Below the pieces are notes generated by a model. It did not search any database, had not been told where the DNA came from, and saw only the letters and a list, made by a program, of their open reading frames with translations. A stretch of DNA of 64,000 nucleotides from an uncultured Pseudomonadales bacterium (GTDB lineage Bacteria > Pseudomonadota > Gammaproteobacteria > Pseudomonadales > Porticoccaceae): assembly GCA_943788895.1 (NCBI GenBank), contig CALSRZ010000001.1, positions 248,001 to 312,000 of the forward strand. The letters are read 5' to 3'. Below, piece after piece: positions 1-64,000 of the stretch; position 1 is the first letter of the stretch, and every line of letters starts with the position of its first letter. The position numbers and the translations under genes are program-made.

Positions 1-1419
1 TCTAAAAATGGTGAAATCATTCCACTGCACCTAAGTATCACGGCAATTCATAAGGTTTCAGGGGAGGTTAGTCACTATGTTATTGGCTTTGCAGATATTA
101 CCAAAAGTAAACAGGATGCCGATGAAATTTATAGTTTAGCCTTTTTTGACCCCCTCACAGGTCTACCCAATAGGCGTTTGCTTATGGATAGATTAAATCA
201 AGCTGTAGGCACTGGCGCCCGAAGTGGCCAGATGGCCGCGCTGCTTTTTATTGACCTAGATAATTTTAAATCATTAAACGATTCACTGGGTCATAGCTAT
301 GGCGATCTGATGTTGGTTCAGGTAGCCGAGCGATTAAGGAGCTGCTTGCGGATTGAAGACTCGGTTGCCCGTATAGGGGGTGATGAATTTGTGGTTATTT
401 TGCAGAATATCACCGAGGATGCGCCGGCCCAGACTGAAGTTGTGGCCAAAAAGATTTTGGCATCACTCAGTAGGCCCTATTTTTTGAAAGATCATGAGTA
501 CTTTTGCAGTGCAAGTATTGGCGCCACTCTATTCAATAGTCATGGTGCTAATGCGGATGAACTGCTTAAGCAGGCTGATTTGGCCATGTATCAGGCGAAA
601 AAGTCAGGACGTAATATGCTGAGATTTTTTGATCCTCAGATGCAGGAAAATATCGCACAGCGAGTAAAGCTTGAAAATGCTTTGCACAATGCACTTATTA
701 ACCATCAATTCCAACTCTATTACCAGGCCCAGGTTGATGGTTCCAATAAGATAATAGGTGCAGAGGCATTAATTCGTTGGGAGCATCCGAAGCTTGGCGT
801 TATATCACCCGATGATTTCATTCCTCTTGCTGAGGAATCAGGGTTGATTCTTCCTATAGGATACTGGGTTTTAGAATCTGCTTGTGCTCAGTTAAAAAAA
901 TGGCAAGCTAATAGCCAAACATCAGCTATGACATTGTCAATTAATATTAGTCCACGTCAGTTCCATCAAGCCGATTTTGTAGCGGAGGTGCTGAAGAGTT
1001 TATCGAAAGTCACGGTTGATCCTAAATTGCTTAAACTAGAGCTGACAGAAAGAATTTTATTAGAGAATACAGAAGAGGCTGTCACCAAAATGGGTGAACT
1101 TAAGGCTGCGGGGGTTGGGTTTTCCTTAGATGATTTTGGTACTGGATTTTCATCTATGTCTTATCTGACTAAATTGCCACTATCGCAACTAAAAATAGAC
1201 CAATCGTTTATCCATAATATAGGCTCTAAGGAAAGTGATGAAATCATTGTCAAGACGATAGTTGGAATGTCGAAAAGCCTTGGATTAGAGGTGGTTGCTG
1301 AGGGGGTGGAGTCGCAGGATCAGTATGACTATTTAGAGTCCTTAGGCTGCCAATTATTTCAAGGTTATTTTTTTGCTCGACCGGAACCAATTGCTGAATT
1401 TAATAGTCTTCTGAATTAG
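1..1419 (+). CDS. PAS/GGDEF/EAL diguanylate cyclase-phosphodiesterase (5' truncated by window edge)
   Basis: Frame open from base 1; GGDEF motif (ARIGGDEFVVIL), EAL-type domain (AEALIRWEHP, DDFGTGFSS, AEGVES); upstream residues resemble a PAS/PAC end (GFADITKSKQ). Confidence 0.93.
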   Translation, partial: SKNGEIIPLHLSITAIHKVSGEVSHYVIGFADITKSKQDADEIYSLAFFDPLTGLPNRRLLMDRLNQAVGTGARSGQMAALLFIDLDNFKSLNDSLGHSYGDLMLVQVAERLRSCLRIEDSVARIGGDEFVVILQNITEDAPAQTEVVAKKILASLSRPYFLKDHEYFCSASIGATLFNSHGANADELLKQADLAMYQAKKSGRNMLRFFDPQMQENIAQRVKLENALHNALINHQFQLYYQAQVDGSNKIIGAEALIRWEHPKLGVISPDDFIPLAEESGLILPIGYWVLESACAQLKKWQANSQTSAMTLSINISPRQFHQADFVAEVLKSLSKVTVDPKLLKLELTERILLENTEEAVTKMGELKAAGVGFSLDDFGTGFSSMSYLTKLPLSQLKIDQSFIHNIGSKESDEIIVKTIVGMSKSLGLEVVAEGVESQDQYDYLESLGCQLFQGYFFARPEPIAEFNSLLN

Positions 1420-1456
1420 ATCAAAATCCTATTGCTGTTATGTATTGGTAAGAATT

Positions 1457-1486
1457 AAAAAGGGGTGCTGAAAAGCACCCCTTTTT
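1457..1486. terminator. Rho-independent bidirectional terminator
   Basis: Perfect inverted repeat AAAAAGGGGTGCT-GAAA-AGCACCCCTTTTT between convergent genes. Confidence 0.9.
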
Positions 1487-1509
1487 AATATTTGGATAAG
1501 CGATACTCG

Positions 1510-2196
1510 CTAGCCACATTTAGAATCGCCGCAGTTTAGGCAGGTCATACAGCCATCCATCAGGATAACCGCTTTCACGCTACACTTCTTGCAGACCTCT
1601 GCAGTGGGTGGGAAATCACTGCTCTCTGAAGCAGCAGGCGCAGCAGCGGAGCCTTCAAACTCAGCGCGCTTTTCGTCCATAATTTTCTGCTGGTGCTCTG
1701 GGATTTCTGGCTTTTTGAGCATGCCAATTTTCTGCAGATGATCTTCGATCGCCCAGCCAATCTCAGCGACTAGTGAGGGCATAAACTTACCGCCAGGCTT
1801 AAAGTAACCACCCTGCGGATCAAATACAGCCTTGAGCTCTTCCACCAGGAATGTGCAGTCACCACCTTTGCGGAATACCGCAGAGATAACGCGAGTCAGT
1901 GCCACAATCCACTGGAAGTGATCCATGTTTTTCGAGTTGATAAAGACTTCAAACGGGCGGCGCAACTCATGGTCAGTGCCCTCGTTCAAAATAATATCGT
2001 TAATCGTCAAATACAGCGCATGATCAGACATTGGCGTCTTGATCTTGTAGGTGCTGCCAGCCAGAGCTTCAGGTCGCGAAACCTTCTCGTGCATCTGGAT
2101 GATATTTGACTCCGCTGTTTTCGCCGCGGCTTCTTTTGTCTGCTCTTCAGTGCTTACCTTGTAGGAGACAATTTTACTTTCAATTTTCTTGCTCAT
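1510..2196 (-). CDS. nrdJb: Class II (B12-dependent) ribonucleotide reductase, small/C-terminal component NrdJb
   Basis: 228 aa, directly downstream of NrdJa; Cys-rich tail CKKCSVKAVILMDGCMTCLNCGDSKCG; matches the split NrdJa/NrdJb architecture known in Pseudomonas. Confidence 0.85.
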   Translation of the reverse strand: MSKKIESKIVSYKVSTEEQTKEAAAKTAESNIIQMHEKVSRPEALAGSTYKIKTPMSDHALYLTINDIILNEGTDHELRRPFEVFINSKNMDHFQWIVALTRVISAVFRKGGDCTFLVEELKAVFDPQGGYFKPGGKFMPSLVAEIGWAIEDHLQKIGMLKKPEIPEHQQKIMDEKRAEFEGSAAAPAASESSDFPPTAEVCKKCSVKAVILMDGCMTCLNCGDSKCG

Positions 2197-2248
2197 TTTA
2201 TTCCTCGTGCTATTCCGTGCTGGTTGCTACAGCATCTAATTAATGGGA

Positions 2249-4402
2249 TCAGAATTTACCGTAGTAACCTTCTTTCAATGCATCAAACAGGTTGGCGGCA
2301 GTATGGGTTTCACCGTCGTACTCAACCTCTTCATTACCTTTAAACTCAACTGTTGAACCATCGTCCAAGGTAAAGCTATAAGTGGTGTTCTCGAGATCTT
2401 TCTCGGTCACCAGTACACCCTGGAACGCTTCTGGATTAAAGCGGAACGTGGTGCAACCCTTAAGACCTTTCTCGGCGGCGTAGAGGTAGATATCTTTAAA
2501 GTCCTCGTAGTCGCAGTCTGTAGGTACGTTGATGGTTTTCGAGATTGATGAGTCAACCCACTTCTGTGCGGCGGCCTGAATATCAACATGAGCCTTGGGC
2601 ACAATATTTTCTGAGCTCATAAAGTAGTCGGGCAGTGCTTCTTCTTCTGAGGTGCCGTAAGGCATGGCTTTCTCATTAATCAGCGTGCGGTAAGCCAGTA
2701 GCTCATAGGAGAAAACATCTACTTTCTCTTTCGACTTCTTGCCTTCGCGAATAACGTTACGCGAGTAGTGGTGAGCAAAGCTTGGCTCAATACCGTTACT
2801 GACGTTGTTAGCCAATGAAAGGGAGATTGTGCCTGTCGGCGCAATTGATGAGTGGTGGCTAAACCGACAGCCTTCTTCAATAATTGAGTCGATCAGCTCT
2901 GGGGCAACTGTGGCGATATTCTGCATATAATTGCTGTACTTGCCGAGCAGTACTTTACCTTTAATTGTGCTGCCAACTTTGATGCCGTCTTTGGCCAGCT
3001 CTGGACGCTTAAATAGCAGGGCGGCAGTAACATCAAAATCATCTTCCATAATTGGCGCTGGGCCTTTTTCACGGGCCAGTTCGAGACCGGCAGTCAGACC
3101 AGATACGGCCATGTCCTGTGCTACGCGCTCGGTGAATTCCAGTGAGTCCTGCTCGCCGTACTTCATGCGCAGCATGGTCAGGGTTGAACCCAGACCGAGG
3201 AAGCCCATACCGTGACGACGCTTGTATTCGATCTCTTTGCGCTGACCATCGAGTGGCAGGCCGTTGATCTCAACGACGTTATCCAGCATGCGGGTAAAGA
3301 CAGCGACAACTTCTGCGTACTCTTCCCAGTCGAAATAAGCTTCTGGGGTAAACGGATTGCGCACAAACTTGGTTAGGTTAACCGAGCCGAGCAGGCAGCT
3401 GCCGTAAGGGGGCAGGGGCTGTTCACCGCAGGGGTTGGTGGCGCGGATATCTTCACAGAACCAGTTGTTGTTATTTTTGTTGACCTGGTCGATCAGAATA
3501 AAGCCCGGCTCTGCATAGTCGTAGGTGGACGACATAATCGCATTCCACAGCTTCTGTGCACGAATGGTTTCATAGATGCGACAGGCAACCAGACCTTCTT
3601 TATTGGTTGTGTAAGCTTCTGTAGTCGGGAAGTGCTTCCAGACGATATTGTCAGCTTTGAGGTCGAGTCCGCCTTCGATTTCTTTAGCGCTAACTGGGAA
3701 GGTGAGGTCCCAGGTGCTGTCGTTGCGAACTGCTTCAATAAATTCTTCGGTGATCAGCAGCGACAGGTTGAACTGACGCAGACGACCGTCTTCACGCTTG
3801 GCGCGAACAAAATCAAATACATCCGGGTGGCTGACATCAAAGGTGGCCATCTGTGCACCGCGGCGGCCGCCGGCGGATGAGACGGTAAAACACATCTTGT
3901 CGTAGATATCCATAAACGACAGCGGCCCTGAGGTGTAAGCACCAGCACCGGAAACATAGGCACCTTTGGGACGCAGTGTTGAGAATTCATAACCGATACC
4001 GCAACCGGCTTTCAAGGTTAGACCGGCTTCGAGGTTGCGCTCGAGAATGCCCTGCATGGAATCGGGAACAATGCCGGATACGGTGCAGTTAATAGTCGAG
4101 GTGGCTGGCTTGTAGGCCTGAGCACCGGCATTGGAGATAATGCGGCCGGCGGGAATGGCGCCGTGCTGAAGTGCCCAGACAAAACGCTTTTTCCACTCAT
4201 CGCGCTTATCTTTGGCTTCGACATCGGACAGCGCCTTGGCAACACGCTCATAAGTTGCATTGATATCTGCATCTACAGGCTGCTCTTGCTTGTCTTTAAG
4301 TCGGTATTTTTTGTCCCAGATATCCAGTGATGCATCTTGCATTTTGATCTCTGGCGTTTTTTTGGCGGCTTTTACTGATTTTAGTTTCGGTGCGGTGCTC
4401 AT
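2249..4402 (-). CDS. nrdJa: Adenosylcobalamin-dependent ribonucleoside-diphosphate reductase, catalytic component NrdJa
   Basis: 717 aa; RNR signatures NPCGEQPLPPYGSCLLGSVNL, APTGTISL. Confidence 0.93.
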   Translation of the reverse strand: MSTAPKLKSVKAAKKTPEIKMQDASLDIWDKKYRLKDKQEQPVDADINATYERVAKALSDVEAKDKRDEWKKRFVWALQHGAIPAGRIISNAGAQAYKPATSTINCTVSGIVPDSMQGILERNLEAGLTLKAGCGIGYEFSTLRPKGAYVSGAGAYTSGPLSFMDIYDKMCFTVSSAGGRRGAQMATFDVSHPDVFDFVRAKREDGRLRQFNLSLLITEEFIEAVRNDSTWDLTFPVSAKEIEGGLDLKADNIVWKHFPTTEAYTTNKEGLVACRIYETIRAQKLWNAIMSSTYDYAEPGFILIDQVNKNNNNWFCEDIRATNPCGEQPLPPYGSCLLGSVNLTKFVRNPFTPEAYFDWEEYAEVVAVFTRMLDNVVEINGLPLDGQRKEIEYKRRHGMGFLGLGSTLTMLRMKYGEQDSLEFTERVAQDMAVSGLTAGLELAREKGPAPIMEDDFDVTAALLFKRPELAKDGIKVGSTIKGKVLLGKYSNYMQNIATVAPELIDSIIEEGCRFSHHSSIAPTGTISLSLANNVSNGIEPSFAHHYSRNVIREGKKSKEKVDVFSYELLAYRTLINEKAMPYGTSEEEALPDYFMSSENIVPKAHVDIQAAAQKWVDSSISKTINVPTDCDYEDFKDIYLYAAEKGLKGCTTFRFNPEAFQGVLVTEKDLENTTYSFTLDDGSTVEFKGNEEVEYDGETHTAANLFDALKEGYYGKF

Positions 4403-4560
4403 TGATTGTCTGACCTTTTAATCGTCTCTCTCGGCTCACATACATGATGTTGCTGAGATTTTTATGGATATATAAATAGCAGCTGTCTAAATTACTACTG
4501 ATTTCCTACTAAATTCCCGGGTTTTTGTTTTTATTCTCTGGGGAACTAGTGAAGCAGTTT

Positions 4561-4576
4561 ATCCTACATGGTGTGT
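4561..4576. promoter_or_regulatory. Candidate NrdR box (distal, weaker)
   Basis: ATCCTACATGGTGTGT, 11/16 to ACACWATATMTWGTGT; start exactly 31 bp from the second box. Confidence 0.55.
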
Positions 4577-4591
4577 CTTGCAAGCCCTAAT

Positions 4592-4607
4592 CCACTATAT
4601 CTTGTGT
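4592..4607. promoter_or_regulatory. Candidate NrdR box (strong)
   Basis: CCACTATATCTTGTGT, 15/16 to consensus ACACWATATMTWGTGT, upstream of nrdJa. Confidence 0.75.
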
Positions 4608-4889
4608 TTTTTTCTTAATAACCCGAATTACCGGTTTGTAAGTCATTGAAAAACTTGTGGATAAGTCGCGCAAAACCTTGCCGGTGGCGGTTTCGGTAAA
4701 AACTGACCGCGATCAATAAACCGGTCACCCTGTCTTTGCGTATAAATAAGCTGTTGGCAGAGATTAAAACAACAACGAATGAGAGCGTTGTGTCATTCCG
4801 GTGACTTGGATAAACTAGGCGCTTTATTGTGATTCACCCAAAAAGCGGTCTCCCATAGGGGAAACGACCGCAATCTGTTGAGGTTTTCC

Positions 4890-6149
4890 ATGGATATTTT
4901 TGACTTCTCCGATGGCCGCGAAGGCTACTACGGGGAATACGGCGGCGTTTTTCTGCCTGAAATTCTACATGCAACCATTGAAGAGTTGTTGGTCTGTTTC
5001 CGCGAGTGCAAAGCGGATCCAAAATTCTGGCAGGACTATGTTGCATTGATGCAGAGTTATTCTGGCCGACCGACCCCAGTGACGCATCTGGAAAACCTGT
5101 CGCGCAAACTGGGTGGCGCGCAGATTTATGTTAAGCGTGAAGATCTCAACCACACCGGTTCGCACAAGGTAAATAATGTAATGGGCCAGGGCCTGTTATG
5201 TCAGCGTCTCGGTAAGCGCAAGGTGATTGCTGAGACTGGTGCTGGTCAGCACGGTTTTGCCACGGCGACCATGGCGGCGCGCTTTGGTTTTGATTGTAAA
5301 ATTTATATGGGTGCAGTGGATGTGGCGCGACAGCGTCCCAATGTATTTTGGATGGAAAATCTTGGTGCCGAGGTTGTGGCTGTCCAAGATGGTCAGAAGA
5401 CGCTTAAAGATGCGATCAATGAAGCGATGCGCGATTGGGTGACCAATATGGCCGATACCCATTATATTCTGGGTACCGCCTGTGGGCCTCATCCGTTCCC
5501 GGAAATGGTTAGCTGGTTCCAGTCGATTATCGGCTTTGAAGCGCGCGAGCAGATGCTTGCCCAGACTGGCAGATTGCCGGATCGTGTTTACGCCTGTGTC
5601 GGTGGTGGTTCAAATGCCATGGGCATTTTCCAGGCCTTCTTTGACGATGATAATGTTGAGCTGATTGGCAGTGAAGCCGGTGGTCAGGGTGTGGGTTCTT
5701 ATATGCACGCTGCACGTCTGGCTTATGACGATGCTACTGTCGGCGTCGCTCAGGGTTTTAAAACCTATTTTCTGCAGAACGAGGAAGGCAATATGAATGA
5801 GACTCATTCGGTTGCTGCCGGTCTCGACTATATTGGTGTCAACCCGATCTTTGCTCATCTCCACGATAAGGGCAAGGTGCGCTTTGAAGCGGCCACCGAT
5901 ATTGAAGTTAAGGAAGCGTTGCGACTGACTATGCGCACCGAGGGTTTGATTCCTGCGCTGGAGAGTACTCACGCTTTTGTCACGGCGATTAAAGAAGCGC
6001 CGACTATGGGCAAAGACGAAATTATATTGATCAACCAATCCGGTCGCGGTGATAAAGATATCTTTACCATTGCCGATGCATTGGATGATGCTAAGTGGAA
6101 AACATTTATTAATGGCAAAGCGGATCAGTACCGCGCGGAGAATAACTAA
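4890..6149 (+). CDS. trpB: Tryptophan synthase beta subunit
   Basis: PLP motif KREDLNHTGSHKVNN, GGGSNAMG; ATG at 4890 preferred over the TTG at 4878. Confidence 0.93.
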   Translation: MDIFDFSDGREGYYGEYGGVFLPEILHATIEELLVCFRECKADPKFWQDYVALMQSYSGRPTPVTHLENLSRKLGGAQIYVKREDLNHTGSHKVNNVMGQGLLCQRLGKRKVIAETGAGQHGFATATMAARFGFDCKIYMGAVDVARQRPNVFWMENLGAEVVAVQDGQKTLKDAINEAMRDWVTNMADTHYILGTACGPHPFPEMVSWFQSIIGFEAREQMLAQTGRLPDRVYACVGGGSNAMGIFQAFFDDDNVELIGSEAGGQGVGSYMHAARLAYDDATVGVAQGFKTYFLQNEEGNMNETHSVAAGLDYIGVNPIFAHLHDKGKVRFEAATDIEVKEALRLTMRTEGLIPALESTHAFVTAIKEAPTMGKDEIILINQSGRGDKDIFTIADALDDAKWKTFINGKADQYRAENN

Positions 6150-6917
6150 TGGCTCTGCAAAGCTTTCTTGCCGAACGTAAAAAAGATAAAGATCTTTTGG
6201 TGATGGCCCATGTGGTCTGTGGTTACCCTTCCTTTGAAGCCAATATGCAAGAACTGGAGATTATGGCGGAAGCCGGTGTTGATCTGGTTGAGCTGCAGTT
6301 TCCATTTTCTGAGCCGAGTGCCGATGGCCCGCTGTTTGTAAATGCCAATGAGCAGTCTCTAAAGGCCGGCACTACGGTTGAGGACTGCTTTGAGTTTATG
6401 CAGCAGGCCAGCGAACGTTTTCCTTTTCAGCTGTTGATGATGGGTTACTACAACACTGTCTTTAAGATGGGTGAAGAGACCTTTGTTAAGCGCCTTAAAG
6501 CAGCGGGTGGTGTTGGTTATATTCTGCCGGATCTGCCGGTAGAAGAGTCTGCCAACCTGCATCGCCTGTCGGAAGAGGCGGGTATTGAGCCGATTATTTT
6601 GATGACGCCGACTAGCAGTGATAAGCGTCTGGCACAGTTGGGTGCGGTAAGTCGCGGTCTGGTTTATGTGGTTGCCCGCAAAGGTGTTACCGGTTCGAAA
6701 ACCAATATGGGTGATGATGTGTCTGGCGCTGATCGAACGCTGTCGTCAACATACCGACGCGCAGATTGGTGTTGGCTTTGGTATTAGTGGCAAGGAAGAT
6801 ATGGACTTTTTGCGTGGTTCTGCAGATATGGCGATTGTCGGTACTGCGGCATTAAAAACCTGGGAAGAGTCTGGTGCCGATGGCTTGCGCAAGTTCTTTG
6901 CCGAGTTGATGGCTTAG
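6149..6917 (+). CDS. trpA: Tryptophan synthase alpha subunit (divergent type; frameshift near 6724)
   Basis: ELQFPFSEPSADGP and ARKGVTGSKT; C-terminal half (ALIERCRQHTDAQIGVGFGISG...) lies in another frame, restored by removing one g near 6724. Confidence 0.88.
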
Positions 6918-6930
6918 ATAGATCTGACTT

Positions 6931-7659
6931 TTAACTCTCGGTTGCTACCGAGAAACGCCAGTCATTAATCAGCTGGGATTTTATCTCTTCAAGGGGTGTG
7001 TAAGCACCCCAGTCTATTTTCTTTACACAGACCAGATGTGCGCCGATAGCGGAGCTGATCGGTCCTGCCCAGCAGGGTAGTAATTCGCTGTCGTTGTCGC
7101 TGATAAGCGATAGCAACTTCGCGGTAAATGCCCGACCATATTTCTCTTCTAATTCAGTCGACAATATAGCCCCGTAGCGATCGAATAGATCAGCTTCCCG
7201 AGTTGAGAAGTTGCCGAGTGCTTGCTGTGCTTTTTCAAAAACCTGACCCCCATACCGAGCGGTACTAAAGGTATCCACCCACAGCCAGAGTGTTGCGGGC
7301 TCCCGGTAACTATCGCGATTCTGTTGATAAAAACGTTCCAGCTGCTGTGCCGTGGGAATTTTTTGCGTGGTGACATTTTTGGTTAAACCGGCCAGCCGAG
7401 CTTCCATAGCATCCTGATCAATACTGCTGTCTATATCGGCGCCGATACCCGGCACATCAACCATGGTATTGCCGAATAGTTTGCTGTTGATACGGTTTTG
7501 TAGCTCTGCATTATCGGGATTGGTCAGCTGATCCATAGCCCAGTTGTCGGTGCTCTTATCGCCGCTTTTAAGCCAGTAGCCAAGGCTGATAAGCGTGCAG
7601 AAAATAATCATTACAATGATCAGCAGCAGAAAGAGTTGTCTGGGTGTTTTTTGTGTCAC
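6931..7659 (-). CDS. Parvulin/SurA-like peptidyl-prolyl isomerase family protein, membrane anchored
   Basis: N-terminal TM helix, then IPTAQQLERFYQQNRDSYREPATL; PpiC-like. Confidence 0.6.
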   Translation of the reverse strand: MTQKTPRQLFLLLIIVMIIFCTLISLGYWLKSGDKSTDNWAMDQLTNPDNAELQNRINSKLFGNTMVDVPGIGADIDSSIDQDAMEARLAGLTKNVTTQKIPTAQQLERFYQQNRDSYREPATLWLWVDTFSTARYGGQVFEKAQQALGNFSTREADLFDRYGAILSTELEEKYGRAFTAKLLSLISDNDSELLPCWAGPISSAIGAHLVCVKKIDWGAYTPLEEIKSQLINDWRFSVATES

Positions 7660-7695
7660 GGCAGTTTCGTTATCTAAGTTTATGATTTAAGGGTT

Positions 7696-9172
7696 TTACT
7701 GTTTAAAGATTTTTATCCAATCCCCAGGGCGCGGTTCGCCACTGGGATAATGGCCATTGATTATACGCAGATCATCTATCTCTGTAGAGTTCAGGTTAAA
7801 GGCCTTGCCGAGGGCATCAAAGGTGGTTGCGCCGGTGGCTTTTACATAGTGAATGGTTTTGGGTTTCTGACCGGCAATCTCGCGCCGCGAAATCGGCCTA
7901 AAGCTTTTAATTGATTCGACAAACAGTTTGTCGGCCTCGGCAAACTGTTCCTGCTTATCCACCTGACCGTTAAATACAAAGGCATTGAGTTTGTAATAGA
8001 TCACCGCAATACGCTGGTCGGGCTGGTCTTCTGCGCCGGCCAAGATACCGCTAAAACCTTTTAGCCCAGCAGGAGAAATTGTCTGACCCTGATCAAGTTT
8101 TGACACCTTGAGGAAGTTGTAGAGATACTCCTCGGGGCTCTGTGACGTTCGTGCAATCGGCGTTAGGGAGAGCTGGGCATCATTGCTCTCTGGCACGCCC
8201 ACCGAGCTGTGTTTGCTGACATCGTTGGTCTGTGTCCAGCCCTCGGGATAGTCAAAGCGCACGCGCAGCTGCATATTGTTGTAGCGCTCGGGTTTCTTCT
8301 CTTTGGCGAGAAAGTTTTCTCCCCAGATAAGCCCTTCGGTAAGTTTGCGGTACTCGGCTGCACCGTTGCCACGGGTCTCGGTGGATTGCACGCTCTGAGC
8401 TTTGCTAACCACGGTGCGCAGTCGTGAATCATTGCGCGGGTGGCTGGCAAATATGCCATGGTAGGTCTGCTTGCTGGCACCCTTGGCTTTGGCGCGGTCT
8501 TTCTGCAGCATTTCGTAGTCTTTCATAATCGATAGCATGCTGATCATCTCGCTAGGCTTGTAACCCAGCTTGGCCATATATTCGGCACCGGCTTCATCGG
8601 CTTCCAATTCGTTGCGGCGGCCGTGACCGCGAATAATCGAGTTGGCGTAGGCCATGCCGGCTTCGTAGACTTCACCGCTGCCGGAGAGCACGGCGGCAAT
8701 AGTCGATAAGACCTGCGCGCCGATTGCCTTGCCCTCCTGGCCGGTGACATGTTTTTTGGTGATATGGGCAACTTCGTGGGCGAGCACTGAGACCAGCTGG
8801 GCTTCATTGCTAACATAGTTGAGCAGGCCGCGATTGACGTAGACATAGTTGCCGCGAGTGGCGAAAGCATTGAGGTCTTCTGAGTCGAGCAGGGTGAAGG
8901 TAAATTTCTTCTCCGGCCATCTCCGACTGGGCGACGATTTCATTGCCAAGTCTTTTGATATAGGCATCCAGTTCTGGGTCATCGTAGATCGGGGTGGCCT
9001 GCAGCACCTCTTTATAGATATCTTCGCCGGTGGTTTTTGCCGCCAGTTGTACTGGCATTAGCAGGGCTAGACAGATGGTAGTCCACAGAGTCGGGCGAAA
9101 ATTCGACAACAAAAATATCATCCAGCTTACTCTCAATTTTCCTCCCAATTTTGCTCTCACTTTTCCTTTCAT
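7696..9172 (-). CDS. M48 family metalloprotease with C-terminal LysM-like segment (frameshift near 8930)
   Basis: HEVAHITKKH zinc motif; C-terminus TTFDALGKAFNLNSTEIDDLRIINGHYPSGEPRPGDWIKIF; N-terminal part in ORF 8810..9172, rest in 7696..8982. Confidence 0.85.
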
Positions 9173-9825
9173 TTTTTCACGCTAAAGAATGTCTTCAGCT
9201 GTTTGCCAAGGCTGCTGCAGGCATCTTTTTTAACCGGTGTTAACAGCGGAATAGGGGCCACGGCGCCAATCAGGTAGGAGGTGCCTGCAGAGTCTACCCG
9301 CAGTCGGCCCTTTTCGCTAAAGTCATTGAGGTCCCAGACGATAGCTTCATAGACAGAGCTTTTTTCCCACTGTGCATAGCCAAAACAGCCACCGCCACCG
9401 GGGCCTATGGCGCAGCTAATCGAGCCGCCCTGATCATGGGTTTGGGTTGAGCCATCGAGCCATACCAGATAGCGAACTCTCTGACTGTCGACCTGATTTT
9501 TAATATCCGGATCCTGCATCAGGCGGGTAAGGCGTTTAAGACCTTTGGGCGCTGTTCGCGGTTCAAACCAGGGGTATATAGCGTCGATAAACTGTTGCTC
9601 GGGCATCACGCTAATATCCGCACCTTTCATTTTGCCGGCAACACAGCTGATAAATTCCCGGTCAGTATCGTAGTGTCCCGCGTCTCTGCGTCCGAGGATA
9701 ACCACAGATTCATCGCTGTTAAGCTCCATAACGCTGTTGTTTGGGCGGTATTCGTCAATAGTGGTGGTGGCACCGCAGCCGGTGAGAAGAAATACTGCTG
9801 TAACAAGGACAAAGATTTTATTCAT
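9169..9825 (-). CDS. Hypothetical lipoprotein
   Basis: Lipobox LLTGCGA; 4-bp overlaps with both neighbours. Confidence 0.75.
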   Translation of the reverse strand: MNKIFVLVTAVFLLTGCGATTTIDEYRPNNSVMELNSDESVVILGRRDAGHYDTDREFISCVAGKMKGADISVMPEQQFIDAIYPWFEPRTAPKGLKRLTRLMQDPDIKNQVDSQRVRYLVWLDGSTQTHDQGGSISCAIGPGGGGCFGYAQWEKSSVYEAIVWDLNDFSEKGRLRVDSAGTSYLIGAVAPIPLLTPVKKDACSSLGKQLKTFFSVKK

Positions 9826-10439
9826 TGTTCAGCCCCCAGCTTTTGCTCGCGCAGCATCCAGTTGTAGACGCTTGGAATACGGTAGAAGTCGAGAAGTAAT
9901 TTGGCACCGGCATCGCGCAGGGCGATAACCGCGGCTTCTTCAATGGCATTGGTTTTCGACAGCATAAATGAGTCCGGCGTCTTGCCGTAGGCGGGCATAA
10001 ACCAACTGTCGATCTGGTCGCCGTCGCTATTTTCAATATCCAGGCTGTACTTGATCCACACTTCATAGACATTCAGGTAGGTGTCAGAGGGTGTCGAGAC
10101 CTGAACTTCCTGAACAGAGGGGGTGATCACCAGGGCGTTGTCCAAACTCACCTCCTCTCTGGAGGAGATAATTTCGATATTGCTAAACAGCCCTTTAAAG
10201 GCATTGCCAAGCATGGTGGTCTGGGCGGAGCCAATGTCGATACTGGTTTTTTTATTGGGTGCCGCGACATAGCCCCTAAATTGCTCGTCGAAAATAATTG
10301 AGGCGCTGACCGCTTTAGGCTTTGTGACAACCGTTGGAAACTGTCGCTCGGCTACCTGCACCTGTGCCGATGAGCTGCAGCCGGTAATGACTAGCAGGGC
10401 AATAAGGCTGGCAATAAGATGTATGTTAGTTATCTGCAT
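9822..10439 (-). CDS. Hypothetical lipoprotein
   Basis: MQITNIHLIASLIALLVITGCSSS lipobox; likely start at 10439 rather than 10490. Confidence 0.75.
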   Translation of the reverse strand: MQITNIHLIASLIALLVITGCSSSAQVQVAERQFPTVVTKPKAVSASIIFDEQFRGYVAAPNKKTSIDIGSAQTTMLGNAFKGLFSNIEIISSREEVSLDNALVITPSVQEVQVSTPSDTYLNVYEVWIKYSLDIENSDGDQIDSWFMPAYGKTPDSFMLSKTNAIEEAAVIALRDAGAKLLLDFYRIPSVYNWMLREQKLGAEQ

Positions 10440-10452
10440 AATTTTGATTCCT

Positions 10453-11442
10453 TTAATTAAGGCTGTTAAGGCCAATAAAGGTTCCCCCATTGTTATAGCT
10501 TAGCTCACGCATCAGAGCGGCGAATCGTATTGCCGAGGCGCTGGGTGATCCGCCCCGTGGGAAATGCACAGGAAAGCCAATCGCATGAATACGCACCAGC
10601 CGGTCGGCGCCGCGGTGGGCCTGGTTAAGATTGTCGATGGCTTTGACTATATTGCGAATCGAGCGTCCCTGAAAGTCGTCGCCCAAGGTGTAGATACTGA
10701 TCTTGCGATCGGCTTTGTAGAAGGTTTGAATCGCTGCATTAATCCCTTCAACCGGACTGGAGTTGCTAAATGGCGCCCAGGTATTTAAGGTTTTAATGAT
10801 GTTTTTGCGCATCTCCGGGCTATCCGGTATCCAGCGGCCACGGTAGGCGGAGAACATATACTGGCCCATATCATTGAGCACCTGCAGGCCTTTTACATCG
10901 GGATAGATGTCGAGAATATTGATCATCTCTTTTTTGACTTTTTCCCAGGCGGCAACCTGCATACTGCCGGAGGTGTCGATGACAAAAATAATATAGTCGC
11001 TGTCGACGGGAATACCGCCGATCAGTTTATTCTGCTGTTTAAATTCCGGGCCGAGCAGGCGCTCCATCTCCTCACTGAGAATCTGCATTACCAGTTGCAG
11101 CTGTTCTTTTTCGCGGGCCTGTGACTGGGATATCTGCACCGACTGTTTTTCAACACTGGCCAATTTGGCCTTAAGACGTGCCACTCGCTCGGTCAATTCG
11201 GAGAGCTGTTCTTTGCGGGATTTAAGCTGTTCATTGAGCACCACGGATTCACCGCGCACGTCAAATAGCTGCTCCTGATATTCTTTGACTGTCGCGCGCA
11301 GTTTGTTTTCTGCCTCTTCAAGGGCTGCGGGATCGCCGACTCGGGCTATAACTAATAGCAAGACAATAGCGCCAAAGCCACAGCTGATAACATCCAGAAA
11401 TGAGATGCTGGCTTCCTGAGATGCACGACGTTGACGTTTCAT
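10453..11442 (-). CDS. Membrane-anchored VWA-domain protein with ExbD/MotB-like N-terminal TM helix (paralog 2)
   Basis: SISFLDVISCGFGAIVLLLVI TM segment, coiled coil, VWA MIDAS FVIDTSGSM. Confidence 0.85.
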   Translation of the reverse strand: MKRQRRASQEASISFLDVISCGFGAIVLLLVIARVGDPAALEEAENKLRATVKEYQEQLFDVRGESVVLNEQLKSRKEQLSELTERVARLKAKLASVEKQSVQISQSQAREKEQLQLVMQILSEEMERLLGPEFKQQNKLIGGIPVDSDYIIFVIDTSGSMQVAAWEKVKKEMINILDIYPDVKGLQVLNDMGQYMFSAYRGRWIPDSPEMRKNIIKTLNTWAPFSNSSPVEGINAAIQTFYKADRKISIYTLGDDFQGRSIRNIVKAIDNLNQAHRGADRLVRIHAIGFPVHFPRGGSPSASAIRFAALMRELSYNNGGTFIGLNSLN

Positions 11443-12497
11443 GGCCAGTCTCGCGAGGGGGCAATAAAGGCTCCCTGAGTATTGAGTGCCAGCTGCCAGA
11501 ACAGTGCGGCGGCTTCTGGGTCACCCTCCATGGGAAAGAGGATGGTGTTGACTGGAATACCTCGTGGCAGGCTGTTGATGGCAGCGGCGAAGAAGTCGCG
11601 GCGCTGGCGGCCGCTAACCATATATTTTTTCGGTGGCGCGGCACCCTGGGTTGGCAGGCCATCGGTGAGTATAAATAGGTTGTCCGGTTTTTTTTCAAAG
11701 TCGTTAATCGAAGCGATGGCATTGATCAGGCTGGTGCCATTACCTGGTGAATAGTTGCGTAGACCCTCTACGGCTTTTTCCAATGCCAGGGAGTCGGCGG
11801 CATCCAGCCATTCGCCTTCGCTGCCGATAATTGCCGGCTGTGCACCGGTGTTAAAGATATAGAGTTGGAAGCGGCTACTTGGAGGCAGTTGAGCCAAAAG
11901 CCATTCCGTGGTGCGCATGGTCCAGATCCATTTTGGTGACTGCTTCTTCTGGCTGTCGTCCATATTGCGCCGGCGCACGGCGTTGACCACGGTGTCGGCG
12001 AGCATACTCGCGGAACCATCGACTAGAATCATCACTCGCTCGCCGCCGAGTTTGAGACCGGTCAGGTACTGGCGGTTACCGTCGCCAAGAAATTCGCGGA
12101 CCTTGTCGCCAAATTCCACCTCTTCCATCTGCGCGGTCTCTTTTTCCAGTTCCTCGACTTGGCGGCGCAGTTTGGCAATATCATCTTTGGGGTCGGCCTG
12201 AATACTTTTTTCCTGTTCCTGCAGATCGGTTATTACTCGATCAGAGGCACCTTGCGCAGTCACCAACTGCAGCTGCAGCTCCTTAAGGCTGTTAAGTAAT
12301 TCGACTTTTTCCCGCTCGGCCTGACTTATATCCTCTTGCAGCAGATCCACTTCCGAGGCCAGCCTTGGGTCTGGCAATTCGATCTCGGTGGCGTTGTGGC
12401 GGAGGATTAAAAACAGCAGGGTTACCGCGCCAAAGCCGCAGGCCATAATGTCCAGAAACGAGAGACTAAAGGCGATATTGCGACGCTTCTTAGCCAT
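11439..12497 (-). CDS. Membrane-anchored VWA-domain protein with ExbD/MotB-like N-terminal TM helix (paralog 1)
   Basis: SLSFLDIMACGFGAVTLLFLI TM segment, coiled coil, VWA MIDAS LVDGSASM, NGTSL, LTDGLP. Confidence 0.85.
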   Translation of the reverse strand: MAKKRRNIAFSLSFLDIMACGFGAVTLLFLILRHNATEIELPDPRLASEVDLLQEDISQAEREKVELLNSLKELQLQLVTAQGASDRVITDLQEQEKSIQADPKDDIAKLRRQVEELEKETAQMEEVEFGDKVREFLGDGNRQYLTGLKLGGERVMILVDGSASMLADTVVNAVRRRNMDDSQKKQSPKWIWTMRTTEWLLAQLPPSSRFQLYIFNTGAQPAIIGSEGEWLDAADSLALEKAVEGLRNYSPGNGTSLINAIASINDFEKKPDNLFILTDGLPTQGAAPPKKYMVSGRQRRDFFAAAINSLPRGIPVNTILFPMEGDPEAAALFWQLALNTQGAFIAPSRDWP

Positions 12498-13797
12498 TGC
12501 AGACCTCGATCAGCAGCAGCTGATAGTCGCCGATAAATATTTTTCCGCCGGGCTGGGCAGTCTCGGGCAATTCTATGCTGCTGGTGCTGTCGCGATGGAT
12601 AATGTTGAGGCCCTGCTTATTTATCGATATAACCAGTGCGGCGCTCTTATCCACCAGCGGGGTAATATTGAGTCGCTTGCCATCCATGGCGATACTTAGC
12701 GGCTCGCTAAGTAGCCAGGCTCTACCCTGATAGAGCAGATGAGTTGCCGGGGTAGGGGGTGCGGTATCTGTACTGCGCCTGCCACTGTTAACTGGAAGCT
12801 CTTGAATCGAGGTGATTCGATGCAGATTATCGCTCTTTTCAATAAGTGACTGATGATAATTGAGGCAGTTATCAACGCCCTGGGTCTCGTTGAGTTCTCG
12901 GGCAGCACTAAACCCTGAATGCAGCGCTGAGATCAGTTTTGTGTTGTGGGAAAAGGTGATATCTGCGGCGGCGGTTTTTTTGATCAGCCGGTTTAAACTC
13001 TCCAGGCGACTCGCTAAAAGCAGTTCAATATCTTTTTTGCGCAATAGTATTTGCAGATCACCACGGGGTGAGGCGATGCTTAGATCGCATTCTGAAAGCC
13101 CGCCAATGCGCCTGCTGAGTCCGGGTAGCTGATCATAGATTGCCTGTTCACCCTCCGAGGTATGCAGTGGATCATAACGGTGATTCTTGATCGTCAGGTC
13201 GCGGATATAGCTGGCCAGGGCATTGTAGACGTGGCTGGCACCTATATCGGGAATAACCTGATGGGCTTTGATACGCAGATTGCTGCGCTCAAAACTGACT
13301 TGGCTGACAACCATCTGGTGCATCTGCAGGTCCACATACAGGGTCTGCTTTTCTGCGCCGTTGATCTCTTTAATCGAGTCTTCGAGATACAGACAGTCAG
13401 CGAGACTGCTGTCGACAATCGCCACTATGCTGGTTTTCAGTGCACCGGTCAGGCCCAGCAGCAGGGACAGCTGTTGATCGTCAAAGGTGCTTGGAACACT
13501 GAGAATTAACTGCTCTGGAGAACCGGCTTTGGTCAGCAGATTCTGCAGCTGTGCAAAGGCAATATCGGCGTGGTGGCGAGCCCAGTGCTGATCGCCGGGC
13601 AGCTGCGCCTGATTGAGTTGTCGCCAGTAATCGCGGTAGATATTTTGTGGCTGTAACCAGGCCTGCTGTTGCGCTGCCAGGCCGGTGATAATGCCCTGTT
13701 CGGTATGCAGTGCATATCCGGGTTCGCAGAACACCTCGCCGTCCTGAGTTTTAATCAGTAGCGCCTGGTCATTGAGTTCGAGAACAGCAGTGCTCAT
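12490..13797 (-). CDS. Degenerate actin/Hsp70-like ATPase-fold protein (putative)
   Basis: Weak Hsp70-like features (LILSVPSTFDDQQLSLLLGL; TLYVDLQMHQMVVSQV); 8-bp overlap with the VWA gene. Confidence 0.5.
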   Translation of the reverse strand: MSTAVLELNDQALLIKTQDGEVFCEPGYALHTEQGIITGLAAQQQAWLQPQNIYRDYWRQLNQAQLPGDQHWARHHADIAFAQLQNLLTKAGSPEQLILSVPSTFDDQQLSLLLGLTGALKTSIVAIVDSSLADCLYLEDSIKEINGAEKQTLYVDLQMHQMVVSQVSFERSNLRIKAHQVIPDIGASHVYNALASYIRDLTIKNHRYDPLHTSEGEQAIYDQLPGLSRRIGGLSECDLSIASPRGDLQILLRKKDIELLLASRLESLNRLIKKTAAADITFSHNTKLISALHSGFSAARELNETQGVDNCLNYHQSLIEKSDNLHRITSIQELPVNSGRRSTDTAPPTPATHLLYQGRAWLLSEPLSIAMDGKRLNITPLVDKSAALVISINKQGLNIIHRDSTSSIELPETAQPGGKIFIGDYQLLLIEVCNG

Positions 13798-13800
13798 GGT

Positions 13801-14595
13801 CTATTTCGCTTTTAAAAAACGCAGCAGGTTGTTTTCACAGTAGGCGTGGGAGTCGAGCACCAGGCGCTCCTGAATCAGCTGTAGCTGGTGCATAAAAAAC
13901 ATCACCAGCATGCTGATCAGCAGGGCGATAAATGTTGAGTTAAAGGCTACGCCGAGGCTGCTGGTAACGCCGGCAATATTGCCCTGCATGGCTTCGTGAG
14001 CCTGTCCCAGTGCGGCGCCTATACCGCGCACGGTGCCGATAAAGCCGATGGAGGGAATCGCCCAGGTGATATAGCGAACCATGGAGAGTTCTGAATCGAG
14101 TCGATCATTTTCATTGCTGCACACGGTATTCACTGCATCGGTTGCCGATTGAACGCTGTCGGTGACCTGAAAGCGGGTGAGGGCGATTTGCAGGGCGCGG
14201 GGCAAGAGCATTGGACGCTGATCATCGGGCAGTGATTGCAGTGGCCTGGCCAGTTGGCTGGCATCTTCTGGCAATACCCTTGACCCTTCGCTGATGGAGA
14301 TTAAGGGGCGGTTAAACATCTTTTGTTCGCGGAGGGCGCTGCGGGTTTTGTAACCCATAATGGCTAGGGCCCAGAACATCAGAATAAAACAGGCTTCCTG
14401 TTCGAAGTCTTTGATCACAATAAAGAATGAGCGCGGCACTTCATAGTCTTCGCCAGCGGCGGCCATTTCGGCGTGATGACGAATGGTGCTCTCGGCATTG
14501 GGGCGCACCACGGTGACAAATATGGCGTGGACAATAATAACCGCGAGTAGCAGGGCGATTAACTGGAAGAACATCTCATTGGTATGACTTTTCAT
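13801..14595 (-). CDS. MotA/TolQ/ExbB proton channel family protein
   Basis: Family signature PSIGFIGTVRGIGAALGQAHEA...GVTSSLGVAFNSTFIALLISM, multiple TM helices. Confidence 0.9.
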   Translation of the reverse strand: MKSHTNEMFFQLIALLLAVIIVHAIFVTVVRPNAESTIRHHAEMAAAGEDYEVPRSFFIVIKDFEQEACFILMFWALAIMGYKTRSALREQKMFNRPLISISEGSRVLPEDASQLARPLQSLPDDQRPMLLPRALQIALTRFQVTDSVQSATDAVNTVCSNENDRLDSELSMVRYITWAIPSIGFIGTVRGIGAALGQAHEAMQGNIAGVTSSLGVAFNSTFIALLISMLVMFFMHQLQLIQERLVLDSHAYCENNLLRFLKAK

Positions 14596-14625
14596 TTGAG
14601 TATCCCTGATGCAAAAAAGTGGTTG

Positions 14626-14880
14626 TTAAATATCTGATGGAAGAGGAACCGGGAAGTCTTCGGAGATCTCTTCGCTAGGTTTAAAATCGTCGGCAGTTTT
14701 TGACTCTTCTGCAGTTTGGTCTGTCTGCCCATCGTTTTTAGGCTGCGGCTGTTGGGTCTGTTCCTCTGACTCTGCTGTGTCAGCCGACCACAGTGGTGTT
14801 GAAAAAGCAGTGGCCGCCAGAATTGTCAGTGCCAGCCAAAAGCTGCGGATTCTGCTTTGATGCTTGCTGTAACTGTTCAT
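14626..14880 (-). CDS. Small secreted acidic protein
   Basis: Signal peptide then low-complexity E/Q/D-rich region; 4-bp overlap with the upstream gene. Confidence 0.55.
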   Translation of the reverse strand: MNSYSKHQSRIRSFWLALTILAATAFSTPLWSADTAESEEQTQQPQPKNDGQTDQTAEESKTADDFKPSEEISEDFPVPLPSDI

Positions 14881-16949
14881 AGATCACTTCCAGGTTTATC
14901 GACATAACGGGCAATTCTAAAGCCCAGATCAATGCGCCCGTCGTTTCCGGAGTCGCGATAACTAAGGCGCAGCTCGGTACGTGAGGCGAGAGCCCAGCTG
15001 GCACCGCGAATCACATGTTTGTTGCCCTGTTGTGGGCCGCGGGGATCGACTTCTGGCTCACCGCGCCGGGGGCGGATATCAAAATAGTCATTGACCCATT
15101 CAGCGACATTGCCGCTCATCTCATAGAGCCCTTTGCTGTTGGCTTTAAAGCTACCAACCACGGCTGACACTGGATACTGATCATTGTAGTTGGGCAGGGT
15201 AAAGCTGATAAGAGCTCTGGCGCTTTGATCGGCATAGTTGTCGGTGACTTCCAGGGGCGGATAGAGATCATTGCTCCAGGGGAAGATATGACTTTTTGAC
15301 TGCGCGTCGATTTTTGCCGCCCAGGCCCATTCCGCCTCGGTGGGAAGTCGGTAGCCATGGGCATCCCAGTTAAAGCCGACAATGCGACTCTCTTCAATAA
15401 TATAGAACGGCGGCAGGCCCTCTTTGCGGCTCAACCAGTTGCAGAACAGTGCGGCATCTTGCCAGCTGACTCGGGCAACCGGCTGGTCGTTCATATCCAG
15501 AGTCTGTCCTTTGATTGCCGTCGAGCTGTGTTGATCTTTCCAGCGCCGATACTGGGCGTTGGTGGTTTCGTGGGTGGCCAGATAAAAGGGGCGTTTAAGG
15601 GCGACCGAACGCTCTGCTTCATTGGCGCGTCTGCCGGGCTGTCGCCGCGGTGCGCCGAGCATAAACTGCTGATCGGGGCGGAACAGTTTTAACTGGATAC
15701 CCACTGAGCTGTTTGCCGTCGGAGGGCGTGATGCCCAGTAGGCCTGCTCTAGGGTCAGTAATTTAACGGTCAGTGCCTGCTGGTGCCCGGGCCTTGGAGT
15801 AACTGTCATCGACTTGGTCTGGTAGCCGGATTTCTCAACGCTGATGCTGTGTGGCTTGGCATTTAGGGAGAGAGTCTGGCTGCCGCTGCCCTGGCTTTTA
15901 CCATCTACTTTAATCGTTGCATCTGCAGGGCTTACTCTTAGCTGAACTGTGCCTATATTGGGGGTCAGATCAACATTTAAATCGGCCTGTTGCTCGGGTT
16001 TTACGGCAATGGATCTGGTAGCTTTCAGGTAGCCTTCGAGAAACAGTTCGACTTTATGTTTTGTAAACGGTGCCACATCGACTAACAGGGGAGTCACACC
16101 TGAAAACTGCTTATCGATGGTAATACTTGCACCCTGGGGTGAACTGTTAATGGCCAGCTGGCCATCGGCAACAATCATTTCAATCAGTGGGTGCTGTGCT
16201 TTAGTGCCGGCTTTGACGGTGATCTGCTGTTGCAGGGTTTTATAGCCAGCGGCTCTAAGGGTTATCTGACTGCCGGTTTCCAGTACTTCGGCGGTGATCG
16301 GTGTCTGGCCAATCAGCCGATCGTCGATATACAGTTCGGCCCCTGCGGGAACTGTGGTGAAATCCATATGCCCCCACGCCGGTTGCAATGTGATCTCTAC
16401 AGCCTGAGTTTTACCGAGACCTTCGATTTGCACTTCCTGCTGCAGGGGGAAGTAGCGGTATTTTCTAAAGTCGAGTTTGTGGGCACCGCGACTTATTTGC
16501 TCGAGAGTGCCGGGGACGGTGCCGGCCAGTTGGTCGTCAATGTATACCTCTATATCACTGAGGCTGGCATTGATCAATAGATTGCCCGGCAGTGGTTGTA
16601 GGCTGATATCGATCTGCTGGGTGGCCTGATCGCTGACCTCAATGGTTTTGCTCAGTGGGTAGTAGCCAGGTGCTTCGGCACTGAGCTGATGCTCGCCGCG
16701 CAGCAAGAGATAGTTATCGCCAATATGGAAGGTCAGACCGCTGATATCGACCACCGCTGTGGCGGGGTCGAGGCGCAGGATCAGTGCCCGCGCGGCAAAT
16801 AAAAACACCAGAATCAGCACTGCTACCAGTGTAAACGCGGTGGTGAAAAGCAATGCGCCAGAGGGTCTGGTGCTGCGCTTCTGCGCTTTGCTTTGCAGCG
16901 GCGTAAAGTCGGTTGCAGTCAGTGGCGGGGTATTATTTTTGTCGACCAT
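14877..16949 (-). CDS. PEGA-repeat protein with C-terminal FGE-sulfatase/SUMF1-like domain, single TM anchor
   Basis: Several PEGA-like repeats (VPAGAELYIDDRLIGQTP; SPQGASITIDKQFSGVTP); SUMF-type RLPTEAEWAWAAK, GLYEMSGNVAEWVNDYF, VIRGASW, LGFRIAR. Confidence 0.85.
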   Translation of the reverse strand: MVDKNNTPPLTATDFTPLQSKAQKRSTRPSGALLFTTAFTLVAVLILVFLFAARALILRLDPATAVVDISGLTFHIGDNYLLLRGEHQLSAEAPGYYPLSKTIEVSDQATQQIDISLQPLPGNLLINASLSDIEVYIDDQLAGTVPGTLEQISRGAHKLDFRKYRYFPLQQEVQIEGLGKTQAVEITLQPAWGHMDFTTVPAGAELYIDDRLIGQTPITAEVLETGSQITLRAAGYKTLQQQITVKAGTKAQHPLIEMIVADGQLAINSSPQGASITIDKQFSGVTPLLVDVAPFTKHKVELFLEGYLKATRSIAVKPEQQADLNVDLTPNIGTVQLRVSPADATIKVDGKSQGSGSQTLSLNAKPHSISVEKSGYQTKSMTVTPRPGHQQALTVKLLTLEQAYWASRPPTANSSVGIQLKLFRPDQQFMLGAPRRQPGRRANEAERSVALKRPFYLATHETTNAQYRRWKDQHSSTAIKGQTLDMNDQPVARVSWQDAALFCNWLSRKEGLPPFYIIEESRIVGFNWDAHGYRLPTEAEWAWAAKIDAQSKSHIFPWSNDLYPPLEVTDNYADQSARALISFTLPNYNDQYPVSAVVGSFKANSKGLYEMSGNVAEWVNDYFDIRPRRGEPEVDPRGPQQGNKHVIRGASWALASRTELRLSYRDSGNDGRIDLGFRIARYVDKPGSDL

Positions 16950-17061
16950 AGTTTTCTAATTATATCCGTCACATATTTCGTTGCTAGGGCTGGCGTGATA
17001 TCAGTATGGCCCCTGAGTCCCTGTGATGTTTAACTTTTTTCGGTCTTATAAATAGCTCTGT

Positions 17062-18570
17062 TTAGATAGCCTCATTGCAGCTAATGGTAATCGGTGAGTC
17101 CAGGCCCTTGTCGGTCAGGGTAAATTCGATACGTACATCGCGATAACCGGCCCTGCTGCCGGCGACAATATAGCGGCCGGGTTTAAGGGATACCGAGGTT
17201 CTCTCAAAAGTACCCAGTCTGGCGACTCTAAACAGGGTGACATTGGTATTGCTGTCGGAGGACAGGGTCACTTCTACTGGTGTTTGCGAGGCTTTTATAA
17301 TCTGTTTAAGGGTTTTAATCTGGTTGCTTAACAGCGGGCCGGGATTGGCAATTCCTGAGGCATCGCGCATGGTCTTTTGCGCTTTACGGAGTTGGCTGCT
17401 GGACGCCAGTGCCAGTGGGTCTTCGATAATCCCGCGAATTCGCCTGTCGAGGTCGGCGCGGACATTGACCGGAATCTGTTTGACTTTAACGTCGGTCAGG
17501 GTTGCATCGGTCAGCAGGAGTTTTTCATAGATAGATTTTGCCTGCTGCCACTGCTCCTGTTTGGCAAATTGGTCAGCGCGGGCCATATTATTTGTCACCC
17601 AGAGTTGTGAGCGACGTGTCTCCAGCTGTGCCAGCGCCTGTTTGACGGCGGGGTGGTCGATATAGACTTTGCCAGCTCGATTAAAGGCGGCTGTTGCCTG
17701 TTCGAAGCTGTTGTTGTCCAGTTCTCTAAAACCCTGACTCATATGCCCCCGAAAACGCTGTTCGGTTATTTTTTGCTCGGTTTTAGCCAGCGCGGCGGTG
17801 GCTTTTTTGTGCTTTGGATCCAGAGTTACTGCGCTGCTAAATGCCTTTTTGGCGGCGCTGAGCTGGCTGAGGGCGCTGTGTTTTTCACCCTGCTGCAGGG
17901 CTTCTATAAGCCGCGGTAAATTGGCGACTCGCTGGCTGAGTTGCTGTACTTTTTTATCGCTGGGTGCCATGGCGCTGGCCAGTTCAATATTGCTGGTGGC
18001 GGTGCTGAGAATGCTCTCTTCGATCGCATTACTAGCCTCGTCTATAGCCTTGGCGAGAGTCATTTTCCCCGTAGTTTCGAGATTACTGAGGCCGTCGAGG
18101 GCGCTCTGGTAGCTGGCCACGGATTTGGCATACTCTCCGTATTGATACTGCTGGTCACCGCGCTCTATCTGCTCCATTGCCTGCTTAAACTCGAACTCTC
18201 CCCAGAGTTCGACGCGCTTTTCCTGCAGGCGATCGCGGCGGGCAATAATCTCCGCCAAAAGAGTCTGCGCATCCTGGCGATACTTGGTTTTTTGCGCAGC
18301 TGTTGAGGGGCTGACCACGGTGGCGGATGCACTGGGGCTGGTGTTTTCGCTCTCTGATGAATAGTTGATCCAGGGTTCGGTAACGCTGTTTGGCAGTATA
18401 AAAATCACCGCGCTGGCCAGTAGCAGGAGCACAGTGATAACTATTTTCTGTACGCCGCTCTGATGGACACCACTTAGACGCGCACCACTGATCACTGGTT
18501 TTTGCCGGCCGTTGCTATGCAGGTTAAAAGCAGAGTCTACACTGGCCTGTTTGGCGTCTCTGGTATCCAT
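17062..18570 (-). CDS. TPR-repeat protein with single TM helix and PEGA-like C-terminus
   Basis: TM segment IVITVLLLLASAVIFIL, TPR-like helices, C-terminal LKPGRYIVAGSRAGYRDV. Confidence 0.65.
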   Translation of the reverse strand: MDTRDAKQASVDSAFNLHSNGRQKPVISGARLSGVHQSGVQKIVITVLLLLASAVIFILPNSVTEPWINYSSESENTSPSASATVVSPSTAAQKTKYRQDAQTLLAEIIARRDRLQEKRVELWGEFEFKQAMEQIERGDQQYQYGEYAKSVASYQSALDGLSNLETTGKMTLAKAIDEASNAIEESILSTATSNIELASAMAPSDKKVQQLSQRVANLPRLIEALQQGEKHSALSQLSAAKKAFSSAVTLDPKHKKATAALAKTEQKITEQRFRGHMSQGFRELDNNSFEQATAAFNRAGKVYIDHPAVKQALAQLETRRSQLWVTNNMARADQFAKQEQWQQAKSIYEKLLLTDATLTDVKVKQIPVNVRADLDRRIRGIIEDPLALASSSQLRKAQKTMRDASGIANPGPLLSNQIKTLKQIIKASQTPVEVTLSSDSNTNVTLFRVARLGTFERTSVSLKPGRYIVAGSRAGYRDVRIEFTLTDKGLDSPITISCNEAI

Positions 18571-18573
18571 GAC

Positions 18574-19782
18574 TTAGGGTGTACTGCGTTCCTGTTGGTA
18601 AATCTTGCCCAACAGTTCCTGCCACTGTTGATACTGAGCCTGAACCGTGCCGGTCAGGGTGACAGTGCGGTCTTCCAGTTCGATAACCTGAGGGGCAATT
18701 TCTGCCTCGAGAGAGGAGCCCATCTCTGCCACTGCCTCGCTGTATTCCGAGGCTTTCTGTTTTTTGTCGAGGCCGGATTTGATTACAAACCCACCCACTG
18801 CGGCAGTCGCGGTGCCAGCGTCGTCAGCGATACTGGTGCGCGCTTGGGAGCGGCCGTAAATTCCTGCCAGAATGGCGCCAATACCGGCGATTACCTGTCG
18901 GTTGCCCTGGGCATTAAGCTGTCGCGCCTTGACCACTGAGTCGTAGGAGGAGCGGCGGAAATCCTGGTAGGCGAGGTGCATCTGCTGGGAGAATCCGTCG
19001 TAATAATCCTGCATGGTGTCGACATAGAGATAGTCGCGTTCGCGGATTTTGCGCACACGTATCAGAATGCTGTCATTTTCCGCTGGCAGTCGCGAGATAC
19101 TCAACAGTCCTTTGCGATCTTCCTCGACATAGTTATCAAAGGCTTCGGGTGAGAATTTTCTGGCAAAACGCAGCTCGGAAATCGTGCGCAGATCCTCTGC
19201 CCGCTGGTCGCTGATCTTTTCCCGGTAGGCAAGCAGATCGTTGGCGATGCGGATAAACAGATTTTGGAATGGGTCGCCGAGGCTTTTTAGGCGGCGGTCG
19301 TAGGCGTACTTGCCGGTGGTCTGTTTATAGCGTTTTTTAAACCATTTTTTGCCGCTGCTATCGACCACTGCAATCTCCAGATCCATGGTCTCGCCGTCGG
19401 ACTGGTGAATGGTACCGGTGATATACAGGTCCATTATCACATCGCTGTTGGGGGTGACTCGAATAGCCCCCCAGGCACCGCTTTTTTCCAATACTTTGCC
19501 GAGCTGATTGGAGAAGTAGATCGCCTCTGCATAGCGGACTTCAGGAAAGACGGTGTCGTTTTCATCGGTGAGATAGAGGCCGTCGTTGAGGGTTGGAATG
19601 CCGACATCCAAAAGTGTTTCTATGGGGAATGATCGCGACGGGGTGTTTAGGGTCAGGGTCGTCGATGAGGTTACTTTGTCGACAGCTGCCTGAGCTGTTG
19701 TCACAGATAATGTGCACAGTACAAAGCCGCATATTAGCGCGATGGTTTTACTGGGCATTGCGAAGAGGTTGCTGATTATCAT
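18574..19782 (-). CDS. Hypothetical secreted protein
   Basis: Signal peptide SKTIALICGFVLCTLSVTTAQA; 3 bp from the neighbouring gene. Confidence 0.65.
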   Translation of the reverse strand: MIISNLFAMPSKTIALICGFVLCTLSVTTAQAAVDKVTSSTTLTLNTPSRSFPIETLLDVGIPTLNDGLYLTDENDTVFPEVRYAEAIYFSNQLGKVLEKSGAWGAIRVTPNSDVIMDLYITGTIHQSDGETMDLEIAVVDSSGKKWFKKRYKQTTGKYAYDRRLKSLGDPFQNLFIRIANDLLAYREKISDQRAEDLRTISELRFARKFSPEAFDNYVEEDRKGLLSISRLPAENDSILIRVRKIRERDYLYVDTMQDYYDGFSQQMHLAYQDFRRSSYDSVVKARQLNAQGNRQVIAGIGAILAGIYGRSQARTSIADDAGTATAAVGGFVIKSGLDKKQKASEYSEAVAEMGSSLEAEIAPQVIELEDRTVTLTGTVQAQYQQWQELLGKIYQQERSTP

Positions 19783-19799
19783 AAGTATAAGCCTTGATC

Positions 19800-20636
19800 C
19801 TAACCTTGATTCTTTATACGGCGGTATTCATCCCAGAGTTTTTCCCTGAGTATCGGATCTCGCTCTTTGCTGGCTGCGTCACGAATTTGCCGCAAGACAA
19901 TATCGTCGCCCTGACCATCGTCTATATCATCGGGAATTGGGATAATTTCGTTGCCGGCCTGTTCTTGGCCGGAGCTGCTGTTAGAAGCCTGTCCGCTTGG
20001 CGCTTCGGCACCACTGCCGTCTGCCCCGGGAGGTGCGCCCTCAGCGGCGCGCTGTTCTATTGAGGCGTTGCCCTCAGCACCGCCGTCACCGCCAGCTTCT
20101 TCAAATAATGGTTCGTCGCTGTCGATACCACCGCCGGTTCCGCTGGGGCTGAGTATATCGATGCTGCTATCGCCATTGCGGTTGCCTTCAGATAAAACAG
20201 TCTCGTCAAAATCTTCCAGGGATTCGTCGAGGGCTTCATCGAGTCCTTCTATTGAATCTCCGCTGCCGCCACTCTCTTCTACATTATCGCCTTGAGGGCT
20301 GCCTTGATTGCCTTCACTGCCAGCATCACCGCCACTGGGTGATGCTGTGCTGCCCGGATCTCCTCCCGGACTGGGCGCTCCCCCTCCTGGACTTGGTACT
20401 CCCCCTCCTGGATTTGGCACTCCCCCTCCTGGATTTGGCACTCCCCCTCCTGGATTTGGCACTCCCCCTCCTGTGCTTGGTACACCTCCACCTGAGCTTG
20501 AGCCATTGTTGGTTGGCGATGGCATTGAACAGGCGCCGAGGCTTAAAATCGCAGCGATAAGCAAGCTGGCAGCCACTGGCTTGGTAGAGCCAGTTATCTG
20601 CTGTTTACTGATTTTTTTATAAGTGATTATTTTCAT
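19800..20636 (-). CDS. Lipoprotein with Pro/Gly-rich tandem repeats
   Basis: Lipobox LSLGACS; (GGGVPNP)n repeat. Confidence 0.65.
   Translation of the reverse strand: MKIITYKKISKQQITGSTKPVAASLLIAAILSLGACSMPSPTNNGSSSGGGVPSTGGGVPNPGGGVPNPGGGVPNPGGGVPSPGGGAPSPGGDPGSTASPSGGDAGSEGNQGSPQGDNVEESGGSGDSIEGLDEALDESLEDFDETVLSEGNRNGDSSIDILSPSGTGGGIDSDEPLFEEAGGDGGAEGNASIEQRAAEGAPPGADGSGAEAPSGQASNSSSGQEQAGNEIIPIPDDIDDGQGDDIVLRQIRDAASKERDPILREKLWDEYRRIKNQG
20376..20493. repeat. In-frame 21-bp minisatellite (about 5-6 partly degenerate units)
   Basis: Repeated ACTCCCCCTCCTGGATTTGGC unit encoding GGGVPNP on the minus strand. Confidence 0.9.
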
Positions 20637-20644
20637 CGCTGTTT

Positions 20645-21895
20645 TTATGATTCCTGTGCCTGTTTGCTCGAGTAGGAAAAAACAATACTGCTCTCGGTTG
20701 TTTCCCCATCCACAAGCCTGGGCCTAAAGCGTTTGCTGCGAATATCTTTAAGAATTGCTCGAACCTCATTCTTGCTGATATTTTCTGGTGGGTTGAGTAT
20801 TTCCATTTTGCCTGGAACACCAGCTTTGGAAACCTCTAACGATACCTGCAGATCCGCTTTCGGCAATTTTTTGCCAGTTTCCACAGCGGTAAATTCTATG
20901 ATGCTTGGTTGGCCAAACAGGGTCTCGGTCAGTTGCTGTGACTCTGCATTTGCCTGCAGTGATTCGTAGGCGAGTTTGTAAGCTTTGCTGGCAGACATAC
21001 GCTGACCAAATACCAGATACCAGTCGCCGAGCTCTGCAATAGCCTGGGCTTTCTGCGAGTCGCTGATATTGTCTTGCTCTTCCAGTGATTCAACGACTTT
21101 TTGCAGAGCCGCTTTGCCGCGACGATAGTGCTGTTGCGAGGTGCTGTTGGGACTCTTTGCGGTTGAGGATCCGGAGTTGATGGTCAGGCCGGATTCCGAG
21201 GGCTCGCCATGCTGTTTAATATGGTTGGCGATAAAATAGTGCAGATGGCTGATTTTGCGGTATCTCTGAGCTACATCCGGGTCGTCTAGCGGTACGCTTT
21301 TTTTAAGGATACTGGTCATACGGTTGCTGAGGCGCTCAGAGATAACTAGATTCTGGTAGCCGCCATTCTGGCTTCTGTCGTTGTAGGTATCCATATACCA
21401 GTCGAGAAGTTCATCGAGTACTGGCAGCATTCGCGGATCATTTTCTCCGTAGGCATGGGAGTTAATTTCATAGAGATTTTCCAAGGCATTCTGGGATTCA
21501 TCCCAGTTGCCAAGAAAGCTTTCGGCCTCGGCAATGGAGAGCAGGTAGGGAGTCTGGGAGAGGCTGTTAAGGCCGTAGTTAACGCGCTCAATCTGCATTC
21601 CGCGCTGATAGGCCTGTCGCGCTCGCTCGTATTCACGCTTTGAGAAGTGAGATTGCCCGAGGCCAAAGTAGAGGTCAGAAAGTTCTGCAGAATAGGCGCT
21701 GCGCTCGGCCTCTGCGGTTTCAATAGCATCCAGATAATCGCTAATGGGGTCACTTTCTGTGACCTCTGTGGTGATTGTTTGTGCGACTGTCCCAGAGCTT
21801 AAGGCTAGAGATATAAGCATACACATGAGCATATACATAAACATCTCGATGCTCTTTGCTGGGCTATAGTTGATCGCTCTGCTACTGGGTTTCAT
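20645..21895 (-). CDS. TPR protein with TonB-like C-terminal domain
   Basis: Signal peptide; TPR-like repeats; C-terminus DLQVSLEVSKAGVPGKMEIL...AILKDIRSKRFRPRLVDGE resembles a TonB C-terminal domain. Confidence 0.65.
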   Translation of the reverse strand: MKPSSRAINYSPAKSIEMFMYMLMCMLISLALSSGTVAQTITTEVTESDPISDYLDAIETAEAERSAYSAELSDLYFGLGQSHFSKREYERARQAYQRGMQIERVNYGLNSLSQTPYLLSIAEAESFLGNWDESQNALENLYEINSHAYGENDPRMLPVLDELLDWYMDTYNDRSQNGGYQNLVISERLSNRMTSILKKSVPLDDPDVAQRYRKISHLHYFIANHIKQHGEPSESGLTINSGSSTAKSPNSTSQQHYRRGKAALQKVVESLEEQDNISDSQKAQAIAELGDWYLVFGQRMSASKAYKLAYESLQANAESQQLTETLFGQPSIIEFTAVETGKKLPKADLQVSLEVSKAGVPGKMEILNPPENISKNEVRAILKDIRSKRFRPRLVDGETTESSIVFSYSSKQAQES

Positions 21896-22182
21896 ATTGC
21901 ATTCCCAAATTAACTTTAAAAATTAGAGTGGGCATATCTCTGCCGGTTCCATTACTGGTAATTTTCAAAGCGGATTTCTTGGCTTTTGTATACTGCCTAC
22001 AAAAACTGTTTTTAAAAACAGTGTGCGGAATTTATTTTTATTTTAGCTGCCGATGTTCTTTTATTCTTAGGCGTATATCTATAGTTTATACCCTGATGAA
22101 TAAGATTCCATCCTATCGGTAAGTTTTTTCAGGTTGTTAAAATAGAGGCTATTTAAGAGTGCAGTTGAGTAGAGGATAGAAG

Positions 22183-23376
22183 GTGAATAAACCACTAAAA
22201 GGTTTGAGAGTAATTGAATTGGGACAGCTTTTGGCGGGCCCTTTCGCCGGCTGTATGCTGGGCTATTTTGGCGCCGAGGTTATCAAGGTCGAGCCGCCGG
22301 GAGGCGATCCGATTCGCAACTGGCGCGAGGTTAAAGATGGCACCTCACTGTGGTGGCGTAGTTTAGGACGCAATAAAAAATGTATCTCTCTCGACCTTAA
22401 AACCCCTGAGGGACGCGATCTGGTTAAACAGTTGCTGAAGACCGCCGATATAGTAGTGGAGAATTTTCGCCCCGGTGTCCTTGAAGGCTGGGGTTTGGAT
22501 CCAGAGTCACTGCGGGCGGATAACCCCGATCTTATCTATGCGCGTATCTCTGGCTACGGCCAGACTGGCCCCTATGCAGAGAAAGCTGGCTTTGCTTCGG
22601 CCTGCGAGGCGATTAGCGGCTTTCGTTACGTCAATGGCTATCCGGGGCAGGCTCCGGTACGACCCAATTTAAGTCTAGGCGATACTATTTCCGGCCTGCA
22701 TGCGGTGCTGGGTATTTTGATGGCGCTGCGTTCCCGGGATCGCGGAGATGGCGGTCAGGTAATTGATGTGGCGCTCTATGAGTCGATGTTTAACCTGCTT
22801 GAGGCAGTGGTGCCGGAGTACGATGGCGCCGATCAGATCCGCGAACCCTCTGGAACCACGGTGACCGGAATTGTGCCGACCAATACCTATAGATGTGCGG
22901 ATGATAAATACCTGGTGATTGGCGGCAATGGCGATTCGATATTTGCCCGGCTGATGACTGCGGTTGGTCGTGGCGATATGGCCACAGATAGTAAGTATGC
23001 GAGCAATGCCCAGCGGGTTGTCCATGAGGCCGAGATTGATCAGTTGCTGAGTAATTGGTGTGCGAATCAGTCATTGGCGGCGGCAATGGAGATTCTCGAG
23101 GCGCATCGCGTACCCTGCGGTCCAGTCTATTCAGTTGCCGATATGATGGCTGATAAGCATTTTCAGCAGCGCGGTCTATTTGAGCAGGTGGAGATCAATG
23201 GTCAGCCTTTAAAGATTCCGGCAATTATGCCAAAGCTGGCCGATACGCCCGGTGCTACCGATTGGCCGGGACCGGAGATTGCCAGCCATACAGATGAGAT
23301 TCTTCAGGGACTTGGTCTCGATGCTGATCAAATAGCCGAGCTCAAGAGTGCAGGGGTTGTTACCGATAGCGATTGA
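22183..23376 (+). CDS. CaiB/BaiF family (class III) CoA-transferase
   Basis: GLRVIELGQLLAGPFAGCMLGYFGAEVIKVEPPGGDPIR; KTADIVVENFRPGVLEGWGLD. Confidence 0.93.
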   Translation: MNKPLKGLRVIELGQLLAGPFAGCMLGYFGAEVIKVEPPGGDPIRNWREVKDGTSLWWRSLGRNKKCISLDLKTPEGRDLVKQLLKTADIVVENFRPGVLEGWGLDPESLRADNPDLIYARISGYGQTGPYAEKAGFASACEAISGFRYVNGYPGQAPVRPNLSLGDTISGLHAVLGILMALRSRDRGDGGQVIDVALYESMFNLLEAVVPEYDGADQIREPSGTTVTGIVPTNTYRCADDKYLVIGGNGDSIFARLMTAVGRGDMATDSKYASNAQRVVHEAEIDQLLSNWCANQSLAAAMEILEAHRVPCGPVYSVADMMADKHFQQRGLFEQVEINGQPLKIPAIMPKLADTPGATDWPGPEIASHTDEILQGLGLDADQIAELKSAGVVTDSD

Positions 23377-23382
23377 TAGGGG

Positions 23383-24729
23383 TTATGGCGTTGCCGGCAT
23401 CAATTCCATCAGCGCCAGCACCGTTGCCTGAACACCTCTGGTTACCGCGGGTTGCGGCTCAATTTTAAATAGCGGGCTGTGGTGTGAGGGGATAGGTGGG
23501 CCACCACTGGAAGCGGCCTGGTAGTCGGCAATACTGGTGCCGCCAACCGCAAAGTAAACACTGGGAATTGCCGGATCTGTGGTGAAGTAGGGGAAGTCTT
23601 CGGCTCCCATTCCCTGAGAACTCAGTGAAACCACCTGATCCTTACCGAGGGCATTCTGCCAGACGGCTTTTAATCGCTTGACCAGCGGGCTGTTGTTAAC
23701 CGTGGGCGGTGTTGAAGATTTTGAGTAGATTACCTCGGGCAATTTGTCTTCCGGCAGTCCAGCCGCACGACCCATATTTTCGGCAATGCGTTTTATGCCT
23801 TTAAGTAATGTCTCACGAGTTTCCAGATTGGTGTTGCGCACCGTCAACTGCAGATGAGCGCGATCGGGAATAATATTGTGCTTGCTGCCGCCGTGAAAGG
23901 AACCGACGGTAATCACGCCCGGCTCTCTGGGCGGTAGTTCTCTGGATACCAGGGTTTGCAGGGCGACAACAATTTGGCTGCCGAGCAGAATCGGATCTTT
24001 ACCGGCATGGGGCGACGCACCGTGGGCGCCAATGCCGTGGATAATAATATCCACACTATCCGACCCAGCAAAGGGGGAGCCTTCCTGAACATTGATCAGG
24101 CCGGCGGGCAAACCGGCGGCAACATGAAAGGCCAGGGCATAGTCGGGCTGCCCAAAACGCTGCCAGAGATTGTCATCCATCATCGCCTTGGCGCCGCGGA
24201 TACGCTCTTCCGCTGGCTGGCCGATGAGCATTAGTGTCCCGGACCATTGGTCCATACGTGCCGACATCTGGCGCGCGGTGCCAATCAGGCTGGTGATATG
24301 CACATCGTGACCGCAGGCGTGCATCACTGGAACCTGTTTGCCGGTGATCGGGTCGCTCTGGGTTGCCTTGGAGGCGTACGCCAAACCGGATTTCTCTTCG
24401 ATCGGCAGGGCATCCATATCGCCGCGCATCATTACCAGCGGGCCATCGCCATTTTTCAGGATCGCGACTAGACCGGTGCCGCCAACTTTTTCGGTTACCT
24501 CAAAGCCACTGCTGCGCAATTCGTTGGCAAGTTTTTTTGCGGTTTTAAATTCAATAAAACTGAGTTCGGGGTTGCGATGAAAATGGGTAAATAGTGCGCC
24601 GAGACGCTTGTCGTAATCCTGCTGTATAGAGGTGGCTAGATCGTTTTCATTGAGATCGGCATGGGATAGGAAACTGCCCAGAGTGAAAGATAGTGCCAGA
24701 ACTAGTTGTGATACCTGCTTTATTTTCAT
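23383..24729 (-). CDS. M20 family amidohydrolase/peptidase, secreted
   Basis: Signal peptide; MHACGHDVH; GAEDFPYF. Confidence 0.9.
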   Translation of the reverse strand: MKIKQVSQLVLALSFTLGSFLSHADLNENDLATSIQQDYDKRLGALFTHFHRNPELSFIEFKTAKKLANELRSSGFEVTEKVGGTGLVAILKNGDGPLVMMRGDMDALPIEEKSGLAYASKATQSDPITGKQVPVMHACGHDVHITSLIGTARQMSARMDQWSGTLMLIGQPAEERIRGAKAMMDDNLWQRFGQPDYALAFHVAAGLPAGLINVQEGSPFAGSDSVDIIIHGIGAHGASPHAGKDPILLGSQIVVALQTLVSRELPPREPGVITVGSFHGGSKHNIIPDRAHLQLTVRNTNLETRETLLKGIKRIAENMGRAAGLPEDKLPEVIYSKSSTPPTVNNSPLVKRLKAVWQNALGKDQVVSLSSQGMGAEDFPYFTTDPAIPSVYFAVGGTSIADYQAASSGGPPIPSHHSPLFKIEPQPAVTRGVQATVLALMELMPATP

Positions 24730-24754
24730 AACAATTCCTAGAGCCTTTGCTTAA

Positions 24755-25696
24755 TTATCTGGGCTTAATGTAATCAGTAGTGTAGATCAGTTCTTCCAGC
24801 ACATTGCCGACCTGCTGCAAACTTTTCGCACTGCAGCGCTCAATACTGTCATCGCTGGTATGCCAGGATTGTGGAAAGGGGGAGTGGATTAGGTTGACCA
24901 CTTTTAGACCTGCCTTTAGAAAGGGTAGATGGTCATCATGGATATAGCTGCCAGCGCGATCGACAAATGCTTCGGCTTGCTGTCGAGCGGCAATGCGCCA
25001 GATTTTATCCTGCAGCTGCGCTGCGCCATCCCGAGAATAGCGCTCTCGAGGAATAACCAGATCGCGGTCACAGACCATATCCACTATCACCCCGGATTCG
25101 GGACGATAGAAACGATTTTTGGCGACAAATTCACTGGCGCCAATGGAGAAGGGCAGGTTGTCGATATCGCCCATATCTTCAAGATCAAAAAATACCAGAT
25201 CGACGATTAGCGGTGCGCGTTTAGTGCTGAGTAATCGGGCAAATTCCAGCAGCACCGCAACACCTGAACCGCCATCATTGGCGCCGATCACCGGCTGGGC
25301 TTTGAGTTCTATATTGCTGTCTCTGTCGGAGATCGGCCGCGTGTCCCAGTGGGCGCCGAGCATAATTCTGTTGCGGGAGGAGGCACTTTTATCGGTTGGG
25401 TAAAAGCTTGCCCAGATATTATTTCCCTTGAGACCGTGGCGCTGAAATGGCTGCACTACTAGTTTGTCTGCCTCTGGCAATAGCTGCTCGCGAATATAGT
25501 CGAGGGTCTGCTGTTTGGCTGGGTGGTCGATAATTCGCGGGCCGAAATCTACCTGTTTGGCAATATGCTGCAGGGCGAGTTCGCCGCTAAAAACAGGCAT
25601 TTGCATGGCTTCTTTAGCGTTGCTGGCAAAACTCAGGCAGCAGAGGGTTGCTGTTATCCATTGCGCCGCTTTTGTTATACGCCCAGCTGTTTTCAT
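24755..25696 (-). CDS. M28 family Zn-dependent aminopeptidase
   Basis: GAHWDTRPISD, GANDGGSGVAVLLE, LVFFDLEDMG. Confidence 0.88.
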   Translation of the reverse strand: MKTAGRITKAAQWITATLCCLSFASNAKEAMQMPVFSGELALQHIAKQVDFGPRIIDHPAKQQTLDYIREQLLPEADKLVVQPFQRHGLKGNNIWASFYPTDKSASSRNRIMLGAHWDTRPISDRDSNIELKAQPVIGANDGGSGVAVLLEFARLLSTKRAPLIVDLVFFDLEDMGDIDNLPFSIGASEFVAKNRFYRPESGVIVDMVCDRDLVIPRERYSRDGAAQLQDKIWRIAARQQAEAFVDRAGSYIHDDHLPFLKAGLKVVNLIHSPFPQSWHTSDDSIERCSAKSLQQVGNVLEELIYTTDYIKPR

Positions 25697-25697
25697 G

Positions 25698-27155
25698 TTA
25701 GCTGGCCGCGACTGCTGCTTCTGTCTCTACTGGGAGTTTTATCTGATAGAAGCCATAGATAATGGCAATAATCGGACAGCAGATATTAAAGATCGCGTAG
25801 GGCGCATAGAGGAAGGTGCTAACACCGAGAGTGGCGGACATATAGGCACCACAGGTATTCCAGGGGACCAGGGCCGAGGTCAGTGTGCCGGAGTCTTCCA
25901 GAGTTCGCGACAGATTGATCAGTTTAAGGTTTCTTTTGCGGTAGGCATTGGCAAACATCTGCCCAGGAATAACAACCGACAGATACTGGTCGGCGGCGAG
26001 AATATTGGTACCAATACAGGAGGCGACGGTGGTGGTTATCAGGCCGCCGGCAGATTTAACTTTACTTAGTGCAGCCTCTACCAAGCGTTCCAATAGGCCA
26101 GTGCGCGCCATTGCACCGCCGAAGGCCATAGCATTTATAATCAGGCCGACAGTCGTCAGCATACTGCTCATTCCACCTTTCGAGAGCAGTGCATCCAGTG
26201 ATTGGTTGCCGCTATCAGAGCTATAGCCGAGGAACATCGCACTGAGCAGACCTTTAAAGCTTGCCGCAATACCGTTAAGGCTGCTATCTCCTGCCAGTTC
26301 GATAACCGCAGTGGACTGAAAGGCAACGGCAAATACACAGCCAACCAGTGCGCCGACTATTAATGTCGACAGAGCTGGTTGTTTCTTGACTGCCATAACC
26401 AGCAGTAGTACCAGTGGCACCAGCATCAGCGGGTTGATGACAAAGGCGTCTTGCATAGCCGTTTGCAACAGTTCTATATCTTCTACCTGAACAGAGGATC
26501 CACTGCCTAAGCCGAGAATAAAAAATACGGTCAGGGCGATAATAAAGCTCGGCGTAGTGGTCCACAGCATATGTTCAATATGGGCAAATAGATCACTGTT
26601 GGAAACTGCTGCTGCGAGGTTTGTGGTATCCGAGAGCGGTGATAATTTATCGCCAAAATAGGCGCCGGATATTATCGCGCCGGCGCTGATTGGCAGGGAT
26701 AAGTTTAGTGCTGCGGCTATACCCATAAAGCCGATACCCAGGGTGCCGGCGACGGTCCATGAGCTGCCAATGCTAAAGCCTACCAGGGCACAGACCAGGC
26801 AGGAGGTGGCATAGAAGTAGTTCGGGGAGATTAATTCGACACCGTAGTAGATCATGCTGGGCACGGTGCCGGCGAGTATCCAGCTGCCTATTAGAGCGCC
26901 AACCATCAGCAGGATAAGGATGGCGTGAAGGGACATGGTAATGGTGTCGATCATGCCCTGTTCGATAACTTTCCAGGTCAGGCCGTTTTTAATCCCGATA
27001 AGCGCCGCTACTGCTGCGGAGATAATCAGGGCAACCAGGTTCGGGCCAAAGGAGTCGAGGCCAAACACATAGACCGTTCCTGCGAGCATTGAGATCAACA
27101 GTACAACAGGAATAAGTGCGTCGATAAGACTGGGTTTTACTACTGCTCTGGTCAT
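25698..27155 (-). CDS. nhaC: NhaC-family Na+/H+ antiporter
   Basis: Polytopic membrane protein; GAYFGDKLSPLSDTTNLAAAV signature. Confidence 0.88.
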   Translation of the reverse strand: MTRAVVKPSLIDALIPVVLLISMLAGTVYVFGLDSFGPNLVALIISAAVAALIGIKNGLTWKVIEQGMIDTITMSLHAILILLMVGALIGSWILAGTVPSMIYYGVELISPNYFYATSCLVCALVGFSIGSSWTVAGTLGIGFMGIAAALNLSLPISAGAIISGAYFGDKLSPLSDTTNLAAAVSNSDLFAHIEHMLWTTTPSFIIALTVFFILGLGSGSSVQVEDIELLQTAMQDAFVINPLMLVPLVLLLVMAVKKQPALSTLIVGALVGCVFAVAFQSTAVIELAGDSSLNGIAASFKGLLSAMFLGYSSDSGNQSLDALLSKGGMSSMLTTVGLIINAMAFGGAMARTGLLERLVEAALSKVKSAGGLITTTVASCIGTNILAADQYLSVVIPGQMFANAYRKRNLKLINLSRTLEDSGTLTSALVPWNTCGAYMSATLGVSTFLYAPYAIFNICCPIIAIIYGFYQIKLPVETEAAVAAS

Positions 27156-27240
27156 GGGCGGCTCTGTTTTTATTATGTTTGTAATTAACCTGTTGCCCGA
27201 GTGTAACTTACTATTGTGCTGGTGATCTATGGCGGGAGTT

Positions 27241-27777
27241 TTAGAGCTTGCGCTTAAGCAGAACTATATCGATGGCATTTTCCGCTAGCTTGGCGCGGGC
27301 ATAGGCCATGCTCGATGAGTCGGTGTAGGGGCCGACCAGCACGCGGTGCCATTTCTCACCATTGCCGAGGTTGACGGTTTCGACGCTGGCGCTGAGGTTT
27401 AGCAGCAGTAACTTAACCCGCAGTGCTTCCGCATCATTGGCATTTTTAAAGGAGCCGGCCTGCAACAGGTAGGAGAAGTCCTCTTCCGGTTGAATATCCT
27501 GGTTATCCGTTGACTCATTGCTGGGAACAATAATCTCGGTGTTTTTAAGCAGGGTGTAAAAATCGAACTTGAGTTCAGAGGCTTCCTCTTTGACGGTTTC
27601 AGTCACATCCTTAACTGCAGTGGTGGCTGTTGGGGCCGTCTTTAATAATGCCGGTGCAAAATTCATTAACAGGGCACCAAAAACCATACCAAAAAGAAAG
27701 GTCGGCAATGACGAGCCCTGTTTGGCCGGCTGCTTTTTGGCTGGTCTATTAGACGATCTTTTGTAATCTTGCGGCAT
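27241..27777 (-). CDS. SPOR-domain protein (FtsN-like)
   Basis: Single TM, C-terminal SPOR domain (YLLQAGSFKNANDAEALRVKL...WHRVLVGPYTD). Confidence 0.82.
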   Translation of the reverse strand: MPQDYKRSSNRPAKKQPAKQGSSLPTFLFGMVFGALLMNFAPALLKTAPTATTAVKDVTETVKEEASELKFDFYTLLKNTEIIVPSNESTDNQDIQPEEDFSYLLQAGSFKNANDAEALRVKLLLLNLSASVETVNLGNGEKWHRVLVGPYTDSSSMAYARAKLAENAIDIVLLKRKL

Positions 27778-27860
27778 TTATTTAGCTCCGATTGCGAGCG
27801 GGGATTGTAGGGGATTATTTTCCACAGGCAAACCTTCTAGTAAAATGATTAAAAATTCCA

Positions 27861-30069
27861 CTATAGTTCCTGGGGGTCGACATCGATAGACCAGCGCACC
27901 TGTCGCGCTTCCGGCAATCGCTCAAGCTGAGGGCAGAGTGCCGATAGCAGCTGCTGCAAATCTCCGCGTCGCTGGCCACTGAGTTGCAATACAAAGCGAA
28001 AGCGTCCTGCGCGTTTTTCCATCAGCGCGGGAAGCGGGCCAATATAGCCAAGTTTGGGTGAGGGTGGCGCAATAGCTTCGGCCAATCCTCGTGCGGCCCT
28101 TAAAAACATTTCCGCCTGATTGGGGTTGTTTGACTCGGCGCGAATAATCGCCATCTGATTAAACGGCGGCAGCTGAGTCAGCTGGCGCTGGTCGAGGAGT
28201 AATTTGGCGTATTGGCTGTAACCCTGATTGATTAACAGCTGCAGCAGCGGGTGCTCCGGCTGGTGGGTCTGCAGCATGACTTTTCCGGCAGTCGATCCGC
28301 GTCCACTGCGTCCGGCAACCTGAACCAATAACTGACCCATACGCTCATGGCTGCGGAAGTCGGCACTAAACAGGCCGCTGTCAGCATCGAGAACTACCAC
28401 TAGGGTGATATTGGCAAAGTGATGTCCCTTGGCAAGCATCTGGGTGCCGACAAGAATGCAGGGTTCACCGCTATTGGCTGTATCAAAGACTTTTTGCATC
28501 GCGCCTTTATTGCGGGTGCTATCGCGATCCACTCTAAGCACGGGCGTATCTGGAAAGCTGTCTTGCAGCCAGGCTTCACTGCGCTCGGTTCCTTCACCGG
28601 CGGCAATTAGCTCTCTACTCTGGCAGCTCGGGCACTGGTGAACAGTGCGCTGCTGGTAGTTGCAGTGGTGGCAGATCAGGCGACCGCGTCCGCGGTGTAC
28701 GGTAAGGCGCGCATCGCAGCTGCGACATTCGGCCACCCAGCCACATTGATGGCAGAGCAGGGTCGGGGCAAAGCCGCGGCGATTGAGAAAAACCAGTACC
28801 TGCTGTTTTTGGCTGATGGCTTGCCTGATGGCGGCCAGAGTCGAACTGGCAATACCGCATTCAAGGGTCTCGGTCTTGAGGTCGACAATATTCCAGCTCG
28901 GCGGAGAGGCATTGCCTGCACGAGTCTCTAATACCAGATGTTGATAACGCTGCTTATTGCAGTTGTTTAGGGACTCCAGCGAGGGCGTTGCTGAGCCGAG
29001 AATAATCGGGATATTTTCCTGTTTGGCGCGAATAACCGCGAGGTCTCGCGCCGAGTAGCGAAAGCCTTCCTGCTGCTTGTAGGATTGGTCGTGCTCTTCA
29101 TCGAGAATAATTAACCCCGGGTCTTTTAATGGGGTAAAGATCGCCGAGCGGGTGCCGAGAATAATCTGCGCATCACCAGATTTAGCCCGTGCCCAGGCTT
29201 CGAGTCTGGCCTTATCGGTAAGCCCGGAATGGAGGGTGACCAGCGGCACATTAAAGCGGTCGCGAAAGCGTTTCTCAGTCTGCGGGGTAAGGCTGATCTC
29301 GGGAATTAAAACCAGTGCCTGACGACCATAGCGAAGAATCTTTTCAATGGATTGCAGGTAGATCTCGGTCTTGCCGCTGCCGGTAACGCCATCCAGCAAC
29401 CAGCTTTTAAAACCGTGAATCTCAATTGCGTCCATGGCTTTTTGTTGCGACTGATGGAGTTGCAGAGGCTGTTCTCTAAGCAGATTATCCAGCGCCACAG
29501 GTTGCGGCTTTTGCATGCACCAGCTCTATCAGGTCTTTTTCTCTGAGCTGTTTAAGGGCTGCACGGCTGTGAGTTTCAAGCAATTTCTGCTCGCTGATCA
29601 GCGGCTGTTGAAGCAGTTCATCCATCAGGGCTTTTTGCCGCGGCGAGCGTTTTAGGGAATCAGGCCCGAGACCTTTGCCGAGTGTTGTGGCGCGCCAGTT
29701 GGCGATCTGTATTTCGGGCAGCTCACTGCCGCTGCGCAGCAGTACTGGCAGGGTGCTAAACAGTGCATCGCCAATCGGATGCTGATAGTAGTTGGCGGCC
29801 CAGATAAACAGTTTAAACAGTGATTCTGGCAGCAGCGGTTGCTGATCGATTACAGCGCTAATCGGTTTGAGTTTTTCTACCGCGAAATCAGTGCTTTCCG
29901 GGCAGTCGATAACCAGCCCGACCACTTCGCGTTTGCCAAACGGAACGGCCACACGGCAGCCTCTCTGGGGCGGCGTTGCCAGCAGATTTTCCGGTATCAG
30001 ATAGTCAAAGGTGCGGCGCAGTGGCGAGGGCACTGCGACACGAATAATTGAAGGCTTTGAATCCGCCAT
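27861..30069 (-). CDS. priA: Primosomal protein N' helicase (frameshift near 29500)
   Basis: LLDGVTGSGKTEIYL, ILDEEHDQSYKQQEG, Zn-binding Cys cluster; N-terminal part in ORF 29485..30069. Confidence 0.93.
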
Positions 30070-30253
30070 AATAAAGTTGAGAATTCCTTTTGTAACTGGG
30101 TTTATTTCTGCTAGAATCCGCGCTCTTTAGAAATGGCCTGCCGTGCCATACATGAGTTGGACTGTTTACACTTGGTTATATCTGGTTGCATTACTAACCA
30201 GCCAAACAGTCTACCAGCTTATAGATAAGGTGGCGGCATGCAACTTGGAGTAT

Positions 30254-30466
30254 ATGATGAAATCAGAGATTCACCCGGCTTATCAAGAATTAAAAGCAAC
30301 TTGCAGTTGTGGCAATGTTATTACTGTAGGTTCAACACGCGCACAAGAACTTTACCTAGACGTATGTTCAGAGTGCCATCCGTTTTACACCGGCAAGCAG
30401 AAAGTTGCTGATACCGGTGGACGAATCGATCGCTTTAACAAGCGCTTTGGTTCTGCCAAGAAGTAA
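30254..30466 (+). CDS. rpmE: 50S ribosomal protein L31 (Zn-binding, C+ type)
   Basis: [27 protein letters not shown]...[13 protein letters not shown]; divergent from priA. Confidence 0.95.
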
Positions 30467-30507
30467 AGCTCTGGAAGACTGCTTTCAACAGCAAAATTCT
30501 GGAATAC

Positions 30508-30546
30508 AAAAAATGCGCCACAGGTTACTGGGGCGCATTTTTTTTA
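30508..30546 (+). terminator. Rho-independent terminator after rpmE
   Basis: AAATGCGCC...GGCGCATTT followed by a T-run. Confidence 0.8.
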
Positions 30547-30664
30547 AGCTGCATTTTTTAAAATATTTTTCCAGCGATCTTTTGTCGAGTGGATTGCCAG
30601 CGAGTACAATAGGCCATCGATTTTGAAAATCATATGACAGAAATAACAGGAAACGGAGGCTCAG

Positions 30665-30913
30665 GTGCGCGCACTGTGGATGTTGGTTAAATTTTTACTG
30701 ATGTTGGCAATTGTTATTGTCGGCGCCATATTTGCTATGGAGAACAATCAGCTGGTCGATGTCGACTTTATTCTGTTGCAGAGTGCGACCATGAGTCTCG
30801 GCCTGTGGTTGATGATTTTTCTCACAGTTGGCTGTCTGCTGGGACTGTTGGCCAGCTCTGTACTTATTACCTATTACAAGCGGCAACTGGCCCGCGCTTT
30901 AAAAAAGGACTAA
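30665..30913 (+). CDS. LapA-domain (DUF1049) membrane protein
   Basis: Two TM helices, [16 protein letters not shown]; upstream of pyrF. Confidence 0.8.
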
Positions 30914-30920
30914 TTGGCTT

Positions 30921-31628
30921 ATGGCCGCACTCGATTCTAAAACCAATTCAAAAGTGATTGTCGCCCTGGATTACGATAATCAGAGTTCGGCAATGAACCT
31001 GGTCGAACAGCTCGATCCGACAGAGTGTCGGGTTAAGGTTGGCAAGGAGCTATTTACCGCTGCCGGGCCAGTGTTGGTTAAGGCGCTGGTCGATCGTGGC
31101 TTCGATGTATTTCTCGATTTAAAGTTTCACGATATTCCCAATACCGCTGCCAAGGCGGTCTGCGCCGCTGCAGATCTGGGGGTGTGGATGACCAATGTTC
31201 ACGCATCCGGTGGCAGCCGTATGATGAGTGCCGCCAAGCAGGCACTCGAGCAGCAGGGCAGCTCTATGCTGTTAATTGGTGTCACTGTTCTGACCAGTAT
31301 GGATGACGCGGATTTACAGGAGATCGGTATTCAGCGCAGTCCCAGCGAGCAGGTATTGCATCTTGCCGGTCTAACGCAGAATTGCGGTCTCGATGGTGTG
31401 GTCTGTTCTGCCCGTGAAGCCAGCGCTTTAAAAGCTGCGTTGGGTGCAGATTTTCAGTTGGTCACCCCGGGTATCCGCTTGCCTGACAGTGCGGCTGATG
31501 ATCAGCGCCGTATAGTTTCACCTCAGGATGCTATAGCTTTGGGCAGTGATTATTTGGTGATTGGCCGTCCGATAACTCAGTCTGCGAATCCATTGCAGAC
31601 TCTGATGCAGATTAACGCTTCACTTTAA
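30921..31628 (+). CDS. pyrF: Orotidine 5'-phosphate decarboxylase
   Basis: [33 protein letters not shown]. Confidence 0.96.
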
Positions 31629-31681
31629 TTTTCTCTTGGTGCTTTGCATAACCGCATAAAGAGACTTATATAAAGAGAAAG

Positions 31682-31719
31682 AAAAAAGCCTATTCAATAT
31701 TCGTTGAATAGGCTTTTTT
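31682..31719. terminator. Bidirectional Rho-independent terminator
   Basis: Perfect 16-bp inverted repeat AAAAAAGCCTATTCAA-TATTCG-TTGAATAGGCTTTTTT between convergent genes. Confidence 0.95.
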
Positions 31720-31752
31720 GTTACAACAACCAGTTTTGGCTATGACTGTTGT

Positions 31753-33423
31753 CTATTCAAACTCATCCGCCCAGATCGGTTGAGCTGAGGGGCCGGCACC
31801 TTCTGCATAGATCCTGATATAGTCGATCTCCATTGCACTCTGTGAGAAGCTTGATGAGATGCTGTCCTGAATCGCGATATTTAATAGCAGGTACTGCTCC
31901 GCATCATAGGGCCAGGTGTCGGAATTTTTAACCGTTGGCGCGTATCGGTAATGCTCATTACCATTGACACTAAAGATGATGCGATCACTGTTCCAATCCA
32001 TCTCGTAGACATGAAATTGCGTAGAGGCAGTACTAATATACTGTCCGTCGTGGTTAATGGTGCCGCCATGGCTGGAAGGGGTGTGCATAGCGCTCTGCAC
32101 ATAATTCTGATTATTGCCCCAGTGCTCCATAATGTCGATCTCGCCACAGGCCGGCCAGCCAGTAGTGCCAAAGCCCTGAGTCTCCCAGTAACCGCCATTC
32201 TCAGTAATGTTTTTACCCAGAGTCCAGATTGCCGGCCAGGTACCAGCGCCTGTGGGTAGCTTCGCTCTAACCTCTACACGTCCATATTTAAACGCGTATT
32301 TGGAATTGAGTCGGGCAGAGGTGTAATCTTTGGTGTGTCCCTGATCTCTAAAGCTCTCTTGTTTGGCAACGATTTTTAAGCTGCCATTGCTAACAAAGGA
32401 GTTTTCAATACGATTGGTGTAGTGCTGCTGTTCGCCATTAAACCAGCCCCAGCCATTGGGCAGACGAGTCTGGTGGAACCAGTTGGCTGAGTTAATTGCT
32501 TTTACTGTAGCGTCGCCACCACCAGTCGTGTTATCTCCACCTGCGCTGTTGTCCCCGCCAGTATCTGGATCACCAGCGTCATCCACTACTACAATATTTT
32601 TAACGATAACCGGAGAGTCTCGATCTACGACATACATCAGGAACGATGAGTAGGTGTTGTTTGGATTCTGTGGTGGGATGGTTACGGTGTATTCAAGCTC
32701 AGCTTCACCGGTGATTAGGATCGGATCAAGATTAAACGTCGCACCAACATTTGGATAGGGCATACGCTCAAAGCGAAAGTAAATGCGTGTATCACTGCCG
32801 CCGGCTGGAATCGCCGCCGTAAAGGTAATGGTGCCGCCCTCAGCAAAAGACATCGGGTAGATATCAAAATTCATATTGGCAAAACCGGCCCAATCTTCTG
32901 TGCCAGTTGGGAAAGTATAAGTTGAGGTATCCTCGTCAAATACTGCACCACCAAACCCTTCGATCATACTAGCGATGCTTGGCTCGGTGCTGCCTGACCC
33001 ATTGCCACCGTTATCATTGCCGCCCTGAGGCTCTTCGACGATCACAGTTCGGGTTATTGACGCAATGTTGCCAGCACTGTCCTGAACGGTGTAAGTCAGG
33101 GTATAGGTGCCGGCGGTATTGTCAACTGAACCAGTTTTGATAATAAAGTCGGTGAGGAATCCGTCAATATTATCATTGGCAGTTGCGCCCTGATCAAAGA
33201 AGCTTTCTCCCGCCTCGAGATTGACCTTGGATGGGCCTTTAAGGGCAATTGCTGGTGCAACAGTATCAGTGGAGTTGTTGTTGCCACCATTGTTGTTGCT
33301 GCCATTATTGTTGCTGCTGCCGCCATTGTCGCTACCCGCACTATCACCACCACCGCCGCCACAGGCGGAAAGTGCTAAAGATAAAACCATTAGCAGCAAT
33401 GTCGTTGCTTTTTTATTAGCCAA
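31753..33423 (-). CDS. GH16 family lipoprotein (laminarinase/beta-glucanase-like) with Ig-like DUF5011 and CBM-like modules
   Basis: GH16 catalytic motif EIDIMEHW; lipobox LSACGGGG; TTG start at 33423 with SD AGAAGGGGA. Confidence 0.88.
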   Translation of the reverse strand: MANKKATTLLLMVLSLALSACGGGGGDSAGSDNGGSSNNNGSNNNGGNNNSTDTVAPAIALKGPSKVNLEAGESFFDQGATANDNIDGFLTDFIIKTGSVDNTAGTYTLTYTVQDSAGNIASITRTVIVEEPQGGNDNGGNGSGSTEPSIASMIEGFGGAVFDEDTSTYTFPTGTEDWAGFANMNFDIYPMSFAEGGTITFTAAIPAGGSDTRIYFRFERMPYPNVGATFNLDPILITGEAELEYTVTIPPQNPNNTYSSFLMYVVDRDSPVIVKNIVVVDDAGDPDTGGDNSAGGDNTTGGGDATVKAINSANWFHQTRLPNGWGWFNGEQQHYTNRIENSFVSNGSLKIVAKQESFRDQGHTKDYTSARLNSKYAFKYGRVEVRAKLPTGAGTWPAIWTLGKNITENGGYWETQGFGTTGWPACGEIDIMEHWGNNQNYVQSAMHTPSSHGGTINHDGQYISTASTQFHVYEMDWNSDRIIFSVNGNEHYRYAPTVKNSDTWPYDAEQYLLLNIAIQDSISSSFSQSAMEIDYIRIYAEGAGPSAQPIWADEFE

Positions 33424-33632
33424 GATATATCCCCTTCTATTATTTACCTGATGGGTAAATAATTTATATTTAATATTCTTCTCCAAGCAGAGTTAATGGA
33501 GAGATTTTTATTTTTCGAGGCCGGAGATTACACGGCTGTGAGAAGAATTGTATGTTTATACGCCGATAGGCATATTCTCTGCGATAAATGGCACCAACAA
33601 TAAGGTTTTTACGCTGAAATCCCTCCTTAAGA

Positions 33633-34733
33633 TTACTGTTTTGTACTGCCTTTTATTTGACTGCTGATAACACTATTGGTTGCTATACGCTGTTTAAGGT
33701 ATTCCTTGGCACTGATTGGCGGGTATTTACCCTCCTTGCCATAAATGGTTTGTCGACCATTGGCCTGACAGAAAAAAGCCATAGAGTGGCGGTCATTAAA
33801 AGGTTCGCCGTCCTGGGGCATGGTGACTCGGTGCGGAGTAGAGCGCAGTTTGTCATCGCTCCAGCGCATCAGCATATCGCCGATATTGCAGGTAATTAGC
33901 CCTTCGTCTGGAATAACCGGTGACCATATCTGAGTTTCTTTTGTCTGGTCACAGCATATCTCCAGACCCCGTTGGTGATTGCGCTGAAACAGCAGGGTTA
34001 GGCAGCTGTAGTCTGTATGTGCCCCGGCCCACCATTGTTGCGGGCACTGGGCAGGTTCTCTGGTGTTATTTTCTGCATTTGCGTAATAGTGCAGCAGGCG
34101 CAATGTGCTCTGGTAATCTGACTGCTCGGAATTGTGAGCATGGGTGAAATGGTCTTTTTCCAACCCCAGTTTTTCAGCAAAACAGCTCATTAATTGCATA
34201 CTTAGAAGCCAGCAGGAATTCTCAAAGGCGAGCATTTGACGTTGAAAGCCGGGAAGTTGTGACTCTTGCGGCCACAGACCTTTCATTCGCGGGTGGATAA
34301 TCTGGTAGGACTCTTTCTGGTCTGCGAGCCCTGTTGATGATCGTACCTGTTTTCGCGATTCCCAGCCGGCATTTTTAAATTTACGCAGTGAGAACTTTGC
34401 TTTTTCATTTTCCCTAAGGTCAAAGAAGCGGCTCGCCTGTATAAAGGCAAAATCTATATCCTTAGTGGGAATGCTGTGATTGACCAGTTGGAAAAAACCG
34501 TAGTTGGTAGCAGCATCCCAAAGCTTGTCGCTGATCTCTTGTCTGCGCCGTGAAAAGTTGGACAGGTCGATCAGTGGGATAGTGCGCTCGGAATTGCTTT
34601 TTCTGGCGGGTTTGACGGAGACGGTCGAGTGACTTTCCCGGATAGATTTTTTTTCTGCACTGGCCATTATTGCTGGATCCTGACTTGCCGGGTAAATTGA
34701 TTGCGACGCTGATTGAATTTGAAGATTATTCAT
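33633..34733 (-). CDS. 2OG-Fe(II) oxygenase, isopenicillin N synthase-like family
   Basis: IPLIDLSNFSRRR; GAHTDYSCLTLLFQ; STPHRV; likely ATG at 34733. Confidence 0.88.
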   Translation of the reverse strand: MNNLQIQSASQSIYPASQDPAIMASAEKKSIRESHSTVSVKPARKSNSERTIPLIDLSNFSRRRQEISDKLWDAATNYGFFQLVNHSIPTKDIDFAFIQASRFFDLRENEKAKFSLRKFKNAGWESRKQVRSSTGLADQKESYQIIHPRMKGLWPQESQLPGFQRQMLAFENSCWLLSMQLMSCFAEKLGLEKDHFTHAHNSEQSDYQSTLRLLHYYANAENNTREPAQCPQQWWAGAHTDYSCLTLLFQRNHQRGLEICCDQTKETQIWSPVIPDEGLITCNIGDMLMRWSDDKLRSTPHRVTMPQDGEPFNDRHSMAFFCQANGRQTIYGKEGKYPPISAKEYLKQRIATNSVISSQIKGSTKQ

Positions 34734-34830
34734 CGGTGAATTATTTTCATTTGACCTAAAAGTTTGTATGCAAGTTAACTGCAATTTTTGTGCCTAAACC
34801 GAGTATCTGCGGCACCTGTAGCTAAACTTT

Positions 34831-34861
34831 AAGTAAATGAAAAGTAAATGAAAAGTAAATG
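34831..34861. repeat. Short tandem repeat, 11-bp unit AAGTAAATGAA x2.8
   Basis: aagtaaatgaa aagtaaatgaa aagtaaatg read directly. Confidence 0.9.
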
Positions 34862-35184
34862 CCTCAGTCTGCCTGTAGGGTTGCCGGTTAACCAGCCCTG
34901 AAACGCACCAATACAATGCTTTTGTCTGTTCAAATGGACCTTGTTGTTTATGATTTGAACCATTTAAGTGCGTTGTAAATACACTGTAATAGTAGGCTTA
35001 TAATTGTTTCAGTTTGATTGCGTTTATATTGATACTTTTTTAGACAGTTCTTTTAGATGGTTTGTATAGCCTGCAACTTGATCTATTCGATATCTGCCGA
35101 AGCTATTCTTGATTTGCTATAATGTTGCGGCTAAATATCAGTCCAATAGATTTTGCTAACGCGGTAATATTTTCAAGGTAAGTT

Positions 35185-36183
35185 ATGTCCGAACAATATG
35201 TCTCCTGTGCGCTCTACAAGTTTGTCACATTGCCAAATTATGAAGCTCTGCGTGAGCCTCTGTTAGAGGCTATGTCGCAAAACAATGTGTTTGGCACATT
35301 GCTCTTGGCGCGAGAGGGTATTAATGGCACTGTCTCGAGCACCCGGAAGGGGGTTGATGCGCTGTTGGCCTGGATAGCTCAGCAGCCGGGCTTGGAGAAT
35401 ATAGATACCAAAGAGTCCTACCACAGTGAAATTCCCTTCTACCGCACCAAGGTGAAACTCAAAAAGGAAATTGTCACCATGGGCGTTGAGGGTATAGATC
35501 CGAAACAGGTGGTCGGCACCTATGTTAAGCCGGAGGACTGGAATGCATTGATCTCCGATCCTGATGTGGTACTTGTAGATACCCGCAATGACTACGAGGT
35601 GGAAATTGGCACCTTTGAAAATGCTGTTGATCCCAAGACTAAAACCTTCCGCGAGTTTCCCGCCTGGGCAAAAAATAATCTCGATCCCGATAAGCACAAA
35701 AAAGTTGCCATGTTTTGCACCGGTGGCATCCGCTGTGAAAAGTCGACTGCCTATATGAAAGAGCAGGGCTTTGATGAGGTCTATCATCTTGAGGGCGGTA
35801 TTCTTAAATATTTGGAAGAAGTGCCTAAAGAGCAGACGCTTTGGTCTGGCGAGTGCTTTGTGTTTGATAATCGCGTCGCTGTCGATCACGATTTAAAGCG
35901 CGGCTCCTACGATCAGTGTCACGCCTGTCGTATGCCGATTACCGAGCAGGAGAAAGATCATCTGCACTACCAAGAAGGGCTCTCTTGCCACCATTGCTAT
36001 GGCACTGTGGATGAAGAGCAGAAGCAGCGCTTTGCCGAGCGTCAAAAGCAGGTCAGGCTCGCCAAACAGCGCGGTGAAGAACATATTGGCAATGCTGCCC
36101 AGGAGGCCACTGAGCGCCGTAGGGCAGAGAAAAAGGCTGAGAAGGAAGCGAGCAGAAACCAATCCCAAGCACCTGAGATGTAG
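35185..36183 (+). CDS. trhO: tRNA uridine(34) hydroxylase, rhodanese-related (TrhO/YceA)
   Basis: Rhodanese [12 protein letters not shown]-terminal CHACRMP...CHHCYG. Confidence 0.92.
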
Positions 36184-36199
36184 TTGCTAAATCCCCGCG

Positions 36200-37696
36200 C
36201 TAGTTGACCAGCACTCGCTGAATAGCATCGTTCCACCCAGAGACTTTTATATCGCGCTGTTGCTCTGGCATCTGCGGATCAAAATGCCTATCGAGCCGCC
36301 AGCTATCGGCAAAACCCTGCTGATCTGGCCATACACCAGCTCTTGATCCCGCCAGCCAGGCGGCACCCAGCGCGGTGGTTTCGGCAACCACTGGACAATC
36401 AATCGGCGCCTGTAAAATATCTGCAAGCCTCTGCATGGTCCAATCGCTGGCCACCATACCGCCATCCACTCGCAACACGGTTTCAGCTTCTTGCTGCCAG
36501 TCTCTGTGCATGGCATTGAGCAGATCCAATGTCTGGTAGCAGACCGATTCCAGTGCTGCGCGGGAAATTTCTGCGGGGCCGGTGCCACGAGTTAAGCCGA
36601 TTAATGCACCCCGCGCCTCGGCATCCCACCAGGGGGCGCCGAGACCGGTAAAGGCTGGAATCATATAGACATGCTGATTCTCATCTGCCTGGGCGGCCAG
36701 CTCGCCGGATTGTTTGGCGGAGTCGATAATGCCGAGACCATCACGCAACCACTGAACTGCCGCGCCGGCAATAAAGATTGATCCCTCAAGGGCGTAGGTG
36801 ACTTTGCCATCCAGTTGGTAGGCGATGGTGGTGAGCAATCGATTGCTCGAGGTAACCGCGGTTTCCCCGGTATTTAAGAGTGCAAAACAACCGGTGCCAT
36901 AGGTGGATTTAAGCATGCCTTTTTCAAAACAGGCCTGTCCCAGAGTTGCCGCATGCTGGTCGCCGGCCATACCCAGAATGGCAATTGGCTCGCCAAACAG
37001 ATCTGTACTGCCAAAGTCCGCTGCACAGTCTTTAACTTCAGGTAGCAGCGATTGGGGAATATTAAACAGTGCTAAAAGCTCGCTATCCCATTCGCCGCTG
37101 TGAATATTGTAGAGCATGGTGCGCGAGGCATTGGTGGCGTCGGTGGCATGGGATTTACCAGCGGTCAGGTTCCACAGCAGCCAGCTATCCATGGTGCCAA
37201 AAGCCAGTTCGCCGCACTCGGCTCGCGCCCGGGCACCGCTGACGTTGTCGAGTAGCCAGGCAATTTTTGTCGCCGAAAAGTAGGGGTCTAAAAGCAGGCC
37301 GGTCTTGCCACTGACCATGGATTCCAGGCCTTCGGCTTTAAGTTTGTCGCACAGATCTGCGGTGCGCCGGTCTTGCCAGACAATCGCGTTGTGGATTGGC
37401 TCGCCAGTTTGGCGATCCCAGATCACAGTGGTTTCCCGCTGGTTGGTAATGCCGATACTGGCAATCTGTTGGGCATTTACGCCGGCATTGACGATTGCCT
37501 GCCGAGCGGTGTCTAGGCTGGTCTGCCAGATATCCATGGCACTGTGTTCAACCCAGCCGGAGTTGGGGAAGTGCTGTTCAAATTCGCACTGCGCCTGTTC
37601 GACAATGGCATAGTTGCTATCAAAGAGTATGGCTCGCGATGAGGTGGTGCCCTGGTCCATTGCCAGTACAAGTTTTTCTTTCTCTTTACTGATCAT
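36200..37696 (-). CDS. glpK: Glycerol kinase
   Basis: [46 protein letters not shown]. Confidence 0.96.
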
Positions 37697-37751
37697 GGCT
37701 TCCCTCACTTTTTTGCTTATTGCTGCTTATTTCTACTTATTAAATGTAGCG

Positions 37752-38216
37752 CTATTTTGTCGGTGGCAATAGAACAACTTGAGTGCCGCTGAGAATATCA
37801 TGCAGGCAGACTTTGGCTGGTGGTACCAGGCACCAGAGATAGCCGATACCCAGTGCGCCCAAAGATAGCGTTGCCAAAATGCTGCGCTTGATGCACTGCT
37901 CGGGGCTGGCCAGTGAGCCGTCCGCCTGTTGCAGCCTTAGCCGCCAGGATTTCATGCCTAGGGTCTGGCCCTGTTTGCGCCAGCATATAAAGTAGTAGCT
38001 GCCGAGTGCCAGCAGCCAGCCGCCAAAGCTTAGCCACTGCAGAATAGGGCCGGGCTGAACCTCTTCAAGACCCTGGGTGCCGTTGAATATCACTTTTATA
38101 AGCACTAGTAAAAGTCCGTAGGCGAGAGTGATGGCAAACAACAAAAAGGCATCGTAGATCAGTGCGGCAAGTCGTCGCAGAAGATTGGCTGTGGGGAGTA
38201 ATTTGGCGTCGATCAT
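37752..38216 (-). CDS. RDD family membrane protein
   Basis: RRLAALIYDAFLLFAI; QGQTLGMKSWRLRL; CLHDILSGTQVV. Confidence 0.88.
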   Translation of the reverse strand: MIDAKLLPTANLLRRLAALIYDAFLLFAITLAYGLLLVLIKVIFNGTQGLEEVQPGPILQWLSFGGWLLALGSYYFICWRKQGQTLGMKSWRLRLQQADGSLASPEQCIKRSILATLSLGALGIGYLWCLVPPAKVCLHDILSGTQVVLLPPTK

Positions 38217-38309
38217 AAATTAGAACTTATTTTCAGTGGGATTCATCTTCGAATTCTGCCGAAAGCCAGTACAATGCGCAATCAATAGAAACCCCATCGG
38301 GAGAATTTA

Positions 38310-39041
38310 GTGGATTGGATTTACGGCATACATGCTGTTCAGACCATGCTTAAGTCAGCACCTCAGCGAGTTAAAGAGCTACATGTGCAGCGCGGGCGAC
38401 AAGATGACCGACTGCAAAAGATTCACAAGCTTGCAGAGCAGCACGGCGTTACATTGCAGTGGGCGACGGTTAAGAATCTCGATGATAAGGTTGAGGGTCG
38501 ACATCAGGGCGTTATTGCACTCTGCGAGTCGGGCCAGACCTATGATGAAAAGTATCTCTTAAAGCTGGCAGAGGAAAAGGCTGGCGAGGGGCTGTTTTTG
38601 GTTCTCGATGGTGTTACCGATCCGCACAATTTAGGCGCCTGTCTGCGCTCTGCAGATGGTGCCGGTGTCCACGCGGTAATAGTGCCCAAAGATAACTCGG
38701 TAGGCTTGACCCCTGTGGTTCAGAAAGTTGCCTGCGGTGCTGCCGAGAGCGTTCCACTGGTGATGGTGACAAACCTGACCCGAACACTGGATAAGCTTCA
38801 GCAGCAGGGTGCCTGGGTAGTTGGCGCTGCCGGTGAGGCAGAGCAGTTTATTTACGATTTAGATCTGACCGGGCCCATGGTTCTGGTTATGGGTGCCGAG
38901 GGCAAGGGTATTCGCCAGTTGACTCGCAAGCAGTGTGATTATCTGGCCAAGCTGCCGATGGCTGGAGAGGTGAGTAGTTTAAATGTCTCGGTGGCTACTG
39001 GTGTCTGTCTCTTTGAGATTGTCCGTCAGCGGCGCGCTTGA
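38310..39041 (+). CDS. rlmB: 23S rRNA (guanosine-2'-O-)-methyltransferase RlmB
   Basis: LDGVTDPHNLGACLRSADGAGVHAVIVPKD; LVMGAEGKGIRQLT; SLNVSVATGV; GTG start. Confidence 0.94.
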   Translation: MDWIYGIHAVQTMLKSAPQRVKELHVQRGRQDDRLQKIHKLAEQHGVTLQWATVKNLDDKVEGRHQGVIALCESGQTYDEKYLLKLAEEKAGEGLFLVLDGVTDPHNLGACLRSADGAGVHAVIVPKDNSVGLTPVVQKVACGAAESVPLVMVTNLTRTLDKLQQQGAWVVGAAGEAEQFIYDLDLTGPMVLVMGAEGKGIRQLTRKQCDYLAKLPMAGEVSSLNVSVATGVCLFEIVRQRRA

Positions 39042-39187
39042 TGTTGATCAAATATCAGTGCTCCTGTGGAGAGTTTTTGGTTCTCTGTTAATTTTAGGCT
39101 GTTTTTCAACTATGCTAATCTGGACTAAGTTGATTTCGGCTGGGTTAAATAGTCTGGAATGCGAGGATAGATTCTATTGGGAGGGGG

Positions 39188-39823
39188 ATGGCAATGGATG
39201 TGATAAAAGAAAAAATATACTCAATACCCAACTTGTTGAGTATGACAAGGCTGTTACTGGTTCCAGTTCTGATCGGTCTGGCGATCGCTGCTAAAGCTCA
39301 GGCGTTTCTGATGGTTCTCGCGGTCTCGCTGCTCAGTGATGCCTTTGATGGCTATCTTGCACGAAAATTAAATCAAGCGACCGAGTTGGGTGCCAAACTG
39401 GATAGCTGGGGCGATGTGCTGACCTATGGCGCGATGATTCTTGGGCTATATTGGATCTGGCCGCAGATATTTGCCGAGCAGCTGTGGTTTCTGGTGGCGG
39501 CAACAGCCTCTTTTGTCGTGCCGGTGATTTATGCATTCAAAAAGTTTGCCGAGTACCCCAGCTATCACACTCTGGGCGCCAAGACTGCTGCGGTGCTGAT
39601 GGCGCCAGCGTTTTACTCGCTTATCCTGCTGGGTTGGGATCTGTTCTTTCAGGCGGTGATTATCTTTCATATTGTCGTGGCGTTTGAGGAGATGGCGATC
39701 ACTTCACTTCTTAGTCGTCCGCGCACCGATGTGATTTCAATTCTTAGTCTTGGTCGCTACTCCGATGTGGCGTCTGGCACAGTTGCTGAAGAATCAATTA
39801 AAGCCTCCGAAAAAACCCATTAA
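39188..39823 (+). CDS. CDP-alcohol phosphatidyltransferase family protein
   Basis: Signature DAFDGYLARKLNQATELGAKLDSWGD. Confidence 0.9.
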   Translation: MAMDVIKEKIYSIPNLLSMTRLLLVPVLIGLAIAAKAQAFLMVLAVSLLSDAFDGYLARKLNQATELGAKLDSWGDVLTYGAMILGLYWIWPQIFAEQLWFLVAATASFVVPVIYAFKKFAEYPSYHTLGAKTAAVLMAPAFYSLILLGWDLFFQAVIIFHIVVAFEEMAITSLLSRPRTDVISILSLGRYSDVASGTVAEESIKASEKTH

Positions 39824-39972
39824 ATCGTACTGAAAATGTCGGTTGCAACGGGCAGGTCAACTCACTACAATAGCGCGCCTTACAGCGTCCGGGTATAAAT
39901 CCGGGCACTCCTTGCTTCACTACAGCGACCTAATGTCGTCGGTGGGAAGCTTTTAATCCTTGAGGAGATACA

Positions 39973-40483
39973 ATGCGTCACTATGAAATCGTATTTCTAG
40001 TCCATCCGGACCAGAGCGAACAAGTTACCGGTATGATCGAGCGTTACACTGCTTCAATCGAAGCGGGCGAAGGCAAGATCCACCGTCTAGAAGACTGGGG
40101 TCGCCGTCAACTGGCTTACCCAATCAACAAAATTCACAAAGCTCACTACATTCTGATGAACGTCGAATGTGGTCAGGAAGCCCTCGACGAGCTCAACTCT
40201 ACTTTCCGTTACAACGATGCGGTTCTGCGCAGCCTGGTTGTTCGTCGCGATGAAGCTATCACTGCTGAATCTCCGATTATGAAAGCCGAGAATGCTGACA
40301 AGGCTGATAAAGAAGCCCGTGAGCGTCGCGCTGCTGCCAAGCAGAAAGCTGATGAGGCTAAAGCTGCTGAAGATGCTGCAGCCAAGGCTAAAGCAGAAGC
40401 GGAAGCCCCTGCAGCGCAGAAGAGCCAGCGGTAGAAGAAGTTGCTGCAGAAGAGCAGTCTGAAGCGAAAGAGGGAGAAGAATA
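39973..40483 (+). CDS. rpsF: 30S ribosomal protein S6 (frameshift near 40415; Glu-rich C-terminal tail)
   Basis: [18 protein letters not shown]; the alternate frame encodes [21 protein letters not shown] ending at TAA directly before rpsR. Confidence 0.93.
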
Positions 40484-40711
40484 ATGGCTAAGTTTGTACG
40501 TCGTCGTAAGTTTTGTCGTTTCAGTGCCGAAGGTGCTCCTGAGATTGATTATAAAGATTTAGATACGCTGAAAGGCTATGTTTCCGAGAGCGGCAAGATT
40601 GTTCCAAGCCGTATCACTGGAACCAAAGCGCGCTATCAGCGTGAACTGTCAGAAGCTATTAAGCGCGCTCGCTATATTGCGTTGCTGCCTTACACTGACA
40701 GCCATAAGTAA
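40484..40711 (+). CDS. rpsR: 30S ribosomal protein S18
   Basis: [43 protein letters not shown]. Confidence 0.96.
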
Positions 40712-40726
40712 TTAGAGGTAAAAACT

Positions 40727-41596
40727 TTGCGAGCCCTAGCTGAATTAATAATGCGTGGGCGTGCTCAGGCATGTGGTGTGGCTCTTTTTGGCTGGTTGTT
40801 GCCGCTGATCAGTCCGGCAACAATTGGTCTGGTGTCACTGCGCAAAGATAGTTCGGAAGGGTTGATTGTTACACTGTGGGCGATGTTGCCCTGGCTGGCG
40901 CTGTATTTTGCCGGCGATGTCAGCCCTCTGATCGTACTGTTGCCGCTTGCGGTACTGGTAGTGATTGCAGCTGTTGCCAATGTCTTGCGCAGTAGCGCAT
41001 CCTGGCAGTGGACATTGGTGATTACGGGCATAGTCAGTGCTATAGCGACTATATCCATTGGCTTTATTGCCAGCGCCGAAGTCGACCTGATGGTTGTGGC
41101 GATCGCAGAGTTTTTTGCCGAGATAGGTGCACAGGCAGGAATATCGGATGAGTTTGATTTTACGCCCGATAGAACCTTTGTACTGGGCTTGTTTGCCTGG
41201 TTAATTGGATTCACCGCAGTCTGTGCTCTGTTTGTATCGAGATGGTGGCAGTCGCTGTTATTTAATCCCGGAGGATTCCAGAAGGAATTTCACGAGTTTA
41301 GATTGGATCAGTCGGTTGCGGTTATCTTAATTGCTTTTGTTATTGCTGGTGTGGTTTTGCCCCTTGCCTACAGGCCCTGGGTTGAATTGCTGTCACTGCC
41401 GCTGTTAATTGCCGGTGTGGCTGTTGTTCACTCAAGTGTCAAGATAATGGGAATGGGTGTGCACTGGCTTGGATTAATGTACTTTGGGTTATTGTTTATT
41501 GCCCCAACTGGTACTGTGCTGATCGGCTTGGGTTTAGTTGATAGCATATTGAATTTACGCTCGAGGCTTGCGGCCTTTAAAAACCGCAACTCTTGA
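40727..41596 (+). CDS. Polytopic membrane protein of the rpsR-rplI intergenic slot (DUF2232/YybS-like)
   Basis: Multiple hydrophobic helices; TTG start; conserved genomic position. Confidence 0.7.
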   Translation: MRALAELIMRGRAQACGVALFGWLLPLISPATIGLVSLRKDSSEGLIVTLWAMLPWLALYFAGDVSPLIVLLPLAVLVVIAAVANVLRSSASWQWTLVITGIVSAIATISIGFIASAEVDLMVVAIAEFFAEIGAQAGISDEFDFTPDRTFVLGLFAWLIGFTAVCALFVSRWWQSLLFNPGGFQKEFHEFRLDQSVAVILIAFVIAGVVLPLAYRPWVELLSLPLLIAGVAVVHSSVKIMGMGVHWLGLMYFGLLFIAPTGTVLIGLGLVDSILNLRSRLAAFKNRNS

Positions 41597-41622
41597 GCCA
41601 AGTGTGAAACGAGGATATTAAG

Positions 41623-42072
41623 ATGGAAGTCATTCTTTTAGAAAAAATCGGTAAGATGGGCGGTATTGGTGATAGAGCTAATGTTAAATCTGGCTTTGGT
41701 CGCAACTACCTGATCCCACAGGGCAAAGCTATTTTCGCTACTGAAGAGAATATTGCTGCTTTCGAACTGCGTCGTGCAGAGCTCGAAGCTAACGCAGCTG
41801 ATAAGCTGGTTAAAGCTCAGGGCCGCGCTAAATTGCTCGAGGGTCTGGGTACTATTACTATCGTTGCCATTGCCGGTGAAGAGGGCAAGCTGTTCGGTTC
41901 AGTGGGTGTCCGCGAACTGGAAGAAGCGATTGCTGCAGCTGGTGGTGATATCAACAAGAGTGAAATCAACATGCCAGAGGGTCCTATCCGCTTTGTTGGC
42001 GAGTTCTCTGTTGAGTGCCAACTGCACGTTGATGTTGTACAGAACATCACGGTAATTATTGAAGCTGAATAA
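41623..42072 (+). CDS. rplI: 50S ribosomal protein L9
   Basis: MEVILLEKIGKMGGIGDRANVKSGFGRNYLIPQGKA. Confidence 0.96.
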   Translation: MEVILLEKIGKMGGIGDRANVKSGFGRNYLIPQGKAIFATEENIAAFELRRAELEANAADKLVKAQGRAKLLEGLGTITIVAIAGEEGKLFGSVGVRELEEAIAAAGGDINKSEINMPEGPIRFVGEFSVECQLHVDVVQNITVIIEAE

Positions 42073-42102
42073 ATCCCCGGCAATTCTGGGTAAATTTATT
42101 GC

Positions 42103-42141
42103 AAAACGGCACTGCTTCTGAATAAGATGCAGTGCCGTTTT
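42103..42141 (+). terminator. Rho-independent terminator after rplI
   Basis: AAAACGGCACTGC...GCAGTGCCGTTTT. Confidence 0.88.
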
Positions 42142-42227
42142 CGTATATTACCGCTATTTTTTAGATGCGGTTTCAGAATAATTAAATCAGCGCACTCATA
42201 TTAAAAGTCAGGTTAGTAGTTTAAAAA

Positions 42228-43676
42228 ATGAACGAAGCACTATTCGCAGAGCCCGCCGCTAGTCAGCCCCTGCCTCATTCTGTAGAGGCGGAGCAGGCCG
42301 TGCTCGGCGGCTTGATGCTGAAAAATGATGCCTTCGATTCAGTTGCCTCGGTGATCTCCGACAGCGACTTCTACAATACAGACCATCAGTTAATCTTTAA
42401 CGCAATGACCAGTCTGGCCGCAGAGAGCCAGCCTTTCGATGCGATTACCCTCAGTGAGTCACTGCAAAACAGCAATGAGTTAGCCAGTATTGGTGGCGCT
42501 GAATATCTGGTCGATCTCGCCAGCAGCACACCCAGTTCAGCCAATATCCAAGCCTACACACAGATTGTTCTCGAGCGCTCAATTGTCCGCCAGCTGATTG
42601 GCGCAGCCAGTGATATTGTTCGCAAAGGCTACAATCCGCTGGGTTGGGACAGCTCCAAACTTCTCGCAGAAGCTGAGAGCCGACTCCAGGAAATTATTGA
42701 AAATCGCCCGAAAAAAGGCGGTTTTAAAGAAGTTAACTCGCTGCTTAAAGAGGCAGTTGAGCGTCTTGATGAGCTGTTTAAAAATGACGCCGATATCACC
42801 GGCCTGAGTACCGGTTTTAAAGATCTCGATGGCATGACCTCTGGTTGGCAGCACTCTGATCTGGTGATTGTCGCCGGTCGACCCTCGATGGGTAAGACAG
42901 CATTTGCCATGAATATGGTTGAACATGCGGCCTTGAATCAGACTCGCCCAGTATTGGTTTTCTCTCTTGAGATGCCAGCTAGCCAGCTGATTATTCGACT
43001 GCTGTCGTCGATCGGCAAGATTGACCAGACGCGTATGCGCTCGGGTAATCTCACCGAAGATGATTGGCCGCGCCTGAGTAGCGCCGCCCAGCGATTGAAA
43101 GACCGTCCCTTATTTATTGATGACACCTCCGGTATTACACCTCTGGAGATGCGTAACCAAATCAAGACGTTTACCCGTGAGCGGGTAGAGCAGTTGCGCC
43201 AGGAATGGCATCAGGAACACGGCGCCAATACACCAGCGGATATGGAAGCGCTCTATAAGCAGGCCCAGCCGGGCATGATTATGGTCGATTACCTGCAGCT
43301 GATGAGCGGTAGCAATCCCGGTGAGGGGCGTGTCCAGGAGATCTCGCAGATTTCCCGTGAGCTAAAGAATATGGCTCGTGAATATGAATGTCCGATGATT
43401 GCGCTATCCCAGCTCAGTCGTAATCTTGAGCAGCGACCCAACAAGCGTCCAATCAACTCGGATCTTCGTGAATCTGGTGCGATTGAGCAGGATGCGGATG
43501 TGATTGTGTTCCTCTATCGCGATGAGGTTTACAACGAAGACAGTCCGGATAAAGGCAGTGCTGAAATTATTATCGGCAAGCAGAGAAATGGCCCTATTGG
43601 CACCTGTCGACTGGCGTTTATGGGCAAGTACACAAGATTCGAGAATCTTGCTGGCGATTACTTCACCGAAGAGTAA
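42228..43676 (+). CDS. dnaB: Replicative DNA helicase
   Basis: PHSVEAEQAVLGGLM; IVAGRPSMGKTAFAMN; MIMVDYLQLM. Confidence 0.97.
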   Translation: MNEALFAEPAASQPLPHSVEAEQAVLGGLMLKNDAFDSVASVISDSDFYNTDHQLIFNAMTSLAAESQPFDAITLSESLQNSNELASIGGAEYLVDLASSTPSSANIQAYTQIVLERSIVRQLIGAASDIVRKGYNPLGWDSSKLLAEAESRLQEIIENRPKKGGFKEVNSLLKEAVERLDELFKNDADITGLSTGFKDLDGMTSGWQHSDLVIVAGRPSMGKTAFAMNMVEHAALNQTRPVLVFSLEMPASQLIIRLLSSIGKIDQTRMRSGNLTEDDWPRLSSAAQRLKDRPLFIDDTSGITPLEMRNQIKTFTRERVEQLRQEWHQEHGANTPADMEALYKQAQPGMIMVDYLQLMSGSNPGEGRVQEISQISRELKNMAREYECPMIALSQLSRNLEQRPNKRPINSDLRESGAIEQDADVIVFLYRDEVYNEDSPDKGSAEIIIGKQRNGPIGTCRLAFMGKYTRFENLAGDYFTEE

Positions 43677-43735
43677 GTCTTTATTATCTATTTTAACTGC
43701 TTCTACTTAAGCCTCTGTAAATAGGATTGTTGATA

Positions 43736-44584
43736 ATGCGGGTTTTTCACACAGTCAGTGGTCTTCGTGATGCGCTAAAAGCCTCGCGTCTCAAGGGCTT
43801 GCGGATTGGCTTTGTGCCGACCATGGGCAACCTCCACGAAGGTCATCTGGCGCTGGTCAAACAGGCTCGCAGCAGCTGCGATATTGTTGTCTGCTCTATT
43901 TTTGTAAATGCCCTGCAGTTTGGCCTTAATGAAGATTGGGATAAATACCCGCGCACCTACGAGATGGACTGCGACAAGCTTCGCGACAGCGGCTGTGATT
44001 ATCTATTTCATCCGGAAGATACCGAGATGTACCCCAATGGACTGGATACCCAGAGTCGCGTTATCTGTCCGACTATGACCGATGTGCTCTGCGGTGCCAG
44101 CCGTCCCGGTCATTTTGAAGGGGTTACCACAGTGGTATCCAAGCTGTTTAATATAGTTCAGCCGGATGAGGCGATCTTTGGTATAAAAGACTATCAACAG
44201 CTGGCGGTAATTCGCCGTATGGCTGAGGATCTCTGTATGCCGGTGCAGATTACCGCTGCGCCTATTTACCGTGAAGCCGATGGTCTGGCAATGAGTTCGC
44301 GAAACAGCTATATCACTGAGGAAGAGCGACCCAGAGTTACCGTGCTCAAGGAGAACCTGGAGTGGATTGCCGATCAGATTGAGGGCGGTGCACGAAACTT
44401 TACCCAGTTGGAAGAAGCCGCGATACAGCGGATTGCCGATGCCGGTTTTAAAACCGACTATATTACTGTTACCAACAGTAAAACATTGGATCCTGCGGCT
44501 GAGGATGACCTTGAAATTACCGTTCTTGGTGCCATTTATACCAGTGCGGCACGACTGATTGATAATTTAAGTATTAACCTTTAA
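43736..44584 (+). CDS. panC: Pantoate--beta-alanine ligase
   Basis: [42 protein letters not shown] at 43736 preferred. Confidence 0.95.
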
Positions 44585-44654
44585 CCCGGTGATAAACTCT
44601 AAATGAGCTTTAGACATTTAGAGAGATTTAAAGAATTTTAGACGGAGATTGTGA

Positions 44655-45038
44655 GTGTTATCTACATTTTTAAAAGCTAAGTTACATATGGCGAGGGTTA
44701 CCCAGGCGGAGCTTTGGTATGACGGTTCCTGTGCCATTGATGCGGATTTACTGAAAATCTCAGGTATGCAGGAATTTGAACAGATTGATATCTATAACGT
44801 CACCAATGGTGAGCGTTTTACCACTTACATTATTGTTGCCGAGGCCGGTTCCGGCATTATTTCTATAAACGGCGCCGCCGCTCGCAAATGCCAGGTTGAC
44901 GACAGAATTATTATTGCTACTTACGGCCAATTATCCGAACAGGATGCAGCTGACCACAAACCCAAATTGGTCTATCTGAATGAAGACAATACAGTTGAGC
45001 GTTCAACCAATACCATCCCCACCCAGCTTGCCGAGTAA
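44655..45038 (+). CDS. panD: Aspartate 1-decarboxylase
   Basis: [39 protein letters not shown]. Confidence 0.95.
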
Positions 45039-45056
45039 TAAGCCTAATATTTAACA

Positions 45057-45508
45057 CTATCTGTCGCGGCATTTGGATTGCAGGTATTCGCGCATTTTAG
45101 AAATTTCTGCGAGTTTTTCCTTATTTGGCAGATAGCGGTATTCACCGGTTTGTTCGTCCAGCTGGCGTACTCGTCCGGCGTTTTCCATAGCGATTAATTT
45201 TCTACTGGCTTTCAAGCAGTTGCTGCGTTGCACTGCCAGCTGTTGCTCGGTTGGCTGGGGGCTTTCCAATAGCGGTGATTGTTCGTTGCTGCCAGTTGCG
45301 GCTACTGCTGACAGAATGGCAGTTTTTTTAGCGGCTGGATTTAGCTGTCTTTACCTTGATCAGAGTTGCTGGAATATCCCCAGGCCTGGTTTCGCTGTAA
45401 TGAGTGACCCCATTGTTGTCGGTCCACTTAAAGTATTTTTCAGCGCTCAACTGCCATCGAAGTGCCAGTTAAGACCAATAAGCAGCTGATTAAAAAAGCC
45501 GTTTTCAT
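45057..45508 (-). pseudogene. DUF4124-domain protein, disrupted by at least two frameshifts/stops
   Basis: Signal peptide MKTAFLISCLLVLTGTSMA, then out of frame EKYFKWTDNNGVTHYSETRPGDIPA, then ORF 45057..45269. Confidence 0.7.
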
Positions 45509-45876
45509 TCTCTCTCCCTGTTTAAAATTCCTTCCTTAAACTCTTCCCTTAAGAATCGCCTGCTGACTTAAGTATAGATTTCAGAATTGACCTCAAGGTG
45601 GAATTTTTACGGCGCGCTTTGAAAAAGGACGAAAAAGTGTTAAATTGCGCCATGTTCTGTGCGTATTGCTGCAGAAATTTGGACAAAGTACCAGGTTGGC
45701 GTTACCCATGCCGCTGGTCATCAAGAGCGAAGGCACCAGTATCCAATGTGCCAGCTACAGTCAAAAAGCACTTACCCGTGTGACTGGAACTTGCCGCAAT
45801 CGCGGCGTCACTTCTGATGTAACAGCCAATTGCCACTGCGAAACGTCCCAAATATCATTATTTGTGAGGACTTATT

Positions 45877-47614
45877 GTGGAACTCTTATCCGGCGGTGAA
45901 ATTTTAATCCGCGCGCTAAAAGATGCAGGTATCAAGAATGTCTGGGGTTACCCGGGCGGCGCTGCATTACATATCTACGACGCCCTGTATCGACAGGAAG
46001 ACGTACATCATATTCTAGTTCGCCATGAGCAGGCTGCGGTTCACGCTGCTGATGGCTACTCTCGCTCTACCGGTGAAGTGGGTACTGCCCTGGTGACCTC
46101 TGGTCCAGGTGCAACCAATGCGATTACCGGTATTGCCACTGCCTATATGGATTCGATTCCTATGGTGGTTATCTCTGGACAGGTTCCACTGACCAAGATT
46201 GGTCAGGATGCCTTCCAGGAAACCGATATGGTCGGTGTTTCACGGCCTATTGTTAAGCACAGCTTTCTGGTCACTCGCGCTGAAGATATCGCCGAGACCA
46301 TTGCCAAGGCCTACTATATTGCCGCTACTGGTCGCCCCGGCCCGGTTGTTGTCGACATCCCCAAGGATGTTACCGACCCCAGCCACAAGGTGCCTTACAG
46401 CTATCCACGAGCAGGTTAAGATGCGCTCTTATCAGCCGACTGACAAAGGTCACCGTGGGCAGATTAAGCGTGCGGTTAAAACCTTGATTGAAGCCAAACG
46501 TCCGGTTATCTATGCCGGTGGTGGTGTGGTTCTTGATAATGCCTCTGAGCAGCTGACTGCTCTGGCGCAGAAACTCAATTTCCCGGTGACCAATACATTG
46601 ATGGGTCTGGGTGGCTACCCGGGCACCGACCGTCAGTATTTGGGTATGCTCGGTATGCACGGTACTTTTGAAGCCAATACCGCCATGCACCATGCGGATG
46701 TTATTTTTGCTATTGGCGCGCGCTTTGATGATCGGGTAACTAACGATCTGGATAAGTTCTGCCCCCATGCAACGATTATTCATGTGGATGTTGACCCCAC
46801 CTCGATATCGAAAAATATCGATGCGCATATTCCGATTGTTGGAACCTGTACTGCTGTTCTCGATGAGATGAATAGTCTCAGTGAGCAGATGGCTATTGAG
46901 CCAGATGCAGAGGCGATTGCGGAATGGTGGACGCAGCTCGATCAGTGGCGTGCTGACAAAGGTATTTATACCGCGTCGCGCTATGAGGAGAGCTCCGGCA
47001 ACTGTATCAAGCCCCAGGATGTGATCAAGATGCTCTACAAGATCACCAACGGTGAGGCGATTATTACCACCGATGTTGGTCAGCACCAGATGTTTGCTGC
47101 GCAGTACTATCTGTTTGATAAGCCGCGCACCTGGATCAATTCCGGTGGTCTCGGCACTATGGGCTTTGGCCTGCCTGCAGCCATGGGTTGCCAGTTGGCG
47201 TTCCCGGACAAGGCGGTTGCCTGTGTTACCGGTGAAGGCAGTATCCAGATGAATATTCAGGAGCTGTCCACCTGCAGCCAGCACAATCTGCCGGTAAAAA
47301 TTATCAATCTCAATAATGCTGCTCTGGGCATGGTTCGCCAGTGGCAGGATATGAATTACAGCAGCCGCTACTCCGAGAGCGTCTACGAGGATTCACTGCC
47401 GGACTTTGTAAAGCTGGCCGAGGCCTATGGCCATGTGGGCATGAAAATTACCCATATTGATGAACTCGAAGAGAAGATGCGTGAGTGCTTTGCGATGAAA
47501 GATCGCGTGGTATTTATGGATATTGATGTCGATCGCTCTGAGCATGTATACCCCATGCAAATGCCTGGTGGTTCCATGCGTGATCTGTGGTTAAACAAGA
47601 CGGAGAGAACCTAA
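45877..47614 (+). CDS. ilvB: Acetolactate synthase large subunit (frameshift near 46415)
   Basis: [44 protein letters not shown]; split between ORFs 45877..46419 and 46199..47614. Confidence 0.94.
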
Positions 47615-48108
47615 TGAAACGGATAATCTCTATTCTTTTAGAAAATGAGTCAGGTGCTCTGTCGAGAGTTGTCGGTCTATTTGCCCAGCGCGGGTATAAT
47701 ATCGACACTTTGACGGTTGCCCCCACTGATGATGACACCCTGTCGCGTTTAACACTGACAACGCAGGGCGATGATCATATGGCTGAGCAGATCGTCAAAC
47801 AGCTGCATAAGCTGATTGATACGATTAAGGTAGTTGATTTGACCGTCGGTTCGTATATTGAACGCGAGCTGATGCTGGTTAAAATCAAAGCCACAGAAAA
47901 TGATATTCGCGCAGAGTTAAAAAGCTGTGTGGAAATCTTTCGGGGGCACATTGTTGATGTGACTCCACAGACCTATACCGTGCAACTTGCTGGCGACAGC
48001 GAGAAGCTGGATGCCTTTATCGAGGCAGTTCGGGATATGGGTATTATGGAAGTGGTGAGAAGCGGTGTTTCAGGCATCTCCCGCGGCGACAAATTTTTAC
48101 GTGTTTAA
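47614..48108 (+). CDS. ilvN: Acetolactate synthase small subunit
   Basis: [36 protein letters not shown]; overlaps the ilvB stop. Confidence 0.95.
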   Translation: MKRIISILLENESGALSRVVGLFAQRGYNIDTLTVAPTDDDTLSRLTLTTQGDDHMAEQIVKQLHKLIDTIKVVDLTVGSYIERELMLVKIKATENDIRAELKSCVEIFRGHIVDVTPQTYTVQLAGDSEKLDAFIEAVRDMGIMEVVRSGVSGISRGDKFLRV

Positions 48109-48150
48109 ATTTTTTTAATTACTAGCTCTTTAATACAGTTTAAATATTAG

Positions 48151-49176
<1,026 letters not shown>

Positions 49177-49199
49177 GTTGTATTTATTGAAGTTTATCT

Positions 49200-49229
49200 A
49201 AAACGGCTCGCTTTTCAGTGAGCCGTTTT
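49200..49229 (+). terminator. Rho-independent terminator after ilvC
   Basis: AAAACGGCTC...GAGCCGTTTT. Confidence 0.85.
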
Positions 49230-49288
49230 AGTATTGATCGCGTAGAAAATTTGTACAGAAAAACAATTCCAATGAGCAGCAGATAATC

Positions 49289-50031
49289 ATGGAAAACAGC
49301 ATGACCAGAGTGATTGACCTGGATGGCGGATTAACTTTCGCGATGTCGGCGGCTATACAAACATCAGGGGCGAACGGTTAAGTGGCGCAAGATAATGCGC
49401 TGCGGTCATCTCGCGTCTACTGAGTGAGAATGATCTGGATACTCTCGAGCAGATTGGTATTACCAGAGTGCATGATTTTCGCCGCAGTGAAGAGCAGCAA
49501 CAGTCACCGAGCTGTGCGGTTCGCGCCGAGTTTATCGATGACTATCAAATTTCTGATTGGTGATATCTCGCGCTTCTGGGAATTTCTGTTTGAGGGTGAG
49601 CTGACCGCAGAGTCCTCCCATCAGCTGGTGGTCAATTCTTACGGCTCCTGCATTGAGGCTGTGATTCCCGCGTTCAGTCGCTTTATGCGCCATATTGTCG
49701 ACAATGCTGACAACGCTTCGGTGTTTCACTGCTCTGCAGGTAAGGACCGCACTGGTATGGCGGCGGCTTAATACTGTCGGCACTGGATGTGCCCCGCGAG
49801 ACTATTATTGAAGACTATATGCTGACCCTTGAGCACTATGATTCGGATAAGTTGATTGCTATTGTCGAGGGACATCTGCGCAAAGCCAATGTCGAGAGTT
49901 GGGATCGCGACTGGTTAATGCCTTACTGCTCTGTTCATCAGGACAATATAGTTGCCTTTCTCGATGCTATTGAAGCCAGTTACGGCGATGTTAAAAACTA
50001 CCTGATATCGGCACTGGGCTTCTCAGGCTGA
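49289..50031 (+). pseudogene. Tyrosine/serine protein phosphatase family gene broken by multiple frameshifts
   Basis: NFRDVGGYTN-like N-terminus, VHDFRRSEEQQQS, active site HCSAGKDRTGMAAA and C-terminal ORF lie in different frames. Confidence 0.75.
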
Positions 50032-50177
50032 CCTGGATAAAATGCATACTGCTATTTGGAAGGCTAAATGGCCTATAATGGGCCCTAATGACATGGTTAA
50101 GCAAAAGGTAGCAGCATGATTGATAAAGGTAGAGCAGACAGACAAGGTGGTAGACCTCAAGCCGGCAGCGGCAGAGG

Positions 50178-50837
50178 ATGCGCCCACTCGCCGCAAAGGT
50201 ATCTACTCTGTTGCCCAATATACTTACCACCGGCGCACTGTTTGGCGGCTTTTACGCTGTGCTATCAGGTTTTACCGGCAATTTTGAATTTGCTGCCATG
50301 GCCATTTTTGCTGCGATGATCTTTGATGGACTGGATGGCCGCGTGGCACGCATGACCAACACCCAGAGTGACTTTGGTGTGCAGTACGACAGTCTCTCCG
50401 ATATGGTCTCCTTTGGTGTTGCGCCGGCGGTGGTTGCCTATGGTTGGGGCGTCTAGTGATCTCGGCAAGCTGGGTTTGGCCGCAGCCTTTGTCTATGCAT
50501 CCTGTGCCGCGCTGCGTCTGGCGCGCTTTAATGTTCAGGCCGAAGTGGCCGACAAGAAAACCTTTACCGGTCTGCCAAGTCCGGCGGCGGCGGCTCTGGT
50601 GGCCGGGTTTATCTGGTCTACCTATGATGTGGAGCCCTCTCTGGGCTTGTCGGTGTTCGGCGCATTCTCACTGCGGCTGCTGGTCTGTTGATGGTCTCCA
50701 ACTTTAAATACCCGAGTTTTAAAGAAGTTGATCTGCGTGGCAAAGTCCCGTTTATCGTGATTCTGTCGATAGTGATGGGCTTTGTGGTAATTACCATTGA
50801 TCCGCCGCGTATTCTTTTTGCCTGGCTTGTCCTTTAG
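50178..50837 (+). CDS. pssA: CDP-diacylglycerol--serine O-phosphatidyltransferase (frameshifts near 50455 and 50690; true start probably slightly upstream)
   Basis: LLPNILTTGALFGGFYA; DGLDGRVARMTNTQSDFGVQYDSLSD; follows ilvC as in Pseudomonas. Confidence 0.88.
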
Positions 50838-51192
50838 TTTCTCCGCGCCGCTGATCTGGGCTGGAAAAGGCTGACTGGCACAGTAAAGGCGAGCTGAATT
50901 TCTGCTTGGAAAAGCAGCTAAAAACTGTTTGAATACTAGTCTATGAATAAGTCCACTCTATCAAGCTGTGCGAATATCGGCACGGCTTCCTCTGCCGCTT
51001 GTTTCTGCATCTGGACTGCTACTTCTCCTGCCCTGAGGGGCATCTATCGTTATACCTCATCAAAATTCCGTTAATATTGCCATGCTGGCAATAAAATTCT
51101 AGCCCCACCGTGGGTGAATCCGTTTTACAATGTGGCTGTTAATCTAAGCGCTTCAATATAGGATTCGGCTCCAATTAGGAATAGAAGAGACC

Positions 51193-52747
51193 ATGAATAC
51201 CCAGTCTAAAGAAAAGTTAGTTATTTTTGATACTACCTTGCGTGACGGTGAGCAGAGTCCCGGCGCATCGATGACCAAAGATGAAAAAGTGCGTATCGCC
51301 AAAGCGCTGGAAAAATTGCGCGTCGATGTTATTGAAGCGGGCTTTGCGATCTCCAGTCAGGGTGATTTTGAAGCTATTCAGGCGATCGCCAACACAGTGA
51401 CTGACAGCCGTATCTGCAGCCTGTCGCGAGCGGTAAGAGGTGATATTGAACGCGCTGCAGAGGCTCTCAAGGGTGCCAATGCCGGACGTATTCACACCTT
51501 TATTGCCACATCGCCAATTCATATGAAGCACAAGCTGCAGATGGAGCCGGATCAGGTTCTCGAGCAGGCCGTTGGTGCGGTCAAGATCGCCCGCAGCCTG
51601 ATTGATGATGTTGAGTTCTCTCTGGAAGATGCCAGCCGCACCGAGTTTGATTTTATGTGCCGAATCACCGAAGCGGTGATCAATGCCGGTGCACGCACGA
51701 TCAATCTACCGGATACCGTCGGCTATTCCGACCCCGGTGAATATGGCGCAATGATTAAGCGCCTGTTAAATACAGTGCCAAATGCCGACAAGGCAATTTT
51801 TTCGGTGCACTGCCACAATGATTTGGGTCTGGCAGTCGCCAATAGTTTGGCCGCTGTGCAGAACGGTGCGCGACAGGTTGAATGTACGATTAATGGTCTG
51901 GGTGAGCGTGCCGGTAACGCCTCCCTCGAAGAGCTGGTTATGGCCGTGCGCACGCGCAAGGATGTATTTCCGGTTGAAACCCGTATTGAGACCCAGCATA
52001 TAGTGCCGACCTCAAGACTGGTTTCCGGTATTACCGGATTTCCGGTGCAGCCCAACAAAGCGATTGTCGGTGCCAATGCCTTTGCCCATGAGTCAGGTAT
52101 TCACCAGGATGGTATTTTAAAATTCCGTGAAACCTACGAAATTATGAAGGCCGAGGATGTCGGCTGGACGACCAACAAGTTATCTCTGGGCAAGTTATCC
52201 GGTCGCGCGGCACTCTCGTCACGTCTTGAAGAGTTGGGTATCAAGTTTGACAGCAAAGAAGAGTTTAATGATGTGTTTGTGCGCTTTAAGGCGCTGGCAG
52301 ATAAGAAGCGTGAGATCTTTGACGAAGATCTTGCAGGCGCTGGTTTCTGAAGCGCAGATGGGCACTGAAGCCGATGCTTTGACTCTGGTTGATCTCGAAG
52401 TGCTGTCCAAGTCCGGACAGGCGCCGCAGGCAAAGATTGTTATCGCCTATCAGGGTAAAGAGCATAGAGCTGAAGCCTCGGGTGACGGTGCTGTCGATGC
52501 GATCTTTAATGCCATTGAAAGCCTGGTTAGCAGTGGTACCAATTTGCAGCTCTACTCGGTGAATGCAGTGACCGAAGGAACAGACTCCCAGGGTGGTGTG
52601 ACTGTGCGTCTCGAGAAAGAGAGTCGTATTATTAACGGTCAGGGCGCAGATACAGATATTCTGGTGGCCAGTGCCAAGGCCTACCTCAATGCCCTGACAT
52701 TGATGCGCAATCCAGGGCGCCTGCACCCACAGTTGGGCGGTGTTTGA
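51193..52747 (+). CDS. leuA: 2-isopropylmalate synthase (frameshift near 52345)
   Basis: [35 protein letters not shown]-terminal regulatory domain in ORF 52157..52747. Confidence 0.95.
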
Positions 52748-53503
52748 TGGATAACCAGCTGCAGTATCAATATTTACAGACTCTCGGCATCTCTCAATAT
52801 GTGCCGAAAGATACTGTTTATGATGATGTTGCAGCTCAATCAAGTGGCAATACAGTTGCAAAAACAGATCGGCAAATGCCGCCAGTTGAGGCATTTGAAA
52901 CTGTCGCAAAAACCCCTAAAAAGTCCGTAGATATTGCTGCTCTGGTTAATCTCGGTCTGGATGATAAAAAGTCGGCCAGCCCGGCAAAGGCTGCAGCTGT
53001 ACAAGTGCCGCCGGTCGTTGAAGATGCCCAGCCGGCGACCTCTATAGACCTTAGTTTCTCATTCTGGCAAGCCACTGAAGAGTTGCTGGTCTGCACAGCT
53101 GTTGAAGGAGCACTCGCCGATACCGATGAGATGCAGCTGTTGACCAATATATTAAATGCTATCGGCTGCGGGATTAATCGCCTGCCGCAGATGGAGCTGA
53201 TTGAGTGGCCACCCTATCCCAATGCCCCCGGGGATGAGGACGAGGTGCGAGAATTTCTCACCACTCTGCTGGATGCGCGTCTTGGCTAGCAAGCCGGTTA
53301 AATCTATTTTATTGTTGGGCGAGAGTGCGGCTAACTGGTTGCTTAATCCCAATTCAGATAAGCAATCTGATCGGGTGGCTCTCTCTGAGCAGACTACTGC
53401 GCTATTGCTGCCCTCGCTGAGCAGTATGATTGAGAATCCCCAGCAAAAAGCCCATGCCTGGAAGACATTGCAATATTTATTGCCAGTCTCTTCTCAGCCC
53501 TAA
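52744..53503 (+). CDS. HolD-like (DNA polymerase III psi) protein, probably one gene split by a frameshift near 53285
   Basis: QYLQTLGISQYVPK; out-of-frame continuation ASKPVKSILLLGESAANWLL...LPSLSSMIENPQQKAHAWKTLQYL; directly upstream of rimI as in the known holD-rimI order. Confidence 0.6.
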
Positions 53504-53506
53504 TCA

Positions 53507-53995
53507 GTGCGCGCGGTGGCTGCTATAACAGAATCAAATCAAAAACCTTTTATTCGCAAGATGTCCGCAGAGGATCTGCTGCCGATTGTCGCTATTGAGC
53601 GACAGGCGACACCATCTCCCTGGTCTGCAGTGCAATTTGAGCAGAGCCTGGAGCAGCACCGCTGTCTGGTTATGGCTGCAGATAATGACACCAATTTAAT
53701 TCTCGGTTACGCCATAGTCTCGACACTACTGGATCAGGCTGAGGTGCTAAATATCTGTATTAACCCGGAATATCAGGGCAGGGGATATGGCTCGCGATTG
53801 CTGACCGATCTTTTAAAACAGCTGCCGGATAGCATAGAGGTTGTTTATCTCGAAGTGCGAGTGTCCAACTTCCGCGCCATACATCTGTATCACAACCTTG
53901 GTTTTATCGAGGTTGGCCAGAGGCGCGATTACTATCCCACAGAGTTTGGTCGCGAAGATGCGATTTTGATGAATTTGCAACGCTCGACAGACTAA
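53507..53995 (+). CDS. rimI: Ribosomal protein S18-alanine N-acetyltransferase
   Basis: GNAT fold: NICINPEYQGRGYGSRLL; RDYYPTEFGREDAILM. Confidence 0.92.
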   Translation: MRAVAAITESNQKPFIRKMSAEDLLPIVAIERQATPSPWSAVQFEQSLEQHRCLVMAADNDTNLILGYAIVSTLLDQAEVLNICINPEYQGRGYGSRLLTDLLKQLPDSIEVVYLEVRVSNFRAIHLYHNLGFIEVGQRRDYYPTEFGREDAILMNLQRSTD

Positions 53996-54111
53996 ATAAT
54001 GGCCCTGTAAAAGACCTCCGGAGCTGCGCTTAATTTGCTAGGCTTTTAGGTATTGATTGAAACTGTGTTTTAATTCGGCAATGAATAAAGTAATTGAAAA
54101 GAGGCAAGACT

Positions 54112-54564
54112 ATGGATATTGAGCTGTTGTATTGGCACTGGTTAGTGTTTGGCATGTTATTGGTGGCGGGGGAGATATTTATTCCCAGCTTCACGATTCT
54201 CTGGTTTGGCCTGGGTGCAATAGTTGTCGGCCTTTTAATGATGGTGCTAGAGCTTAATTTCCCAGCACAGATATTAATTTGGACTGTCTCCTCTGTGGCT
54301 TGCACTGTCTTATGGTTTAAATACTTTAAGCCGAGAATGATCGACAGAACCAACGCTGGTATCAGTCGCGATGCGGCGATTGGCGAAGCAGGTCAGGTTA
54401 TTAAAGTACCCACCGAGCACAGCCGCGGTCAGATGCGTTTTACCACACCAGTGCTGGGTAATGATGAGTGGGATTTTATCTGTGATAGCGACGTTGCTCT
54501 TGGCGATCGCGTGCATATCAAGGAAATTTCGGGTAATACATTAATCGTTGTTAAATTGAGCTAA
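54112..54564 (+). CDS. NfeD family membrane protein
   Basis: WHWLVFGMLLVAGEIFIPSFTILWFGLGAIVVG; adjacent to a stomatin gene. Confidence 0.9.
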   Translation: MDIELLYWHWLVFGMLLVAGEIFIPSFTILWFGLGAIVVGLLMMVLELNFPAQILIWTVSSVACTVLWFKYFKPRMIDRTNAGISRDAAIGEAGQVIKVPTEHSRGQMRFTTPVLGNDEWDFICDSDVALGDRVHIKEISGNTLIVVKLS

Positions 54565-54632
54565 CGCTATTTAGGTTTTTAATTAGTGAGCATTTTAATA
54601 GCAGAAAATAATATTTTTAGGGAGAAGAGATA

Positions 54633-55484
54633 ATGGAAGGTTCTATTGTAGTAATTGTTTTTTTATTGCTGGTTTTAATCACCCTGTTAAAGGGTATTAG
54701 ACTGGTACCCCAGGGTTCCAAGTGGGTTGTTCAGCGACTGGGGAAGTACCATATATCCCTAAAGCCCGGACTGAATATTATTGTTCCCTATATCGACAGT
54801 GTCTCCTATAAGGTCACGACCAAAGATATTGTTTTGGATATTCCCTCCCAGGAAGTGATTACTCTGGATAACGTGGTAATTGTTGCCAATGCTGTGGCCT
54901 ATATCAATATTGTTGCGCCCGAGAAAGCGGTTTATGGCGTAGAAGATTATGAGCTGGCTATTCGCACATTGGTACAGACATCACTGCGTTCGATTGTCGG
55001 TGAGATGAAACTCGATGATGCGCTTTCCTCCAGAGACCAGATCAAGGCCAAGCTTAAAGCCTCAATCTCCGATGATATCGCCGACTGGGGTATTACCCTT
55101 AAGACGGTAGAGATTCAGGATATTAACCCCTCTGGCACCATGCAGCAGGCGATGGAAGAGCAGGCCGCCGCAGAGCGTCAGCGCCGCGCCACGGTAACCC
55201 GTGCAGATGGTGACAAGACCGCCGCTATTCTTACTGCAGACGGCCGTCTCGAAGCCTCGCGTCGCGATGCTGAAGCTCAGGTAGTTCTGGCTGAAGCAAC
55301 CAAAGCCGCACTGACCAAGGTCAATGAAGCGATTCAGGATAAAGAGCTGCCGGCGATGTATCTGCTGGGTGAAAAGTATGTCGAGGCGCTGTCTGAAATG
55401 GGTAACTCGAGTAATGCCAAATTAGTGGTGCTGCCTGCGGATATACCTGCAGCGGTGCGTGGGATTATGAATAACACTAAATAA
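54633..55484 (+). CDS. SPFH/Band 7 (stomatin/QmcA-like) protein
   Basis: VPQGSKWVVQRLGKYHISLKPGLNIIVPYID; AAERQRRATVTRADGDK. Confidence 0.93.
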   Translation: MEGSIVVIVFLLLVLITLLKGIRLVPQGSKWVVQRLGKYHISLKPGLNIIVPYIDSVSYKVTTKDIVLDIPSQEVITLDNVVIVANAVAYINIVAPEKAVYGVEDYELAIRTLVQTSLRSIVGEMKLDDALSSRDQIKAKLKASISDDIADWGITLKTVEIQDINPSGTMQQAMEEQAAAERQRRATVTRADGDKTAAILTADGRLEASRRDAEAQVVLAEATKAALTKVNEAIQDKELPAMYLLGEKYVEALSEMGNSSNAKLVVLPADIPAAVRGIMNNTK

Positions 55485-55559
55485 GCTCTAGAAAAGCGTC
55501 AACCGAATGACTTGGTTGGCGTTTGCTTATAGCAACTTCACTGGTCAAGGAAAATACCC

Positions 55560-55952
55560 ATGTCTAAACTCCTCTCTTCGTTATTAATGCTCGTCTCAAT
55601 AGTCCTGTTCTCCAGTGGCTGTGCCAATGGTTATGGCGGTTACGGTGCGCCCAAGGAAATTATTATTGATACTCAGGGTGTCAATATGAATGCCTATTAC
55701 CAGGATTTGGCAGACTGTGAAAACTATGCGCGACAGATAGATGTGGCGAGTGAAACCAGAGAAGGGGTTGTCGAGGGTGCGGTTGTCGGCGCGGTTATCG
55801 GTGCGGTTGTAGGCAACCATGAAACCGCTGAGCGCAGCGCCGGTGCTGGTGCAGTGCTCGGGGGTGTAAAAGGTAATAAGCGTGCTCGTCATGAGCAGGA
55901 GCGTATTGTTCGACGCTGTTTGAGAGGGCGTGGGTACAGCGTATTAAATTAG
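55560..55952 (+). CDS. Glycine-zipper lipoprotein
   Basis: Lipobox LFSSGCAN; EGAVVGAVIGAVVGN...GAGAVLGGVKG. Confidence 0.82.
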   Translation: MSKLLSSLLMLVSIVLFSSGCANGYGGYGAPKEIIIDTQGVNMNAYYQDLADCENYARQIDVASETREGVVEGAVVGAVIGAVVGNHETAERSAGAGAVLGGVKGNKRARHEQERIVRRCLRGRGYSVLN

Positions 55953-55982
55953 CCACTCTCTATTACTGGCTATAAAGCACCG

Positions 55983-56501
55983 TCAACTTTTAACCGGGCG
56001 CTTCTGCAACTTCCTCTGTAGCGTCCTACGATGCATTCCCAAACTTCTCGCGGTGGCTGAAATATTGCCATCGTTTTCGTTTAGGACGCGCTGAATATGC
56101 TCCCATTCCAGTCTATTTACCGACGGCGGTGAATCCTGTACCTCAACCTTGTCACCGGATTCCTCAAAGGCAGCAATAATTTCATCGGCACCAGCTGGCT
56201 TGCAGAGGTAGTTGGAAGCCCCCATTTTTATCGCCTCTACCGCAGTTGAGATACTCGAGTAGCCAGTGAGAATAACCACATCAAGATCCGGCTGTAGTTC
56301 ACGCAATTGCTGCAAGATAGATAGGCCGGACTCGTGTTCAAGTTTTAAATCCAGAACTACCCGATCAACTGGTGTATTAGTGCAATGAGCTAAAGCTTGC
56401 TCACCATTGATAGCAGTGACCGCCTGATTGCCGCGGCGAACCAATACTTTGGCTAAAACCGAGCTAAACACTCCGTCGTCATCAACCAGTAAATAATTCA
56501 T
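55983..56501 (-). CDS. regA: Redox response regulator, RegA/PrrA/ActR family
   Basis: Receiver domain plus ISATARSLGMHRRTLQRKLQKRPV. Confidence 0.9.
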   Translation of the reverse strand: MNYLLVDDDGVFSSVLAKVLVRRGNQAVTAINGEQALAHCTNTPVDRVVLDLKLEHESGLSILQQLRELQPDLDVVILTGYSSISTAVEAIKMGASNYLCKPAGADEIIAAFEESGDKVEVQDSPPSVNRLEWEHIQRVLNENDGNISATARSLGMHRRTLQRKLQKRPVKS

Positions 56502-57790
56502 TCTGCACTGACCTCAAGAGGTAAGAGAATGCGTGTCAAGGTGCCGCCTTGGCCGTCACTGTCTGCGATATTTTTAAGGCTCACCGAACCGCCAAATCGT
56601 GTCAGTGTTGCCTGGGATAAGAATAGGCCAAGTCCCAAACCATCGGCTTTATCGGTGACAAAAGCCTCACCCAAACTATCCATTTTCTCTGGGTCGAGCC
56701 CAGCGCCATAGTCGCGGATATCAATAGTTGCTCTATCGGTATTCCAGTTGATATTAACATCAACATGAGTGCTGGCATCGGCAGCATTGTTAAGCAGATT
56801 GAGAATCGACTGGGCGATAGTGGGGTGAAATACAGCTGCGCTATCAATGCAATCTGAGAAGTGAATATTGGCTTTAAGGGTGGGGCGCATCAACTGCCAA
56901 CGCTCCAGAACCTTGGTAAAGTAGTTCTCCACTGGCTGGGATTTCAATCGACTGGATTGGGATTCCTCAGCGGTTGTCAGCAGTTGTTTTAAGGTGGTTT
57001 TACACTGATCTATCTGCTGATTGAGTAAGCTGAGATCAGAGTTATTGAGGTTGCCATCAGTTATCTCACTGACCATCATTTCATCGACAATCAACTTCAT
57101 CGTATTCAGAGGGGTGCCCAGTTCATGGGCTGTACCGGCGGCCAATGTGCCGACTGCAAGCAGCTGTTCATCGCGCAGTTGCGCTTCACGTTGCAGGGCA
57201 ATTTCCTGCTGCTGTATTTTCAGGGCCGAGGCCATACGGCTTATAAAGTAGATAATAATCCCCGCGCTGATCGCGAAGTTAGCCCACATCCCGAGTATAT
57301 GCAGGCTGTTATTGCCACCACCATGATGCTGATGGGCCGGGGCAATAGCGGCGATCGGCATATAGAATTTCAGCAGCAGGCTGTAGGCTGCCATAGCGGC
57401 AAGCGCGACAAAGATACTGTAGCGCCGCGATAAGGTTATCGCGGCAATACTGATCGGAATCAGGTAATAAGAGATAAACGGGTTTGAGGCACCACCGCTA
57501 AAATACAGCAGTAGTGAAAAGAACAGTATATCGATTAGCAGGTGGACAAAAAATTCATTGTCAGTAATCGGCACCTGCATCCGGCTGCGCTGCCAGGTTG
57601 CAGCGGTTACTGAGGCGTAGACGGCCAAAATCAGGGTAATGGCAGTGGCCGGCAGTCCGATTGGGCTGATCTGGGTGAAATAGATCAGTGCCGCAATTTG
57701 CCCGAGTAAAGCCACAGCTCTAATTGAGCTGAGGCGAATAAGATTTTGCCGGACCGCTGAGCTGGTCTGCTGATAAGCATCTTTTGTCAT
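56498..57790 (-). CDS. regB: Sensor histidine kinase, RegB/PrrB family
   Basis: Six-TM-type sensor; GGASNPF quinone-site motif; H-box GTAHELGTPLNTMKL; 4-bp overlap with regA. Confidence 0.91.
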   Translation of the reverse strand: MTKDAYQQTSSAVRQNLIRLSSIRAVALLGQIAALIYFTQISPIGLPATAITLILAVYASVTAATWQRSRMQVPITDNEFFVHLLIDILFFSLLLYFSGGASNPFISYYLIPISIAAITLSRRYSIFVALAAMAAYSLLLKFYMPIAAIAPAHQHHGGGNNSLHILGMWANFAISAGIIIYFISRMASALKIQQQEIALQREAQLRDEQLLAVGTLAAGTAHELGTPLNTMKLIVDEMMVSEITDGNLNNSDLSLLNQQIDQCKTTLKQLLTTAEESQSSRLKSQPVENYFTKVLERWQLMRPTLKANIHFSDCIDSAAVFHPTIAQSILNLLNNAADASTHVDVNINWNTDRATIDIRDYGAGLDPEKMDSLGEAFVTDKADGLGLGLFLSQATLTRFGGSVSLKNIADSDGQGGTLTRILLPLEVSAE

Positions 57791-57907
57791 CTGTAAATGG
57801 TATCAGAAATAGTTTATAAAATTGCCCGCAGCGTTGTTAATCGCTTAAAAAACGTTACTATGGGCGCCTTAAAACACCAATGTTAAAAAACCAACGTTAA
57901 AACACCG

Positions 57908-58285
57908 ATGGGGAACTCTATGCAGCCACTCTCTGATGATCTTCAGGAAAACCTCGACCGCATGATTGTTGAATGCCTGGAAAATGGTTGTGTCTGGGGC
58001 TTGCAGGATGCCGAGGAAAACTGGGCGCTGGTCGGGTCTACGGATAACGAATCTATCGATGTGATACCTTTCTGGTCTGATCGCGAGTTGGCCGTGGCGC
58101 TGTGTGATGGTGACTGGGAAATCTATAAGCCGGTGGCCATTGAGATGGAAGAGTTTCTCGATGACTGGCTGCCAGGTATGCACAGTGATGTGTTGATGGT
58201 TGGCGTTAACTGGAGTGCGGACCTTGAAGGCCAGGAATTTGAGCCGCTGGATCTGCTTGAAGAATTTGAAGCTGAATTAGATTAA
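57908..58285 (+). CDS. DUF2750-domain protein
   Basis: GCVWGLQDAEENWALVGSTDNESIDVIPFWSDRELA. Confidence 0.8.
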   Translation: MGNSMQPLSDDLQENLDRMIVECLENGCVWGLQDAEENWALVGSTDNESIDVIPFWSDRELAVALCDGDWEIYKPVAIEMEEFLDDWLPGMHSDVLMVGVNWSADLEGQEFEPLDLLEEFEAELD

Positions 58286-58497
58286 TTCTCCGAATACTGA
58301 AATACCTCTTCCAGTGGTACCTGAAAGACCTGTGCAATTCTAAAGGCAAGTTCCAGAGAGGGGGAGTAGCGACAGGCTTCTAGTGAAAGGATAGTCTGTC
58401 TGGTAACACCAACTTTGTCAGCCAGCCCTGACTGTGTCATCTGCCCATTCTCAAAGCGCAGCTGGCGGACCTTATTTTCAATTTGATGTTTACCCAC
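58282..58497 (-). CDS. Small XRE-family HTH regulator
   Basis: MTQSGLADKVGVTRQTILSLEACRYSPSLELAFRIAQVF. Confidence 0.92.
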   Translation of the reverse strand: MGKHQIENKVRQLRFENGQMTQSGLADKVGVTRQTILSLEACRYSPSLELAFRIAQVFQVPLEEVFQYSEN

Positions 58498-58501
58498 AGG
58501 G

Positions 58502-58981
58502 CTATCCTCGTCGATAGTAGAAGAGTTGAGTGGCCTGTTTGAACAGTGCTGAAATCATAAGCGCAACCAATATAAGATGCATAGCCACTGAGCTATTTAT
58601 AACTGTCAATTCACTGCTGGCTTCGCCAATTAAAGTACCGCTTTCGGCAAACAATAGAATACCTTCGCTGAGCATAATTATGCCGATTAAAATGCTGCAG
58701 AGTATTGTTAGCGAGTAATAACCGGAGGCGTTGCCTCTGGACTCAATCGCCAGGTCCCGCTCATCTTTTTGTTCAGGCGTCTCACGGGCAAACAGTGCGT
58801 AGAGAATAATACTGATGACTACCGAGAGAATAATCACATTCCTTACCAGTATGCTCATTTCGTAGTTGGCAACCTGCGTCCATCCAGAGAGTTGGTAACT
58901 GCTATAGAAATAATAAAGTGACACCAGTGCGGTGATAGTAAATTCAATCCAGATATTTTTTTCACGTGCTGAGATATCCAT
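58502..58981 (-). CDS. Four-TM membrane protein paired with the XRE regulator
   Basis: Four hydrophobic helices; 4-bp gap to the HTH gene. Confidence 0.75.
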   Translation of the reverse strand: MDISAREKNIWIEFTITALVSLYYFYSSYQLSGWTQVANYEMSILVRNVIILSVVISIILYALFARETPEQKDERDLAIESRGNASGYYSLTILCSILIGIIMLSEGILLFAESGTLIGEASSELTVINSSVAMHLILVALMISALFKQATQLFYYRRG

Positions 58982-59135
58982 GTCCAGGCTCCATTAGTCA
59001 GAAGTGCTTTGTATTCGACAATGTACAAAATATATTACCTTGTGTAAAGTATTTCTTACATTGTATGAGCCTGCCTTGACCTTGTGCCAAAACTCATTAG
59101 TATGCGCGGCTAATCAGCCTACTAAGCAGACCAGT

Positions 59136-59849
59136 ATGTTTCTCGAGCAGTTTCATAGTTCAAACAATAAATTTATATCGATCAGTGCCGAGCAGGGCAG
59201 TGGTTTTGCAAAAGATATCAGCAATGATTTTAATCCGATTCACGATCCGGGCAGCAAGCGTTTCTGTGTCCCCGGCGATCTGCTCTTTGCATTGGTATTG
59301 GGTCGCTACGGTATCAGCGAGAAGATGACCTTTAATTTTGCCGGTATGGTTTCGGCAGATACAGAGTTAAGCTTTCCAGAATCTCCCGGTGATCATTTTA
59401 AGATTGTCGATGGTCGTGAGAAGTCTTATCTCGAAGTGTCACGCAGTGGGCAAGTATCAGATAATGCGGCGGCGATTGAGAGCCTGACCAAAAATTACGT
59501 GTACTTCTCCGGCCAGAATTTTCCCCATCTGCTGGTGCCGATTATGGCTGAACACAACATTATGATTAATCCCCAGCGCCCGCTGGTGATCTACGATTCC
59601 ATGTCACTGCAGTTTGATACTCTGGATTTACAAGAACCGGCTGTTGAGTTTGTCGGCCACAGCTTTAAAGCTGAGGGTAAGCGCGGCGATGTGCAGTTTG
59701 AATTGCGTCTGATGGATCAGGGAAAGCAGGTTGGCAGTGGTGTAAAAACATTGATCCTCAGTGGCTTGCGTGAATATGAGCAAACTGCTGTAGATAGCAT
59801 GGTAACGGGCTATCAGGCCAGCAAAGATGGCTACCTGGAATCCGCATAA
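59136..59849 (+). CDS. DUF3581 family protein
   Basis: AKDISNDFNPIHDPGSKRFCVPGDLLFALVLGRYG; ATG at 59136 preferred. Confidence 0.8.
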   Translation: MFLEQFHSSNNKFISISAEQGSGFAKDISNDFNPIHDPGSKRFCVPGDLLFALVLGRYGISEKMTFNFAGMVSADTELSFPESPGDHFKIVDGREKSYLEVSRSGQVSDNAAAIESLTKNYVYFSGQNFPHLLVPIMAEHNIMINPQRPLVIYDSMSLQFDTLDLQEPAVEFVGHSFKAEGKRGDVQFELRLMDQGKQVGSGVKTLILSGLREYEQTAVDSMVTGYQASKDGYLESA

Positions 59850-59868
59850 ATAGCGGCTCCAGGCTTGC

Positions 59869-62689
59869 TTACTTCAACATATCCTTTAAGAAATGACCGG
59901 TGTGTGACCCTTTGATGGTCGCCACCTTCTCCGGGGTTCCCTCGGCAATAATCTGCCCGCCACCAGAACCACCTTCAGGTCCGAGATCAACAATCCAGTC
60001 TGCGGTTTTAATCACATCCAGGTTGTGCTCGATCACCACCATAGTATTGCCCTGATCGCGCAGTCGATGCAGCACTGCCAACAGCTGTTCAATATCGTGG
60101 AAGTGCAGGCCGGTGGTTGGCTCGTCGAGAATATACAGGGTCTTGCCTGTGTCTCGTTTGGAGAGTTCTTTTGATAGCTTAATACGCTGAGCTTCACCAC
60201 CGGAGAGAGTGGTCGCAGACTGTCCCAGCTTAATATAGGAGAGGCCGACATCCATCAGCGTCTGTAGTTTTCGCGCGACCGCTGGAATAGCATCGAAAAA
60301 TTCGCGGGCATCTTCCACGGTCATATCCAGAACCTGATGAATATTCTTGCCCTTAAAGTGAATGTCCAAGGTTTCGCGGTTATAGCGCTTGCTCTTGCAG
60401 ACATCACAGGGCACATAGATATCCGGCAAAAAGTGCATCTCAACCTTGGTTACGCCATCACCCTGACAGGCTTCGCAGCGTCCGCCTTTAACATTAAAGC
60501 TAAAGCGGCCGGGGTTATAACCTCGCGAGCGGGCTTCCTGAGTGGCGGCAAACAGTTCGCGAATTGGCGTAAAGATACCGGTGTAGGTGGCCGGGTTTGA
60601 GCGCGGGGTGCGACCGATTGGGCTCTGGTCAATATCGATACATTTATCCAGCTGATTAAGGCCGGTAATCTCTTTATGGGGAGCAGACTTTAATGTTGTC
60701 GCCTTGTTTAGGGCCACTGCTGCCGCCGGATAGAGAGTCTCATTGATCAGCGTCGATTTACCGGAACCGGAGACGCCGGTAATACAGGTAAACAGGCCAA
60801 TTGGAATCTGTAGGTCGACATTCTGGAGGTTATTGCCGCAGGCGCCAGTGACATTGATAAATTTACCTTTGTCTTGATTGCGCTTCGCTGGAACAGCAAT
60901 GCCTCGCTTGCCGGAGAGAAACTGTCCGGTGACTGAGTTGGGATTGTTCTTGATCTGTTTAGCGCTGCCCTCGGCAACTATCTGCCCGCCGTGTACGCCG
61001 GCACCTGGGCCTATATCGACTATATAGTCAGCTGCGGCAATCGCCTCTTCGTCGTGCTCGACAACAATCACTGTATTGCCCAGATCACGCAGGCGGACCA
61101 GAGTTTTTAAGAGTCTTTCATTATCCCGTTGATGCAGCCCGATCGAGGGCTCATCGAGAATATACATCACGCCAACAAGCCCGGCACCAATCTGGCTGGC
61201 CAGGCGAATACGCTGTGCTTCACCACCAGACAGAGTATCTGCACTGCGGTTTAGGGAGAGGTAGTTAAGGCCGACATCGACCAAAAAGCGAAAGCGCTGT
61301 TGAATCTCTTTAATAATCTTTTCGGCGATCTCACCCTGGCGACCCTTGAGTTGAAGCTGATCAAAGTAATCGCAACATTCACCGACCGGCATGCAGACGA
61401 TATCTTCCAGGCGTCGCTCGTCGATAAATACATGGCGTGCAGATTTTCGCAGTCTGGTGCCCGCACATTCAGGGCAGTGGGAGCTGGTCATATACTTGCT
61501 TAGTTCATCGCGTACCGAGGTGGACTCGGTCTCGCGGTAGCGGCGCTCCATATTATTGATGACACCTTCAAAGGTATGTTCGCGGCGAAACATAGTGCCG
61601 CGATCATTGACGTAGCTAAAGGTGATCTCTTCGTCGCCGCTGCCGTAGAGCACTTTTGACTGATGTTCTTCCGACAGATCCTGCCAGGGCGAATCAATAT
61701 CAAAATCGTAATGGGCGGCCAGCGAGGAGAGCATATTGTAGTAATACAAAGTGCGCCGATCCCAGCCGCGAATAGCGCCCTCGGAAATTGATGCCTCGGG
61801 GTGCTGTATCACTCGATCCACATCAAAGAACTGTTTCATTCCCAGACCATCACAGGTCGGGCAGGCACCCACTGGATTGTTAAAAGAGAACAGTCGTGGC
61901 TCCAGTTCATTGAGGCTGTAGTTACACACCGAACAGGCAAATTTTGCCGAGAACATCTGGTCTGGCTTGTCCTTATCCATATAGCTGATGGCGGCCAGAC
62001 CCTCGGCCAGGGTCAGGGCAGTTTCAAAGGACTCGGCAAGACGCAGACCCATATCCGCCTTGACCTTAAAGCGGTCGACCACAACTTCGATATCGTGTTT
62101 TTGCTTTTTATTCAGGGCTGGTGCTTCGTCCAGATCGCAGACCAGGCCATCAATTCTGGCGCGGATAAAACCCTGGCGGCGCAGGCTCTCAAATAGATGC
62201 AGGTGCTCGCCTTTGCGACCTTTAACTATGGGTGCCAGCAGCATCAGTTTGGTATTTTCCGGCATCGCCAGAACCTGATCGACCATCTGGCTGACAGTCT
62301 GCGCCTTAAGCGGCTGGTTGTGGTCTGGGCAGCGCGGCTCACCGGCGCGGGCAAAAAGCAGGCGCAGGTAATCGTAGATCTCGGTAATTGTTCCCACTGT
62401 GGAGCGCGGGTTGTGGGAGGTGGATTTTTGTTCAATGGAGATGGCGGGAGAGAGCCCCTCAATATGATCGACATCGGGCTTTTCCATCATCGACAAGAAC
62501 TGTCGAGCATAGGTCGATAGGGACTCTACATAGCGGCGCTGCCCCTCGGCATAGAGGGTATCGAAGGCCAGAGATGACTTACCCGATCCAGACAGGCCGG
62601 TGATAACAATTAACTTGTCTCGCGGGAAGATCGAGATCAATATTTTTGAGATTGTGGGTTCGTGCGCCACGTACCTGAATGGTATCCAT
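59869..62689 (-). CDS. uvrA: Excinuclease ABC subunit A (frameshift near 62630)
   Basis: [53 protein letters not shown]-terminus in another frame. Confidence 0.96.
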
Positions 62690-62953
62690 TGAGAAGTCTT
62701 ATGCTCAGTTAAACGGCCGATTATAGAGGTGCAGTTAACCCAATCGCCAAAGTGAATTTTTAAATCTTAACCACTGATACGCATACACCGGTTCTACAGA
62801 CTGAAATTTACTGAAAATAGATTAATTAAAGCGAAACCCAGCGATAACTAATTGCACTGATGCTTAGCGCTGTTACTATATTCGCCTTAAAAATTAACCT
62901 GATACTGACCTTGAATAATTCCCCTCACATTTTCCGCCATAGAAAAGCGCGCC

Positions 62954-64000
62954 ACTGCCTCTCTAGCCTCCCTTTACGGCTTTAGAATGCTCGGTCTTTT
63001 TATGGTGCTTCCGGTACTTGCACTGTATATAGATGACTACAGTGGCGCCTCGCCATTCTTGCTGGGAGTGACTCTGGGAATCTATGGTCTGACCCAGGCC
63101 CTGTTGCAAATACCGCTGGGACTGTTGTCGGACAGAATTGGCCGCGGGCCGGTGATTGTCGGTGGGCTGGTGGTGTTTATTATCGGCAGTATTATCGCCG
63201 CCAATGCGGATAGCATAACCGGGCTTATTATTGGTCGTGCAGTGCAGGGTGCGGGCGCTATTGCCAGTACATTGATGGCACTGGTCAGCGATTTAACCAG
63301 TGAAGAGAATCGCACCAAATCCATGGCAGCCATCGGCGCCAGTATTGGCCTGTCATTTATGTTGGCGATGATACTGGGCCCTGCTATCTCGTCGGCTATG
63401 GGACTCTCGGGGATATTTTGGGTAACCGCAGTGCTTGGGTTGATTGGAATATTTGTTTTTTTGGTTGCAGTGCCTCGGACTGTATCGGTCAGCGCAATCG
63501 CGAGACCCTGACCGATGTCAGCAGATTGGACGACTTGTTTACGAGCCAAATTTGTGGCGGCTTAATTTCGGTATTTTTGCCCTGCATTTGGTGCTGATGG
63601 CCGGCTTTGTGGTGATTCCAACCATCCTTACCGAAGAGATGGGTATTTCGCCAGACAATCTCTGGTGGGTCTATCTGCTGTTGATCGGTGGTGGCTTTTT
63701 TGCCATGTTGCCGGTGATGATACTGGGTGAAAAATACCGTCGCCAGAAGATCAGCTTTGTCGCTGCAGTGGCGGTTATGACGATACTGATGGCTCTGTTG
63801 GCTGTATGTCGCGGCAGTCTGCTACCCGGCATTATGCTGCTGGCTGTTTTTTGCCGCGTTTAATCTGCTTGAAGCTATGCTGCCGTCCTGGTTGAGCAAG
63901 GCCTGTCCGGCAGGGCAGAAGGGCACGGCAATGGGTATTTACTCCACCAGCCAGTTTCTCGGCGCCTTTGCTGGCGGCATTCTGGGCGGCTGGAGTTTGC
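62954..64000 (+). CDS. MFS transporter (frameshifts near 63490 and 63860; N-terminus unclear; continues beyond window)
   Basis: GFRMLGLFMVLPVLALYID; LLSDRIGRGPVIVGG; later segments NFGIFALHLVLMAGFVVIPTI and LLPGIML in shifted frames. Confidence 0.88.

Follow-up and report, generated by a model that had tools for sequence, protein, structure and literature searches.

Paired VWA-domain proteins as a probable B unit of a MotA-like motor in an envelope gene cluster of marine gammaproteobacteria

The 64,000 nucleotides of DNA from an uncultured Porticoccaceae bacterium that were analysed here (the window) encode, on the minus strand, a MotA-like protein, MOT, and two VWA-domain proteins, VWA1 and VWA2, which quite probably constitute a proton-driven motor of 5:2 composition, where one VWA1 and one VWA2 would serve as the two-helix B unit. 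A sequence-only reading had proposed such a B unit, and we see it as a supported functional hypothesis rather than a proven one, because the VWA genes are linked to a MotA-like gene in every informative locus while the cluster carries no ExbD or MotB, the aspartate of the membrane helix is invariant, the topology is appropriate, MOT retains both threonines of its better known relatives, and the pairing of the VWA proteins is obligatory.

Both VWA open reading frames, their starts and two stretches of 21 residues at the membrane were found where the earlier reading had placed them. VWA1 (11439..12497, minus strand, 352 aa) consists of a basic N-terminus, a transpore-type transmembrane helix with Asp16, a coiled coil and a VWA domain; VWA2 (10453..11442, minus strand, 329 aa) has the same architecture, and its start codon overlaps the VWA1 stop. 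The membrane stretches, SLSFLDIMACGFGAVTLLFLI in VWA1 (12405..12467) and SISFLDVISCGFGAIVLLLVI in VWA2 (11347..11409), belong to the most conserved window of each protein: the best 23-residue window has a mean majority fraction of 0.95 in VWA1 and 0.90 in VWA2, against 0.68 and 0.73 in the respective VWA parts and about 0.56-0.60 in the coiled coil. In both proteins the basic tail (on average 3.6 Lys/Arg in the 12 residues ahead of FLD in VWA1 and 3.0 in VWA2) is followed by a single membrane helix bearing FLD, and the FLD aspartate, proposed here to bind protons, is kept in 113/113 VWA1 and 118/118 VWA2 sequences, that is, in all 231 aligned N-termini (Asp16 codon, 12450..12452; VWA2 Asp17 codon, 11392..11394; both minus strand). 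Thus the basic N-terminus and the aspartate at the helix entrance, as they had been noticed in the two sequences, hold for the family. The shared signature, originally read as SFLD-x3-CGFGA, stands only in its first half: CGFGA is common and variable, and relatives that belong to a different class within the phylum have SSAFAA or ASGLGA instead. As this part varies, the invariant core is FLD, and the signature should be read as a basic tail, S-x-[S/A]-F-L-D and a small/hydrophobic helix.

An AlphaFold2 model of VWA1 built from 33 sequences (mean pLDDT 78, mostly above 90 in the VWA domain) places Asp16 in the first turn of a helix spanning residues 13-37, which has low pLDDT in the monomer, followed by helices 44-98 and 103-127 (coiled-coil region, residues 44-127, 12117..12368) and by a VWA fold at residues 154-345 (11463..12038). 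The Pfam matches of VWA1, to VWA_3 and VWA_2, are below cut-off, and the VWA fold was confirmed by a PDB fold search with the model. The MIDAS motifs, DGSAS in VWA1 (residues 160-164, 12006..12020) and DTSGS in VWA2 (residues 156-160, 10963..10977), are intact, in agreement with the earlier reading; within the Porticoccaceae-centred sets no sequence departs from their D, S and S (70/70 and 67/67), and a further Thr/Ser and Asp are kept as well. BatB is among the PDB matches of VWA1, MIDAS proteins are often partners of ATPases, and the same operon includes a gene for an Hsp70-type protein, so one could imagine a BatA/BatB-like assembly or chaperone module that acts near an ion channel and takes no part in it, its Asp-bearing helix being a plain anchor. 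We regard this as highly improbable, since no AAA/MoxR match was found among the scanned operon proteins and a plain anchor leaves it unexplained that conservation in each protein is highest in the transmembrane segment, which contains an invariant charged residue.

According to BLASTP (E=4e-15, 25% identity) and hhalign (probability 99.3) VWA1 and VWA2 are, on the sequence level, true and divergent paralogs along their full length. The aspartate is kept in both, neither being obviously passive, which would also suit two separate homodimeric motors that share one A subunit. VWA1 and VWA2, however, are found together in all 85 loci and in two classes, and heterologous pairs are also seen in a published survey (PMC12204202), so that separate homodimers appear improbable, and one heterodimer is the form that we would expect.

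The linkage is strict. MOT, on the same strand and upstream, and VWA2 accompany VWA1 in all 85 loci long enough to judge, and the three genes stay together in 20/20 distant 20-kb loci; the Hsp70-like gene (ACT) is present in 74 of the 85 and missing in 11. The source assembly is 1.95 Mb in size, with SAR92-clade Porticoccaceae as the nearest relatives. The VWA pair occurs in 44/196 sampled genomes of the order and also in one other group of class rank within the phylum, and about a tenth of the class has VWA matches (32/321 sampled genomes with a match of any kind, including a few weak partial ones). Five matches (G332, G254, G331, G433, G619) were rejected, as they are confined to coiled-coil or incomplete VWA stretches; two of them, G332 and G619, were inspected and have no FLD helix. 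A search for VWA1 in plasmids gave no match.

MOT (13801..14595, minus strand, 264 aa) is a MotA/TolQ/ExbB-like A subunit (PF01618, E=6.8e-14, 52.2 bits at a cut-off of 22.9). Its HMMER alignment to TolQ is gap-free yet weak in score (12.5 bits) and equates Thr188 (14032..14034) with TolQ Thr145 and Thr221 (13933..13935) with TolQ Thr178, both threonines being invariant in the MOT family. For TolQR, the literature (PMC12905483) calls TolQ Thr145 and Thr178 essential, along with TolR Asp23. A profile search of the source genome revealed five PF01618 MotA_ExbB loci and four ExbD loci; all four ExbD are on other contigs, none on the contig of the window (C1), and no MotB_plug match was found in this genome, so MOT has no conventional B partner nearby. 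The four ExbD genes might allow another arrangement, where the pore is occupied by an ExbD-type protein encoded elsewhere and the VWA proteins, docked outside the motor, transmit force in the manner of TolA/TonB; a distinct vWA family, which is encoded beside motor genes and has TolA/TonB-like topology and an SHLS motif, has indeed been described (PMC12204202). Nevertheless, three of the four ExbD loci (C5:369474, C2:206322, C6:16606) directly adjoin another MotA_ExbB gene, the cluster itself has no ExbD, the Asp at the helix entrance is invariant, and alignment inspection shows that the S-x3-H-x6-L-x3-S pattern is absent from both VWA N-termini, VWA2 having no His there. Such transducers are in our view very improbable, a little more so than separate homodimers.

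In the motor that we favour, with the VWA pair as B unit, a MOT pentamer would form the A ring in the inner membrane, and a single VWA1 together with a single VWA2 would put two helices inside its pore. Asp16 and Asp17 would alternate in proton binding against the ring of Thr188 and Thr221, which may drive a relative rotation; the coiled coils would pass the motion on to the periplasmic side, and there the MIDAS-type VWA domains of both proteins might grip a partner, most likely a co-encoded envelope protein such as the PEGA-SUMF1, TPR, 402-aa or lipoprotein product.

The similarity of the helix to ExbD/MotB, which the earlier reading had expected from profile comparison, did not come out directly. 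Neither VWA1 nor VWA2 has an ExbD/MotB Pfam match, a PDB sequence search with the VWA N-terminus gave none, and in hhalign the helix scores 12-13 against ExbD or MotB profiles, while 13 decoy transmembrane segments reach up to 14.3 and the positive control, ExbD against MotB, has 19.7. The VWA aspartate is aligned on that of MotB, at a score equal to decoys. Direct homology by HMM is likewise not significant, a weak negative given that the narrow ExbD HMM also misses MotB. As judged from these comparisons, formal homology of the VWA helix to ExbD/MotB is unproven.

Related partners of other MotA-like proteins bridge a part of this gap. When 13,840 ORFs were searched with a VWA1 helix HMM, ranks 1, 3, 4, 5 and 7 went to proteins whose genes adjoin other MotA-like genes or lie only a few genes away from them; these neighbours were found by tracking MotA-like genes or the helix itself and are not a random sample. 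Rank 2 was an unrelated-looking ORF. Three contexts are represented: in a genome of the same class, MotA-like, FHA and PP2C genes followed by a protein with a SALD helix, coiled coil and VWA; on a Rhizobium leguminosarum plasmid, Ser/Thr kinase-like plus FHA, PP2C and MotA-like genes followed by a protein with an SVLD helix, coiled coil and a C-terminus without VWA match; and on cyanobacterial plasmids, a MotA-like gene and after it a pair of small proteins, one with an FPFLS and one with an SFLDI helix, of which one lacks the FLD Asp. The helices of these neighbours align with the VWA1 helix at hhalign probabilities of 97%, 87% (SFLDI) and 73% (FPFLS) and scores of 45, 26 and 23, decoys being at 13.7 or lower. 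In Anabaena, the first of the two small proteins resembles ExbD weakly (E=0.0036, which does not reach the curated cut-off). Built as it is on two-sequence alignments, this chain of similarities falls short of proving homology; the proteins concerned belong to sister systems, in which a helix of this kind is combined with other C-terminal domains.

Some neighbourhoods of these genes deserve a mention in their own right. The MotA-like gene and the FPFLS/SFLDI transmembrane proteins have a type III-B CRISPR module and a viperin gene in their vicinity on the Anabaena cylindrica plasmid pANACY.03 (L286:5785-8364), and an N-6 DNA methylase and a helicase on a Microcystis plasmid (L285:5860-8460); they are possibly an uncharacterised defence-island motor. 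The cyanobacterial B2 pair had no match in 312 Gammaproteobacteria or in viral contigs. MotA-like genes are clustered with PP2C and FHA genes on the Rhizobium plasmid (L262:1265-7738), where a Ser/Thr kinase-like gene is present too, and at L254:7516-10816, and this grouping suggests that related motors are under phospho-signalling control.

VWA pairs as motor components were already predicted. The TPH-vWA family (Mol Biol Evol 2025, msaf138, June 2025; PMC12204202, Fig. 4c,d), which came to light through Idiomarina vWA homologs, comprises heterologous vWA pairs that adjoin a tolQ-like gene without tolR/exbD and are wide in Proteobacteria; an AlphaFold 3 model puts the transpore helix inside a TolQ-like pentamer, with the proton-binding Asp within the Thr ring. 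It is a computer prediction only, with no function assigned. The earlier reading would have been refuted by missing profile similarity together with a missing predicted pore interface, and in view of this model that combination as a whole does not apply. Another survey of stators (PMC12505986) does not mention VWA, and no experiments on the VWA-motor family were found in the literature searched. The window genes resemble TPH-vWA in their co-encoding with a MotA-like gene (85/85), in being a heterologous pair (25% identical), in the absence of tolR/exbD/motB from the cluster, in the helix Asp (231/231) and in the lack of the SHLS docking motif; likened by description rather than by Idiomarina sequences, the two show no difference at the level described. 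Because it fits every feature that could be tested, we file the window pair as a further member of the predicted TPH-vWA kind. While the motor reading of vWA pairs is thus published as a prediction (PMC12204202), our analysis adds the strict linkage, the conservation of Asp and Thr, the gene content of the conserved envelope operon, and sister systems whose helices carry C-terminal domains of other kinds.

Compared with TolQR/ExbBD (PF01618 and PF02472), MOT keeps both essential threonines and the VWA proteins have B-type topology, with the Asp at the transmembrane entrance after a cytoplasmic N-terminus, but they carry a coiled coil and VWA in place of the ExbD periplasmic fold, with no significant profile match. 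The A/B logic is also that of MotAB (PF13677 plug and OmpA), where the Asp alignment mentioned above belongs, although the VWA proteins possess a VWA domain and neither a plug segment nor an OmpA-like peptidoglycan-binding domain. Zorya ZorAB shares the MotA-type A subunit, and ZorA-type models match MOT very weakly; on the other side, the ZorB-like helices compared do not match the VWA helices and the operon has no Zorya genes. A ZorB identity of VWA1 or VWA2 was rejected, since no ZorB/PADLOC model matches either.

The motor genes belong to a cluster of 12, all on the minus strand, whose order is kept in about 80 relatives; the distant loci retain the 402-aa protein, TPR, PEGA-SUMF1, MOT, VWA1 and VWA2. 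It begins with a TPR-like exported protein (20645..21895), a conserved Gly/Ser/Pro-rich putative lipoprotein with a lipobox (19800..20636), a conserved 402-aa exported protein of the cluster core, of no known family by profile search (18574..19782), and a membrane-anchored TPR-like protein (17062..18570; weak TPR matches, conserved in the cluster). Then come an inner-membrane protein with five PEGA repeats and a SUMF1/FGE-like part (14877..16949; PEGA E=1.6e-51, FGE-sulfatase E=5.1e-37), MOT, ACT, VWA1 and VWA2, and from MOT through VWA2 neighbouring genes either abut or share a few bases. Two conserved putative lipoproteins follow, LipA (9822..10490; lipobox LVITGC, likely start at an internal Met, about 10442) and LipB (9169..9825; lipobox FLLTGC), and at the end an M48 BepA-like protease (7696..9172; NF052400, E=1.4e-22), which occupies two frames in the source assembly and a single ORF in most relatives. 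Both the M48 gene (8810..8982) and trpA (about 6750) look frame-broken in this assembly, which is likely due to assembly errors. Promoter and terminator scans returned no more signals than shuffled sequences. The PEGA-SUMF1, Hsp70-like, lipoprotein and M48 genes of such a cluster are not described in the main text of PMC12204202.

ACT (12490..13797), between MOT and VWA1, is an Hsp70/DnaK-type actin-fold protein, with the fold of the nucleotide-binding domain, by its AlphaFold2 model (pLDDT 90.3; top PDB matches DnaK/Hsc70, E~1e-17), with no Pfam match. By inspection, its first strands lack the Hsp70 DLGTT loop, and since this loop is absent, ATP use is doubtful and ACT is possibly a pseudo-ATPase. 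We know of no role for an Hsp70-type protein beside an ion-driven motor. In the SUMF1 part of the PEGA protein only one Cys is seen, and hence it is probably not a formylglycine-generating enzyme. A SUMF1-fold envelope protein adjoining an ion-driven motor recalls GldK and GldLM of the type IX secretion/gliding motor; however, the window protein is an inner-membrane PEGA protein and not a lipoprotein, its match to NCBIfam GldK has 86 bits (E=2.5e-24) against a cut-off of 350, and there is no GldM match. The relation is a resemblance only.

Taking these genes together, we may tentatively suggest, as an extended reading that is rather unlikely to be right in full, that the whole cluster specifies an uncharacterised machine spanning the envelope of marine gammaproteobacteria. 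Its B unit would be an asymmetric heterodimer that turns or pulls a periplasmic load of PEGA-SUMF1 and TPR proteins bound through the MIDAS, as a functional counterpart of GldK/GldLM, and a cytoplasmic Hsp70-type protein would exert control. The FLD helices would then be a further B lineage beside ExbD and MotB, reused with other periplasmic domains: VWA here, a non-VWA one in Rhizobium and an ExbD-like one on cyanobacterial plasmids. If the motor reading of the VWA pair is right, the moving B subunit of a 5:2 motor can itself carry an adhesion-type, metal-dependent binding domain and deliver force directly, with no TolA/TonB arm. The two paralogs also offer a natural test of whether the pore aspartates are equivalent, which is hard to address in homodimeric MotB, ExbD and TolR.
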